Positions 1-50,822 of a stretch of 50,822 bases of DNA are shown in pieces. Both the position numbers and the translations under genes were made by a program. The DNA lies in NCBI RefSeq assembly GCF_011758645.1, contig NZ_JAAMOZ010000006.1, positions 1 to 50,822 of the forward strand. The letters are read 5' to 3'. The stretch comes from Brooklawnia cerclae (GTDB lineage Bacteria; Actinomycetota; Actinomycetes; Propionibacteriales; Propionibacteriaceae). Position 1 is the stretch's first letter. Each line of letters opens with the position of its first letter. The notes below the pieces were generated by a model. The model was given only the letters and a program-made list of their open reading frames with translations. It ran no database searches and was not told the origin of the DNA.

Positions 1-895
1 ACGATGACACCCCGCCGAGCAGGACGACCCCGATGATGATGGGGCGGTCGTTGGAGGCCACCGACTGGACCGCGAGCTGGCCGATGCCCTGGAGGCCGAA
101 CACCTGCTCGATGACGATCGCCCCGCCCAGGAGCACCGCGATGTCGTTGCCGAGTTGCGTCGTCAGCGGCGTCAGCGTCGAGCGCATCGCGTGCTTGTAG
201 ATCACCTGGCGTTCGGTCAGCCCCTTGGCCCTGGCCGTGCGTATGTAGTCCTCGCCGAGCACGTCGAGCAGCTGCCCGCGGGTCAGCCTCGCGTACACCG
301 CCGCCGTGACCAGAGCGAGGGTGAACCACGGCAGGACGAGGTGCCACGCCCACTGCACCGGGTCGTCGGAGAACGGTACGTATCCGCCGGGCGGGAACAG
401 CGTGAACCCGTTCTTCCGGGGGAGGAAGTACAGCGTGTACAACAGCACCATGCCGAGCACGAACGTCGGGAAGCTCAGGCCCACCAGCGTGACCATCTGG
501 CCGAGGCGGTCCCCGATGCTGCCCGGGCGCCGGGCGGAGAAGACCCCGATCGGCACACCCATCGCCAGCCACATCACGACGCCCCCGATGATCAACGAGA
601 TCGTCGCGGGCAGACGCGCGGCTATCAGTTGGGCGACCGGTAGCTGGTTGCGGTAGGAGAAGCCCAGGTTGCCCTGCAGTGCGTTGCCGAGGAACTTCAG
701 GTACTGCTGCCAGATGGGCAGGTCGAGTCCGAGGTTGCGGCGGATGAGCTCCAGGGTCTCCTCGGTCGCCTTGTCGCCGGCGATCATGCGGGCCGGGTCG
801 CCGGGCGCGACGTAGAACAGGGCGAACACGAACACGCTCAGCGCGAGCAACACCAGCACTCCGAAGCCCAGGCGCTTCATGACGAACCGGATCAT
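1..895 (-). CDS. Peptide ABC transporter permease, DppB/OppB type (partial, 3' end beyond window)
   Basis: The minus strand is open from an ATG at 895 to the left edge, about 298 codons, so only the last part of a usual 310-340 residue permease is missing. The translation starts with a hydrophobic helix (MIRFVMKRLGFGVLVLLAL) and shows the DppB-family hallmark of ARMIAGDKATEE followed by a long loop. It also carries the permease coupling (EAA) region, DYIRTARAKGLTERQV followed by HAMRSTLTPL. It would form half of the membrane channel of a peptide importer, paired with the downstream permease. Its ATG overlaps the stop of the preceding gene by 4 bases (ATGA), indicating translational coupling. 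It is the last visible gene of the transporter operon. The family call is firm; the substrate is inferred only from context. Confidence 0.88.
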   Translation of the reverse strand, partial: MIRFVMKRLGFGVLVLLALSVFVFALFYVAPGDPARMIAGDKATEETLELIRRNLGLDLPIWQQYLKFLGNALQGNLGFSYRNQLPVAQLIAARLPATISLIIGGVVMWLAMGVPIGVFSARRPGSIGDRLGQMVTLVGLSFPTFVLGMVLLYTLYFLPRKNGFTLFPPGGYVPFSDDPVQWAWHLVLPWFTLALVTAAVYARLTRGQLLDVLGEDYIRTARAKGLTERQVIYKHAMRSTLTPLTTQLGNDIAVLLGGAIVIEQVFGLQGIGQLAVQSVASNDRPIIIGVVLLGGVSS

Positions 896-1854
896 GCCGA
901 GACCTTCTTCCCCGCGGCGGCCATCTTGGCGAACCGTCGTGCCGCCGCCCTGCTCGAGACCCGCGAGGCCTTCGGGTCGAGGGCATCCCGAAGGGAGTCG
1001 CCCAGGACGTTGAAACTCAATGTGCTGAACAGCAGCGCGAGCCCCGGGAACAGCACGAGCCACGGGGCCGCCAGATACACCGAGGACGCCGAGGCGTCGG
1101 CGAGCATGCCTCCCCAGCTGGCCGCCGGGGGCACGATGCCCAGGCCGAGGAACGACAGGGTCGCCTCGAACACGATCGCCGAGGGGATCATCATCGTGGT
1201 GTAGATCGTGATCGTCACCGCGAGGTTGGGCAGCACGTCGACCACCATCATCGACAGGAGCCCCGCACCGAGCGAGCGGGACGCCTCGATGAACTCCCGC
1301 TGCCTCAGCGACAGCACCTGACCACGGATGATGCGCGCGAGACTCGCCCAGCTGAAGAAGATGATGACGCTCACGCTCAGCGTCAGCGACGCTCCGAACA
1401 CGGACACGATCGCCAGGGCGCACAGCAGGAAGGGGACGCTCATCACCAGGTCGATGAGCCGGGACAGCACGGTGTCCACCCATCCGCCGACGAAGCCTGC
1501 GACCGTGCCGACGATCACGGCGATTACCGAGGCGGCCAACGAGGCCAACACGCCGACCAGGAGGGACACCCGCGCTCCGTAGGCGAGGCGCACCAGGACG
1601 TCCCGCCCGAGGTGGTCGGTGCCGAGCAGGAACTCACGGGACGGGCCGACCGGCAGCCCCGCCGGGGTGAGCCCCGTGTCGCGGAACTGCTCGGCCTCGC
1701 CGTGGCCGGTCCACTGCGCGACGAGCGGTGCGGCGAGCGCGAACGCGATCAGCGCGAGGATGAACAAGCTCGCCACCACGCTGGCGGGATCGCGGCGCAG
1801 GCGTCGCCACGTGAGCGCCAGCGCGCCGCGTCCCGTCACCTCGATCGCGCTCAT
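892..1854 (-). CDS. Peptide ABC transporter permease, DppC/OppC type
   Basis: This 320-residue inner-membrane permease has the N-terminal OppC-type helix (residues about 25-47), then FLLGTDHLGRDVLVRLAYGA, a signature of DppC/OppC proteins. Several membrane helices follow. The coupling motif EASRSLGAG precedes DVLPN at about residues 190-210, and ATLSFLGLG lies near residue 235. It would pair with the DppB-type permease to form the channel. It overlaps its neighbours by 4 bases on both sides, so the ATPase and both permeases are one transcriptional and translational unit. A peptide or opine-like substrate is family knowledge. The link to hydroxyproline peptides is inferred from the divergent catabolic operon. 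Confidence 0.92.
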   Translation of the reverse strand: MSAIEVTGRGALALTWRRLRRDPASVVASLFILALIAFALAAPLVAQWTGHGEAEQFRDTGLTPAGLPVGPSREFLLGTDHLGRDVLVRLAYGARVSLLVGVLASLAASVIAVIVGTVAGFVGGWVDTVLSRLIDLVMSVPFLLCALAIVSVFGASLTLSVSVIIFFSWASLARIIRGQVLSLRQREFIEASRSLGAGLLSMMVVDVLPNLAVTITIYTTMMIPSAIVFEATLSFLGLGIVPPAASWGGMLADASASSVYLAAPWLVLFPGLALLFSTLSFNVLGDSLRDALDPKASRVSSRAAARRFAKMAAAGKKVSA

Positions 1855-3737
1855 GCCCGCTCTCCCGCCTGCACGAGCAGTTTCCTCGGTGTGCCGGGGT
1901 CGCGGAGTGTGGCATGCATGCTCGCCTCCAGGAGTCGTCGAGTGAACGGATGGTGTGGATGGTCGTGGACCTGCGCGGCGTCGCCGAGCTCGACGATCTG
2001 GCCCGCGTCCATCACGGCGATCCGGTCGGAGATGTGCCGGACCACCGCCAGATCGTGCGAGATGAACAGGTAGGACAGCCCGAACTCAGCCTGAAGTTCC
2101 TTCATCAGGTTGAGCACCTGCGCCTGGACCGAGACGTCGAGCGCGGACACGGGCTCGTCACAGATGATGAGGGACGGATTCAGTGCCAGTGCCCGGGCGA
2201 TGCCGATGCGCTGGCGCTCCCCGCCCGAGAACTCCCCGGGAAAGCGGTTGTAGTGCTCGGGCTTGAGCCCGACCACCTCCATCAGGTGCTGCACGAGGCG
2301 GCGCCGCTCGTCCCCGAACGCCAGATGGTGGATCCGGAACGGGTCGCCGATGATCGCTCCCACGCGCCGGCGGGGATTGAGCGAGCCGATCGGGTCCTGG
2401 AACACGATCTGCACCTCCTTGCGCAGCTGATGCCACTGCCGCGCGCCAAGGGTCGACAGGTCGTGCCCCGCGAGCCGCACTGTGCCCGCGTCCATCGGCT
2501 GGAGCCCGGCGATCACTCGTGCGAGGGTGGACTTCCCGCAACCCGACTCCCCCACCAGCCCGACGGTCTCCCCGGTGTGGACGACCAGGTCGATCCCCTT
2601 GAGCACCTCCCTGGGGGGCTGACGCCGCAGCGTCCCGCGCTGCGCGAAGCTGACGCGGACCCCGCTGACCTCCACGATCGGTGTGTTGCGCAGCAGATCG
2701 TCGGCCACGGGACGGGTGAGCCCCGGCGTCGGCACCTGCTCGCCCGTCCGGCTCGGCAGCGGTGCGGGCTCCTCGGACAGCACCGCCGGGCGCTCCAACC
2801 AGCAGGTCGCCTCGCCACCGTCGTCGTACACGCGCACGGGCGGACGCTCGAACCGGCACCGCTCCATCACCATCCGGCAACGGTCCGCGAACACGCATCC
2901 CTCCGCCACGTCCAGCAGGCTGGGCGGGCGTCCCGGGATGGCCACCAGCGGCTCTCCGGGCACTCCCCGCGAGGGGGAGGACGCGAGCAACCCGGCGGTG
3001 TACGGGTGGGCCGGCTGGCGGAAGAGTGCCTCGCTGCGGCCGGTCTCCATGCGGTTGCCCGCGTAGAGAACCATGAGGTCGTCGGCCACCGTCGCCATCA
3101 GCCCGAGGTCGTGGCTGATCATCACGATCGTCGTTCCGAGTTCGTGACGCATCTCGTCGAGCAGCTCGATGATCTGGTGCTGGACGGTGACGTCCAGTGC
3201 GGTGGTCGGCTCGTCGGCGATCACCAGCTGGGGGTGACAGATCAGCGCCATCGCGATCATCACCCGTTGTCTCATGCCACCGGAGAACTGGTGGGGGTAG
3301 GCGGAGAACGCCTGGTCGGGTTGGATGCCGACGCGCGTCAGCATCTCGGCGGTACGCCGCTGGGCCTCGCGGGCCGGCACCTTCTCGTGCGCCTGGATGG
3401 CCTCGACGATCTGGGCGCCGACCTTGTAGAAGGGGTGGAGCGTCGACAGCGGGTCCTGGAAGATCATCCCGATCTGGGAACCACGCTTGCGGCGCAGCTC
3501 CTCGGGACTGAGGGCGAGAAGGTCCTCGCCGTCGAGCAGGGCACGCCCGGTGACCGACGCCCCCGGCAGCAGACCGGTGATGGCCTGCGTCAGCACCGAC
3601 TTGCCCGAGCCCGACTCACCGACGATCCCGAACAGCGTGCCCGCCTCGACCGAGAAACTGATGTCCTGAGCGGCGTGGATGATCCCATCCTCCGTCGGGA
3701 TCTGGATGCTGAGATGCTCGACGTCCAGCAACGCCAT
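1851..3737 (-). CDS. Peptide ABC transporter ATPase, fused DppD-DppF (two ABC domains)
   Basis: At 628 residues this protein contains two complete ABC ATPase domains. Domain one has Walker A GESGSGKS at residues 40-47, signature FSGGMRQRV and Walker B VIADEPTTALD. It is followed by the oligopeptide-transporter C-terminal cysteine segment (CVFADRCRMVMERC). Domain two has GESGCGKS, FSGGERQRIGIARAL and IICDEPVSALDVS. In many importers these are separate DppD and DppF proteins; here they are one polypeptide, giving both nucleotide-binding sites on the cytoplasmic face. It lies 65 bases after the binding-protein gene, from which a strong hairpin separates it, and overlaps the next permease by 4 bases. 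All catalytic motifs are intact. Confidence 0.95.
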   Translation of the reverse strand: MALLDVEHLSIQIPTEDGIIHAAQDISFSVEAGTLFGIVGESGSGKSVLTQAITGLLPGASVTGRALLDGEDLLALSPEELRRKRGSQIGMIFQDPLSTLHPFYKVGAQIVEAIQAHEKVPAREAQRRTAEMLTRVGIQPDQAFSAYPHQFSGGMRQRVMIAMALICHPQLVIADEPTTALDVTVQHQIIELLDEMRHELGTTIVMISHDLGLMATVADDLMVLYAGNRMETGRSEALFRQPAHPYTAGLLASSPSRGVPGEPLVAIPGRPPSLLDVAEGCVFADRCRMVMERCRFERPPVRVYDDGGEATCWLERPAVLSEEPAPLPSRTGEQVPTPGLTRPVADDLLRNTPIVEVSGVRVSFAQRGTLRRQPPREVLKGIDLVVHTGETVGLVGESGCGKSTLARVIAGLQPMDAGTVRLAGHDLSTLGARQWHQLRKEVQIVFQDPIGSLNPRRRVGAIIGDPFRIHHLAFGDERRRLVQHLMEVVGLKPEHYNRFPGEFSGGERQRIGIARALALNPSLIICDEPVSALDVSVQAQVLNLMKELQAEFGLSYLFISHDLAVVRHISDRIAVMDAGQIVELGDAAQVHDHPHHPFTRRLLEASMHATLRDPGTPRKLLVQAGERA

Positions 3738-3762
3738 TGACGACCTCCTGAGTTCGTGGGTC

Positions 3763-3793
3763 GCCGGCGGGGAGCGCGATGCTCCCCGCCGGC
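3763..3793 (-). promoter_or_regulatory. Intergenic hairpin between binding-protein and ATPase genes
   Basis: A perfect 13-base-pair inverted repeat, GCCGGCGGGGAGC (3763-3775) and its complement (3781-3793), encloses a 5-base loop. It starts 10 bases after the binding-protein stop. No T-run follows on the minus strand, so it is unlikely to be a full terminator. Such hairpins usually protect the upstream mRNA from 3' decay or cause partial termination, giving more binding protein than permease. That role is inferred. Confidence 0.7.
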
Positions 3794-3802
3794 CGGGATC
3801 GA

Positions 3803-5572
3803 TCAGCGGGAGATGCTGACGTTCGTCCAGTCACCCTGGACGCCCAGCGCCCACGGCTTGAAGTTCTCCACCGCGGTCGAGTGATACAGAATCACCTTGG
3901 GGGCCGCGACCGAGATGATCGGGGCATCGGCCATGACCGCCTCGTCAACCTGGTGCCACAGGTCTGCGACCTTGTCAGGATCGGTCTCCTGCAGCGCCTG
4001 AGCGGCCAGCGCGTTGGCCTGTTCGTTGTTGTAGTCGACGTAGTTGTAGGTCTGGGCAGTCCCGGTGAAGGTGAACTGCGGCTGGAAGACCGAGCGCGCC
4101 GAACCACCCGCCCAGTCGGGCGTCCAGCCGACCGGGGCGATGTCCCAAGCGCCGGATGCCGTGTTCTCACGGTTGGTCATGAACTTCGAGTAGTAGTCGG
4201 CCGGCGTCACCGGGATCAGTTCGACCGTGATGCCCGCCTTGGCCAGGCTCGCCTGGATCGTCTGGGCGATGGCCGGTTCGGCGTTCTGCGTGCGATACGG
4301 CATCTTGAGGGTCAGACCGTCGGGGTAGCCCGCCTCGGCGAGCAGTTCCTTGGCCTTCTCCGGGTCGCCCGCGGAGTCGGTCGAGGGGTACGGGTCGAAC
4401 TCCTCGTAGCCGAGGACGCCGGGGCCGAAGATGCCGTTGTTGACCGCCGCCACGTCCGGGCCACCGAGCTGCTGCACGACCGCTGCCTTGTCCACGGCGT
4501 AGTTCAGAGCCTGACGAACCTTGAGGTCCTTCAAGGCCCCGTTGTTGTTGTCGGTCTTGGTGTTGATCCAGATGAAGGGGTTGACCTGTCCCGACGTCAG
4601 GGTGAACAGGTTCGGGTCGTTCACGGCCGTGAGCTGCTGCAGGATCGCCGAGGGGATCGTGATGTCGAAGGTCATGTCGGCATCGCCGGACTGCAGTTGC
4701 TGCATCGCGGCATCGGCGCTCACCCCGAAGGTGATCTCGATGCTGTCCACATTGGCCGAGCGCAGCGGGTCGGACTCGGGCTTCCACGCCTCGTTGCGGA
4801 CCAGGGTCATCGACTGATCGGCCACGTGCTCGGAGATCGTGTAGGGACCCGACGAGATGAAGTTCTCCCGCCACTCCGGCGAATCGGGCACGTAGTCGAG
4901 CGACTCCACCGCGACCGGGCTCACAGCCGGCAGCGACACCATGTAGATGAAGTCGCTGGCCGGTTCCGTGAGCGTGATCACGAGCTTGGTCGGGTCGGAG
5001 CTGTCGATGCCGGAGATGTCGTGGGACTCCATGTACTCCTTCATCGGCGCGGCCTCGGGGGACACCTCCTGGAAGGCCTCGCAGTACTCGTCCATGCCCT
5101 CGATGAGCGTCTGGAAGTAGCCCAGTGACGCCGCAGGAATCGAAGGATTGCACAGTTTCTCGAAGCCACGGGCGATATCGGCCGAGGTGATCTGCCGGGC
5201 GCCGGAGGGAGCGTCGAACTGTGCGCCCTCACGGATGGTGAAGGTGTAGACCAGCCCGTCGTCGGTCGGGGTCGGCACCTCGGTGGCCAGGTCGCCCTGG
5301 GCCACGATCCGCTCCGACTCGTCGGTGGAGGCCGCGTAGCTGATCAACTGCCGGGTGGTGGCGCGGAGCAGGTTGTTCGTCGACACCAGGGCGGCACTGG
5401 TCGGGTCGACATGGTCGACGTCCGCCGTGCCGACGATCTTGAGGACACCGCCGGTGGTGGCGGCTTCGGACGCGGAGTCGCCCGAATCGGACGAACCGGT
5501 ACAGCCGGTGAGCAGCAGGATGGCCGACAGCGTCGCAGCGCCGAGCCACCGTGCCTTGTTCGGGTGGATCAT
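3803..5572 (-). CDS. Peptide ABC transporter substrate-binding lipoprotein (SBP_bac_5 family)
   Basis: A 589-residue extracytoplasmic binding protein. Residues 1-24 form a lipoprotein signal peptide with basic start, hydrophobic core and lipobox LLTGC (Cys24), followed by a flexible Ser/Asp/Ala-rich linker. The body is typical of family 5 peptide-binding proteins, with the conserved KVRQALNYAVDKAAVV region and AKELLAEAGYPDGLTL near residues 355-435. It is the first gene of the transporter operon and is separated from the ATPase by a stabilising hairpin. Its promoter faces the divergent GntR gene, with a GTAATAT element between its -10 box and start. Substrate is unproven. Context suggests hydroxyproline or proline peptides such as those from collagen. 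Confidence 0.93.
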   Translation of the reverse strand: MIHPNKARWLGAATLSAILLLTGCTGSSDSGDSASEAATTGGVLKIVGTADVDHVDPTSAALVSTNNLLRATTRQLISYAASTDESERIVAQGDLATEVPTPTDDGLVYTFTIREGAQFDAPSGARQITSADIARGFEKLCNPSIPAASLGYFQTLIEGMDEYCEAFQEVSPEAAPMKEYMESHDISGIDSSDPTKLVITLTEPASDFIYMVSLPAVSPVAVESLDYVPDSPEWRENFISSGPYTISEHVADQSMTLVRNEAWKPESDPLRSANVDSIEITFGVSADAAMQQLQSGDADMTFDITIPSAILQQLTAVNDPNLFTLTSGQVNPFIWINTKTDNNNGALKDLKVRQALNYAVDKAAVVQQLGGPDVAAVNNGIFGPGVLGYEEFDPYPSTDSAGDPEKAKELLAEAGYPDGLTLKMPYRTQNAEPAIAQTIQASLAKAGITVELIPVTPADYYSKFMTNRENTASGAWDIAPVGWTPDWAGGSARSVFQPQFTFTGTAQTYNYVDYNNEQANALAAQALQETDPDKVADLWHQVDEAVMADAPIISVAAPKVILYHSTAVENFKPWALGVQGDWTNVSISR

Positions 5573-5602
5573 GTGGGTTCCCTCCGGGAAACGAATGGAT
5601 CA

Positions 5603-5800
5603 GTAATATGTTATAGACGACATTTCACTGAGCTTGAACGTCGGAAACATGACTGATACGTAAGTGTCACAAGATCGACTCAAACTACCGTTCTAATCCG
5701 CTCTGACTAGGTAATATCATCGGACGCAACTCTTCCTCACGCCGTCGCCACGACCATTTTCGTGGCTTCTGGACAGATCGGCAGACGAGTCCTGTAATAT
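5603..5800. promoter_or_regulatory. Three GTAATAT elements in the divergent regulatory region
   Basis: The heptamer GTAATAT occurs at 5603-5609, 5711-5717 and 5794-5800 in the 235-base gap between the transporter operon and the GntR gene, an AT-rich island in GC-rich DNA. The first abuts the transporter -10 box. The third overlaps the likely -10 box (TAATAT, 5795-5800) of the regulator. This arrangement suggests operators for the adjacent GntR protein controlling both directions, which is inferred. The last copy may serve only as a -10 element. Because that -10 ends 7 bases before the GntR ATG, the regulator transcript may be leaderless. Confidence 0.45.
5610..5638 (-). promoter_or_regulatory. 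Predicted promoter of the peptide transporter operon
   Basis: Read on the minus strand, TTCAAG (5638-5633) and TATAAC (5615-5610) are separated by exactly 17 bases, a good fit to a housekeeping sigma promoter. The start codon of the binding-protein gene lies about 38 bases downstream of the -10 box. The GTAATAT element at 5603-5609 abuts the -10 box on its downstream side, where a bound repressor would block initiation. Confidence 0.6.
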
Positions 5801-5807
5801 TTCACTC

Positions 5808-6497
5808 ATGAGCCTGCCCGTGCCCGTCGAGCCACCAGCCATCACACGGCTGGGCACTCGGCGCACCCTTCGAGAGCAAGTCCTCCACGAGTTGTCCTCA
5901 GCCATCACGACGGGCCAGCTCGCCCCGGGAGAGATGGTGAGCGTCCCCAGCCTCGCCGAACGGTTCAGCGTCTCGGCCACCCCCGTCCGTGAGGCGCTGC
6001 TCGACCTGGAGCACCGCGGTTTCGTCGAGGCCATCCGGAACAAGGGTTACCGGGTGACCGAGGTGAGCGAGCAGGACCTCATCGAGGTCGTCCAACTGCG
6101 GCGCTGGCTGGAGGTCGCCGCGATCCGCGAGGCAGCCGTGGTTTTTCCCGTCGCCGAGGCCGAGCGGTTCGCCACCCTGGCAACCGCCATCGTCGGCTAC
6201 GCCGCGCAGGGCGATCTGTCCAACTATCTGGCCGCTGACTGGCGCTTTCACCGCGCACTGCTGGAGCTGACCGGAAACCACCGCCTCGTGAGCACCGTCC
6301 GGGAGCTCCGCCAGCAGAGCAGGATGGTCGGCCTGCGCAACATCGTCGGCACTCCCACGCTCCTGCGCTCCGCGGAGGAGCACCAGCACCTCGTCGACCT
6401 GCTCGTCGACGGGGCCGCCGAGGACGCCGCCGACCTTCTGCACAGCCACATCGGGCACGTCCTGGGCTGGTGGTCCGGACGACCGGAGCTCCCATGA
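5808..6497 (+). CDS. GntR-family transcriptional regulator, FadR/FCD subfamily
   Basis: A 229-residue regulator with an N-terminal winged helix (about residues 20-85: TLREQVLHELSSAI, SVPSLAERFSVSATPVREAL, GYRVTEV). A C-terminal all-helical FCD ligand domain follows. The FCD metal-site pattern is present: Asp and His in ADWRFHRALL, a His in SAEEHQHL and a His in LLHSHIGH. It sits between the peptide transporter (divergent) and the hydroxyproline operon, whose first gene overlaps its stop by 4 bases, so it is probably autoregulated and co-transcribed. No Shine-Dalgarno is visible before the ATG. The start fits a leaderless mRNA from the TAATAT box at 5795-5800. The effector is unknown; a hydroxyproline-pathway compound is likely from context. 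Confidence 0.92.
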   Translation: MSLPVPVEPPAITRLGTRRTLREQVLHELSSAITTGQLAPGEMVSVPSLAERFSVSATPVREALLDLEHRGFVEAIRNKGYRVTEVSEQDLIEVVQLRRWLEVAAIREAAVVFPVAEAERFATLATAIVGYAAQGDLSNYLAADWRFHRALLELTGNHRLVSTVRELRQQSRMVGLRNIVGTPTLLRSAEEHQHLVDLLVDGAAEDAADLLHSHIGHVLGWWSGRPELP

Positions 6498-7687
6498 CCG
6501 GCTTGCGTCGCGTCGTCGTGATCGGCGCCGGGATCATGGGTGCGGCCTGCGCACGAGCGCTGGCCCAGGACGGCCACCAGGTGACCGTGCTCGAGCGCGG
6601 GGCGGTCGCCGGCCAGACCTCCAGCCACTGCGAGGGCAACCTGCTCGTGTCCGACAAGGGTCCGGGAATGGAACTCGAGCTCGCCAAAGCCGCCCGGGCG
6701 CGCTGGCCCCAGGTCGCGGCCGAACTCGCGGCCGAACTCGGCGAGCCCCTCGGTGACATCGAGTTCGAGCCCAAGGGCGGCCTGGTGGTCGCGACGACGG
6801 AGGCCGGTGGTGCGGCCCTGACCGGCTTCGCCGCCGAGCAGCGCGGCGCCGGCATCGATGCCGAGGCCCTCGATGTCGCCTCCACCCGCCGGCTCGAACC
6901 GTACCTGAGGCCCGACTGCACCGCGGCGGTGTGGTACCCGCAGGACGCGCAGTTGCAGCCCACCATCGCCGCCGAGGCTCTGCTCGCCTCGGCACGCCTC
7001 GCGGGAGCGAGCGTCCACATCGGAACCGAGGTGCTGGGCCCGGTGCTCGACTCCGGAGGCGCCCTCACCGGCGTCCTCACCCCGGGCGGCACCTTTCCCG
7101 CCGATCTGGTGGTCAACGCGGCCGGGCCGTGGTCGGGCGACGTCGCACGGCGGATGGGCGTCCCGCTGCCGGTCCTGCCCCGCCGCGGCATGGTGCTGGT
7201 CACGTCGCGGATGCCGCAGAAGGTTTTCCACAAGGTCTACGACGGCGACTACTTCGGAACCACCCAGTCCGCCGACAGCGGCCTCCAGACCTCGACAGTC
7301 GTCGAGTCGACACCGGCCGGTACGGTGCTCATCGGCTCGTCCCGCCAGCGGATCGGGTTCACCGAGTCGTTCGAGGTCGACGTGCTGGCCGAGCTCGCAC
7401 GCAAGGCCATCGAGCTGTTTCCCGTGCTGGCCGGCATGAGCCTGCTGAGAAGCTACGGCGGCTTCCGCCCGTACCTGCCGGATCATCTGCCGGTGATCGG
7501 CCTCGACCCCCGGCTGCCCGGCCTCGCGCATGTCACCGGCCACGAGGGCGCCGGCATCGGGCTGTCGGTGATATCCGCCGAACTGCTCGCCGACCAGGTC
7601 GCCGGCCGCGCCCCCGCCATCGGGACGGACGCGTTCCAGGTCACGCGACCCTCCCTGTCCGAGCACCTGAACGGAGAACCCCGATGA
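6494..7687 (+). CDS. FAD-dependent oxidoreductase (DAO family), putative D-hydroxyproline dehydrogenase subunit
   Basis: The ATG at 6494 is chosen because GGAG lies 5 bases upstream and the start overlaps the regulator stop as ATGA. The product is 397 residues. It opens with a dinucleotide-binding fold (VVVIGAGIMGAACARAL) and ends with the DAO-family segment RSYGGFRPYLPDHLPVIG and GHEGAGIGLS. Together with the next two genes it matches the three-component amine dehydrogenases (HcnABC / opine-oxidase / LhpBEF type): a DAO-like catalytic subunit, a small 2Fe-2S protein and a second FAD protein. In the LhpBEF type the complex oxidises cis-4-hydroxy-D-proline to pyrroline-4-hydroxy-2-carboxylate. 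The substrate is assigned from the downstream epimerase and deaminase. Confidence 0.87.
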   Translation: MTGLRRVVVIGAGIMGAACARALAQDGHQVTVLERGAVAGQTSSHCEGNLLVSDKGPGMELELAKAARARWPQVAAELAAELGEPLGDIEFEPKGGLVVATTEAGGAALTGFAAEQRGAGIDAEALDVASTRRLEPYLRPDCTAAVWYPQDAQLQPTIAAEALLASARLAGASVHIGTEVLGPVLDSGGALTGVLTPGGTFPADLVVNAAGPWSGDVARRMGVPLPVLPRRGMVLVTSRMPQKVFHKVYDGDYFGTTQSADSGLQTSTVVESTPAGTVLIGSSRQRIGFTESFEVDVLAELARKAIELFPVLAGMSLLRSYGGFRPYLPDHLPVIGLDPRLPGLAHVTGHEGAGIGLSVISAELLADQVAGRAPAIGTDAFQVTRPSLSEHLNGEPR

Positions 7688-7989
7688 CCAGTCGAGCGGT
7701 CGATCCGGCCGCCGACCCGATCCGCCCGGAACGAGTCGATCCGATCACCGTCCGCTTCGACGGCGTGGAGCTGCACGGCGTCCCGGGCAACAGCATCGCG
7801 GCGGTGCTGCTCGCCAACGGCATCACCTCATGGCGCGTCACCCGCGACGGGAACCACCGGGGGGTGTTCTGCGGCATCGGCGTGTGTTTCGACTGCGTCG
7901 CCGAGGTCAACGGACGCCGCGACGTACGACTCTGCCAGCGTCGCGCATGTGAGGGCGACGACATACGAACCCAGGACGACCACTCATGA
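7684..7989 (+). CDS. Small (2Fe-2S) subunit of the putative D-hydroxyproline dehydrogenase
   Basis: This 101-residue protein starts at an ATG overlapping the previous stop by 4 bases and ends overlapping the next start by 4 bases. Near residues 60-85 it carries the ligand pattern C-x4-C-x2-C followed by a fourth Cys (FCGIGVCFDC ... RLCQR). This is typical of the plant-ferredoxin-like small subunit (HcnA/SoxA-delta type) in multi-subunit amine oxidases. It would pass electrons between the flavin subunits. Its lack of any other domain and its position between two FAD proteins make the complex assignment strong. Confidence 0.86.
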   Translation: MTSRAVDPAADPIRPERVDPITVRFDGVELHGVPGNSIAAVLLANGITSWRVTRDGNHRGVFCGIGVCFDCVAEVNGRRDVRLCQRRACEGDDIRTQDDHS

Positions 7990-9425
7990 ACGTTGTGATC
8001 ATCGGCGCCGGCCCCGCGGGCCTGGCAGCCGCCGAGGCCGCCCTGGGTCGCGGAGCCGACGTGACGATCCTCGAGGCCTCCGACCTGCCCGGCGGCCAGT
8101 ACTGGCGGCATCTTCCCCCGACCCGCCCGTCCGCGGCGGAACCGGCGCTCCACCACCACTGGACGGAGTTCCAGCGTCTGCGCGCCGCGACCGAGCGGGC
8201 CGACATCGTCGGCTCGGCCCAGGTGTGGGCCGTCGAGCGCGACGACCACGGTCTGGTCCTCCGCGTCGCCGTCGGTGCAGCCGACGCCGAGGGCCGTGAG
8301 CAACGCGCTCTACGTCCCGACGCGCTCGTGCTCGCCACCGGTGCCCACGACCGTGCCCTGCCGGTTCCCGGGTGGACGCTTCCGGGCGTCTACACCGCGG
8401 GTGCCGCCCAGGCCATGGCGAAGGGAGAGCGCATCGCCCTCGGCAGCGAGGTGGTGGTCTCCGGAGCGGGACCGTTCCTCTTCCCTGTGACCCGGTCGCT
8501 GGGACAGGCGGGTGCCCACGTGCTCGGCGTGTTCGAGGCGTCCGGAGCCAAGGCGATGCTGCGCGGATGGGGGGCCCGCCCCTGGGAGCTGCTCGCCGCG
8601 GGGGGCAAGCTCGCCGAGATGGCCGGCTACCTCGGTCACCACCTGCGGGCGCGCGTGCCCTACCACCTGGGCAGCCAGGTCATCGCCATCCACGGGACCT
8701 CGAAGGTCGAGGCCGTCACCGTCGCCAGGCTCGACGCCGACTGGCACCCGCTCGCCGGCACCGAGCGCCGCATTCCCTGCGACACCGTGTGCCTCGGGCA
8801 TGGCTTCGTGCCCAGGGTCGAGCTCGCGGTCGCCGCCGGATGCGATCTGACGCCGAGCCGCCACATCCGTGTCGACCCGGAGCAGCACACGTCGGCCACC
8901 GAGGTCTGGGCCGCCGGTGAGATCACCACGCTCGGCGGCGTCGACCATGCCCTGGCCACCGGCCGGATCGCGGGTTGGTGCGCAGCCGGCGGCTCCGCGG
9001 GCGACCCCGAGGTCGCCGGTGCCGTCCGGGCCAGGAACCGGTTCGCGGCGTTCGCCGACCGGATCGAGGCGGCTCACGGCATCCGCCCTGGCTGGATCGA
9101 CTGGCTGCGCCCGGACACCCTCGTCTGCCGCTGCGAGGAAGTCTCCTACGACCGGATCCGCTCGATGCTCGACCAATCCGGGACGAACGGCCTGCGGTCG
9201 GCCAAGCTCACGACCCGTGCCGGGCTCGGCCTGTGCCAGGGACGCATCTGCGGCCGCACCGTCGAAACCCTGCTGGCCGCTCACAGCGGCGTCGACCAGC
9301 CCGCCGACGGCGCACTCATCGACCGGCGGCCCATCGCCGCACCGATCGCGCTGTCCGACCTCGCCCGCTCCGCCGAATCCCACGTGCCGGCACCGGTACG
9401 TACCGAACCGAAAGGACGTTCATGA
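7986..9425 (+). CDS. FAD/NAD(P)-binding subunit with BFD-like 2Fe-2S domain, putative D-hydroxyproline dehydrogenase
   Basis: A 479-residue flavoprotein. The N-terminus has the Rossmann motif VVIIGAGPAGLAAAEAA and the GGQYWR motif typical of HcnB/opine-oxidase A subunits. A second nucleotide motif, VVVSGAGPFLFPVTRSL, lies near residue 157. The C-terminal BFD-like iron-sulfur domain is visible as VCRCEEV (about residue 380), then LGLCQGRICG, giving the CxC and CxxxxC ligands. It completes the three-part dehydrogenase with the two preceding genes. ATGA overlaps at both ends imply coupled translation in fixed ratio. Exact substrate is inferred from the pathway. Confidence 0.88.
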   Translation: MNVVIIGAGPAGLAAAEAALGRGADVTILEASDLPGGQYWRHLPPTRPSAAEPALHHHWTEFQRLRAATERADIVGSAQVWAVERDDHGLVLRVAVGAADAEGREQRALRPDALVLATGAHDRALPVPGWTLPGVYTAGAAQAMAKGERIALGSEVVVSGAGPFLFPVTRSLGQAGAHVLGVFEASGAKAMLRGWGARPWELLAAGGKLAEMAGYLGHHLRARVPYHLGSQVIAIHGTSKVEAVTVARLDADWHPLAGTERRIPCDTVCLGHGFVPRVELAVAAGCDLTPSRHIRVDPEQHTSATEVWAAGEITTLGGVDHALATGRIAGWCAAGGSAGDPEVAGAVRARNRFAAFADRIEAAHGIRPGWIDWLRPDTLVCRCEEVSYDRIRSMLDQSGTNGLRSAKLTTRAGLGLCQGRICGRTVETLLAAHSGVDQPADGALIDRRPIAAPIALSDLARSAESHVPAPVRTEPKGRS

Positions 9426-10345
9426 GCAGCACCATCGACCTGGGGGGAGTCGTCGTCGCGACCGCCCTGGCCTTCAAGCCGGATTCTTCCGCTCCCGCCG
9501 GGCTCGCCGTCGACTACGACAAGTTCGGGGAGCACGTCGACTTCCTCATGAGCAACGGCTGCCGCGGCGTCGGGCCCAACGGCTCCCTCGGTGAGTACTC
9601 CTCGTTGACCGACGAGGAACGCCGCCAGGTGATCAAGGTGGCCGTGGACGCCGTTGCGGGCCGCGGCATCGTCATCGCCGGTAGCCACGGGGTCGGCTGG
9701 CACCAGGCCCAGCAGTGGGCGCGCTACGCGCAGGCCGACGGGGCCGACGCCGTCCTCCTGCTGCCGCCGATCATCTACCACTGCAACGACGACGAGGTCG
9801 TCGAGCACTACCGCAGGGTCGCCGAGGTCGGTCTGCCGATCATGGCCTACAACAACCCGTTCGACACCAAGGTCGACCTGACGCCCCAGTTGGTCTCACG
9901 GTTGGCCGAGATCCCCGAGGTGATCGCGGTCAAGGAGTTCTCCGGGGACGTCCGGCGCGTCTTCGAGATCAAGGAACTGTGCGACATCGACGTCATCGCC
10001 GGCGCCGACGACGTCCTGTTCGAACTCATGGTGGACGGGGCGGTCGGCTGGTTCGCCGGATTCCCGAACGTCTTCCCCGCCGAGTCGGTGGAACTGTACG
10101 AGTTGATGCGGCAAGGGCGTGTGGAGGAGGCCAAGCAGCTCTACCGCGGGCTGGTGCCGATCTTCCGCTGGGACTCCCGCGTCGAGTTCGTCCAGGCGAT
10201 CAAGCTCGCCATGGACATCTGCGGCAACTCCTACGGCGGGGTGACCCGCCCGCCGCGCGGACCGCTCACCCCGGCGCACGAGGCCCAGGTGCGCGCCGAC
10301 ACCGAGTACGCCCTGAGGGCCCTGGCAGCCCGCGCGGCACAGTAG
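9422..10345 (+). CDS. Dihydrodipicolinate-synthase-family protein, probable 1-pyrroline-4-hydroxy-2-carboxylate deaminase
   Basis: This 307-residue TIM-barrel protein belongs to the DHDPS/NAL superfamily. The Schiff-base lysine is in AVKEFSGD (Lys171) and the conserved tyrosine in MAYNNP (Tyr143); NGSLGEYSSLTDEER is the family substrate loop. The ATG at 9422 overlaps the dehydrogenase stop as ATGA and has AAAGGA upstream. Between a D-hydroxyproline dehydrogenase and a hydroxyproline epimerase, the expected activity is LhpC-type deamination of pyrroline-4-hydroxy-2-carboxylate to 2-oxoglutarate semialdehyde. Lysine-biosynthetic DHDPS is unlikely in this setting. Confidence 0.88.
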   Translation: MSSTIDLGGVVVATALAFKPDSSAPAGLAVDYDKFGEHVDFLMSNGCRGVGPNGSLGEYSSLTDEERRQVIKVAVDAVAGRGIVIAGSHGVGWHQAQQWARYAQADGADAVLLLPPIIYHCNDDEVVEHYRRVAEVGLPIMAYNNPFDTKVDLTPQLVSRLAEIPEVIAVKEFSGDVRRVFEIKELCDIDVIAGADDVLFELMVDGAVGWFAGFPNVFPAESVELYELMRQGRVEEAKQLYRGLVPIFRWDSRVEFVQAIKLAMDICGNSYGGVTRPPRGPLTPAHEAQVRADTEYALRALAARAAQ

Positions 10346-10349
10346 AGCC

Positions 10350-11351
10350 ATGCGGTCGTCAAAGGTCTTCCACGCCGTCGACTCCCACACCGAGGGCATG
10401 CCCACCCGGGTCATCACCGGGGGCGTCGGGCCGATACCCGGTGACACGATGAACGACCGGCGTCTGTACTTCATCCAGCACCTCGACCACATCCGCCAAC
10501 TGCTCGTCAACGAGCCCCGGGGACACGCGTCGATGTCGGGGGCGATCCTCCAGCCGCCGGCACGACCCGACTGTGACTGGGGGATCGTCTTCATCGAGGC
10601 CTCCGGCTGCCTGCCGATGTGCGGGCACGGCACGATCGGTGTCGCCACCGTCCTCGTGGAGACCGGAATGGTCGAGGTCGTCGAACCGGTCACCACGATC
10701 CGGCTCGACACACCCGCGGGGCTGGTCGTCGCCTCCGTCGCGGTCACCGACGGTCGCGCCGTCTCGGTCACCCTCGACAACGTGCCGGCCTTCACCGAGC
10801 GGCTGGACGAGACGATCGAGGTGCCCGGGGTCGGCACGGTTCCCTACTCCCTGGCGTTCGGCGGCAACTTCTACGCGATGGTGAATCTCGACGACGTCGG
10901 ACTGCCTTTCGACCGGACGCGGCAGACCGACATCCTGAAGACCGGCCTGCGAATCATGGATGCCATCAACACACAGGCCCCGCCGTCCCACCCCGAGATC
11001 CAGGGCGTCGACTACTGCCACCACGTCGAGTTCATCGCCCCCGGGTCGACCGCGCAGCACTCGCGGCATGCGATGGCGATCCATCCCGGCTGGTTCGACC
11101 GCTCACCGTGCGGCACCGGGACGTCCGCACGAATGGCCGAGTTGTACACGCGCGGGCAGCTTCCGCTCCGGACCGACTTCGTCAACGAGTCGTTCATCGG
11201 TTCCACCTTCGTCGGACGACTCACCGGCACCACCGAGGTGGCGGGGATCCCGGCGGTCACCCCACAGATCACCGGGCGGGCCTGGGTCACCGGCACCGCG
11301 CAGTACCTGCTCGACCCGAACGACCCCTACCCCCGCGGTTTCGTCTTCTGA
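10350..11351 (+). CDS. 4-hydroxyproline 2-epimerase (proline racemase superfamily)
   Basis: A 333-residue protein with both catalytic cysteines of proline racemase/hydroxyproline epimerase: MCGHGTIG (Cys91) and SPCGTGTS (Cys254). Two cysteines argue against a trans-3-hydroxyproline dehydratase, which lacks the second. GHGT in the first motif is, from memory of the family, more typical of hydroxyproline epimerases than of true proline racemases. The N-terminal HAVDSHTEGMPTRV is also characteristic. It would convert trans-4-hydroxy-L-proline to cis-4-hydroxy-D-proline, the substrate of the dehydrogenase encoded upstream. It starts 4 bases after the deaminase stop. Confidence 0.92.
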   Translation: MRSSKVFHAVDSHTEGMPTRVITGGVGPIPGDTMNDRRLYFIQHLDHIRQLLVNEPRGHASMSGAILQPPARPDCDWGIVFIEASGCLPMCGHGTIGVATVLVETGMVEVVEPVTTIRLDTPAGLVVASVAVTDGRAVSVTLDNVPAFTERLDETIEVPGVGTVPYSLAFGGNFYAMVNLDDVGLPFDRTRQTDILKTGLRIMDAINTQAPPSHPEIQGVDYCHHVEFIAPGSTAQHSRHAMAIHPGWFDRSPCGTGTSARMAELYTRGQLPLRTDFVNESFIGSTFVGRLTGTTEVAGIPAVTPQITGRAWVTGTAQYLLDPNDPYPRGFVF

Positions 11352-11364
11352 CATCGAGGAACTC

Positions 11365-12843
11365 ATGACCTGGCAAGACACCATCGCTGCCGCCGCTGCC
11401 GCGGCGCCGGGCTACGCGGCCACCGACCCCGGGGAACGCGCGCGTTTCCTGGTCGCCGCCGCCGAGGAACTGGAGGCCTGCGCGCCGGAGCTGGTAGGTC
11501 TCGGCATGGCCGAGACCGGGCTGGGCGAGGCCCGCCTGACCGGCGAACTGCGCCGCACGGCCTATCAACTGAGGCTGTTCGCGGAGGTCGTCGTCGAGGG
11601 TGCCTACCTCGACGTCAGGATCGACGAGGCGGATCCCGGGTTCGCCATCGGGCCGCGCCCCGATCTGCGCCGGATGAACGTGCCCGTGGGCCCGGTGCTG
11701 GTGTACGCGGCGTCGAACTTCCCGTTGGCCTTCTCGGTCGCCGGCGGCGATACCGCCGCCGCGCTCGCGGCCGGGTGCCCGGTCGTGGTCAAGGGACATT
11801 CGGGGCATCCCGGGCTCTCGGCGCGCACCGCCGAGGCACTCGTCACGGCCGCTCGACGCACCGGCATGCCCGACGGGGTCATCGGCCTCATCACGGGTCA
11901 GCAGGCGGGCATCGAAGCTCTCCAGGACGAACGGATCAAGGCCGCGAGCTTCACCGGTTCGACGAGGATCGGCGCGATGCTCGCCAGGACGGCGGCCGAG
12001 CGTCCCTCACCCATCCAGTTCTACGGCGAGCTCGGCAGCGTCAACCCCGTGGTCGTGACCCCCGCGGCCGTCGCGGAACGCGGCGCCGCGATCCTCGAGG
12101 GATTCGTCACGAGCGTCGCGGGTTCCGCGGGCCAGCTGTGCACCAAGCCGGGCTTCCTCTTCGTCCCTGACGCGGCGTCGACCGACGACGTGATCCGCGC
12201 GGCGGCGGACGTCGTCCCCGAACATCGCCTGCTCACCCGGGGCACCTCCGCGGGCTACGTCGATCGCCGCGGCGCGGTGCTGGCCGCCGGAGCCCACGTG
12301 ATCGCCGACGGCGGCGTGCGAACCGACGAGGACGGGTTCGTCTGGGCACGCCCGACGCTGGTCGAGACGACCCTGTCCGAGCTGGTCGCGGCCGGTCCCG
12401 ATGTGTTGGACGAGGTGTTCGGCCCGTTCAGCGTCCTCGTCCGCTACGACTCGCTCGCCGACGTCACCTCGGCACTGCCCGTCCTGTTCCCTGGGAACCT
12501 GACGGCGAGCATCCACCTCGCCGAGTCCGAGACACCCACGGTCGCGCCGCTGATCGAGGCGATGTCACGGATCGCCGGCCGCGTGCTGGTGAACGGCTGG
12601 CCGACCGGGGTCTCGGTGAGCCCGGCCATGCAGCACGGTGGGCCGTCCCCCGCCACGACCATCGACTCCACGTCGGTGGGCACCGCGGCGATAGGCCGGT
12701 TCCTGCGCGGGGTCTGCTACCAGAGCGTGCCCGCGAGCCTGCTCCCGCCGGCGGTTCGCGACGACAACCCATGGGGCGTGCCACAGCGGCGTTCCCCCGC
12801 CGGAGCCTCCACCTCGTGGGGCGAGCTCACCGGCCGGTACTGA
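11365..12843 (+). CDS. Aldehyde dehydrogenase, probable 2-oxoglutarate semialdehyde dehydrogenase
   Basis: The ATG at 11365 is preceded by GAGGA and gives a 492-residue ALDH-superfamily enzyme. Visible features are the cofactor region VYAASNFPLAFSVAGGD, KGHSGHPG, FTGSTRIG, the general-base glutamate in YGELGSVNP (Glu222) and the nucleophile in AGQLCTKPG (Cys259). This subgroup (FYGELGSVNP with QLCTKPG) is typical of 2,5-dioxovalerate / 2-oxoglutarate semialdehyde dehydrogenases. It completes the hydroxyproline route by making 2-oxoglutarate. It is the last gene of the operon and converges on rsmG. Confidence 0.9.
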   Translation: MTWQDTIAAAAAAAPGYAATDPGERARFLVAAAEELEACAPELVGLGMAETGLGEARLTGELRRTAYQLRLFAEVVVEGAYLDVRIDEADPGFAIGPRPDLRRMNVPVGPVLVYAASNFPLAFSVAGGDTAAALAAGCPVVVKGHSGHPGLSARTAEALVTAARRTGMPDGVIGLITGQQAGIEALQDERIKAASFTGSTRIGAMLARTAAERPSPIQFYGELGSVNPVVVTPAAVAERGAAILEGFVTSVAGSAGQLCTKPGFLFVPDAASTDDVIRAAADVVPEHRLLTRGTSAGYVDRRGAVLAAGAHVIADGGVRTDEDGFVWARPTLVETTLSELVAAGPDVLDEVFGPFSVLVRYDSLADVTSALPVLFPGNLTASIHLAESETPTVAPLIEAMSRIAGRVLVNGWPTGVSVSPAMQHGGPSPATTIDSTSVGTAAIGRFLRGVCYQSVPASLLPPAVRDDNPWGVPQRRSPAGASTSWGELTGRY

Positions 12844-12883
12844 CGGCATCGACACACGACCGGGCCGCGGCGACCGCCACCTG

Positions 12884-13495
12884 CTAACCGCGGCTCACAC
12901 GCACGACGGTCGTCGGTTCGAGCCCGGGCGCGGCCGAGGCCTCGTGGACCTCGGCGACCAGGCCGAGTTTCTTGAGCTTGGGGCGTGCTTGCTCCACCTC
13001 GTCGTGGGCCGACCCGCCTTTCAACGCGAGCAGGCAGCCGTCGGGGCCGAACAGGTCCTTCGTCCAGCCCACCAAGCGGTCGAGCGGCGCGACCGCCCTG
13101 GCCACCACGACGTCGAAGCGATCGTCCAGGTCTTCGGCCCGTCCCCGCACGACGCTCACCCGATCAGCCAGCCCCAGTTCCCCCACGACGTCGACGAGGA
13201 ACGTGTACCGGCGGAGAAGCGGTTCGAGCAGGACGATTCGCAGGTCGGGCCGCAGGATCGCCAGCGGGATGCCCGGCAGTCCAGCGCCGCTGCCGACGTC
13301 CACGACACTGACCCCCTGAGGCACCATCGTGGCCAGCACCGCCGAGTTCAGGACGTGCCGTTCCCACAGCCGTTCGCCCTCCCTGGGGCCGAGCAGACCA
13401 CACTCGATCCCCCGCGTCCCCAGGATCGCGACGTAGCGGGAGACCACATCCACTGAGGTGCCGAAGACCTCGGCACCGACGGCCGGAGCTTTCAC
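12884..13495 (-). CDS. rsmG: 16S rRNA (guanine527-N7)-methyltransferase RsmG (GidB)
   Basis: A 203-residue SAM-dependent methyltransferase with the RsmG motifs RLWERHVLNSAVL, the SAM loop VDVGSGAGLPGIPLAI (about residues 66-81), LLEPLLRR and VVARAVAPLDRL. It methylates G527 of 16S rRNA (E. coli numbering). The start is a GTG directly after the khpB TGA stop with no gap. It closes the conserved rpmH-rnpA-yidD-yidC-khpB-rsmG operon. The parA/parB genes that commonly follow in Actinomycetota are not here; a convergent hydroxyproline operon is found instead. Confidence 0.96.
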   Translation of the reverse strand: MKAPAVGAEVFGTSVDVVSRYVAILGTRGIECGLLGPREGERLWERHVLNSAVLATMVPQGVSVVDVGSGAGLPGIPLAILRPDLRIVLLEPLLRRYTFLVDVVGELGLADRVSVVRGRAEDLDDRFDVVVARAVAPLDRLVGWTKDLFGPDGCLLALKGGSAHDEVEQARPKLKKLGLVAEVHEASAAPGLEPTTVVRVSRG

Positions 13496-14005
13496 TCAAT
13501 CCGCTTTCCGGATCACCACACGCCGGTTCGGTTCCTCGCCCTCCGACTCACTGGTCAGGCCGGACGCGGCCACGATGTCGTGGACGATCTTGCGCTCGAA
13601 GGGGTTCATCGGGGTCAGCCGCGCGGGCTCCCCGGTCTGCTGCACCTCGAGGATCGCGTCGGTCGCCAGCCCCTGCAACTCGACACGACGCTTCTCACGG
13701 AAACCAGCCACGTCGAGCATGAGCCGGCTCCGTTTTCCGGTCTCGGTCATGACGGCGAGCCGGGCGAGCTCCTGCAGGGCCTCGAGCACCTCGCCGTCGC
13801 GGCCGACGAGGACGTCGCTGTCGGTGACGATCGACACGTGGGGACGATCCCCCTCGGTGTAGATGTCGATGTCGCCGTCCAGATCCGCGATCTCGAGAAG
13901 CTCCTCGAGGTAGTCCGCGGCGATGTCACCCTCGGTGTCGAGGGCGCTCGTCCCGGCCTGCTCGGGCGCGTTCTGCGCGTCCGGAGTCCGCTCGTCAGTG
14001 TCCAT
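13496..14005 (-). CDS. khpB: RNA-binding protein KhpB/Jag (KH and R3H domains)
   Basis: The ATG at 14005 is preferred over upstream in-frame starts because AGGAG lies about 8 bases before it. The product is 169 residues. After a low-complexity acidic N-terminus (about 25 residues) comes a KH-type domain (HVSIVTDSDVLVGRDGEVLEALQEL) and a C-terminal R3H domain with the Arg-x3-His signature in NPFERKIVHDIV. It lacks the separate Jag-N domain of Firmicutes, as is usual in Actinomycetota. It lies between yidC and rsmG, as in most relatives. Confidence 0.93.
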   Translation of the reverse strand: MDTDERTPDAQNAPEQAGTSALDTEGDIAADYLEELLEIADLDGDIDIYTEGDRPHVSIVTDSDVLVGRDGEVLEALQELARLAVMTETGKRSRLMLDVAGFREKRRVELQGLATDAILEVQQTGEPARLTPMNPFERKIVHDIVAASGLTSESEGEEPNRRVVIRKAD

Positions 14006-14096
14006 TGCATGTTCTCCTGGGTCATGGACGCGGGCCACGTCCAAAGTATGCACACCGCGGGCGCCCGTCACCGCTCGCGACGCGGCCGCCTCGGCC

Positions 14097-15191
14097 TTAC
14101 TTGCCCTTCTTGCGGGACGCGCGCGACTCCCGCTGCACCTGCTGGCGCTGAACGACCGGTCGTTCGCTGCCGTTGGTGCGCACGGTCTGCCGGTTCACAC
14201 CCTGGCGGGCGACCGCCGGCCGGCCGTTCTCGTCCACCTTCACGGGCGTTCGAGTCGCGCTCGACCCGGCGGGACGCTTGCGAGCCTTGTCGGCACGGGC
14301 CCTCTCGATCGCGTGCGGGTCCTTGCCCCTGGCAACCATCCGGTCCTCCCACTCGACGTAGGCGGGGGTGCCGGGCGTCGGGTAACTGCGGATGATGAAG
14401 TACTGCTGCGCGAGCGACCACAGGTTGCTCGCCATCCAGTAGACGAGCACGCCGATCGGCATCCCCAAGCCGCCGAACACGTACATCAGCGGCATCATGT
14501 ACAGCATCATCTTCTGCTGCTGGCCCATCGGGCCCTCGAGAGCCGTCGGAGGCATGTTGCGCCGCATCATGTGCAACTGCTGGAAGAACAGCAGTACGGT
14601 CATCAGGATGATCAGCACCAGCGCGAGGATCTGGGTCGCTCCGAAACCGCTGGTCAGCGGGAGGAAGGTGCCCGACAACTGTGCCCCGAACGCGGTCGCG
14701 TGGCTCAGCGACTGAACCAGGTCGGGGTTGTTGATGAAGAAGGTGCCCTTCGCGGTCCCCCGGGCCGCGGCGTTCAGCACCTGGAACAGCGACCAGAAGA
14801 TCGGCAACTGGATCAGCAGGGGAAGACAGCTCGCGGTCGGGCTCACGCCCTCGTCCTTGTAGAGCTTCATCGTCTCCTGGCCGAGACGCTCACGGTCGGC
14901 GCCGTACTTCTCCTGCAGGGCCGCGATCTTCGGCTGGAGTGCCTGCATCGCCCGGGAGGAGTTCAGCTGCTTGGCGTACAGCGGCATCATGACCAGCCTG
15001 ATCGCGATCGTCAGCGTGACGATGGACAGGCTCCATGTGACCCCCGAGGCCGCGCCGAACAGCGGCGACCACAGCCGGTGGGCCAACACGATGATGCCCG
15101 ACACAGCCCAGTACAGCGGCTGCATGATGGCGTTGCCGATATTGCCGAAGTCTTGCCAGATGTTGAGGAGCCAGAACGGATCCACTTCCAT
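14097..15191 (-). CDS. yidC: Membrane protein insertase YidC
   Basis: This 364-residue membrane protein of the YidC/Oxa1/Alb3 family has five or so membrane segments. Family motifs include LTIAIRLVMMPLYAKQLNSS with its intramembrane arginine, QEKYGADRERLGQETMKLYK, CLPLLIQLPIFWSLFQVL and LGMPIGVLVYWMASNLWSLAQQ. The long basic tail ending RESRASRKKGK fits ribosome contact in the cytoplasm. It inserts and folds inner-membrane proteins alone or with SecYEG. The ATG at 15191 shares one base with the yidD stop; a TTG one codon upstream is an alternative start. Confidence 0.97.
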   Translation of the reverse strand: MEVDPFWLLNIWQDFGNIGNAIMQPLYWAVSGIIVLAHRLWSPLFGAASGVTWSLSIVTLTIAIRLVMMPLYAKQLNSSRAMQALQPKIAALQEKYGADRERLGQETMKLYKDEGVSPTASCLPLLIQLPIFWSLFQVLNAAARGTAKGTFFINNPDLVQSLSHATAFGAQLSGTFLPLTSGFGATQILALVLIILMTVLLFFQQLHMMRRNMPPTALEGPMGQQQKMMLYMMPLMYVFGGLGMPIGVLVYWMASNLWSLAQQYFIIRSYPTPGTPAYVEWEDRMVARGKDPHAIERARADKARKRPAGSSATRTPVKVDENGRPAVARQGVNRQTVRTNGSERPVVQRQQVQRESRASRKKGK

Positions 15192-15535
15192 CAAGGGGTC
15201 ACCTCACTGGTGTCATGCGCGGCCAGTACGGCCTGCCGCGTGGTCGAACGGTCGTCGTCCGGCCCGGCGTCCTCGCCATGCCGGAACCACTCGGGATCGG
15301 CGGCCATCGCTGCCGCCATCGCCGACCCGGGCACCGGGTCGAAACCTCCGTCGGCCCAGGGATGGCACCTCAGGATGCGCCGCACGGTCAGCCATGAGCC
15401 ACGAACCGCACCGTGCAGCCTCAGCGCCTCCAGCCCGTAGGCCGAACAACTCGGATAGTACTTGCACACGTCGCCGTACAACGGCGAGATGACTGCCCGC
15501 CACGCCTTGACGAAACCGATCAGCAGGTACTTCAC
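15191..15535 (-). CDS. yidD: Membrane protein insertion efficiency factor YidD
   Basis: The GTG at 15535 overlaps the rnpA stop as GTGA and gives a 114-residue protein. It carries the YidD signature [19 protein letters not shown], then [18 protein letters not shown], with the three conserved cysteines. YidD is a small amphipathic membrane-associated protein that assists insertion through YidC. Position between rnpA and yidC is canonical. The last 45 residues are a low-complexity tail not needed for the family. Confidence 0.93.
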
Positions 15536-15894
15536 CGGCCCACCGCCAAGCGACCCAGACATGAGTGCCATGCCGCCGACAGATCGGCTGCCAGGCGTGT
15601 GGGCTCGGTCGCGGACGCGGGCAAGGCCCTGACGACCACGAGTGCCCCGTCGGCGGTGCCGGGCAACTCGGCCCGGACGAGGTGACGCAGCCTGCGCTTC
15701 ACGCGGTTGCGGGTCACAGCGTTGCCTACCTTCTTCGAGACGATGAAACCCACCTGTGCCGGGGCCTTCGCCCCGTTCTCACCGGCTGTCACGCGAGCAT
15801 GCACAACCACCGTCGGACGACCGCAGCGCACACCACCCCGGACAGCCTGATCGAAGGCAGCCGACGACCGCATCCGCGCAGAGGCAGGCAGCAC
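15532..15894 (-). CDS. rnpA: Ribonuclease P protein component
   Basis: The product is 120 residues from a GTG at 15894, two bases after the rpmH stop. The diagnostic RnpA sequence is clear: [26 protein letters not shown] (the conserved RNR region, about residues 50-75), with [20 protein letters not shown] at the N-terminus. It binds the RNase P RNA and assists 5' maturation of tRNA. A longer upstream reading frame exists but would overlap rpmH completely, so the GTG start is chosen. Confidence 0.94.
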
Positions 15895-15896
15895 GC

Positions 15897-16034
15897 TCAG
15901 GCCGACAGCTCCGCGCGGCCCTTGCGCCGACGGGCCGACAGAATGGCGCGGCCGGCGCGGGAGCTCATGCGGGCGCGGAAGCCGTGGGTGCGGGAACGCC
16001 GACGGTTGCTCGGCTGGTACGTGCGCTTGCTCAA
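15897..16034 (-). CDS. rpmH: 50S ribosomal protein L34
   Basis: A 45-residue, very basic protein reading [18 protein letters not shown], then [18 protein letters not shown], an unmistakable L34 of normal length. The start codon is TTG at 16034, supported by a GGAG Shine-Dalgarno 7 bases upstream; no ATG or GTG is in the right place. It is the first gene of the minus-strand operon leading to rsmG and faces away from dnaA. Confidence 0.95.
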
Positions 16035-16486
16035 GGGAGGACTCCGTCGCTTGTAGATGTGGCATGCTTCGGGTGGAAGCAGATCCGTGGGCCGTCGTCC
16101 ACACGGGAAGTCGCAGCCGACCCGTGGCCCTGCACCGATCACGGACGCCTGCGCGTCGTCCAGCGCCTGCGGGCAACGGCTCATCAATAGTACTTCACGC
16201 CATTTGGTACAGCAAAAGTCCCGCTCGACAGGCCCGGAGGTCCCCGTCCAGTCGACACGCCGGACCGGGCTCGGAACCGACACGCCCATGTTGCGTCCCC
16301 GCAGCGGCGAGGTCTAGCGTCTACGGCTTGTACCCATGAGTTATCCACAGGCTGGTGAACCCCCAACACGCCGGTCTGTCCCCCTCACTCTGTGGACAAA
16401 CGTGTGTAAAAGTGCCATGCGTCGTGGAAAACCCGGCCATGCTGGGATCTACGCATGCGATGAACCTCGCGAGCCGAAGAGAGTGA
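16035..16486. other. rpmH-dnaA intergenic region with two DnaA boxes
   Basis: This 452-base divergent gap contains no convincing gene. It holds the rpmH promoter and, nearer dnaA, a perfect DnaA box TTATCCACA at 16341-16349 and a second, TGTGGACAA (reverse orientation), at 16391-16399. An AT-rich stretch with TGTGTAAAAG near 16403-16412 may be the dnaA promoter. The boxes fit DnaA autoregulation or an auxiliary part of oriC. Confidence 0.75.
16187..16215 (-). promoter_or_regulatory. Predicted promoter of the rpmH-rnpA-yidD-yidC-khpB-rsmG operon
   Basis: On the minus strand, TTGCTG (16215-16210) and TACTAT (16192-16187) are 17 bases apart, a strong housekeeping-type promoter. Transcription would start near 16180, leaving a 5' leader of about 145 bases before rpmH. 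Confidence 0.7.
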
Positions 16487-17965
16487 GTGACTGCGGTGTC
16501 TAACCATCCAGACCAGGCGAGCCCCGACGCTCTGGCACAGGCGTGGCGGCACGTGCTCTCGAGGGCCGACGCCGGTGGGCGTGCGTGGCTGAGGTCGAGT
16601 CATCCGCTGACCGTGCACGAGTCGACGGTCATGATCGCGGTCCCCAACGAGTTCACCCGCGAACGCATCGAGACCCGCCTGCGCAGCGACATCGAGTCGG
16701 TCCTCTCCGACTTCTTCCACAGATCCATGAGGCTCGCCATCACCATCGAGCCCGACCTCGAACTGAACAACCCTGAGTTGAGTCTGGGCCCGGCGGAGCA
16801 GCCGGCCGAGCCGGAGGTCGCCCCCACCGAACTGATCCGCCGTCCGGACGCTCCCGTGAGCCCGTTGCGTCCCGACGGCACGACGCCGGTGGTCCAGCCC
16901 CCGCAGGCACCCACACCGGGTGACAGGACGCTCGAGGACCGCCTCAACCCGAAGTACACGTTCGACAACTTCGTCATCGGCAGTTCCAACAGGTTCGCCC
17001 ATGCCGCGGCGGTCGCGGTCGCCGAGGCCCCGGGCAAGGCCTACAACCCGCTGATGATCTACGGGGAGTCGGGGCTGGGCAAGACCCACCTGTTGCATGC
17101 CCTGGGCCACTACGTGCGCGACTACTACCAGAACGTCAAGGTCAAGTATGTGAGCACCGAAGAACTCACGAACGACTTCATCAACGCGATCTCCGAGAAC
17201 CGGACGAACGAGTTCCGCCGTACGTATCGCGACGTGGACGTCCTGCTCATCGACGACATCCAGTTCCTGGAGTCGAAGATCCAGACGCAGGAGGAGTTCT
17301 TCCACACGTTCAACACGCTGCACAACGCCCAGAAACAGATCGTGATGACCTCTGATCGTCCGCCGAAGGCACTGGAGGCACTGGAGCCCCGTCTGCGCAG
17401 CCGGTTCGAGTGGGGCCTGATCACCGACATCCAGCCCCCCGACCTCGAGACGCGCATCGCGATCCTCAAGCGGAAGGCATCGGCCGAGCGACTGCTCGTC
17501 CCACCCGACGTGCTCGAGTTCATCGCCTCGCGCATCCAGAAGAACATCCGGGAGCTCGAGGGTGCGCTGCTGCGGGTGACGGCGTTCGCCTCGCTCAACA
17601 GGCAGGACGTCGACATGAGCCTGGCCGAGGTCGTTCTCAAGGACCTCATCCCCGTCGACGGCGAGGCCGAGGTCAACGTGACGATGATCATCTCGGAGAC
17701 CGCGGCGTACTTCGGCATCGAGGTGGACGACCTCATCGGCACCTCCCGGACCCAGACGCTGGTCACGGCCCGCCAGATCGCCATGTATCTGTGCCGCGAG
17801 CTCACGGACCTCTCGCTGCCGAAGATCGGGCACGAGTTCGGCGGCAAGGACCACACCACGGTCATGCACGCCGACCGGAAGATCCGCCAGTTGATGCGCG
17901 AACGGCGCAGCGTCTACAACCAGGTCACCGAGCTCACCAACCGCATCAAGAACACCCGCGGCTGA
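16487..17965 (+). CDS. dnaA: Chromosomal replication initiator protein DnaA
   Basis: A 492-residue initiator with all four domains. There is an N-terminal interaction domain, a variable Pro-rich linker (about residues 85-150), an AAA+ domain starting NPKYTFDNFVIGSSNRFAHA with Walker A GESGLGKTHLLHA and Walker B VLLIDDIQF, and a C-terminal DNA-binding domain. The last has the helix-turn-helix signature ELTDLSLPKIGHEFGGKDHTTVMHA. It binds the DnaA boxes on both sides of its gene and unwinds oriC. The GTG at 16487 is used; a second GTG three codons later is equally possible. Confidence 0.98.
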   Translation: MTAVSNHPDQASPDALAQAWRHVLSRADAGGRAWLRSSHPLTVHESTVMIAVPNEFTRERIETRLRSDIESVLSDFFHRSMRLAITIEPDLELNNPELSLGPAEQPAEPEVAPTELIRRPDAPVSPLRPDGTTPVVQPPQAPTPGDRTLEDRLNPKYTFDNFVIGSSNRFAHAAAVAVAEAPGKAYNPLMIYGESGLGKTHLLHALGHYVRDYYQNVKVKYVSTEELTNDFINAISENRTNEFRRTYRDVDVLLIDDIQFLESKIQTQEEFFHTFNTLHNAQKQIVMTSDRPPKALEALEPRLRSRFEWGLITDIQPPDLETRIAILKRKASAERLLVPPDVLEFIASRIQKNIRELEGALLRVTAFASLNRQDVDMSLAEVVLKDLIPVDGEAEVNVTMIISETAAYFGIEVDDLIGTSRTQTLVTARQIAMYLCRELTDLSLPKIGHEFGGKDHTTVMHADRKIRQLMRERRSVYNQVTELTNRIKNTRG

Positions 17966-17991
17966 CACAACCACCATCCGATGGCTCGGAC

Positions 17992-18015
17992 GCCCGACGG
18001 ACGTCCGGGCTTTTT
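17992..18015 (+). terminator. Probable dnaA terminator
   Basis: GCCCG (17992-17996) and CGGGC (18006-18010) can pair with a 9-base loop and are directly followed by TTTTT (18011-18015), 27 bases after the dnaA stop. The stem is short but GC-only. Confidence 0.55.
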
Positions 18016-18440
18016 GCGTGCCTAAAATTCGCCGCAGACCCCGCCGGGACGATCCACAGCCCTGTGGACGAGCCGCCGCCGACCATGGGGACCGTCTGTG
18101 GACGACAGGCTCCCTTCTGTTGACGACACGCCGCCGGCCTTGGGACGACATGTGGGCAGGCATCCACACACCCGGGCCGATCCACAGGCGACCGGTCGGT
18201 TCCCACAGTCCGTCCACACGTCGTCCATACCACGAATCGCCGATTTCACAAGGGAATATCGTGGTCTTCAACAGGATCCACAGCAGTTACTACGACTACT
18301 GAGGAGACATACATCCAGATTCGTCGAAGTAGGACCTGGGGAAAGCTCGTCCCGGAATCCCTGAGCGACCCCGGCACCACGTTCAGGGTGTAACAGGGGG
18401 ACAACACAGGTCTGGTACGACCACGGGGCACCTAGTTTGA
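18016..18440. other. oriC: oriC: cluster of DnaA boxes downstream of dnaA
   Basis: There is no gene in the 520 bases between dnaA and the next CDS. DnaA-box-like sites matching the high-GC consensus (T/C)(T/C)(G/A)TCCACA or close variants are seen at 18050-18058 (CGATCCACA), 18063-18071 and 18097-18105 (TGTGGACGA, reverse), 18118-18126 (weaker), 18160-18168, 18178-18186, 18210-18218 (CCGTCCACA), 18221-18229 (weaker) and 18274-18282. Several are in opposed orientations. An AT-richer patch near 18240-18310 could be the unwinding element. Position next to dnaA and the switch in gene direction both support this as the origin. Confidence 0.88.
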
Positions 18441-18453
18441 TTGAGGCGTATGA

Positions 18454-18467
18454 CGTTCGGACGAACG
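18454..18467. promoter_or_regulatory. Inverted repeat upstream of the ABC exporter genes
   Basis: CGTTCG (18454-18459) and CGAACG (18462-18467) form a perfect 6-base inverted repeat with a 2-base spacer, 19 bases before the ATPase ATG. It is a plausible repressor operator for the exporter operon; no regulator is encoded nearby. Confidence 0.4.
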
Positions 18468-18485
18468 ACAACAGAAAGGGCCGCG

Positions 18486-19289
18486 ATGTCGACCACCACT
18501 CCACCCGCTCCAGCACCCGACTCGACGATCTCCGCAGCGCACACTGAGCAGCTCACCAAGGTCTACGGCCGCGGGGACGCGCAGGTGGTCGCGCTGGACC
18601 AGGTGAGCGTCGACTTCCGCAAGGGGCAGTTCACCGCTGTCATGGGCCCGTCGGGTTCGGGCAAGTCCACCCTCATGCACTGCACCGCCGGTCTCGACTC
18701 CCCGACCGCGGGACGCGTCTTCATCGGCGACACGGAGATCGGGCGCCTCAACGACAACAACCTCACGCAGTTGCGGCGCGACCGCATCGGATTCATCTTC
18801 CAGGCGTTCAACCTCGTCCCCACTCTTACGGCGCGGGAGAACATCGAGCTGCCGCTGGCCATCGCCGGACGCAAGCCCGATCCGGAGTGGTTCGACACGA
18901 TCATCCGCACGGTCGGACTGGTCGACAGGCTGGCCCACAAGCCGAACCAGCTCTCGGGCGGGCAGCAGCAGCGGGTCGCCTGCGCCCGGGCGTTGCTCAG
19001 CCGTCCCGAGATCATCTTCGCCGACGAGCCCACGGGCAACCTGGACTCGGCTTCCGGCACGGAGGTCCTGGGATTCCTGCGCCGCAGTGTCGACGAACTG
19101 GGCCAGACCATCGTGATGGTCACTCACGACCCGGTCGCCGCGAGCTATGCCGACCGCGCGCTGTTCCTCGCCGACGGGCGCATCGTCGACGAGATCGCGA
19201 ACCCCACCCGCGACGCGGTCCTGCAGCAGATCGCGCGCCTCGACTCCCACACCCACCACGCCCAGCGCGCGGCCGGGAGTGAGGCCTGA
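18486..19289 (+). CDS. ABC exporter ATPase, MacB/LolD type
   Basis: The ATG at 18486 has AGAAAGG upstream and gives 267 residues. Motifs are Walker A MGPSGSGKST, Q-loop IGFIFQAFNLVPTLTARENI, signature LSGGQQQRVACARAL, Walker B IIFADEPTGNLDSASG and the H-loop MVTHDP. The QAFNLVPTLTA and EPTGNLD patterns place it in the MacB/LolD/FtsE group that works with FtsX-type permeases by mechanotransmission rather than ordinary transport. It is followed 1 base later by its permease. Substrate is unknown; homologous pairs are often called antimicrobial-peptide or lipoprotein exporters. Its location between dnaA and dnaN is unusual. Confidence 0.93.
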   Translation: MSTTTPPAPAPDSTISAAHTEQLTKVYGRGDAQVVALDQVSVDFRKGQFTAVMGPSGSGKSTLMHCTAGLDSPTAGRVFIGDTEIGRLNDNNLTQLRRDRIGFIFQAFNLVPTLTARENIELPLAIAGRKPDPEWFDTIIRTVGLVDRLAHKPNQLSGGQQQRVACARALLSRPEIIFADEPTGNLDSASGTEVLGFLRRSVDELGQTIVMVTHDPVAASYADRALFLADGRIVDEIANPTRDAVLQQIARLDSHTHHAQRAAGSEA

Positions 19290-19290
19290 C

Positions 19291-21852
19291 ATGTGGAAGG
19301 CCGCATGGAAATCGGTACTCGGTCATCCGGCGAGGTTCATCCTCAGCATCCTGGCCGTCGTCCTCGGTATCGCCTTCATGGTCGGGGCGCTCACGTTCAC
19401 CGGGATGATCCAGCAGTCCTTCGACTCGATCACGCGTGGGACGATCGCTGACGTCGACATCTCGCCGGAGGGCACCTACGACACGGAGACGACGGTGGGC
19501 ACCACGGCGCAGCCCGCGCCGTTGACGGAGGCAGATCTCGATGCCGTCCGCGCCGTCGACGGGGTCGAGTCGGCCGAGGGCGTCATCTCGACCATGGGCG
19601 TCTACCCCCTGGACGCCAGTGGGCACGTCACCACGACCGGCGGGGCTCCGAGCATCGGGTCCACGTGGTTGGACGCCCCCGCGTTCGGGCACCAGCCCGG
19701 TATCGTCCTGAAATCGGGCAGCGCACCTTCGGCGGACGACGAGGTCGCGATCGATCCGGTGACCTTCGACGGTCTGGGGCTGAGCCTCGGCGACGAGGTC
19801 GAGCTGGCCACCGAGCAGGGGATCATCACCAAGACGGTCGTCGGGACGGCCACCTGGGGCTCCGGGGGAACGATCGGTGCCCAGTACACGTTCTTCACGA
19901 CCGCAGAGGCGCAGCGGCTGTTCCTGGACGGTCAGGACGGCTTCCAGCAGGGTTGGGTGACCGTCGACGAGGGAGCCGATCGCGCCGCGGTCGCCGAGGC
20001 CGTCGATGCCGTCCTGCCGGACGGATACGCAGCCACGGACGGTCAGGTGGTGGCCGACCAGGTCGCCGGGTACATCCAGACCGCCATGGGCTTCATCAAC
20101 ACCTTCCTCCTCGTCTTCGCGGGGATCGGGTTGGTCGTCGCCGTCTTCCTGATCGCGAACACCTTCTCGATCCTCGTGGCCCAGCGGGGGCGTGAGCTCG
20201 CACTCTTCCGGGCTCTGGGGGCGAGCAGGCGTCAGGTGGGACGATCGGTGCTCTTCGAGGCGTTCGTCATCGGGCTGGCCGGCTCGCTTCTCGGGATCGT
20301 GGTGGGTGCCCTGCTCGCGTGGGGTATCTCCGCGGCGATGAGTGCCTACGGGATGGACATGTCGGGCACCCGCCCGATTCCCAGCATCGCGGCGGTCGTC
20401 GCGGCCATGGTGGTCGGCGTCAGCGTCACGATGGTCTCCGCCTGGCTGCCAAGCCGGCGGGCGGGCCGCATTCCCCCGGTCGCGGCGATGACGGGCCAGC
20501 TGCAGCAGCAGACCACACGGTTCGGCAAGGCCGAGGTGGTCGCGGTCGTCCTCACGGTGATCGGGCTGGGTGCGATCGTCGTCGGCACCGAGGTGCTGGA
20601 GGAGAACCAGGCCTACGTCGTCGGCGTGGGGGCCGTGCTCATGCTCGTCGGGGTCGCAGGCCTCGCGCCCCTGATCGGACGCCCCCTGACGTGGCTGCTG
20701 GGACGCCTGTTCCGCGTCCTGTTCCATCAGACCGGGAAGCTGGCCGACCTGAACACCGTCCGGCAGCCCCGCCGCACGGCGGCGACGGCGTCGGCCCTGA
20801 TGATCGGGCTGGCGCTGGTCACCGCGCTGTCGGTGCTCGGCTCCTCGGCGTCCGAGTCGATGGAACGCGTCGTCCGTGACGGCGTGCGCTCCGACTTCCA
20901 GATCTCGTCGGTGGGTTACGACGGCATCCCGAGCAAGGTCGCCGATCTTGCGGCCGATGTGCCGGGTGTGAGCCATGTGACAGTGGTCCGGGAGGGGTAC
21001 ACCCAGACCGAGGACGGCGGCTATGTGTCGATCCTGGGGTACGCGCCCGAGGACTTCAATCGGCTGGCCGCGCAAGAGATCGTGGACGGCCGCATGTTCA
21101 CCACGGCAGTCGACGAGGCGATCATCACCCAGGACATGGCCGACGAGGACTCCCTGGGCGTCGGGGACTCCCTGGAGATACCGAACCTCGCCACCGGCCA
21201 GTCCGTGACGTTCGACATCGTCGGTGTCTTCTCCACCCCGGACGGAATCGGGTTCGGGAGCATCAACACCAACGTCCAGACCATGGAGAGTCTCGGCATG
21301 GCCGACACCATCTCGGACATGGCGATCGAGATGGACCCCGGTGCCGATCGAGCCACGGTTCACGAAGGCCTGGACGACGCCGTCGCCGAGTTCCCGACCG
21401 TGACGGTGCTCGACAAGGAGGAATACGTCGACCAGCAGACGGCGCAGATCGACTCCATGCTGAACATGGTCTACGCCCTGCTCGCCCTGGCCATCGTCAT
21501 CGCGGTGCTCGGCATCATCAACACGCTGGTGCTGTCGACCATCGAGCGGACCCGGGAGCTCGGCCTGTTGCGCGCGGTCGGCATGAAGCGAGGCCAGATC
21601 CGGTTGATGGTGACACTCGAGTCGGTCTCGATAGCCGTGCTCGGTGCCACACTCGGCATGATCCTCGGGCTGATCTTCGGCACGGCTCTGCAGCGGGTGT
21701 TGGCGGATTCCGGTCTGACTTCCCTGGTCATACCGATGTCACGATTGGTGGCGTTCCTGGCGGCTTCCGTCGTGGTCGGCATCCTCGCGGCAGTGTGGCC
21801 GGCCCAACGCGCGGCCGGTCTGAAGATCCTGGACGCCATAGCCCACGAATGA
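19291..21852 (+). CDS. ABC exporter permease with two FtsX domains
   Basis: An 853-residue membrane protein from the ATG at 19291. Layout: helix 1 (about residues 15-37, FILSILAVVLGIAFMVGAL), a large extracytoplasmic domain of about 230 residues, and a first FtsX block of three helices with AFRALGASRRQVGRSVLFEAF-like sequence near residue 310. Further helices, a second large external domain (about residues 520-720) and a C-terminal FtsX block ERTRELGLLRAVGMKRGQIR follow. The duplicated FtsX layout is typical of Gram-positive and actinobacterial single-chain permeases that pair with MacB-like ATPases. It is probably co-transcribed with the ATPase. Confidence 0.92.
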   Translation: MWKAAWKSVLGHPARFILSILAVVLGIAFMVGALTFTGMIQQSFDSITRGTIADVDISPEGTYDTETTVGTTAQPAPLTEADLDAVRAVDGVESAEGVISTMGVYPLDASGHVTTTGGAPSIGSTWLDAPAFGHQPGIVLKSGSAPSADDEVAIDPVTFDGLGLSLGDEVELATEQGIITKTVVGTATWGSGGTIGAQYTFFTTAEAQRLFLDGQDGFQQGWVTVDEGADRAAVAEAVDAVLPDGYAATDGQVVADQVAGYIQTAMGFINTFLLVFAGIGLVVAVFLIANTFSILVAQRGRELALFRALGASRRQVGRSVLFEAFVIGLAGSLLGIVVGALLAWGISAAMSAYGMDMSGTRPIPSIAAVVAAMVVGVSVTMVSAWLPSRRAGRIPPVAAMTGQLQQQTTRFGKAEVVAVVLTVIGLGAIVVGTEVLEENQAYVVGVGAVLMLVGVAGLAPLIGRPLTWLLGRLFRVLFHQTGKLADLNTVRQPRRTAATASALMIGLALVTALSVLGSSASESMERVVRDGVRSDFQISSVGYDGIPSKVADLAADVPGVSHVTVVREGYTQTEDGGYVSILGYAPEDFNRLAAQEIVDGRMFTTAVDEAIITQDMADEDSLGVGDSLEIPNLATGQSVTFDIVGVFSTPDGIGFGSINTNVQTMESLGMADTISDMAIEMDPGADRATVHEGLDDAVAEFPTVTVLDKEEYVDQQTAQIDSMLNMVYALLALAIVIAVLGIINTLVLSTIERTRELGLLRAVGMKRGQIRLMVTLESVSIAVLGATLGMILGLIFGTALQRVLADSGLTSLVIPMSRLVAFLAASVVVGILAAVWPAQRAAGLKILDAIAHE

Positions 21853-21899
21853 TCACTGGCCGGTGGCGTCGGGGCGTTGCTGGCCTCGCGCCACTGGCT

Positions 21900-21911
21900 T
21901 GTGGATATGAT
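21900..21911. promoter_or_regulatory. DnaA-box-like site and possible -10 element before dnaN
   Basis: TGTGGATAT (21900-21908) is a one-mismatch DnaA box in reverse orientation, and it overlaps TATGAT (21906-21911), a good -10 box. No good -35 is visible. This may be a DnaA-regulated dnaN promoter, or a remnant of the original dnaA-dnaN junction before the exporter genes came to lie between them. Confidence 0.4.
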
Positions 21912-22044
21912 GCGCTCAGGACTGTAGGGTCCGGCCCGTGCGGTCGGTTCGTCGCGATGTCAGTGCCAGAGCCATGATGTGCTGACAAGGTGACGGAGCC
22001 GTGGTGGGTCGGCCCAGCACCTGGGACGACGTGAGGAATGCACC

Positions 22045-23205
22045 GTGAAGATTCGCATGGAACGCGATGTGATGGCCGAAGCCGTGGCCTGGGCGGCCCG
22101 CAGCCTACCGAGCCGACCCAGCGTCCCGATTCTGGCCGGCCTGCTGATCAGGGCCGACGCCGGAGGCGTGACGATGAGCAGCTTCGACTACGAGACCAGC
22201 GCCCAGGTCTCCGTGCAGGCGCAGGTCATCGACGAGGGCGAGGCCCTGGTGTCGGGGCGGCTGCTCGCCGAGATCGCGCGCAGTCTGCCGAACCGTCCCG
22301 TCGACCTCACCAGCGACTCGACCCGCGCCGAGCTCGTCTGTGGTTCGGCACGGTTCACGTTGCAGATGCTGCCGGTCGCCGATTACCCGACCCTGCCCGA
22401 CATGCCCCAGTCGACCGGGCAGGTGGGCTCCGAGGAATTCTCCCTGGCGGTCAACCAGGTCGTGGTCGCGGCCGGACGCGACGAGTTGCTGCCCGTCTTC
22501 ACAGGCGTCCGGTTGGAGATCGACGGCGAGACCCTCTCGCTGCTGGCCACCGACCGCTACCGCATGGCCCTCAAGGAACTGCCGTGGCGTCCGGCCGAGA
22601 ACAACGCGGCCGGCGCGGCGTTGGTGCCGGCCCGCGTCCTGTCGGAGGCGGCGCGGTCGATGGCTGCGGGCGAGACCGTGACCCTGGCCCTGTCGAACAC
22701 CGATACCAGTGAGGGTCTCATCGGCCTCGAGGGTGAGGGGCCCGGTGGGGTCCGACAACTGACCACTCGCCTGCTCAGCGGGGAGTTCCCGCGGGTACGG
22801 CATCTCATGGACATCAAGGCGACGGTCGTCGTGCGCTGCAAGACCGAGGACATCGTCGCGTCGGTGAAGCGCGTCGCGCTGGTCGCCGAGCGCAACACGC
22901 CGCTGCGCATGCTCATCCAGGACGATCAGATCGCGCTGGAGGCGGCCACCGGCGACCAGGCGCAGGCGTCCGAGGCCGTGGCGGCCGAGGTCGAGAACGT
23001 GGCCGGTGGCGAGCTGGCGTTGACAGCGGCGGGGTTCAACCCGCACTACCTGTCGGACGCGCTCGCGGCGGTCGACGCTCCTTATGTGCACTTCTCCTTC
23101 ACCGCCGCGGGCAAGCCCTGTCTGGTTCAGGGCCTGGCCGAGATCGACGGTGACCCGATCAGCGACTACAAGCACGTCATCATGCTGATGAGGCTGCCCA
23201 ACTGA
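22045..23205 (+). CDS. dnaN: DNA polymerase III beta subunit (sliding clamp)
   Basis: A 386-residue clamp starting at a GTG with GAGGA 7 bases upstream. The three clamp domains are recognisable: domain 1 starts MKIRMERDVMAEAVAWAARSL; domain 2 contains VVVAAGRDELLPVFTGVRLEI and LLATDRYRMAL; domain 3 ends YLSDALAAVDAPYVHFSF and the C-terminal MLMRLPN. It forms the ring that tethers polymerase III to DNA. Normally it directly follows dnaA; here an ABC exporter pair lies between, so it has its own 190-base upstream region. Confidence 0.98.
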   Translation: MKIRMERDVMAEAVAWAARSLPSRPSVPILAGLLIRADAGGVTMSSFDYETSAQVSVQAQVIDEGEALVSGRLLAEIARSLPNRPVDLTSDSTRAELVCGSARFTLQMLPVADYPTLPDMPQSTGQVGSEEFSLAVNQVVVAAGRDELLPVFTGVRLEIDGETLSLLATDRYRMALKELPWRPAENNAAGAALVPARVLSEAARSMAAGETVTLALSNTDTSEGLIGLEGEGPGGVRQLTTRLLSGEFPRVRHLMDIKATVVVRCKTEDIVASVKRVALVAERNTPLRMLIQDDQIALEAATGDQAQASEAVAAEVENVAGGELALTAAGFNPHYLSDALAAVDAPYVHFSFTAAGKPCLVQGLAEIDGDPISDYKHVIMLMRLPN

Positions 23206-23245
23206 GCCCTGATCCACCGTTTCAAACTAACGAGACAGGATCATA

Positions 23246-23938
23246 ATGCGTCGTCACATTGTTACAGGTGCGGCTCTCCTCGGTTGCGTGGGCCTGACCT
23301 TGAGCGTATCCAGCTGTTCGCAATCCGGAGAGAGTGTGGCATATTAGGGTTCCTGGCGCACAATCAACCAGCCCGGGATCGGTAACGTTAAAGTTCTCAA
23401 TGTGCCCGACGTGCGACAGTCCACCGACTACACGTGCGGGGTTGCGTCTCTGCAGGCGGTCCTATTCTACTACGGCTTGGAATATCGCGAAGGTACACTC
23501 GCCAGCTATGCCGAATCCGATCCTGATTTGGGCACATCGCCCGAAGGAATAGAAAAAGCCGTTATGAAGGTCAACAACGAGAAGAACACCTCTCTGTCTG
23601 TCGAGGTGAAGAACAATGAAACCCTCACTGACCTTGAGAGTCACATTGACCAGACCGAGCCCGTCATCGTTGACATTCAGGCGTGGAGGGATGCAACGAA
23701 TACCGCCCAATGGGAGGACGACGCCGACGACGGGCACTATGTCGTGGCAATTGGGTACGACAACGAGAACATCTACTTCGAGGATCCCGCTTTGTTGGCA
23801 TCCATCGGACGCATCCCTCGTGATGAATTCGTCAGCCGGTGGCATGACGCCTCAGCTTCCTCGGAATACAACCACCTCGCTATCATCGTGACCGGCGGAA
23901 CCTCTTCATCCCCCTCCCCAATCGTTTCTTTGCAGTGA
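23246..23938 (+). pseudogene. Lipoprotein C39-like cysteine peptidase gene interrupted by an in-frame TAG
   Basis: From an ATG at 23246 with AGGA just upstream, the frame encodes a clear lipoprotein signal (MRRHIVTGAALL then LSVSSC, Cys24). It meets TAG at codon 34 (23345-23347). The same frame then runs open to 23938, encoding a C39/papain-like peptidase domain: the nucleophile in DYTCGVASLQAVLFYYG, the His in DDGHYVVAIGYD and the Asp in YFEDPALL. One substitution would restore a lipoprotein of about 230 residues. Restart at GTG 23402 would give a cytoplasmic 178-residue form but has no visible Shine-Dalgarno. Codon use is less GC-rich than in neighbours, suggesting transfer. It could be a fresh pseudogene, stop readthrough or a sequencing error. 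Confidence 0.75.
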
Positions 23939-24186
23939 CTTCCCGGCATGGTCGGTCCGACGCGTTGACAAGTTTGCGGTTGGCAGTGTCGAGAGCATTC
24001 GGATCGGGAACGCTAGCAGGATCTTCATCGAACCTGAACAATTTGATGCCCGCCTGCCCGCCTGCCCGGCGGTCGCGAAGATGTCGTCATCTCCGATCCG
24101 CTCAGACACCTGCCGACACAGTGCGGCGGAGGGATCGACAGTCGCTCGGAGGCGCCGTCTCCCGGCCCCGTCGGTAGGCTGGCGCC
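23939..24186. other. Gap between the peptidase remnant and recF
   Basis: The 248 bases contain no convincing gene on either strand. A short tandem repeat of CCCGCCTG (two copies plus a partial) lies near 24048-24068. The composition is mixed, lower GC near the peptidase and higher near recF. No clear terminator or promoter was recognised. Confidence 0.5.
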
Positions 24187-25320
24187 ATGTTCGTCACCCG
24201 CCTGGAGCTGCACCAGTTCCGCAACTACTCGGCGGTCGACATTGCGCTCGAACCGGGCGTGACGATCTTCCAGGGGGCGAACGGGCAGGGCAAGACCAAC
24301 CTCGTCGAGGCCGTCGAGTACATCTCCACGCTCGGTTCGCATCGGGTGGCCTCCGATGCGCCGCTCGTGCAGGTCGGGACGCAGCAGGCCGTCGTCCGTG
24401 CCGAGATCATGGCCGGGGCGCACGACCCGCGTCGGCTGCTGCTGGAACTGGAGATCAATCCGGGGCGCGCCAACCGTGCGCGGATCAACCGCGGTGTCCT
24501 GCCACGCACCCACGACCTGCTGGGAGCCCTTCGTACCGTCGTGTTCTCGCCGGAGGATCTTTCGGTCGTCAAGGGCGACCCGATGGCTCGCCGCACGTTC
24601 CTCGACGAGCTGGTGATCAGCCGATGGCCGCGCATGCTCGGCGTCAAACAGGACTACGACAAGGTGCTGAAGCAGCGCAACGCGTTGCTGAAGTCGCTCG
24701 TCGGGAGTCGTCCGGGCACCGACGACCTGTTCACCCTCGAGGTCTGGGACGCGCAGCTGGTCGCGTTCGGGTCAGAATTGCTCGCGGCCCGGCTCGACAC
24801 ACTCACCGATCTTCGCGAGCCGGCGCGCGAGGCGTACGCGGCCATCGCACCGGTCAACAATCGCGCCGACGCGTCCTACCGCTCGTCCTTCCCCCTGCCG
24901 GACGACGCCGGCGAGCTGGGGGAGGCATTCACCTCCGCGCTCGGTGACCGCAGGCGTGAGGAGCTCGCCCGTGGGCTCACGCTGGTCGGCCCTCACCGCG
25001 ACGACGTCGAGCTCACGATCGGCGACCTACCCGCCCGGGGCTACGCGAGCCACGGGGAATCATGGTCGCTGGCTCTCGCGTTGCGGCTCGGCGCCTTCGA
25101 GCTGTTGCACGCCGACGGGATCGAGGCCGTGCTCATCCTGGACGACGTGTTCGCCGAGTTGGACGCCACCCGCCGCGATCGTCTCGCCCAGGCCGTGGCA
25201 CGGGCCGAGCAGGTGCTGGTGACCGCCGCCGTGCCCACCGACGTGCCGGCCGAGCTCTCGGGGGCACGCTTCGTCGTCCATGCCGGGACGATCAGTTCCG
25301 AACAGGGGGACGCGGCATGA
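24187..25320 (+). CDS. recF: DNA replication and repair protein RecF
   Basis: A 377-residue SMC-like ATPase. The N-terminus MFVTRLELHQFRNYSAVDIAL is diagnostic, followed by Walker A GANGQGKTN (about residues 30-38). Also present are LRTVVFSPEDLSVVKGDPMARRTFLDEL, the signature region with YASHGESWSLALALRLGAFEL, and Walker B LILDDVFAELDATRRDRL. RecF loads RecA at single-strand gaps. It overlaps the dciA start by 4 bases. Confidence 0.97.
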   Translation: MFVTRLELHQFRNYSAVDIALEPGVTIFQGANGQGKTNLVEAVEYISTLGSHRVASDAPLVQVGTQQAVVRAEIMAGAHDPRRLLLELEINPGRANRARINRGVLPRTHDLLGALRTVVFSPEDLSVVKGDPMARRTFLDELVISRWPRMLGVKQDYDKVLKQRNALLKSLVGSRPGTDDLFTLEVWDAQLVAFGSELLAARLDTLTDLREPAREAYAAIAPVNNRADASYRSSFPLPDDAGELGEAFTSALGDRRREELARGLTLVGPHRDDVELTIGDLPARGYASHGESWSLALALRLGAFELLHADGIEAVLILDDVFAELDATRRDRLAQAVARAEQVLVTAAVPTDVPAELSGARFVVHAGTISSEQGDAA

Positions 25321-25946
25321 CCGGGCGGGGGCCGGAACCCGCCCCCGGCTTCGAAGAGGGCGTACCACGGGAAAGCGCAGCCCCCCGGGAGCCATCGGAC
25401 GGGGTCGAGGCCGAACAGTTCCCGCCGATCGTCGAACCGTCCGATCACGATCCCCTCGGACTCGATGTGGCCACTCGTATCGCCCACGACGTCGCGGGCA
25501 TCCTGCCCGCCCCGCGCGGCGTCCGCCCACGGCGCAGGCGCCGAAGTTGGGACGACACCGAGCAGCGTTCGGGGTCGGGACCCGACAGCCGCGACCCGCA
25601 GCCCCTGGGCAGGGCGTTCGGCAGGCTCGTCGAACGCAAGGGCTGGCAGACACAGCTCGGCCTGCGTCAGCTGCTCACCGCGTGGTCGACGCTGGTCGGC
25701 CCAACGATCGCCGAACACACCCAGCCCGAGGCGTTCAGGGACGGCGTGCTGCTCGTCCGTGCCGAGTCGACGGCCTGGGCAACGGCCCTGCGGCACATGG
25801 CTCCTCAACTGCTCGCCAAGCTCAACCACGAGCTGGGTGACGGGTCGGTGACCCGTGTCGAGGTGCACGGGCCGGCCGCCCCGAGCTGGAAACACGGCCG
25901 CCTGTCGGTGCGGGACGGTCGCGGGCCGCGCGACACCTACGGGTGA
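25317..25946 (+). CDS. dciA: DUF721 / DciA-family protein (replicative helicase loader)
   Basis: The ATG at 25317 overlaps the recF stop as ATGA, giving 209 residues. The first half is low complexity and acidic or basic (RPRRRRR near residue 77). The C-terminal half is the DUF721 domain: GRAFGRLVERKGWQTQLGL, WSTLVGPTIAEHTQPEAFRDGVLLV, STAWATALRHMAPQLLAKLN. DciA loads or assists DnaB helicase in bacteria lacking DnaC/DnaI, including Actinomycetota, which fits the recF-dciA-gyrB neighbourhood. Confidence 0.9.
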   Translation: MTGRGPEPAPGFEEGVPRESAAPREPSDGVEAEQFPPIVEPSDHDPLGLDVATRIAHDVAGILPAPRGVRPRRRRRSWDDTEQRSGSGPDSRDPQPLGRAFGRLVERKGWQTQLGLRQLLTAWSTLVGPTIAEHTQPEAFRDGVLLVRAESTAWATALRHMAPQLLAKLNHELGDGSVTRVEVHGPAAPSWKHGRLSVRDGRGPRDTYG

Positions 25947-26007
25947 TCGACAAGGCGGCGGATGGGCACCGTGCGTCCCTGACCCCGCCACCGGCCACAA
26001 TTGCTGC

Positions 26008-26709
26008 ATGGCAGCCACGAACACGGGTGCTCGCCGCACCCGCCCGGTCGCCGGGCTCGCGTGTGCCGTGGCCGCCATGTCCCTGCTGAGTGCGTGCGGT
26101 CTCGAGGCCAGCCCGGGGGCGATCGGCGAGGTGGTCCCGTCGGTGGATGCCTCGGCGCCCAACATCATCCGTCCGGGCGCGAGTTCGACCCCGGCGAGCG
26201 GCGACGAGGGATGGCAGGCGGTCGAACTGGGCAGCCACGTGGTCGCGTGGGTGCCCACCACGGATGGCTGGGCCCTCACCGGTCAGGGCACGTCACCGGC
26301 AGGTGGGCCGTACCTGAGGCTCGAGAACACCGCGGCCTCGGTGCACATGGTGGTGCAGTCGCTCACCGTCGTCCCCGGTGTCGGCGCCGCGGCGTTGTGC
26401 GCCTCGGCACTGCAGGAAGCCCTCACACAGGCGGGAAGCCCCGCTTCCGTCGAACCCATACCTGTCGGTGACCCGGCCCTGGAGGCGCAACTCGTGGAGG
26501 CGTTCACCTGCCGGGCCGAGCCGGTCGACAGCTCGGACGGTCCGCAGCGCTACCGGCTCGACGTCGTCGTCCGCACAACCGACGGCATCACCTACACCCA
26601 GCTCGTCCGGGTGGGGACCTCTCACCTGTCCGAGGAGACGACGCTCACCGCCCTCGACATGGCCGAGCAGATGCTGGCGCGCACGGTCGCCGGGCTCGAG
26701 CAGCGGTGA
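26008..26709 (+). CDS. Putative lipoprotein of unknown function
   Basis: A 233-residue protein with an N-terminal lipoprotein signal: basic segment (ARRTRP), hydrophobic core and lipobox LLSAC with Cys30. The mature part begins with a Ser/Ala/Pro-rich linker and then a compact domain of alternating strands (WQAVELGSHVVAWVPTTDGWAL, YLRLENTAASVHMVVQSL, a central AALCASALQEAL helix with Cys). No family was recognised. It lies 27 bases before a large membrane protein gene and probably belongs to the same transcription unit. The start ATG lacks a strong ribosome binding site. Confidence 0.75.
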   Translation: MAATNTGARRTRPVAGLACAVAAMSLLSACGLEASPGAIGEVVPSVDASAPNIIRPGASSTPASGDEGWQAVELGSHVVAWVPTTDGWALTGQGTSPAGGPYLRLENTAASVHMVVQSLTVVPGVGAAALCASALQEALTQAGSPASVEPIPVGDPALEAQLVEAFTCRAEPVDSSDGPQRYRLDVVVRTTDGITYTQLVRVGTSHLSEETTLTALDMAEQMLARTVAGLEQR

Positions 26710-26736
26710 CCGGGCCCTCATGATGGTGGCGTCCTG

Positions 26737-28713
26737 ATGTACGGCGCATACGGCTGGTGGCGGTACACCACCGTGCTGATCGGCCAGACCTGGCACACGT
26801 GGCGGGTCGCCGTCCCCCAGATCCTCGCCGCGTGGGTCGGTGGATGGCTGCTCTACCAGGTGGCCCTGGTCGTCACCGGCCCGCTGCAGGAGAGCCATCC
26901 CTGGCTGTCGGTGATGATCTTCAGTTCGGGCCTGGTCGCGCACCTGGCCGGGATCATCGTTGGCATCCGGGTCGCCGGTGAACCGGCCGGTCTGTGGGAG
27001 CGGCTCCCACCGGCTGCCGCACGTATCGGCCGTGACGAACCGCTGCTCCGCGTCGTCAGTGTCTCGTTGCTGCCCTTTGTCGGGGTCTACTCGGTGTTCG
27101 GCGGCATCGACTCGGCGACCTACGACCTGTTCATCTACGGGGCGCTCCACAGCTCCGCCTTGCTCGATCCGCAGGCGGCCACGGGAATCCTCGAGCCGGA
27201 CACCCCACAGGAGCGGCTCGTGATGGGCGGGGTGCTGATCATCGCCTTCCTGGCCAGGCGGGGGTTGGAGACCCTCGCGGATCGCACTGGGCGGGCCGTC
27301 TTCGGGATCGTCGGGGCCCTGGTCGAGGGTTTCTTCTCGGTCACGCTGGTGTTCGGCGGGTCCGTCATCATCGGCGATCTCGGTGACTGGCTTCGCGCCC
27401 GGGAGTTCTACGGCTGGATCATGACCGCCGGGGCGGCGATCATGGCGTGGCTGGCGTCCTGGCATCTGGCGGTGCCGCGGATCATCGCGTCGGCGTGGGA
27501 GTTCTTCAGCGGGTCGGTGTGGCCCCTGGTGATGGACGGCATCATGGCCCCCTTGCTGTGGCTGGCGGTGGCGGGCCTGGTGTTCGGCACGTACACGCTG
27601 TCGGTCGCAGACCTGTGGGAGCAGGGACGCGAGCGGGGGTCCGCCGGGCCACAGGTGCGCGTGAGTACCGGGCCGCTGGCGCGTATGAACCGACGGATCA
27701 CGGCCCTGGAGAGCCGTGGCCTGCACGCCAGCGAGGGCAGCCGGGCGGTGGTCCTGGAGTTCTTCGAGGTGTTCGTGGGCGATCTCGAGGACCGCATCGT
27801 CCCCTTCGTCCAGTCGCTCCGGCATGTGCTGCGCGTGGGACTGCCGTTCCTCGGTTCCTACGTCGTGCTCTACGCCGTCGCGCAGGCGATCCAGCCGGCG
27901 ACGCTGATGCTGGCTCGCGCGGTGATCGGCGGACAGCAGTTCAACGTCTGGTTCCGGATCATGCCGCCGGTCGACCTGGTGGGCGGCATGATCGGTGAAC
28001 CCGTCCGGCTGTGCCTGCTGGCGGTGGCCATGACCTGGACGCTGCGTGCGAACGCCGAACGGGATGAGGACGAGACCCGCATCGCCGCGAACTCCCCCGG
28101 CGCGATCCGTGCCGTCGTTCCCGCGGGCGGGGGACGACGGGTGCGCCGCCTCCTGCCGACCGTCGTCCTGACCGCGGTGAGCCTCCTCGTGTCCGGCGGA
28201 ATCAGCCAGTTCACCGCGTCCTCGTCCGACGAGGACCTGATTCCGGTCGTCTCCGGAGGGGTCGGCGCGATCGCCAAGGGTCAGGACGTGTGGATCGCCG
28301 CCGTCCATGGGGGTCGGAGTCTTGTGCGCAACGGCACGGCGCAGCCGAGCATGGTCTCGTCCGACGTGTTCGTCGCGATCGATCTCCAGACCCAGAGCCG
28401 GGATCGCTCGGTGAACTCGATCACCTGCTCGTTGTGGGCGCCCGAGGGCGGCGGAAGTGCGGTGGATGCGGTGCTCAACGACGGCGTCCTGACCCCGCAG
28501 GTGGGGTTCCGCACCACCCAGACCCTCGTCTTCGAGCGGTCCGCCGACGGGCTGGCTGGCCTGCATCTGCGCTGCAAGCCCCGAAGCTTCTACCTGGCCT
28601 ACGAGCCCGTTCTCGACTTCGATCTCGGCCTCGACGAAGCACGGGCGGCCGAATTGGCCGCCGCCGGCGGCATCATCCAGGTGATCGATCAGGAGACGGA
28701 GGTGATCGCGTGA
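26737..28713 (+). CDS. Polytopic membrane protein of unknown function
   Basis: A 658-residue protein with eight to ten predicted membrane segments: about residues 24-46, 57-77, 103-120, 165-185, 195-225, 230-255, 262-290, 370-400, 415-440 and a final one near 475. A polar C-terminal domain of about 150 residues is likely outside the cell. A cytoplasmic basic stretch (about residues 295-350) contains a short helical region, LARMNRRITALESRG. No transporter or enzyme motif was found. The lipoprotein before it and the small membrane protein after it (GTGA overlap) suggest one cell-envelope complex. Function not known. Confidence 0.8.
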   Translation: MYGAYGWWRYTTVLIGQTWHTWRVAVPQILAAWVGGWLLYQVALVVTGPLQESHPWLSVMIFSSGLVAHLAGIIVGIRVAGEPAGLWERLPPAAARIGRDEPLLRVVSVSLLPFVGVYSVFGGIDSATYDLFIYGALHSSALLDPQAATGILEPDTPQERLVMGGVLIIAFLARRGLETLADRTGRAVFGIVGALVEGFFSVTLVFGGSVIIGDLGDWLRAREFYGWIMTAGAAIMAWLASWHLAVPRIIASAWEFFSGSVWPLVMDGIMAPLLWLAVAGLVFGTYTLSVADLWEQGRERGSAGPQVRVSTGPLARMNRRITALESRGLHASEGSRAVVLEFFEVFVGDLEDRIVPFVQSLRHVLRVGLPFLGSYVVLYAVAQAIQPATLMLARAVIGGQQFNVWFRIMPPVDLVGGMIGEPVRLCLLAVAMTWTLRANAERDEDETRIAANSPGAIRAVVPAGGGRRVRRLLPTVVLTAVSLLVSGGISQFTASSSDEDLIPVVSGGVGAIAKGQDVWIAAVHGGRSLVRNGTAQPSMVSSDVFVAIDLQTQSRDRSVNSITCSLWAPEGGGSAVDAVLNDGVLTPQVGFRTTQTLVFERSADGLAGLHLRCKPRSFYLAYEPVLDFDLGLDEARAAELAAAGGIIQVIDQETEVIA

Positions 28714-29294
28714 GCATGCCGGTGGCCACAGCCGTGCCGCGGGCGCGGCGGACGACGCCGCCCCCGGGAGCAGGGGTGTGGTGGGTACCGGCCTGCCTGG
28801 TGGTCGCGCTGGCCGTCGCCTTCTGCCTGTTCACCGCCCGCGACCTGTTCCCGATGCGCTATGTGACCCAGCGTCCCGGGGCGACGTGGACCGACCGTTA
28901 CGGCATCTCGTACACGGTGCTGGCCCGGGAGCAACTCGACGAGGTTCCGGGAATCGGCACCGCGCCGGTTCCCGCCGACGAGGGGGCGGTGTTCCTGCGC
29001 TACACGGTGCAGGTCGACGGCTACGTCTACCTGGAGGGCGAATCCGGGGCCACGGTCTGCTTGTTCTCCCTCGTCGATGCCGATCACCTCACCTGGGAGC
29101 GATCGAGCGACGTGTACGACGAGCTTCGTCCCGGCACCTGCCGGACGGACGACTCCGACGACGGCGAATCGGCGCCCAGTCAGCAGGTCTACCCGGTGTT
29201 CGAGGTGCCCGAGTCGATGGTCGGCGGCCTGGTCGGGCTCCTGCCGACGAACGCCGAGCGGTTCGGTGCACCACTGCTCAGCGAGCCCGACTGA
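28710..29294 (+). CDS. Single-pass membrane protein of unknown function
   Basis: A 194-residue protein from a GTG at 28710 overlapping the previous stop as GTGA; an ATG two codons later is an alternative. One membrane helix (about residues 25-43, WWVPACLVVALAVAFCLF) follows a basic Pro-rich tail and leads to an extracytoplasmic domain with two cysteines (CLFSL, GTC) that could form a disulfide. Translational coupling to the 658-residue membrane protein suggests a joint function. Confidence 0.75.
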   Translation: MSMPVATAVPRARRTTPPPGAGVWWVPACLVVALAVAFCLFTARDLFPMRYVTQRPGATWTDRYGISYTVLAREQLDEVPGIGTAPVPADEGAVFLRYTVQVDGYVYLEGESGATVCLFSLVDADHLTWERSSDVYDELRPGTCRTDDSDDGESAPSQQVYPVFEVPESMVGGLVGLLPTNAERFGAPLLSEPD

Positions 29295-29339
29295 GCCCGA
29301 ACGACCACCTCCCGCGGGATGGAATCACCTCTCGGCGGT

Positions 29340-30131
29340 TCAGGGCCGCTCGGTCAGGTGCTCCACCGGAAGGTGGACGCGTACGCCGTCGTGGCTCGGG
29401 TTCCAGGTGCGGGAGACGTCCTCGCCGTTCTTGACGTTGTTCTCCTCGGTCCACTCCAGGATCGCCAGGACCACCGTGACCTCGTCCGGGACGACCGTTC
29501 CCGCGGGCATGTCGAAGCGCAGCACGCACGGCATCGGCTGCAGGCCGGGGGCGAGCACCTCTCGCACCGCGGTGGTCACGATGGTGTGCACGCCGAACTG
29601 CAGCCGGACGCCTTCGCTGATCGCCAGGCCGCTCGCCGTGGACACTCCGGCGAGCGCTCCCCCGTTGGTGAGGGCGTATTCCACCCCGGACGAGGTCGTG
29701 TCCAGCGTCGAGACGCATGTCGCCCGTACCTCTATCGCGGGGGAGCCGTAGTCGTCGAAGGTGACGGCCTCGTCGAGTGTGACGTCCATCGGCCCGAGGG
29801 AGAGCACCTCGCCCACCGCCCTGTCCGCGTATGTCTGCCTTTGCTCGAAGCCCCCCACGATGTAGACGGTCGCGATCGCCAGGACGAGCACGACAGCTCC
29901 GACGACGAGTGCCTTGACGGCGGTCGGCACGCGGCGCCGGACGCGCTGGGGGGTGGTGGTTGCCGGCGCCCAGCCCTGCGGCGGAGCCCACTGCGCCGGG
30001 GGCCGGGGATCGACGGGCGGCGCCCAGCTCTGGGGCGCTTCCCACGCGCGTCGTGGGACCCCGGCAGGGCCGGATTCACCGGCGGCGTGCGCGGTGCCGT
30101 CGAACGACCGGTGGGATCCGGCATGACTCAT
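29340..30131 (-). CDS. Single-pass membrane protein of unknown function, Pro/Trp-rich N-terminus
   Basis: A 263-residue protein convergent with the preceding operon (45-base gap). Residues 1-60 are Pro/Ala/Trp-rich and cytoplasmic. A single helix lies at about residues 71-93 (VKALVVGAVVLVLAIATVYIV). The external domain of about 165 residues is strand-rich with two cysteines. This architecture resembles DUF4352-like actinobacterial secreted domains, but I cannot confirm a family. An orientation opposite to its neighbours indicates its own promoter in the gyrB upstream gap. Confidence 0.75.
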   Translation of the reverse strand: MSHAGSHRSFDGTAHAAGESGPAGVPRRAWEAPQSWAPPVDPRPPAQWAPPQGWAPATTTPQRVRRRVPTAVKALVVGAVVLVLAIATVYIVGGFEQRQTYADRAVGEVLSLGPMDVTLDEAVTFDDYGSPAIEVRATCVSTLDTTSSGVEYALTNGGALAGVSTASGLAISEGVRLQFGVHTIVTTAVREVLAPGLQPMPCVLRFDMPAGTVVPDEVTVVLAILEWTEENNVKNGEDVSRTWNPSHDGVRVHLPVEHLTERP

Positions 30132-32493
<2,362 letters not shown>

Positions 32494-32541
32494 CCCGGCG
32501 CAGGCCACCAGTCGCGACGAACGTCCAGAAGGAATGAGTAG

Positions 32542-35307
32542 ATGACCGACATCCCACAGGGCCCCGGCGATTCCGGGCAGCCGGGCGAGCGTCCCGGTGA
32601 CGACTCCACCAACCTGCCGGACGACATCCTGGGTGGTCAGGGCACCCAGCGTCCCAGGGGCAACCCGGCCGGCCAGGAAGACGCCTCCGGGGCGGACGTC
32701 ATCGCCGAGCCCCGCAAGGGCATAGTCGAGCAGGTCGACCTCCAGTCCGAGGTGCAGTCGAGCTATCTCGAATACGCGATGAGCGTCATCGTCGGACGCG
32801 CGTTGCCCGATGTGCGTGACGGCCTCAAGCCGGTGCACCGGCGCGTCATCTACGCCATGTACGACGGCGGCTACCGCCCCGACCGCGGGTGGAACAAGTG
32901 CTCCCGCGTGGTCGGCGAGGTCATGGGTCTGTATCACCCCCACGGCGACTCGGCGATCTACGACACCCTGGTGCGCCTGGCGCAGCCGTGGGTGATGCGG
33001 GCACCGCTGGTGGCCGGTCAGGGCAACTTCGGCTCGGCGGGCAACGACCCGGCGGCGGCCATGCGGTACACCGAGTGCCGGATGGCACCGCTGGCCATGG
33101 AGATGGTCCGCGACATCGAGCAGAACACCGTCAACTTCCAGCCGAACTACGACAACCGCGAGACCGAGCCGGTCGTCCTGCCCGCACGCTTCCCGAACCT
33201 GCTGGTCAACGGCTCGTCCGGCATCGCGGTCGGCATGGCCACCAACATCCCGACACACAACCTGCGCGAGGTGAACGACGCCGTCCAGTGGGCGTTGCAG
33301 AACCCCGAGGCGTCCCAGGAGGAATTGCTCGACGCCTGCATGGCGCGCATCAAGGGACCGGACTTCCCCACCGGCGCGCTGATCGTCGGACGCCGGGGCA
33401 TCGAGGACGCCTACCGCACCGGTCGCGGCTCGGTCACCATGCGCGCGGTGATCAACGTCGAGGAGGAGAAGAACGGCCGCACCTCGCTGGTCGTCACCGA
33501 GCTGCCCTACATGTGCAACCCGGACAACCTCGCGCAGAAGATCGCCGACCTGGTGAACTCAGGACGCCTCACGGGCATCGCCGACATCCGGGACGACACC
33601 TCGGCCCGCACCGGGCAGCGGCTGGTCATCGTCCTGAAGCGGGACGCGCAGCCGCGCGTGGTGATGAACAACCTGTACAAGCACACCCAGCTGCAGGACA
33701 CCTTCGGCTGCAACATGCTGGCGCTGGTGGAGGACGTGCCGCGCACATTGCGGCTCGACCAGTTCGTGAAGTACTGGGTCGACCATCAACTCGACGTCAT
33801 CCGCAGGCGCACGCAGTACCGGTTGGACGAGGCCGAGAAGCAGGCCCACATCTATCGCGGCCTGGTCAAGGCGCTCGACATGCTCGACGAGGTGATCGCG
33901 CTCATCCGGGCGTCTCGCGATGTCGACGTGGCCCGCGAGGGCCTCAAGGAACTGCTCGACGTGGACGACGTGCAGGCCACGTACATCCTCGACACCCAGT
34001 TGCGCCGCCTGGCGGCCATGGAACGCCAGAAGATCATCGACCGGCTGGCTGAGTTGGAACGGATCATCGCCGACCTCAAGGACATCCTGGCCAACGAGTC
34101 GCGGCGGCGTCAGATCGTCTCGACCGAACTGCAGGAGATCGTCGACCGCTACGGCGACGACCGGCGCACGCAGATCATCTCGGGCGAGGGTGACATGAGC
34201 GACGAGGACCTCATCCCCGACGAGGAGGTCGTCGTCACCCTGACTCGTGGCGGGTACATCAAGCGCACCGGGATCGACCAGTACCGGGTGCAGCGCCGCG
34301 GCGGCAGGGGTGTCCGCGGCACCACCCTGCGGGCCGAGGACGAGGTGGCCGACGTGTTCACCGCCATGAGCCACGACTGGGTGGTCTTCTTCACCACGAT
34401 GGGGCGTGCCTACCGGGCGAAGGTGTGGCAGCTTCCCGAGGCGGGCCGGGATGCCCGCGGGGGCCACGTCGCCGGGCTGCTGAGTTTCCTGCCCGACGAA
34501 CAGATCGCCCAGGACATCGTCCTGCGCAGTTATGAGGACGCCGAATACCTGGTGCTGGCCACCCGAAAGGGACTGATCAAGAAGACGGCGCTGTCGTCCT
34601 ACGACTCGCCGCGGGCCGCCGGGCTCATCGCGGTCAACTTCCGCGACGAGGACGACGAACTGATCGGTGCGGCGCTGGTGAACTCGTCCGACGACCTGCT
34701 GCTGATCAGCCGCAAGGGGCAGGGCATCCGTTTCCACGCCGACGACGAGCAGGTGCGCCCGATGGGCCGGACGACCTCGGGGGTCACGGGCATGCGGTTC
34801 CGCGAGGACGACGAGCTGCTCAGCATGGCGGTCATCCCGGCCGACGTGGACGATCAGAGCCAGTTCGTGTTCACGGTGACCGACGAGGGTTACGCCAAGC
34901 GCACGCCGGTCAGCGATTTCAAGGTGCAGGGCCGGGGTGGCCTGGGCGTCCGTGCGATGAGGCTGAACAACGAGCGGGGCGCTCTCATCTCCGCTCTCGT
35001 CGTGAACGATGACGACGAGGTGATCTCCATCAAGAGCTCGGGACAGGTGATTCGCAGCGCCGTGGCGGATGTGTCGCCGACCGGGCGTGACACCATGGGT
35101 GTGAAGTTCGTGGGTATCCGTGGGGACGATCAGGTGGTCGCCGTGACCGTGAACCCCGAGCGTCAGGCCGTTGACCTGGAGGACGGGGACGAGCCGGACG
35201 ACGGGGAGCAGGCGCCGACCGAGGAAGAGTTCGCTGCGGACGATGCAACGGCAGCCACTACTCTTGAACTCGACCCGACCGCTGACCCGGAGGCGACCGA
35301 TGAGTGA
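32542..35307 (+). CDS. gyrA: DNA gyrase subunit A
   Basis: A 921-residue subunit with an N-terminal extension of about 55 residues relative to E. coli. The quinolone-resistance region [19 protein letters not shown] keeps Ser137 and Asp141 (E. coli Ser83 and Asp87), so no classic resistance change is seen. The DNA-cleaving tyrosine is Tyr176 in AAAMRYTE. The C-terminal domain has the gyrase beta-pinwheel repeats with a GyrA-box-like [10 protein letters not shown] near residue 590. The tail is acidic. A good AAGGA site precedes the ATG, and the stop overlaps the next gene. Confidence 0.98.
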
Positions 35308-35857
35308 CCAGGAACGCAGTATCTCCACGATGGTGCAGCGACGGACCGTGCCCGGTGGGCCCGGAGGTGCGTCAACCGTAGCCAGGCCGCGTGATCGGCA
35401 GGCCGCGGCACAGATTCCGGGAGCGGGCGTCGGGACGCCCCGTCCGCGTACCGGCAGGGTGAAGGTGAGCGGGGGGCAGCTTCGTCCCGCCAGGAAGGCG
35501 CGGCTGCGCATCGCACGGCTCGATCCGTGGTCGGTCATGAAGACCGCGCTGATGTTCTCGGTGGCCGCAGCCATCATCCTGTTCGTCGCGGTGGCTCTGT
35601 TGTGGACGGTCGTCGAGGGGTCCGGTGCTCTCGACCAGCTGCAGGAGACACTGAACGCGCTGTTCGGCAACCCCGACGGGTCGGGGCGTGTGGAGGTGAG
35701 CGCCTACATCGACCGGTGGCGTGTGCTCGGCTTCACGGCGATCGTCTGCGGCATCAACGTGATTCTGCTCACCGCTCTGGCGACGCTCGGCTCGTTCCTC
35801 TACAACCTGTCCAGCTCGGTGCTCGGTGGCCTCGAGGTGACCTTGGCGGAGGACTGA
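35300..35857 (+). CDS. DUF3566 transmembrane protein
   Basis: The ATG at 35300 overlaps the end of gyrA by 8 bases (ATGAGTGA). The 185-residue product has a polar N-terminus of about 65 residues, then [38 protein letters not shown] (first helix) and a second helix near residues 145-165 ([19 protein letters not shown]). This is the DUF3566 pattern that follows gyrA in many Actinomycetota. The function is unknown; coupling to gyrA is conserved. Confidence 0.88.
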
Positions 35858-35878
35858 TCGTCCCATCCGGAACGCAGG

Positions 35879-35917
35879 AACGCGGCCACTCCCCGATCCG
35901 GGGAGGGCCGCGTTCTT
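35879..35917. terminator. Strong terminator after the gyrase operon, shared with the convergent gene
   Basis: AACGCGGCC (35879-35887) pairs with GGCCGCGTT (35906-35914). An inner stem TCCCCG/CGGGGA (35890-35895 / 35899-35904) has a 3-base loop. CTT follows on the plus strand and TTCC on the minus strand, so it can serve both converging operons. Confidence 0.8.
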
Positions 35918-35945
35918 ATGTGTGGGAGCGGGTCCGCTCAGCGAG

Positions 35946-36335
35946 TCACTTGAGGAACTCGAGGCGCCACGGGTAGCGGTAGTTCTCGCCGTTGGCGGTC
36001 TTCACCGCGGCGAGGATGCCCATGACGATCGAGCAGATGACGGCGGCGATCACGAGGACGACGCCGACGGGGATCAGGATGATGGTGAGGCACAGCAGGC
36101 CGCCGACGACCGCGGCGATCCACATGGTCACTTGGAAGTTGAACGCTTCGGCGGCTTGTGACCGCACCCACGGGGAGCGGTTGCGGTAGATGAACCAGGC
36201 GACGAGTGGCCCGACGATGGCGAGCCAGCCGGCGGACACGAACGACGAGATGGGGCCCGCCAGGTGCGACAGGACGGCAGCCGTGCGCTCCTCGTCAGGG
36301 GAGACGCCGGCGCTCGGGGTGGAGAAGTTGGTCAT
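35946..36335 (-). CDS. DUF4870 family membrane protein
   Basis: A 129-residue protein with the DUF4870 pattern: EERTAAVLSHLAGPISSF, then VGPLVAWFIYRNRSPWVRSQAAEAFNFQVT and two hydrophobic segments (WIAAVVGGLLCLTIILIPVG, VLVIAAVICSIVMGILAAV). It ends GENYRYPWRLEFLK. The ATG at 36335 is chosen because it begins the conserved region; in-frame codons further upstream are unlike coding sequence. Function unknown; family members are small inner-membrane proteins (Tic20-like fold). Confidence 0.88.
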   Translation of the reverse strand: MTNFSTPSAGVSPDEERTAAVLSHLAGPISSFVSAGWLAIVGPLVAWFIYRNRSPWVRSQAAEAFNFQVTMWIAAVVGGLLCLTIILIPVGVVLVIAAVICSIVMGILAAVKTANGENYRYPWRLEFLK

Positions 36336-36446
36336 GAGGCCAGTGTGCGGGCATCCGGTGCCGTAGGGAAGGGGTTCTGGGGACCGCTCAGGGCCGGTTC
36401 CGGGTCTGATGAGGTCGGCTCCCCGGGTGCGCGGGACGACTCGAAG

Positions 36447-36476
36447 TTGAGCCATGGGCGGCGCGTGCGGTAACGT
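36447..36476 (+). promoter_or_regulatory. Predicted tRNA-Ile promoter
   Basis: TTGAGC (36447-36452) and TAACGT (36471-36476) are 18 bases apart. Transcription would start about 27 bases before the tRNA. Confidence 0.5.
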
Positions 36477-36510
36477 ACAACTTCGGCACCGCGATCGCGG
36501 CTGTCGGTTT

Positions 36511-36584
36511 GGGCCTATAGCTCAGTCGGTTAGAGCGCTTCCCTGATAAGGAAGAGGTCACTGGTTCAAGTCCAGTTAGGCCCA
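36511..36584 (+). tRNA. tRNA-Ile (anticodon GAT)
   Basis: A complete 74-base cloverleaf. The acceptor stem GGGCCTA pairs with TAGGCCC plus discriminator A. The D-arm contains AGCTCAGTCGGTTAGAGC, the anticodon loop CTGATAA gives GAT between CTTCC and GGAAG, and the T-arm contains GGTTCAAGTCC. CCA is not encoded. No second copy of its 3' end was found downstream in the window. Confidence 0.97.
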
Positions 36585-36721
36585 CCGGTTAACTTCTTAG
36601 CCAAGTGGCACCTAATCCTTTGCAGCTTCAGCTACTCGCCCAGTTTCGTGGGGCAAATGTGGGGCAAGACGCAGCGATGCACCCTGTGAAGGGTGGGGAC
36701 CAGACGGCGAATGTGAGTAGC
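36585..36721. other. Gap after tRNA-Ile
   Basis: No gene could be supported. The stretch 36640-36670 reads GGGGCAAATGTGGGGCAAGAC, an imperfect direct repeat of GTGGGGCAA. It may be a scar of an integration event beside the tRNA, but no integrase or matching attachment site remains. Confidence 0.3.
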
Positions 36722-37207
36722 CTAAGCGGTCGGGTGCGCCAAGAGTTGTTCGCGCATCGTCGTCGGCCGACCGCATTGCCCAGACCGGAAGTACTGGTCG
36801 ATGTTCGCGAGATCCTCGAGCAGCTCGGTCAGATCGATCGTCGATGAACGGTAGTAGCGGACGTCGATGCTTTGGCCGTGGAGCTCTAGGTACGGCTCGC
36901 GGATCGGCCGGTACAGCAGGCCGACGAGTTCGTTCACCCCAAATGGCTTCTCGCTTCCCCGCCGAGCCTGATGTTGCGTCGTGTAGCGGTCCTCCGGGGT
37001 CAGGTTGTGGTGGATTGCCTTCAGCGTCTTGAGATCGCCGAAGATCGGATCCGAGTAGATCGAACCGACGACGAGGTGATACGCAGAGTAGAAGTAGCAG
37101 ACACCAGCCCACTCGTTGTTGGCCGCAGTTCTCAGCGCTTCGCCTACCTGCTGGTGCTGGCTGGCGCGCTCGACATGCTCAGCACACGAGAGTGTGCCTC
37201 GGTTCAT
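36722..37207 (-). CDS. HEPN-like protein of unknown function
   Basis: A 161-residue protein. The helical pattern ALRTAANNEWAGVCYFYSAYHLV (residues 24-46) resembles the first helices of HEPN domains (aromatic-x-x-AxYxAxxHLV). An Rx4H motif is present at Arg74-His79 in RYTTQH, which could be the HEPN nuclease site, though its placement is not fully typical. The start overlaps the stop of the preceding small gene by 4 bases, forming a two-gene cassette next to tRNA-Ile. Codon use is less GC-rich than in the core genes. Toxin-antitoxin or defence function is only a hypothesis. Confidence 0.6.
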   Translation of the reverse strand: MNRGTLSCAEHVERASQHQQVGEALRTAANNEWAGVCYFYSAYHLVVGSIYSDPIFGDLKTLKAIHHNLTPEDRYTTQHQARRGSEKPFGVNELVGLLYRPIREPYLELHGQSIDVRYYRSSTIDLTELLEDLANIDQYFRSGQCGRPTTMREQLLAHPTA

Positions 37208-37503
37208 ACGTACGCGTAGGCGTAGGCGCCCTGTTCGGCAGACGCGCCGTTTTTGTCAACGTGATCTGAGAACAGGAATGAGAACGAGACGTCGTCATCC
37301 TCGAAGATGGGGTAGACACGGTCCATGACTCGCGCGATGGCTCGATGCCGCATGGCCCGGTCTGGATTGTGAAGCGTGATGTCGAAGATGACCGATCCGC
37401 TGTTTGGATCTAGTGTGACAGACAGGCCATTTAGAACGTCGCGTCCGATCGCGTTGACGGCATTCTCTCCGATGGAGGATACGAGTGCCTGGTCTGCGTC
37501 CAT
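37204..37503 (-). CDS. Small protein of unknown function, partner of the HEPN-like gene
   Basis: A 99-residue protein, first gene of the two-gene cassette (ATGA overlap with the HEPN-like gene). Predicted alternating strands and helices: ALVSSIGENAVNAIGRDVL, LSVTLDPNSGSVIFDITLHN, then AIARVMDRVYPIFEDDDVSFSFLFSD. No membrane segment and no recognised family. The tail AYAYAYV is repetitive. Placement upstream of a possible toxin suggests an antitoxin or sensor, which is inference. An ATG at 37503 is the only good start. Confidence 0.6.
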   Translation of the reverse strand: MDADQALVSSIGENAVNAIGRDVLNGLSVTLDPNSGSVIFDITLHNPDRAMRHRAIARVMDRVYPIFEDDDVSFSFLFSDHVDKNGASAEQGAYAYAYV

Positions 37504-37656
37504 GACGGCGATGCTATATCAGGCGCCGGTATTGCGATAGTCGGTGAGCCGCACCTGCCGTCTGGTCGGTCTCCCCTCTTGCTCGGTGCGAACATCACGA
37601 GCGACGCGGTGGATGAACTGCTACCCGGTGCCGCGCCATGGCCTCCGCTCTCACCC

Positions 37657-37866
37657 TTATCGACCGGAGCGGCCGAGCCGATGCCTGTCGGGGACGATGT
37701 CGATAGTCCATTCGGAGTGGTCCACGTCAGGCCACGTCGTGTCCATATAGTCGACCACCTCCTGACGCGCCAGAGCGAGCGTCGCTGCCTGGGTGTGATG
37801 GTCCTCGTCGATCTCCAGTTCCCACCCGCCGGACCAGCGGGTGGCCTTCACCTCGATCTCTCTCAT
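37657..37866 (-). CDS. Small HicB-like / DUF1902-type protein, possibly a solitary antitoxin
   Basis: A 69-residue protein starting MREIEVKATRWSGGWELEID, followed by AATLALARQEVVDYMDT and WTIDIVPD. The strand-strand-helix-strand order with the TRWxxGWEL opening matches the N-terminal fold of actinobacterial HicB-like antitoxins. No HicA toxin is recognisable beside it, and the C-terminal DNA-binding part is absent, so it may be a remnant of a toxin-antitoxin pair. It starts 2 bases after the stop of an open frame that lacks its own 5' end. Confidence 0.55.
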   Translation of the reverse strand: MREIEVKATRWSGGWELEIDEDHHTQAATLALARQEVVDYMDTTWPDVDHSEWTIDIVPDRHRLGRSGR

Positions 37867-37868
37867 GC

Positions 37869-38054
37869 TTAGTCATTCTCGTCGGGTGTGAGGGCGTCGA
37901 GGAACGCGGTTCGGTGCTCCCGCTGTCGCGGCGTATCCTGCTCATCCAGGGCAGTAACTGCCGCAGCAGGGTCCTGTGCTCTTGGTAGTCGAGGACGGTC
38001 AGGCCGACCCTTGAGCAGGGAACCGATGGTCTCGCCTAGGCTGTGCGCCCACTC
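37869..38054 (-). pseudogene. 5'-truncated reading frame upstream of the HicB-like gene
   Basis: On the minus strand a frame is open from just after a TAG at 38057-38055 to a TAA at 37871-37869. It encodes EWAHSLGETIGSLLKGRPD, then AAAVTALDEQDTPRQREHRTAFLDALTPDEND. It looks like the C-terminal part of a helical protein and is followed 2 bases later by the HicB-like start, as in an operon. There is no start codon in frame, so it is probably a decayed gene. Identity unknown. Confidence 0.35.
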
Positions 38055-38119
38055 CTACGTCTTCGCGTTTTGTGATCGGTTTTGGAGACCGCCTTGGGCA
38101 TGCGGACCGGCCCACGCCC

Positions 38120-38899
38120 TCAGATCTGCCAGTCGGGCTTGTTGTCGTAGGTGTGGCGGTAGTAGTCGGTCAGGGTGAGATCGGCGGCGGCCGCCTCGTC
38201 CACGACGACCGTCGCGTGGGGGTGGAACTGCAGGACCGACGCCGGACACATCGCGCTCACGGGGCCCTCGACCGCGGCGGCGACCGCGGCGGCCTTCGCG
38301 CTTCCCTGGGCGACCAGAACGATCCGGCGAGCGTCCATGATCGTGCCGAGGCCCTGCGTCAGGCAGTGCGTCGGCACATCGTCGAGCGAGTCGAAGAACC
38401 GGGCGTTGTCGGCGCGGGTGCGAGGGGTCAGCGTCTTGATCCGTGTGCGCGACGACAAGGAAGAACTCGGCTCGTTGAACCCGATGTGACCGTTGGCGCC
38501 GATCCCCAGGATCTGGATGTCCACCCCACCCGATGCCCGGATGGCGGCCTCATAGGCGTCGCAGGCCGCCGGGATTTCCGTGGCGCGTCCATCAGGAACG
38601 TGGACGCGAGCCGGGTCCATCCCCAGTCGGCGGGTGACTTCCCGATCTATCACGGCCGCGTAACTCTGGGGGTGTTCGGCGGGAATGCCGACGTACTCGT
38701 CCAGGGCGAATCCACTGGCGGCGGAGAAGTCGGTCGTGCCCGACGTGGCCTGCTCGGCCAGTTCGGCGTAGGTGCCGAGCGGTGACGACCCGGTGGCCAG
38801 ACCGAGCACGGCCGTGGGCTTGGCGGTGACGACCCGCGCGATGAGTCGCGCTGCCACGCGAGCTCCGGCAGCCGAGTCAGGGACGATGACGATTTCCAT
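38120..38899 (-). CDS. nagB: Glucosamine-6-phosphate deaminase
   Basis: The ATG at 38899 has GGAAGG 9 bases upstream and gives 259 residues. NagB motifs include LGLATGSSPLGTYAEL (phosphate loop), FALDEYVGIPAEHPQSYAAVI with the catalytic Asp, and ILGIGANGHIGFNEP with the Asn/His/Glu active-site cluster. The C-terminal VSAMCPASVLQFHPHATVVVDEAAA is also typical. It converts glucosamine-6-phosphate to fructose-6-phosphate and ammonia. It follows the ROK kinase with a 5-base gap, and nagA lies divergently beyond the regulator. Confidence 0.96.
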   Translation of the reverse strand: MEIVIVPDSAAGARVAARLIARVVTAKPTAVLGLATGSSPLGTYAELAEQATSGTTDFSAASGFALDEYVGIPAEHPQSYAAVIDREVTRRLGMDPARVHVPDGRATEIPAACDAYEAAIRASGGVDIQILGIGANGHIGFNEPSSSLSSRTRIKTLTPRTRADNARFFDSLDDVPTHCLTQGLGTIMDARRIVLVAQGSAKAAAVAAAVEGPVSAMCPASVLQFHPHATVVVDEAAAADLTLTDYYRHTYDNKPDWQI

Positions 38900-38904
38900 G
38901 AGGA

Positions 38905-39888
38905 TCAACCTTCCGCGATGAGAGGGGTTCGAGTGAACTGAGCGGACGCGCCGACGGCGGGCGCCGTCCGGGTGGGAGTGGTCGCTCCGGCCAGGGCCGC
39001 GCCGATCGCCCCGACTGGGACGTCGGACGGGATTCGCCGCAGGCGCTCGGAAAGACGCAGCGAGGCCAGGAAAGGGGAGGTGACGGCGTCCAACTGAGCG
39101 GAGACCAGGCCGAACAGATCGTCCCCGACCTGGCTGAGGCCTCCGCCGAGGATGATCCGGGACGGGTCCATCGTCAGTGCGACGATCTGCACCGCGCGTG
39201 CGATACCCGAGATCACCACGGAACGCACGTCGCGGGCGGCGGGGTCACCGGCTGCGGCTCGTGCGAACAGGTCACGTGCGGGCACGGGGTCGGGGGTGGG
39301 CCACAGCCGGGCGACGGCCGATCCGGAGGCGATCGTCTCCAGGCACCCGACCTGCCCGCATCCGCACAGCACGCCGTCGGGGTCCACAGGTATGTGGCCG
39401 ATCTCGCCGGACGCGCCGGACAGCCCGCGAACCAGTCGTCCGCCGACGACCCATCCGGCCGCGAGACCGGTGCCGAGGTTGAGCAAGGCGATGACCTCGT
39501 CCGGCTGTCCGTCGGAATCGGTCATGGCTGCCGCCGCCAGGGCGGCCGCGTTGACGTCGTTCTCGACGCGCACCGGCAGGTGGAGGCGCTCGGTCAGGAT
39601 GGTCGCGAGATCGAGATCGACGACGCCGAGGTTGACCGCCTGGCGCACCCGGCCCGCGGAGTCCACCGTTCCGGGGATGCCCACTCCGACCGTGGCCGGG
39701 CCGGGCGCATCGGGCAGCACGGCGGCGACCGCCGAGCAGATGCCGTCGACCACGGCGACGGTCCCCTGCTGGGTGTCGCGCCGGAACCGGTCCGCCACGG
39801 CACCGTCGGCATCCAGGCGGACGACCTCGATCTTCGTGCCGCCGACGTCGACGCCGATGCGAGGGGTCACGCCTTCGAGAAGGGTCAT
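38905..39888 (-). CDS. ROK-family sugar kinase, probable N-acetylglucosamine kinase
   Basis: A 327-residue kinase with the ATP phosphate-binding DVGGTKIEVVRLDADG (residues 14-29), the catalytic Asp in RVENDVNAAALAAA, and the ROK zinc motif GEIGHIPVDPDGVLCGCGQVGCLE (His and three Cys). LNLGTGLAAGWVVGGRLVRG is also present. It lacks a DNA-binding domain, unlike the divergent ROK regulator. Operon with nagB and proximity to nagA make N-acetylglucosamine the likely substrate, but glucosamine or glucose kinase activity cannot be excluded. Confidence 0.88.
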   Translation of the reverse strand: MTLLEGVTPRIGVDVGGTKIEVVRLDADGAVADRFRRDTQQGTVAVVDGICSAVAAVLPDAPGPATVGVGIPGTVDSAGRVRQAVNLGVVDLDLATILTERLHLPVRVENDVNAAALAAAAMTDSDGQPDEVIALLNLGTGLAAGWVVGGRLVRGLSGASGEIGHIPVDPDGVLCGCGQVGCLETIASGSAVARLWPTPDPVPARDLFARAAAGDPAARDVRSVVISGIARAVQIVALTMDPSRIILGGGLSQVGDDLFGLVSAQLDAVTSPFLASLRLSERLRRIPSDVPVGAIGAALAGATTPTRTAPAVGASAQFTRTPLIAEG

Positions 39889-40122
39889 CTCACGCTTTCC
39901 ATGGGCTCACCGCAACCGTTCGTGCTTTCATACGTGTTCCTAACATATCAACCAAATGAGAAGGTACTCCCTTGTCACGACATGTGGAAACAAGGGAAAA
40001 GGCATTGCCAAGCACCTGTCTTGTGGTTATCGTTTGGGTGATAAGGCTAGTCCGGGGATGTTAACCAGACGAACTAAATACTCAGCCGGCTGTCATGGCC
40101 GGTTGAAGAGGGGATCGGTCGG
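39889..40122. promoter_or_regulatory. Divergent nag regulatory region with two inverted repeats
   Basis: This 234-base AT-rich gap separates the kinase-nagB operon from the ROK regulator. TTATC (40027-40031) and GATAA (40040-40044) form an inverted repeat with 8-base spacing, similar in layout to NagC/Mlc-type ROK operators (TTAT...ATAA). CCCTTGT (39969-39975) and ACAAGGG (39990-39996) form a second repeat. The first is the better operator candidate for the adjacent ROK repressor. Confidence 0.5.
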
Positions 40123-41322
40123 ATGACCGGGGACGACAGGCAGGTCGGGGCCGGCCACGACCTGACCCCGCACCCTGGCGTCCCGGCACCGATGGCCTCC
40201 CTTTCGGGAGAGCGCTCCCCGTTCGTCCCCCGGCGGAAAGCCAACCCGGCTGATGTGCGTCGGCACAATCGGAGCCTGATCCTGCAGGTCCTGTTCCCGC
40301 GGGAGCGGCTGTCGCGAGCCGACCTGGCCCGGGCGACGGGCCTGACCAGGGTCGTCGTGTCCGACGTGGTCTCCGGTCTGCTGGACGAGGGGCTGGTCGT
40401 GGAGACGGGCCGGACGCGCGAATCGCGTCCCGGCAAGCCCGGCACACTGCTGAGGCTCGACGCCGAGGCCCGGCAGATCGTCGCCGTCGACCTGTCCCAG
40501 CCGGCGGTGCTCCGCGGGGCGATCACCAATCTGCTGGGCCAGACGGTCCATCGCGACGAACTGACCGCCGAGGTCGGCCCCGCAGGGCTCGACCCGGCCC
40601 TGGTCGTGGAACTGTGCCGACGGCTGGTGGCTCGTGCGGACGCTCCCCTGCTCGGCATCGGCATAGCCAGCCCCGGAACGGTCGACGCCGACGGGGTGGT
40701 GCTGGCCGCGTCCAACTTCGGTTGGGACCATGTCGACCTGGCGGGTCTCGTCACCGGCGCCACCGGGGTGCCGACCGGCGTCCACAACGATGCGAACAGC
40801 GCGGCCCTGGCCGAGAGGCAGTTCGGCCAGGGATCGGCGGACATGCTCTTCGTCCAGATCGCCCGCGGTGTCGGGGCCGGAGTCATGGTGGACGACCGGA
40901 TCATCACGGGGGCCGCCCACGCGGCTGGCGAGATCGGGCACGTGGTGATCGACCCGCAGGGGCCTGCCTGTAGTTGCGGCAAACGCGGCTGCCTGGAGAC
41001 CGAGGTGTCTGTTCCAGCCCTGTCAGAGGCGATCCGGCGCGAGCCCGGCCGTCGCGCCGAGATCATTCGTGCGGCAGCGGAGCGGCTGGGCGGCGCGCTC
41101 GCGATGGCGGTAGGAGTGCTGGACCTGCCCGAAGTGGTCGTCCTGGGGCCGCCGGCCATCGTCAACGACGATTTCCTGAGCGCCGCGGAGGCCGCTGTCA
41201 ACCTCCGGCTCCGGTCGGGGCTCCGCAGCCGGATCGTCGTGCGGCGATCGCATCTCGGCGAGGACATCGTGCTGGCCGGCGAGAGTGCGGCCGTCCTCCG
41301 GGAACGGATCGGAGTGATCTGA
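40123..41322 (+). CDS. ROK-family transcriptional regulator (NagC-like)
   Basis: A 399-residue protein with an N-terminal winged helix (about residues 42-105: ADVRRHNRSLILQVLF, LSRADLARATGLTRVVVSDVVSGLLDEGLV). A ROK domain follows, with VAVDLSQPAVLRGAITNLLG, VHNDANSAALAE, and the zinc motif GEIGHVVIDPQGPACSCGKRGCLE. DLSQ replaces the DxGGT kinase loop, so it is a regulator rather than a kinase. It is flanked by the divergent kinase/nagB and the downstream nagA and probably represses both, with an N-acetylglucosamine derivative as inducer. The start may be the ATG at 40123 or a later one, as the first 30 residues are low complexity. Confidence 0.9.
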   Translation: MTGDDRQVGAGHDLTPHPGVPAPMASLSGERSPFVPRRKANPADVRRHNRSLILQVLFPRERLSRADLARATGLTRVVVSDVVSGLLDEGLVVETGRTRESRPGKPGTLLRLDAEARQIVAVDLSQPAVLRGAITNLLGQTVHRDELTAEVGPAGLDPALVVELCRRLVARADAPLLGIGIASPGTVDADGVVLAASNFGWDHVDLAGLVTGATGVPTGVHNDANSAALAERQFGQGSADMLFVQIARGVGAGVMVDDRIITGAAHAAGEIGHVVIDPQGPACSCGKRGCLETEVSVPALSEAIRREPGRRAEIIRAAAERLGGALAMAVGVLDLPEVVVLGPPAIVNDDFLSAAEAAVNLRLRSGLRSRIVVRRSHLGEDIVLAGESAAVLRERIGVI

Positions 41323-41398
41323 AACGCGGAAGCCCGGATGCCGACGACCGCGCGTCCCCTATACACGTCATCACCACCACACAGGAAGGTTCCCGGGA

Positions 41399-42649
41399 AT
41401 GACCGGAGTCGAGACAATCGCGGTTCCCAGGCAGGAGGAGCCCGCCGGGACGATTGTGCTGCGCGGACGCGTGGTCACACCCGAGGAGGTGATCGACGAC
41501 GGAGTGGTCGAGCTTCGCGGCGGACTGATCGGCTACGTCGGGCCCGCGGCCGGGGCGACGACTGCCGGGACGATACCCGCTGGTCGTCCCGTGACGATCC
41601 TGCCCGGGCTGGTCGACGTGCACTGCCACGGCGGGGGCGGCGAGGGCTTCCCCGACGCGACGACCGCCGAACAGGCGATGACGGCGGTGCGTGAGCACCG
41701 GCGCCACGGCACGACATCACTGGTCGCCTCGCTGGTCACCGCCGCGCCGGAGACCCTGCGCACTCGCGTCGCCCTGCTGTCCGGGCTGGCCGAGGCGGGT
41801 GAACTGGCGGGCATCCACTGTGAGGGCCCGTTCCTGTCCACCGCGCGGTGCGGTGCTCAGGATCCGGCGCTCATCCAGTGTCCGGACGCGGACCTCACCC
41901 GCGAACTCATCGAACTGGGTCGAGGTCATCTGGTGACGATGACCGTCGCCCCCGAGGCACCCGGCGCCCTGGACGACGGGGGCGTCGTCGACACCCTGAT
42001 CGACGGTGGTGCGCTGCCCTCGTACGGCCACACCGATGCCGGTCATGGCGAGACCGCCCGTGGCATCGCGCGGGCGTGCCAGCGCCTCGCCGCCGACCCC
42101 AGCGCCCGGTCGACCCGGCCGACGATCACCCACCTGTTCAACGGCATGCGCCCGCTCGCCCACCGCGAGGAGGGGCCAGTGCTGGACGCGCTGTCGGCCG
42201 CGTCCGGCGGGCAGGTCGTCGTCGAACTGATCGGTGACGGGGTGCATCTTCACCCCGCGGTGGTGCGCGAGGTCTTCGGGATGGTGGGAGCCGACGGCAT
42301 CGTCCTCGTCACGGACGCGATGGCCGCGGCCGGCATGGCCGACGGGGCCTACCGTCTCGGGTCGATGGCGGTCGTCGTCCGCGACGGCGTGGCCCGGTTG
42401 GACGACGGGAATGGCAACGGCGGCGCGATCGCCGGTGGCACGGCCCATCTGATCGATGTCGTGCGGTCGACCGTCGCCGGAGGCGTGGGGCTGGTCGAGG
42501 CCGTGCGGTCCGCGTCCGTCACCCCGGCCCGGGTGCTGGGCCGAACCGACGTCGGAGCACTGCGCACCGGGATGCGCGCCGACGTCGTGGTCACCGACGC
42601 CGACCTGCGGGTTGAGCAGGTGTATCGGGGCGGCACCCTGGTCGGCTGA
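41399..42649 (+). CDS. nagA: N-acetylglucosamine-6-phosphate deacetylase
   Basis: A 416-residue amidohydrolase. Visible motifs are ILPGLVDVHCHGGGGEGFPD (metal HxH), the metal Glu in GIHCEGPFLS, the His in ALPSYGHTDAG, the His in THLFNGMRPLAHRE, VVELIGDGVHLHP, and the catalytic Asp in VLVTDAMAAAGM. It deacetylates GlcNAc-6-phosphate to feed NagB. AGGAAGG lies about 9 bases before the ATG. It follows the ROK regulator after 76 bases and is probably co-transcribed. Together with the kinase and nagB the cluster takes free N-acetylglucosamine to fructose-6-phosphate; no PTS is present in the window. Confidence 0.95.
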   Translation: MTGVETIAVPRQEEPAGTIVLRGRVVTPEEVIDDGVVELRGGLIGYVGPAAGATTAGTIPAGRPVTILPGLVDVHCHGGGGEGFPDATTAEQAMTAVREHRRHGTTSLVASLVTAAPETLRTRVALLSGLAEAGELAGIHCEGPFLSTARCGAQDPALIQCPDADLTRELIELGRGHLVTMTVAPEAPGALDDGGVVDTLIDGGALPSYGHTDAGHGETARGIARACQRLAADPSARSTRPTITHLFNGMRPLAHREEGPVLDALSAASGGQVVVELIGDGVHLHPAVVREVFGMVGADGIVLVTDAMAAAGMADGAYRLGSMAVVVRDGVARLDDGNGNGGAIAGGTAHLIDVVRSTVAGGVGLVEAVRSASVTPARVLGRTDVGALRTGMRADVVVTDADLRVEQVYRGGTLVG

Positions 42650-42802
42650 CCGAAGTGGAGGACGCGGCGTCGCTGTCGCCCATCCGTCCGATCGACGGTG
42701 ACCCGGGCCCGGGCGAGCATCGGGCGACTGGAAGGTCCTAGGCTGGCGAGCAGCTGTGCTCCACCTGCAAGTGTCCAGCCAAGCCCTGGAAAGGGGCGTG
42801 TC

Positions 42803-43882
42803 GTGAAGCGACTGTTCCGCGGCGTGTTCGTGGTGATCGGTGTCGTCCTGCTGGTGGCCTACACCATCGCGTGGGTGCAGGGAGGACCGGGTCCGCTGGC
42901 GTACCTCGTGGGAAAGCTGCTCGACGTCCCCGACCAGAGGCCTCCGGCGCTTGTCGCCCCCGCGACGGACTGGCCGGTGGTCGGCGATCTCGGAGTCGCC
43001 GAGTTCAGCCCCGACATAGCGGGCGTCGCGGCCGCGACCACCCTGACCGATCCTGCGTCGCGGCTGTTCGCGGCGACGCAGCCGACGCTCACCACCGATG
43101 AGGCCGTGCTGCGCGAGGGCTGCAAGGGGGCGCGTTTTCCCCTGCCGGGCAGCCGGTTGAGTGGTTGCTTCGCCCCTGGCGTGCCCGAGGGCCGGATTTA
43201 CGCTCAACGGGTCGACAATCCCGAGCTGGCGGGCACGAGCGAGGTGACCCTCGCCCACGAACTCCTGCATGCGGTCTGGGACCGGATGAACGCCGAACAG
43301 CGGGCCGCGCTGGAGGCCCCGCTCGAGGCGGTGTTCGCGCAGGGTGAGCCCGTGGAACGGGTCGAGTTGCTCACCGCCTACCGTGACACCGACCGGGAGC
43401 GCTACCTCACCGAGCTGCACAGCCACATCGGCACCGAGGTGCGGGTGCTGCCACCGGAACTGGAGGAGCACTACGCCGGCGTCTTCGCGGACCGGCAGGT
43501 GGTCGTCGGGCTCTGGGAGCAGTCGAACCGGTCGGTCCAGGCGCGGGAGGCCGATCTGGAGGCCCGGTACGCGCAGCTGGAGGCGCAGGGTGATCAGACT
43601 CAGGCCGAGAGCGAGGCACTGCAACAGCTCGACCAGGTACGGCAGGCGGAGGCCGAGGAACTCAACGCCCAGTTCACCCAGCTCGATGTGCGGGACGCCG
43701 ATGCCGTCGACGCGTACAACAGTCGTGTCGGTCAGTTCAAAGCCGACATGGCAGCGGATCAGCAACGCTACGCGGCTCTCGGAGAGGCGATCGGTGCCTA
43801 CAACGCGGCCGCCGACGAGTACGATCGGCTCGCCGGTGAGCTGACCAGCCTCTACGACCAACGTGGGATCAACTGGGGATGA
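42803..43882 (+). CDS. Membrane-anchored protein with HExxH metallopeptidase motif and coiled coil
   Basis: The GTG at 42803, with GGAAAGGGG upstream, gives 359 residues. A membrane anchor lies at about residues 8-25. The external part contains AHELLHAVW (His152, Glu153, His156), a zinc-peptidase-like HExxH, with a possible third ligand in TELHSHIGTE (about residue 204 or 212). Residues 240-345 form a long charged coiled coil rich in Glu, Gln and Ala. No named family was recognised. It is a plausible cell-surface metalloprotease or a structural protein with a chance motif; the Leu-His-Ala-Val-Trp context favours a real zinc site. Confidence 0.75.
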   Translation: MKRLFRGVFVVIGVVLLVAYTIAWVQGGPGPLAYLVGKLLDVPDQRPPALVAPATDWPVVGDLGVAEFSPDIAGVAAATTLTDPASRLFAATQPTLTTDEAVLREGCKGARFPLPGSRLSGCFAPGVPEGRIYAQRVDNPELAGTSEVTLAHELLHAVWDRMNAEQRAALEAPLEAVFAQGEPVERVELLTAYRDTDRERYLTELHSHIGTEVRVLPPELEEHYAGVFADRQVVVGLWEQSNRSVQAREADLEARYAQLEAQGDQTQAESEALQQLDQVRQAEAEELNAQFTQLDVRDADAVDAYNSRVGQFKADMAADQQRYAALGEAIGAYNAAADEYDRLAGELTSLYDQRGINWG

Positions 43883-43956
43883 ACGCCTCGACATGACGCT
43901 CGCGTGAACTTTTCGCTTCGCGGGAATCGAATGCGGGTCCATCCCGTTGGATCGGT

Positions 43957-43973
43957 GGCGTGCACGTCACGCC
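43957..43973. promoter_or_regulatory. Inverted repeat upstream of the DHA2 transporter
   Basis: GGCGTG (43957-43962) and CACGCC (43968-43973) form a perfect inverted repeat with a 5-base spacer, 56 bases before the transporter ATG. It is a candidate operator, although no regulator gene is adjacent. Confidence 0.4.
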
Positions 43974-44029
43974 GTTCACCATGCGACATCCGAGGGGTGA
44001 TCTCCTCCCCTCCAATCATCAGGAGCCCC

Positions 44030-45526
44030 ATGACCCCCACCGGCACCCCTCGTGCCCATGGCGAGCAGATCGATCCGGCGGGCATGCGGGTCATCTGGCT
44101 GCTGCTCGTCGCGGCGTTCGTCGCGATCCTCAACGAGACGACGATGGGGATCGCCATCCCCGTCCTCAACGAGGACCTCGGCTTGCCGCCCGAGCTCGGA
44201 CAGTGGTTGACAAGCGCTTTCATGCTCACTATGGCGATCGTGATTCCCACGACCGGCTTCCTGCTCCGACGGTTCACGACGCGTCAGGTGTTCCTCGCCG
44301 CGATGTCCGCGTTCTCGCTGGGGACGCTGCTGTGTGTCGTCGCGCCCGGGTTCGCGTTCCTGCTGTTCGGCCGGGTCGTCCAGGCCGCCGGAACCGGCGT
44401 CATGATGCCGCTGCTGATGACGACGATCATGGACGTGGCCCCGCTCCACTCGCGGGGGCGGATCATGGGACGTGCGAGCCTGGTCATCTCGCTCGCACCG
44501 GCGATCGGTCCGACCCTGTCCGGCGCGGTGCTCGACTCGTTGGGGTGGCGGTGGCTGTTCCGCATCATCCTGCCGATCGCGCTCCTCGCGCTCCTCGCGG
44601 GCGCACGGTGGATGACCAACCTCGGCGACACCGTGCGGGCGCCGATCGACGTGCTCTCGATCGTGGCGTCGGCGTTCGCGTTCGGGGGGATCGTGTACGG
44701 GCTCAGCCAACTCGGTGGCGGCGAGGGCGCCGGTACGGGTGCCGACGCGAGTGGCCAGGGGGTTTCGGCGTCCACCGTCGCGACGATCGCCCTTGTCGCG
44801 GGCGGTGTGATGCTCGGCTTGTTCGCGTGGCGGCAGCTGTCGCTTCAGCGCCACGACCGGGCGCTGCTCGACCTGCGCGTGTTCCGGTCGGGGATCTTCA
44901 CCCTCTCGGTGATCATGATGTCGGCGCTCGCGTTGTCGATGTTCGGGACACTCACGTTGCTGCCGCAGTACCTGCAGAACGTCGTGGGGCTGGATCCGCT
45001 GCAGGCAGGGGTCATCCTGCTGCCCGGCTCCGTGCTCATGGGGCTCCTCGGCCCGGTGATGGGCCGTGGGTACGACGCCCGAGGCCCGAGGCCGCTGCTC
45101 ATCCCCGGCTCGATCCTCGTCGCGGCCTCCTTGTTCTACTACGCGACGGTCACCGAGACCACGGTGTGGTGGGTGCTCATGCTCGTGCAGACCGGCATGT
45201 CGGTCGGCATGGCCATGTCGTTCACCCCGTTGTTCTCCGCGTCGCTCGGTTCACTGCAGCGCCGCCTGTACTCCCATGGCTCTGCCGTGCTCAGCACGCT
45301 GCAGCAGGTGGCGGGTGCCGCGGGGGTGGCTATCCTCATCGCGATCTACTCGACCGCACTCCACGACGGGGCGCGCGACGGTGTGACCACCGCGATCGCC
45401 GGCGCGTCGGGTGCGCGGACGGCGTTCCTCGCTGCGGCCTTCGTCTCGCTCCTGGCCGCTGCCCTGTCGTTCTTCGTCCGCAAGCCCGAGGAGCCGGACG
45501 AGGTGACCTCGGAACTCGTGCGCTGA
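44030..45526 (+). CDS. MFS drug transporter, DHA2 family (EmrB/QacA type)
   Basis: The ATG at 44030 with AGGAG 4 bases upstream is preferred to an in-frame start about 125 bases earlier, because the conserved region begins here. The 498-residue protein has about 14 membrane helices. DHA2 motifs are LNETTMGIAIPVLNEDLGL (helix 1), GFLLRRFTTRQVFLAAMSAF (motif A), GRVVQAAGTGVMMPLLMTTI (motif B), GRIMGRASLVISLAPAIGPTLSGAV (motif C) and GWRWLF. It is expected to export drugs or metabolites by proton antiport. Substrate unknown. Confidence 0.92.
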   Translation: MTPTGTPRAHGEQIDPAGMRVIWLLLVAAFVAILNETTMGIAIPVLNEDLGLPPELGQWLTSAFMLTMAIVIPTTGFLLRRFTTRQVFLAAMSAFSLGTLLCVVAPGFAFLLFGRVVQAAGTGVMMPLLMTTIMDVAPLHSRGRIMGRASLVISLAPAIGPTLSGAVLDSLGWRWLFRIILPIALLALLAGARWMTNLGDTVRAPIDVLSIVASAFAFGGIVYGLSQLGGGEGAGTGADASGQGVSASTVATIALVAGGVMLGLFAWRQLSLQRHDRALLDLRVFRSGIFTLSVIMMSALALSMFGTLTLLPQYLQNVVGLDPLQAGVILLPGSVLMGLLGPVMGRGYDARGPRPLLIPGSILVAASLFYYATVTETTVWWVLMLVQTGMSVGMAMSFTPLFSASLGSLQRRLYSHGSAVLSTLQQVAGAAGVAILIAIYSTALHDGARDGVTTAIAGASGARTAFLAAAFVSLLAAALSFFVRKPEEPDEVTSELVR

Positions 45527-45568
45527 CAGGCTCCGGGCGGGGATGCGAGCCACACCCCCGCTAGCTGT

Positions 45569-45592
45569 GTAATCTTAAGTTCCTAAGGTTAC
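45569..45592. promoter_or_regulatory. Inverted repeat upstream of the fic gene
   Basis: GTAATCTTA (45569-45577) and TAAGGTTAC (45584-45592) are inverted with 8 of 9 positions matching and a 6-base spacer, in an AT-rich island 36 bases before the fic ATG. Fic-type genes are often autoregulated. The C-terminal winged-helix region of the Fic protein may bind here, which is inference. Confidence 0.45.
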
Positions 45593-45628
45593 ATATGATC
45601 CTTCTGCGCGAAACGAAAGCGGAGAGCC

Positions 45629-46909
45629 ATGGCATCGTGGGACGAGAATCGATGGGAGTCGTCTATCGAATCGGGCCTGCCACGTAGAGATCGGCGCTCA
45701 GGGCAATTTCGAACCTACGTACCGGACGAGCTTGTCGCGAGTCCGCTCGTGTTGCCCCGTGATGTGGACGACTTGATCAGCCAGGCCGAACGGAGTGTCC
45801 GTGGTCTGAATGGCGACGCCCACGACTTAGCAGGCGTGTCGCGGTTTCTGCTCCGATCTGAAGCGATCGCTTCCTCACGGATCGAAGGCATCGCTCCGTC
45901 GGTCGGCCAGGTCGCTCTGGCCGAACTCGGTGCGCAAGAGGCGGTTCCGGATGTCAGCGCCCAGGCGCGCCTGGTAGCGAACAATATGACGATCGTGCAG
46001 GACGCCAGGACCGCTCTGGTCGACGCCGACCGTGTTGCAGTCCAGCACTTGGTGGATCTGCACGCCGCCCTGCTGCCAGGGGAACCGCAGCACTACGGGA
46101 TCCGTACGGTGCAGAACTGGATCGGCGGGTCCGATCATCACCCACTTGACGCGGATTTTGTCCCGCCAGTGGCCTCACGCGTTCCCTTGCTGCTGGATGA
46201 TCTCGTCGCGTATCTCAACGGCGCTGGGCACTCGCCCATCGTTCAGGCCGGGCTGGTCCACGCTCAGTTCGAGACCATCCATCCGTTCACGGACGGCAAC
46301 GGACGTGTGGGGCGGGCGCTGATCCACACCGTCCTCACCCGGCGTGGTCTCACGACTCAAGCGGTGCTCCCTGTGAGCCTCGTCCTGTCAACGCTGCGTT
46401 CGGACTACGTCGCGGGTCTGACCGCCTATCGGCATTCGCACACCACTGGGTCGGCCGCGTCTCACCAGGCGCGTGCCGAATGGCTGCGCGTGTTCGCCCG
46501 CGCTGTCATCACCGCCAGTGAACAGGCCGGGCATCTCGGAGCTCAGCTTGCCGAACTCCGTCGTGAATGGGCGGAGAGATTGGCCGATACTAGGGCGGAA
46601 CGCGGTCACGCGCGGGCCGTGCGCGGAGATTCTGCCACCGCGCAGATTCTGCGAGACCTTCCCGGGTCGCCGGTGTTGACCAGCGCGACTGTTCAGCGAA
46701 TTCACGGCGTATCCCATGTAGCTGCGGGACGTGCTCTCGACGAACTCGTCGCAGCGCGCATTCTGCATGTCCGTGACCGTCGGGGCACGAGGTTCTATCA
46801 GGCTCGTGAGGTGCTCGACCTCGTGACTTGGGCAGAACGACGCCTGGCCAGCACCAGGTTCGATACGCGAGCGAGCCCGCCGACCCGCCCTGTCCCAGCG
46901 CGCCCCTGA
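45629..46909 (+). CDS. Fic-domain protein (putative AMP-transferase), class II
   Basis: A 426-residue protein. The N-terminal Fic_N region holds the inhibitory helix motif SSRIEG (Ser82, Glu86, Gly87), placing it in class II, where the blocking helix precedes the Fic core. The catalytic loop HPFTDGNGRVGR (residues 218-229) is complete, with His218 and the ATP-binding Arg. The last 110 residues include a winged-helix-like part (TSATVQRIHGVSHVAAGRALDELVAARIL). It would AMPylate a protein target when the inhibitory helix is displaced. Codon use is slightly less GC-rich than core genes, and the gene stands alone with an AT-rich promoter, suggesting acquisition. Confidence 0.93.
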   Translation: MASWDENRWESSIESGLPRRDRRSGQFRTYVPDELVASPLVLPRDVDDLISQAERSVRGLNGDAHDLAGVSRFLLRSEAIASSRIEGIAPSVGQVALAELGAQEAVPDVSAQARLVANNMTIVQDARTALVDADRVAVQHLVDLHAALLPGEPQHYGIRTVQNWIGGSDHHPLDADFVPPVASRVPLLLDDLVAYLNGAGHSPIVQAGLVHAQFETIHPFTDGNGRVGRALIHTVLTRRGLTTQAVLPVSLVLSTLRSDYVAGLTAYRHSHTTGSAASHQARAEWLRVFARAVITASEQAGHLGAQLAELRREWAERLADTRAERGHARAVRGDSATAQILRDLPGSPVLTSATVQRIHGVSHVAAGRALDELVAARILHVRDRRGTRFYQAREVLDLVTWAERRLASTRFDTRASPPTRPVPARP

Positions 46910-47293
46910 ACGCGTCATGCCTGCTGACTCCCCAACCGATGACTTGGGCGGGACGGCTTGACCCTGCTCGGGCTCCTCGAAGTAGCGGAAGCCCACGATG
47001 AGCCTGTTGCGGGCGTCGTAGACGTTCGTGACGACGTACTCGATGTCGGTGTCGCACCGCTCGGCGATGCCCCTCGCCCGCGCGATCACGAGGCCCGGGT
47101 CGTCGAGGCGGCGTCCGAATCGTGATCGCCGAAGCCGGCCCACCAAAACGGTGGGACTACGCTATTGGCATCGCAGGGCCGTCGGTGAACAGGTCCGGGA
47201 GGGAAGTCTGGGACCACGTCCAGCATCGCAAAGCCACAGGCCCGGCTGTTCAACCGCCAATTCGTCCAACTGTGGATCATCAACGTCACGGCG
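46910..47293. other. Gap between fic and the second MFS gene, with a possible gene fragment
   Basis: No complete gene is supported. On the minus strand, around 47115-46960, the frame GLVIARARGIAERCDTDIEY, then NVYDARNRLIVGFRYFEEPE reads like coding sequence and may be a gene fragment. Its continuation into fic is only antisense shadow. At 47189-47293 the plus strand encodes the likely missing N-terminus of the MFS protein without a standard start codon. Confidence 0.35.
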
Positions 47294-48415
47294 ATGCTGA
47301 CGTACTACAGCCTGATGGTCAGCATCGGCCCATACGTCACCGAACGGTACGGGGCTTCCCCCGCCACGGCCGGTCTTGTGGCCGGGGTGACCGTCATCGG
47401 CATCCTCGTCGCGCGGGCGTTCTCGGGCTATCTGTGGACGAGGTTCACCTCGCGGCAGTTGCTGGCCGCCGGTGTCATCGCCATCGTCCCGGTGGTGGCG
47501 TGCTACGGCATCGACGGAGGGATCGGCCTCATCCTCGTCCTGCGGCTCGTGCACGGCCTGGGGGTGGGCCTGATCGGCACGGTCTCGAACACGGCTGTCG
47601 TCTTCACCCTGCCGCCCGCGCGACGGGGCGAGGGCATCGGGTATTTCACCCTCAGCAACATCGTCGCCACCGCCATCGGGCCGTTCGGGGCCTTGCTGAT
47701 CGTCCACACGCTGGGTTATCGGCCACTCTTCTGGATCGAGGTCTTCGTCGCGGTGGCCGGCCTGCTCGCGGTGTGGTCCGTGCGCCCGGGCTCGATCCCG
47801 GGCCCGTCCGCGCAGGAACCCGTTCAGCCCGAAGGCTGGCTGACCACCATGATCGAGCCGGCCACCCTGCCGCTGTCGTTCGTCATGATGTGGGTGTCGT
47901 TCGGCTACGCCGCCATCAACGTCGACCTCGCCCTGATGACCGCCGAACGTGGCCTGAACGCGTACTCCAGCGTCTTCTTCCTCGTCTACGCGATCATCGT
48001 CCTGGCCTCGCGGCCGTGGGCGGGCAGGCTGATGGACGCACGCACCGAGCACCACATCGTCTATCCCGCCATGGCCGTCTTCGCCTGCGGGCTCGTCCTC
48101 ATCGGCCAGGCGGCCACCGGGGCGGTACTGCTCGTCGCGGCGGCCCTGTGCGGGCTGGGCTTCGGCAACATCCAGTCCGCCTTCCAGACCGCCATTGCCC
48201 GCACCACGCCGCTGCGTCGGCTGGGGCAGGCCAACTCCACCTACTTCATCTTCTTCGACCTGACGCTGGGCGTCGGCCCCTATCTGCTCGGCCTGGTCAT
48301 CCCCACCCTCGGCTACCGCCGCCTTTTCGATCTGCTGGCGGTCGTGGTCCTGGTGGGGATTCCGCTGTACTACGTGGCCTATCACGCCCGGCAGCGGTCC
48401 GCGATCGCCGCGTGA
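47294..48415 (+). CDS. MFS transporter
   Basis: The ATG-initiated product is 373 residues with about 11-12 membrane helices, including motif-A-like FSGYLWTRFTSRQLLAAG and RLVHGLGVGLIGTVSNTAVV. The same frame is open upstream to 47189 and encodes KPQARLFNRQFVQLWIINVT, which would complete the first membrane helix. No ATG, GTG or TTG occurs there, so the true start may be non-standard, or the natural start codon may have been lost. GGGAGGG at about 47198-47204 could be its ribosome binding site. It is probably an exporter of drugs or metabolites; substrate unknown. Confidence 0.85.
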   Translation: MLTYYSLMVSIGPYVTERYGASPATAGLVAGVTVIGILVARAFSGYLWTRFTSRQLLAAGVIAIVPVVACYGIDGGIGLILVLRLVHGLGVGLIGTVSNTAVVFTLPPARRGEGIGYFTLSNIVATAIGPFGALLIVHTLGYRPLFWIEVFVAVAGLLAVWSVRPGSIPGPSAQEPVQPEGWLTTMIEPATLPLSFVMMWVSFGYAAINVDLALMTAERGLNAYSSVFFLVYAIIVLASRPWAGRLMDARTEHHIVYPAMAVFACGLVLIGQAATGAVLLVAAALCGLGFGNIQSAFQTAIARTTPLRRLGQANSTYFIFFDLTLGVGPYLLGLVIPTLGYRRLFDLLAVVVLVGIPLYYVAYHARQRSAIAA

Positions 48416-48886
48416 GCGCAGGCGGACGAAATTCCCAAGAATGCCGTGACGGCGTTGATCCGTGCGCAAGGTGCGGTTACGTTTCTTGCCAATACACCGA
48501 TTCGGAGGATCGACATGACCGGCACCGCGCGGTTCCCTGCTGTCAGGGGCGTTTCCGTGGCCGCGCTCTCCTCCAGGTGTTGTTGCTGATCCGGCACGAT
48601 TCTCCGCTCGCCCGAGGCATTTCCCTGGCTCGCTGAAACCCCCGACACCGGCTGCGCTGCTCTGCGAGTGCACCTGTTCGACCGGGCAGAAGGGCATACG
48701 GGTGTGGTTTCCCACGGTGCGGAGCGTCGTGATGAGGGGACGCGCGAAGAGCAGTTCTTCCGCCTTCTCCATCCGAATCTCCTGCGGTTATGACATGCGA
48801 CCTGCGATACCCGAACGGGCCGGCGGGACGGCTGACAATTCTCCGTCGTCTCGACCCGGTCGACCAAAACCCCCGAGGAGACAAAC
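48416..48886. promoter_or_regulatory. Long leader region upstream of the thiol-transferase gene
   Basis: The 471 bases carry no ordinary gene but include a candidate promoter, TTGATC (48455-48460) and TACGTT (48478-48483) 17 bases apart. The poly-cysteine leader ORF (48515-48589) and about 300 bases of further leader follow before the GAGGAGA ribosome binding site at about 48876. GTCTC near 48850 can pair with GAGAC in that site, a possible sequestering stem. An antisense frame starting at 48772 with AGGAG 7 bases upstream is also present, of uncertain meaning. Confidence 0.5.
48515..48589 (+). CDS. Cysteine-rich leader peptide ending Cys-Cys-Cys-stop (candidate attenuator)
   Basis: A 24-codon ORF with a near-perfect GGAGG 6 bases before its ATG. 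The peptide reads MTGTARFPAVRG then VSVAALSSRCCC and terminates at TGA right after TGT TGT TGC. Short leader ORFs ending in consecutive cysteine codons are described in mycobacteria and other Actinomycetota as cysteine-responsive attenuators of downstream genes. The next gene encodes a thiol-dependent reductase-like protein, which fits control by cysteine or mycothiol supply. The distance of about 300 bases to that gene is longer than in the mycobacterial examples. Confidence 0.7.
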   Translation: MTGTARFPAVRGVSVAALSSRCCC

Positions 48887-49978
48887 ATGACAAGCATCAC
48901 GGCCCAGATCGAAGCGGACCTCAAGGAGCGCCCCGCGCCCGTCGCCACGGGCACGTTCCCGGAGGTCAACACCGAGCAGACCCCGGACGGTGCGTTCCGG
49001 CGTCAGCGCAACTGGTTCACCAAGAGGTTCGGCGACGGGCCGGGGCAGGTGCGTCCCGAGCCGGGCCGGTACTACCTGCTGGGGTCGACGGGGTGCGGCT
49101 GGAACCGCCGCCAGCTCATCATCCGGCGGCTGCTCGGGCTCACCGAGGCCCTGCCCTACGTGCTGCTCACGGGCCGTGACGAGCAGGGCTGGCGGCTGGC
49201 CGCCCACGGCCACGACCTGATCGACAGGTTCGGCAGTGACCAGCTCAACAGCTTCTACGAGCGGACCGATCCCGGCTACCGAGGCCGTGGCACGTCCCCG
49301 ACGGTCATCGACCGCGAGACCGGCCTGGTGGTCACGAACAACTACCACCTCCTGGGGCTCGACCTCGAAACCGCCTGGAAGCCCTTCCATGCGCCGGGAG
49401 CGCCCGACCTGTACCCGGAAGACCTGCGTCCCGAGATCGACCTGCTCAACCAGCAACTCTTCGACGACATCAACAACGGCACCTACAAGGTGATCTTCGC
49501 CACGAACCCGGGAGCGGCGGCTGCGGCGAAGGGAATCTTCGAGGCCCGTCTGGCCGACTACGACTTCCGGTTGGCATCCCGGCGCTACCTGTTCGGCGAC
49601 CGGCTGACCGACTCGGACGTGCGCCTGTTCCAGACCCTGTCGTCCTACGAGCGCAGCTACCGGCCCCGGATCGCCACCATTCTCGGTGAGGAGGAGACCG
49701 CCCACCTGCAGGACTACCCGAACCTGTGGGCCTACGCCCGCGACTTGTTCGCGAACGGGTTCGCCGACGAGCACGAGCAGTACTTCCTGGGGCTCGTGCC
49801 GGGGCCGTCGGGTGACCACCTCGCCGGAGGTTTCGTCCCCGACGGCTACCCCCTGCCTGATCCCGCGGACGACCTCGCCGCCTGGCGCCGGCCCCACGGC
49901 AGGGAGACGCTGACCGGTTCGCCGCTGTACTCCGGCCCTGGCGGTGGTGGCTCCTACGAGTTGTGGCACCTGTTGTGA
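48887..49978 (+). CDS. Glutathionyl-hydroquinone reductase-like protein (Xi-class GST family)
   Basis: A 363-residue protein with the family layout. An N-terminal thioredoxin-like domain contains RYYLLGSTGCGWNRRQLIIR (Cys70), followed by LDLETAWKPFHAP, YPEDLRPEIDLLNQQLFDDINNGTYKV and a helical domain with RRYLFGDRLTDSDVRLFQTL and YPNLWAYARDLF. Typical members have a Cys-Pro-Trp active site; here it is Cys-Gly-Trp. They reduce glutathionyl-hydroquinones. Actinomycetota use mycothiol, so a mycothiol-conjugate substrate is likely. GAGGAGA precedes the ATG. It probably forms an operon with the following GNAT gene. Confidence 0.9.
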   Translation: MTSITAQIEADLKERPAPVATGTFPEVNTEQTPDGAFRRQRNWFTKRFGDGPGQVRPEPGRYYLLGSTGCGWNRRQLIIRRLLGLTEALPYVLLTGRDEQGWRLAAHGHDLIDRFGSDQLNSFYERTDPGYRGRGTSPTVIDRETGLVVTNNYHLLGLDLETAWKPFHAPGAPDLYPEDLRPEIDLLNQQLFDDINNGTYKVIFATNPGAAAAAKGIFEARLADYDFRLASRRYLFGDRLTDSDVRLFQTLSSYERSYRPRIATILGEEETAHLQDYPNLWAYARDLFANGFADEHEQYFLGLVPGPSGDHLAGGFVPDGYPLPDPADDLAAWRRPHGRETLTGSPLYSGPGGGGSYELWHLL

Positions 49979-49985
49979 GGCCCTT

Positions 49986-50558
49986 GTGAGGACGAAGACC
50001 ACGACAGCGAGCGACCAGGACGCCCGATACATCCCCGACGACCTGCTGCGCTGGGACCTGGGATCCCGCCGGGTGCTACGCCTGGCGGACACGGACGAGT
50101 TCGACGAGGTCGCACGGGTGCTGCGGGAGGCGTTTGCCGCCGGAGGTGGGGCGAGGACCGGCGATCTCGCCGGACCCGGTGAGATCGAGGCCAGGTCGGC
50201 CACCCATCACGTGTGGGTGGCCGCCGAGCCAGGGCGCGTCCTCGGCGCGGTCCTGACTCCCAAGCCCCAGCACCACCACGGCCCGTACTTCACCTTCGAC
50301 GCCTTGGGGGTCGGTGAGGCCGGGCGCGGTCTCGACCTCGACTGGCAACTCGTCCATCACAGCGTCGAACTCGCCCGGCGCTGGGGGTACGAGGCGGTCG
50401 AGATCCGTTCCAGCCCGCAGATGACCGCCGCCCATGCGCTGTACCGCCGCTACGGCTTCGTGCGTCGCGGCGAGCGCGAGACCGCCGCGGCCGACGAGGG
50501 CCCGCGTCCGTGCCTTCAGCCGGCCGGGGCTGCGGGGCGGGCTTCCGATCAGGTCTGA
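49986..50558 (+). CDS. GNAT-family N-acetyltransferase
   Basis: A 190-residue protein from a GTG at 49986 with GAGG 5 bases upstream. GNAT features are VLRLADTDEFDEVARVLREAF (strand 1 and helix 1), HVWVAAEPGRVLGAVLTP (strands 2-4), FDALGVGEAGRGLDLDWQLVHHSVELARRWGYEAVEI (acetyl-CoA region, with an unusual loop in place of the normal QxxGxG/A) and AAHALYRRYGFVRRGER (final strand). Only 7 bases separate it from the thiol-reductase-like gene, so they are probably co-regulated by the leader. A role in thiol metabolism is possible; substrate unknown. Confidence 0.82.
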   Translation: MRTKTTTASDQDARYIPDDLLRWDLGSRRVLRLADTDEFDEVARVLREAFAAGGGARTGDLAGPGEIEARSATHHVWVAAEPGRVLGAVLTPKPQHHHGPYFTFDALGVGEAGRGLDLDWQLVHHSVELARRWGYEAVEIRSSPQMTAAHALYRRYGFVRRGERETAAADEGPRPCLQPAGAAGRASDQV

Positions 50559-50578
50559 GCCGCCGCGGGGAGACCTCC

Positions 50579-50822
50579 TCAGGCACTCCTCGGGTGGAGC
50601 CGGAGCACCGGTTCCCCCGGTTCCGTGCGGAACTCACGCACGGGGACGACGCGGGCGCGCTCGGTGAGGTAGGCGGTCGCGGCGAACGCCACGAACGTCC
50701 AGAAGACCAGGGGAACCATGCTCACGAAGGTCTCGGTGACCTGCCCGGCAACCGCGTTGCGGAACGTGCTCAACGCGGCGTCCGTGGGCAGGAACGCCGC
50801 GAGGGACTGCAGCCAGGCCGGT
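50579..50822 (-). CDS. C-terminal end of a membrane protein, possibly YhgE/Pip-like (partial, 5' end beyond window)
   Basis: The minus-strand frame is open from the right edge to a TGA at 50581-50579, giving about 80 residues. It contains FLPTDAALSTFRNAVAGQVT, then a membrane helix (VSMVPLVFWTFVAFAATAYL) and a basic tail ending LRLHPRSA. The pattern of LPT/M, a short loop, a helix and a basic end resembles the C-terminus of YhgE/Pip or ABC-2 type proteins. The N-terminal part is needed for a firm call. Confidence 0.5.
   Translation of the reverse strand, partial: PAWLQSLAAFLPTDAALSTFRNAVAGQVTETFVSMVPLVFWTFVAFAATAYLTERARVVPVREFRTEPGEPVLRLHPRSA

Follow-up and report, generated by a model that had tools for sequence, protein, structure and literature searches.

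What is the role of an open reading frame (ORF) of only 24 codons that ends in three consecutive cysteine codons and lies ahead of genes for a Xi-class GST-like protein and a GNAT acetyltransferase in Brooklawnia cerclae? The whole stretch of DNA that was analysed, here called the window, is contig C6 with 50,822 bases, part of a genome of 3.79 Mb. A gap of 471 nt separates an MFS gene, whose stop codon ends at 48415, from the GST start at 48887. The leader ORF (MTGTARFPAVRGVSVAALSSRCCC) occupies positions 48515..48589 of the plus strand, from the ATG at 48515 to the stop at 48587-48589, and is preceded by the ribosome binding site GGAGG (48504..48508, +), 6 nt 5' of the ATG. Its Cys codons TGT TGT TGC (48578..48586, +) stand immediately 5' of the stop. 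The frame is open further 5' to a GTG at 48446 (47 aa); owing to the strong SD sequence, the ATG was nevertheless taken as the start. The ORF, its GGAGG, the terminal Cys codons and the gap had all been pointed out in the initial annotation, and each was recovered as described.

Between leader and GST lies an untranslated spacer (48590..48886, +) without intrinsic terminator or Rfam match, and 297 nt separate the leader stop from the GST start. Just 3' of the leader stop, C exceeds G by 12 over 80 nt (48590..48669, +), and this stretch is a candidate Rho loading region. The GST-like protein has 363 aa (48887..49978, +), with Cys-Gly-Trp replacing Cys-Pro-Trp; the GNAT gene follows at 49986..50558 (+), with GTG 49986 as its likely start, the mechanical ORF beginning at GTG 49944. 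A leader-transcript promoter may be suspected by eye in TTGATC-17-TACGTT (48455..48483, +), a candidate that scores below the threshold of a promoter scan which found nothing above it in the leader region. The peptide matches no family model in NCBIfam and Pfam. Furthermore, Rfam gave only a tRNA at 36511 for the window at the gathering threshold, and no match up to E 1 for the leader region. On the basis of the comparisons set out below, the ORF is probably a cis-acting cysteine sensor for the GST/GNAT operon, and is best read as a form of the poly-Cys leader known from actinobacteria that starts from an SD sequence. Counting against a sensor, the predicted fold of the whole leader RNA is no more stable than that of shuffled sequences (z +1.29).

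Leaders of this kind have a history. Poly-cysteine leaderless short ORFs of mycobacteria were reportedly described by Canestrari et al. 2020 (Mol Microbiol 114:93). They are said to share with the present leaders a short ORF, clustered Cys codons near the stop and a same-strand thiol or cysteine operon downstream, as well as the occurrence of several loci per genome. They are reported to be leaderless, whereas the window leader has an SD sequence and a 5' UTR; among the relatives, the leader at L076 does look leaderless. The targets in the window, Xi-GST and GNAT, and the amidohydrolase found in relatives also differ from the targets reported for mycobacteria. These mycobacterial ORFs are cited in PMC13236596 and PMC9094748. 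Cys leaders before the cys operons of Mycobacterium and P. acnes were already reported in 2005, together with the suggestion of Rho-dependent attenuation (PMC1262725); they likewise carry a run of Cys codons near the stop and no terminator. The targets named in the relevant passages of that paper are cys and cbs operons, with no GST, GNAT, amidohydrolase or importer genes among them. It called polyY motifs a rather weak prediction; here, the excess of C over G was compared with controls. A separate leader, that of metNIQ in S. lividans (MSTTSDRTPATEATTTPGARCMCRRMCAF), contains three Cys and was read by its authors as Met-dependent (PMC8079986); its Cys-rich end resembles the leaders considered here. 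Among the best-ranked open-licence PMC matches, no title or abstract described GST, GNAT or amidohydrolase operons with a Cys leader ahead of them.

Part of the evidence that the leader is functional comes from its recurrence in relatives. The window's genus is represented by seven other genomes, none of which gave a GST match at E 1e-60 or better, so the closest conservation comparison is not possible. A GST relative turned up in 20 of 197 family genomes at E 1e-60, and at E 1e-80 in 16 of 391 order genomes and one of 394 class genomes, the latter being the own genome; the order and class searches gave no GST locus beyond those already found. Named records gave 25 loci, some of them distant. 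Terminal-Cys leaders stand upstream of the GST or its operon in the own paralog (MNAQSYRGPVTVQYAGGMLACPSSCRRH), in Acidipropionibacterium (MNPFMHSAGGPASIASRPMCMCPVCCMCCR), in P. cyclohexanicum (MNISREAVSVMPAVRSTRCQLDCCSPSTAR) and in further relatives (MFAFLRLGVDSAARMCASCCCR and MFASMQSGVSSAARMLSSCCCR; MVETVLNPVCCRLCL and MAKVMLISVCCCLCL; MAQSHIDPRRCPCR; MNESMHGRSAAASFVMRMSPCRCCCRFC; and others). Outside the family, Ancrocorticia populi (Actinomycetaceae) has MRKSMLTAQLSINCASACCCRMCCR. Between genera the leader sequences are unrelated and the terminal Cys codons are kept, while within a genus, as seen in the pairs L022/L029 and L079/L080, drift has spared the Cys end but not the remainder. At five loci (L066, L067, L069, L070 and L073) the leader precedes an amidohydrolase gene, with the GST second.

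This pattern also bears on the idea that the peptide itself acts, as a metal- or thiol-binding small protein or as a peptide precursor. The Cys-rich C-terminus would suit such a role, but between genera the peptides differ in sequence, in length (about 14 to 31 aa) and in the spacing of Cys, and only the terminal Cys persists, which leaves this reading among the least probable.

The recurrence was counted under a strict rule that required an SD sequence, a length of 10-45 aa, CC or CxC among the final 8 residues, two or more Cys among the final 10 and a distance of at most 500 nt from the operon head. Such a leader stands before 14 of 35 GST-operon heads, compared with 4 of 700 dinucleotide-shuffled upstream regions, and before 14 of 28 when Bifidobacteriaceae are excluded; operon heads of L067, L074, L077 and L080 were assigned manually on the basis of gene maps once the leader scans had been made, a possible bias in these counts, which also include same-genus pairs (L069/L070, L022/L029, L079/L080) and some genomes with two heads. 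Across the gene heads of the retrieved loci, 12 of 161 were positive, namely ten GST-operon heads and two classical cysteine operons (cysE-cysK and the CysM-like operon). The 21 strict-negative GST heads comprise seven from Bifidobacteriaceae, three with leaders under a looser rule (L065, L076 and L077) and 11 others without. An accepted leader is thus absent at 18 of 35 heads (the seven Bifidobacteriaceae and the 11 others), which counts against the sensor reading. In two of the 11 (L071 and L072) a Cys leader does lie several kb farther upstream, and in L072 the gene that follows it codes for a peptide-importer permease. Since the rule demands an SD sequence, it misses leaderless leaders and favours SD-led ones, and the share of SD-led relatives is not readable from it. 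The initial annotation had proposed a poly-Cys leader before a Xi-GST/GNAT operon and had made the proposal depend on conservation of the terminal Cys codons; with these codons kept across genera and in one other family, the proposal held.

A functionless chance ORF would be the simplest explanation of the window leader. Bare Cys-Cys-Cys-TGA strings are not enriched in the own genome (8 matches against 8 with a reversed control pattern), the peptide lacks a family model and more than half of the GST heads are strict-negative, all of which fits chance. The signal rests on ORF context, position and recurrence in relatives. Position, SD sequence and Cys end recur before related operons far above the level in shuffles and before other genes; at the level of the leader set chance is refuted, and for the window ORF it is very improbable. 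The pattern TGTTGTTGYCGNTRA occurs at 79 places in the 197 family genomes, compared with 34 for its reversed control (12 of those from one genome), and four of the 30 places inspected (L090-L119) were judged convincing leaders (L090, L101, L106 and L108). Those at L090:1483-1515 and L108:1486-1515 are short (MHERMCCCCR and MGVRVCCCR) and precede OppC-type permeases, and the one on the minus strand of L106, in a genome of the window's genus, looks leaderless and precedes a predicted lipoprotein.

Moreover, the window leader is one of six in its own genome, gathered from targeted looks rather than a census, each before cysteine or thiol-linked genes. Besides the window's Xi-GST/GNAT operon, these genes are a GST paralog (L065, C1:1949543), a GNAT-GST of the CPW type (L081 plus strand, C1 about 1,925,600), a group of thioredoxin, DUF4395, CysM-like, JAB and MoeZ-like genes (L081 minus strand, divergent from GNAT-GST), cysE-cysK (L084, C1 about 1,290,200) and a peptide importer cluster (L101/L082, C1 about 2,027,200 to 2,017,400). 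The last contains a predicted lipoprotein, importer permease and ATPase, a CysK/CBS-like gene and a GST, and is presumably a single operon; if so, four of the five Xi-GST matches in the own genome stand behind a Cys leader. For the fifth (L004), the upstream scan showed no leader. Three of the six leaders (cysE, CysM-like and importer) seem leaderless by eye, with a TANNNT box 6-8 nt before the ATG, and the other three have an SD sequence. In L081, the two divergent leaders lie back to back within 13389-13709, one facing the thioredoxin/CysM-like side and the other the GNAT-GST (CPW) side. A further frame in the own genome, at L036, ends at position 1512 with VCCLCHCCC and lacks an ATG or GTG start, offering just a TTG six codons ahead of the stop. 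By eye, the gene that comes next looks like a GntR-type regulator, and the frame was not counted as a leader.

The window GST matches solved structures over most of the protein (4pts, E 1.7e-48; 6gc9 Xi 1, E 2.7e-36), as a Xi-class or hydroquinone-reductase-type protein would, and may act as a reductase on thiol conjugates. In its active-site region (...GSTGCGWNRRQ) the Cys aligns with that of CPW, and Pro is changed to Gly. The initial annotation had singled out this Cys-Gly-Trp; it is indeed present, though not as a peculiarity of the locus. It is a clade trait, as relatives of at least 50% identity with a readable motif have CGW, with one exception, and those below 46% have CPW, CPF or CHW. 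The exception, SGW in Acidipropionibacterium (L019, the same locus as L051), stands behind a strong six-Cys leader, and its Ser at the position of the active-site Cys argues against Cys-based chemistry in this single protein. MstX of Corynebacterium glutamicum, a Xi-class mycothiol transferase, belongs to the same family by annotation and motif position and has its catalytic Cys in the same place; it carries CPWA and is described with cited negative regulation by RosR (PMC6815410), whereas the window GST carries CGW behind a Cys leader.

A GNAT adjoins the GST, or is fused to a GST-like domain, in the window and in L070, L052, L081, L076, L046 and L074; the fusions, with a GST-like C-terminal domain, lie downstream of the GST at L070:9947-11305 and L052:4580-5956. 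The GNAT proteins of L046 and L074 are long, their second half being unassigned. Amidohydrolase partners occur in L066, L067, L069, L070, L073, L075, L080 and L046, CysK-like partners in L076 and L082, and peptide-importer partners in L077 and L052. The CysK-like gene of L076 (oriented 6573-7547) has an early in-frame TAG and lies behind the leaderless-looking Cys leader, in an operon with GNAT and GST. Beside distant CPW-type GST relatives, Lacrimispora L059 has an M20 peptidase and a NIL-domain ABC ATPase, and the Treponema MAG L058 an amino-acid ABC importer. Tandem Xi-GST-like genes, with four matches each, were seen in L058 and in the Oscillospiraceae MAG L055. The suggestion that the targets are not classic sulfur genes survives in part: they are non-classical, but with CysK-like, amidohydrolase and importer neighbours in this genome and its relatives they are not foreign to cysteine, and the same genome also has Cys leaders before cysE-cysK and the CysM-like operon.

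How the leader would act was approached through a set of 20 leaders, which includes the strict-rule failures L065, L076 and L077 and two classical cysteine leaders, that of cysE with its end off by one base. Cys is encoded in these leaders by 53 TGT and 19 TGC (n=72), compared with 70 TGT and 315 TGC (n=385) in genes from 18 loci that largely overlap with those of the leaders, and with 0 TGT and 20 TGC in the first downstream genes. The window leader has 2 TGT and 1 TGC against 7 TGT and 12 TGC in seven window genes, numbers that alone prove nothing. The TGT preference is as expected if slow decoding is wanted; the RNA sequence could also be served by it.

Amino-acid leaders before biosynthetic operons often use alternative hairpins and an intrinsic terminator, and classical transcription attenuation of this type was considered on that general ground. 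A hairpin followed by a T run was found in 0 of 20 spacers, with 0.57 expected, and the terminator scan placed its two terminator-like sites upstream of the leader, so this mechanism has hardly any probability here. The spacers are instead rich in C: C minus G averages +0.114 (n=20), compared with -0.002 in control intergenic stretches (n=93; p=1.5e-7), a p-value that overstates independence because the loci are related by descent and that compares whole spacers with controls limited to 250 nt. A C-rich, G-poor region after the stop without a terminator, the mark of Rho-type (tna-like) attenuation, thus characterizes the leader set, although the window spacer is only mildly C-rich (+0.04 overall and +0.15 in the first 80 nt, less than most), with two G-rich 40-nt blocks further along. 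The spacer of L066 is not C-rich at all. The rho gene is present in the own genome.

An unlikely, though more serious, alternative is translational attenuation of the mycobacterial type, in which leader or spacer RNA masks the ribosome site of the GST until a ribosome stalling at the Cys codons releases it. The window leader has CTCCTCC directly ahead of its Cys run, complementary to the GST SD sequence GAGGAG; pairing between target SD and leader ORF is predicted with a probability of 0.40-0.64 for the own GNAT-GST, L079, L080 and L077, but of 0.01 for the window. Imposing a stalled ribosome lifts the predicted accessibility of the SD in the window from 0.51 to 0.60, where shuffled spacers give a mean gain of 0.02, and that of the own cysE from 0.21 to 0.44, whereas the mean over 20 leaders changes only from 0.38 to 0.42 and the value for L067 falls. 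In these predicted folds, SD masking lacks general support and may apply in single loci. The distance of about 300 bases from leader to GST had been taken as a sign of a mechanism other than the mycobacterial overlap type; the distance proved ordinary, as spacers range from roughly 90 to 419 nt, some target starts being uncertain and the lengths before amidohydrolases, whose start codons are uncertain, being approximate. The proposed difference in mechanism fared better, as C-rich spacers, missing terminators and the lack of general SD pairing argue against SD masking.

Rho-dependent attenuation is accordingly favoured within the sensor model, given the absence of terminators, the C-over-G spacers, the little-changed SD accessibility and the encoded Rho; the Rho step taken alone has about an even chance. 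What we observe is the leader's anatomy, its recurrence in relatives and its place in a set of Cys leaders within one genome; stalling of the ribosome, the Rho step and a cysteine response are inferred. A ribosome would start at ATG 48515 and reach the three Cys codons that adjoin the stop. Supplied with enough Cys-tRNA, it would finish and leave. The untranslated spacer, C-rich at its beginning, would then be exposed, and transcription would end prematurely, most likely via Rho. With scarce Cys-tRNA, the ribosome would stall on the Cys codons and shield the first part of the spacer, much as happens in the tna operon, and RNA polymerase could proceed to the GST and GNAT genes. In E. coli, tna attenuation is Rho-dependent, and TnaC responds to free tryptophan by way of its nascent peptide. 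The proposed logic is alike in that a ribosome held at the leader end hides the Rho loading region, whereas charged tRNA-Cys, rather than free tryptophan, would be sensed here. The tna operon is also named in PMC1262725.

A broader and tentative reading, which we consider less likely than not, concerns the whole leader set. It might control an undescribed, oxygen-independent cysteine salvage with Cys-codon stalling and Rho. Peptides or S-conjugates would be imported by Opp-type ABC transporters, N-acetylated by the GNAT and cleaved at the C-S bond by the thiol-dependent CGW Xi-GST; the amidohydrolase would then deacylate the product, which CysK-like enzymes would use. Ribosomes stalling at Cys codons would be the switch and Rho the effector. 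Bacillus subtilis salvages S-alkylcysteine in a comparable order of acetylation, C-S cleavage and deacetylation, with the flavin and O2 enzymes CmoO/CmoJ (PMC10863075). The likeness, namely the co-occurrence of GNAT, GST and amidohydrolase or M20 genes, is one of logic rather than of demonstrated homology, and the enzymes differ, as the GST here is predicted to be thiol-dependent. It is proposed that this GST could cut the C-S bond without oxygen.

If true, such a salvage would do without oxygen what the CmoO/CmoJ and YxeK pathways do, as their anaerobic counterpart. The ribosome-sensed cysteine regulon would extend beyond cysteine synthesis to thiol enzymes, and the condition predicted for these enzymes would be cysteine shortage, not oxidative stress. 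Among Xi-GSTs, an orphan clade whose active site is altered would thereby become a testable candidate for the recovery of cysteine from S-conjugates. The leaders also offer about twenty cases for testing the involvement of Rho that was suggested in 2005 (PMC1262725).
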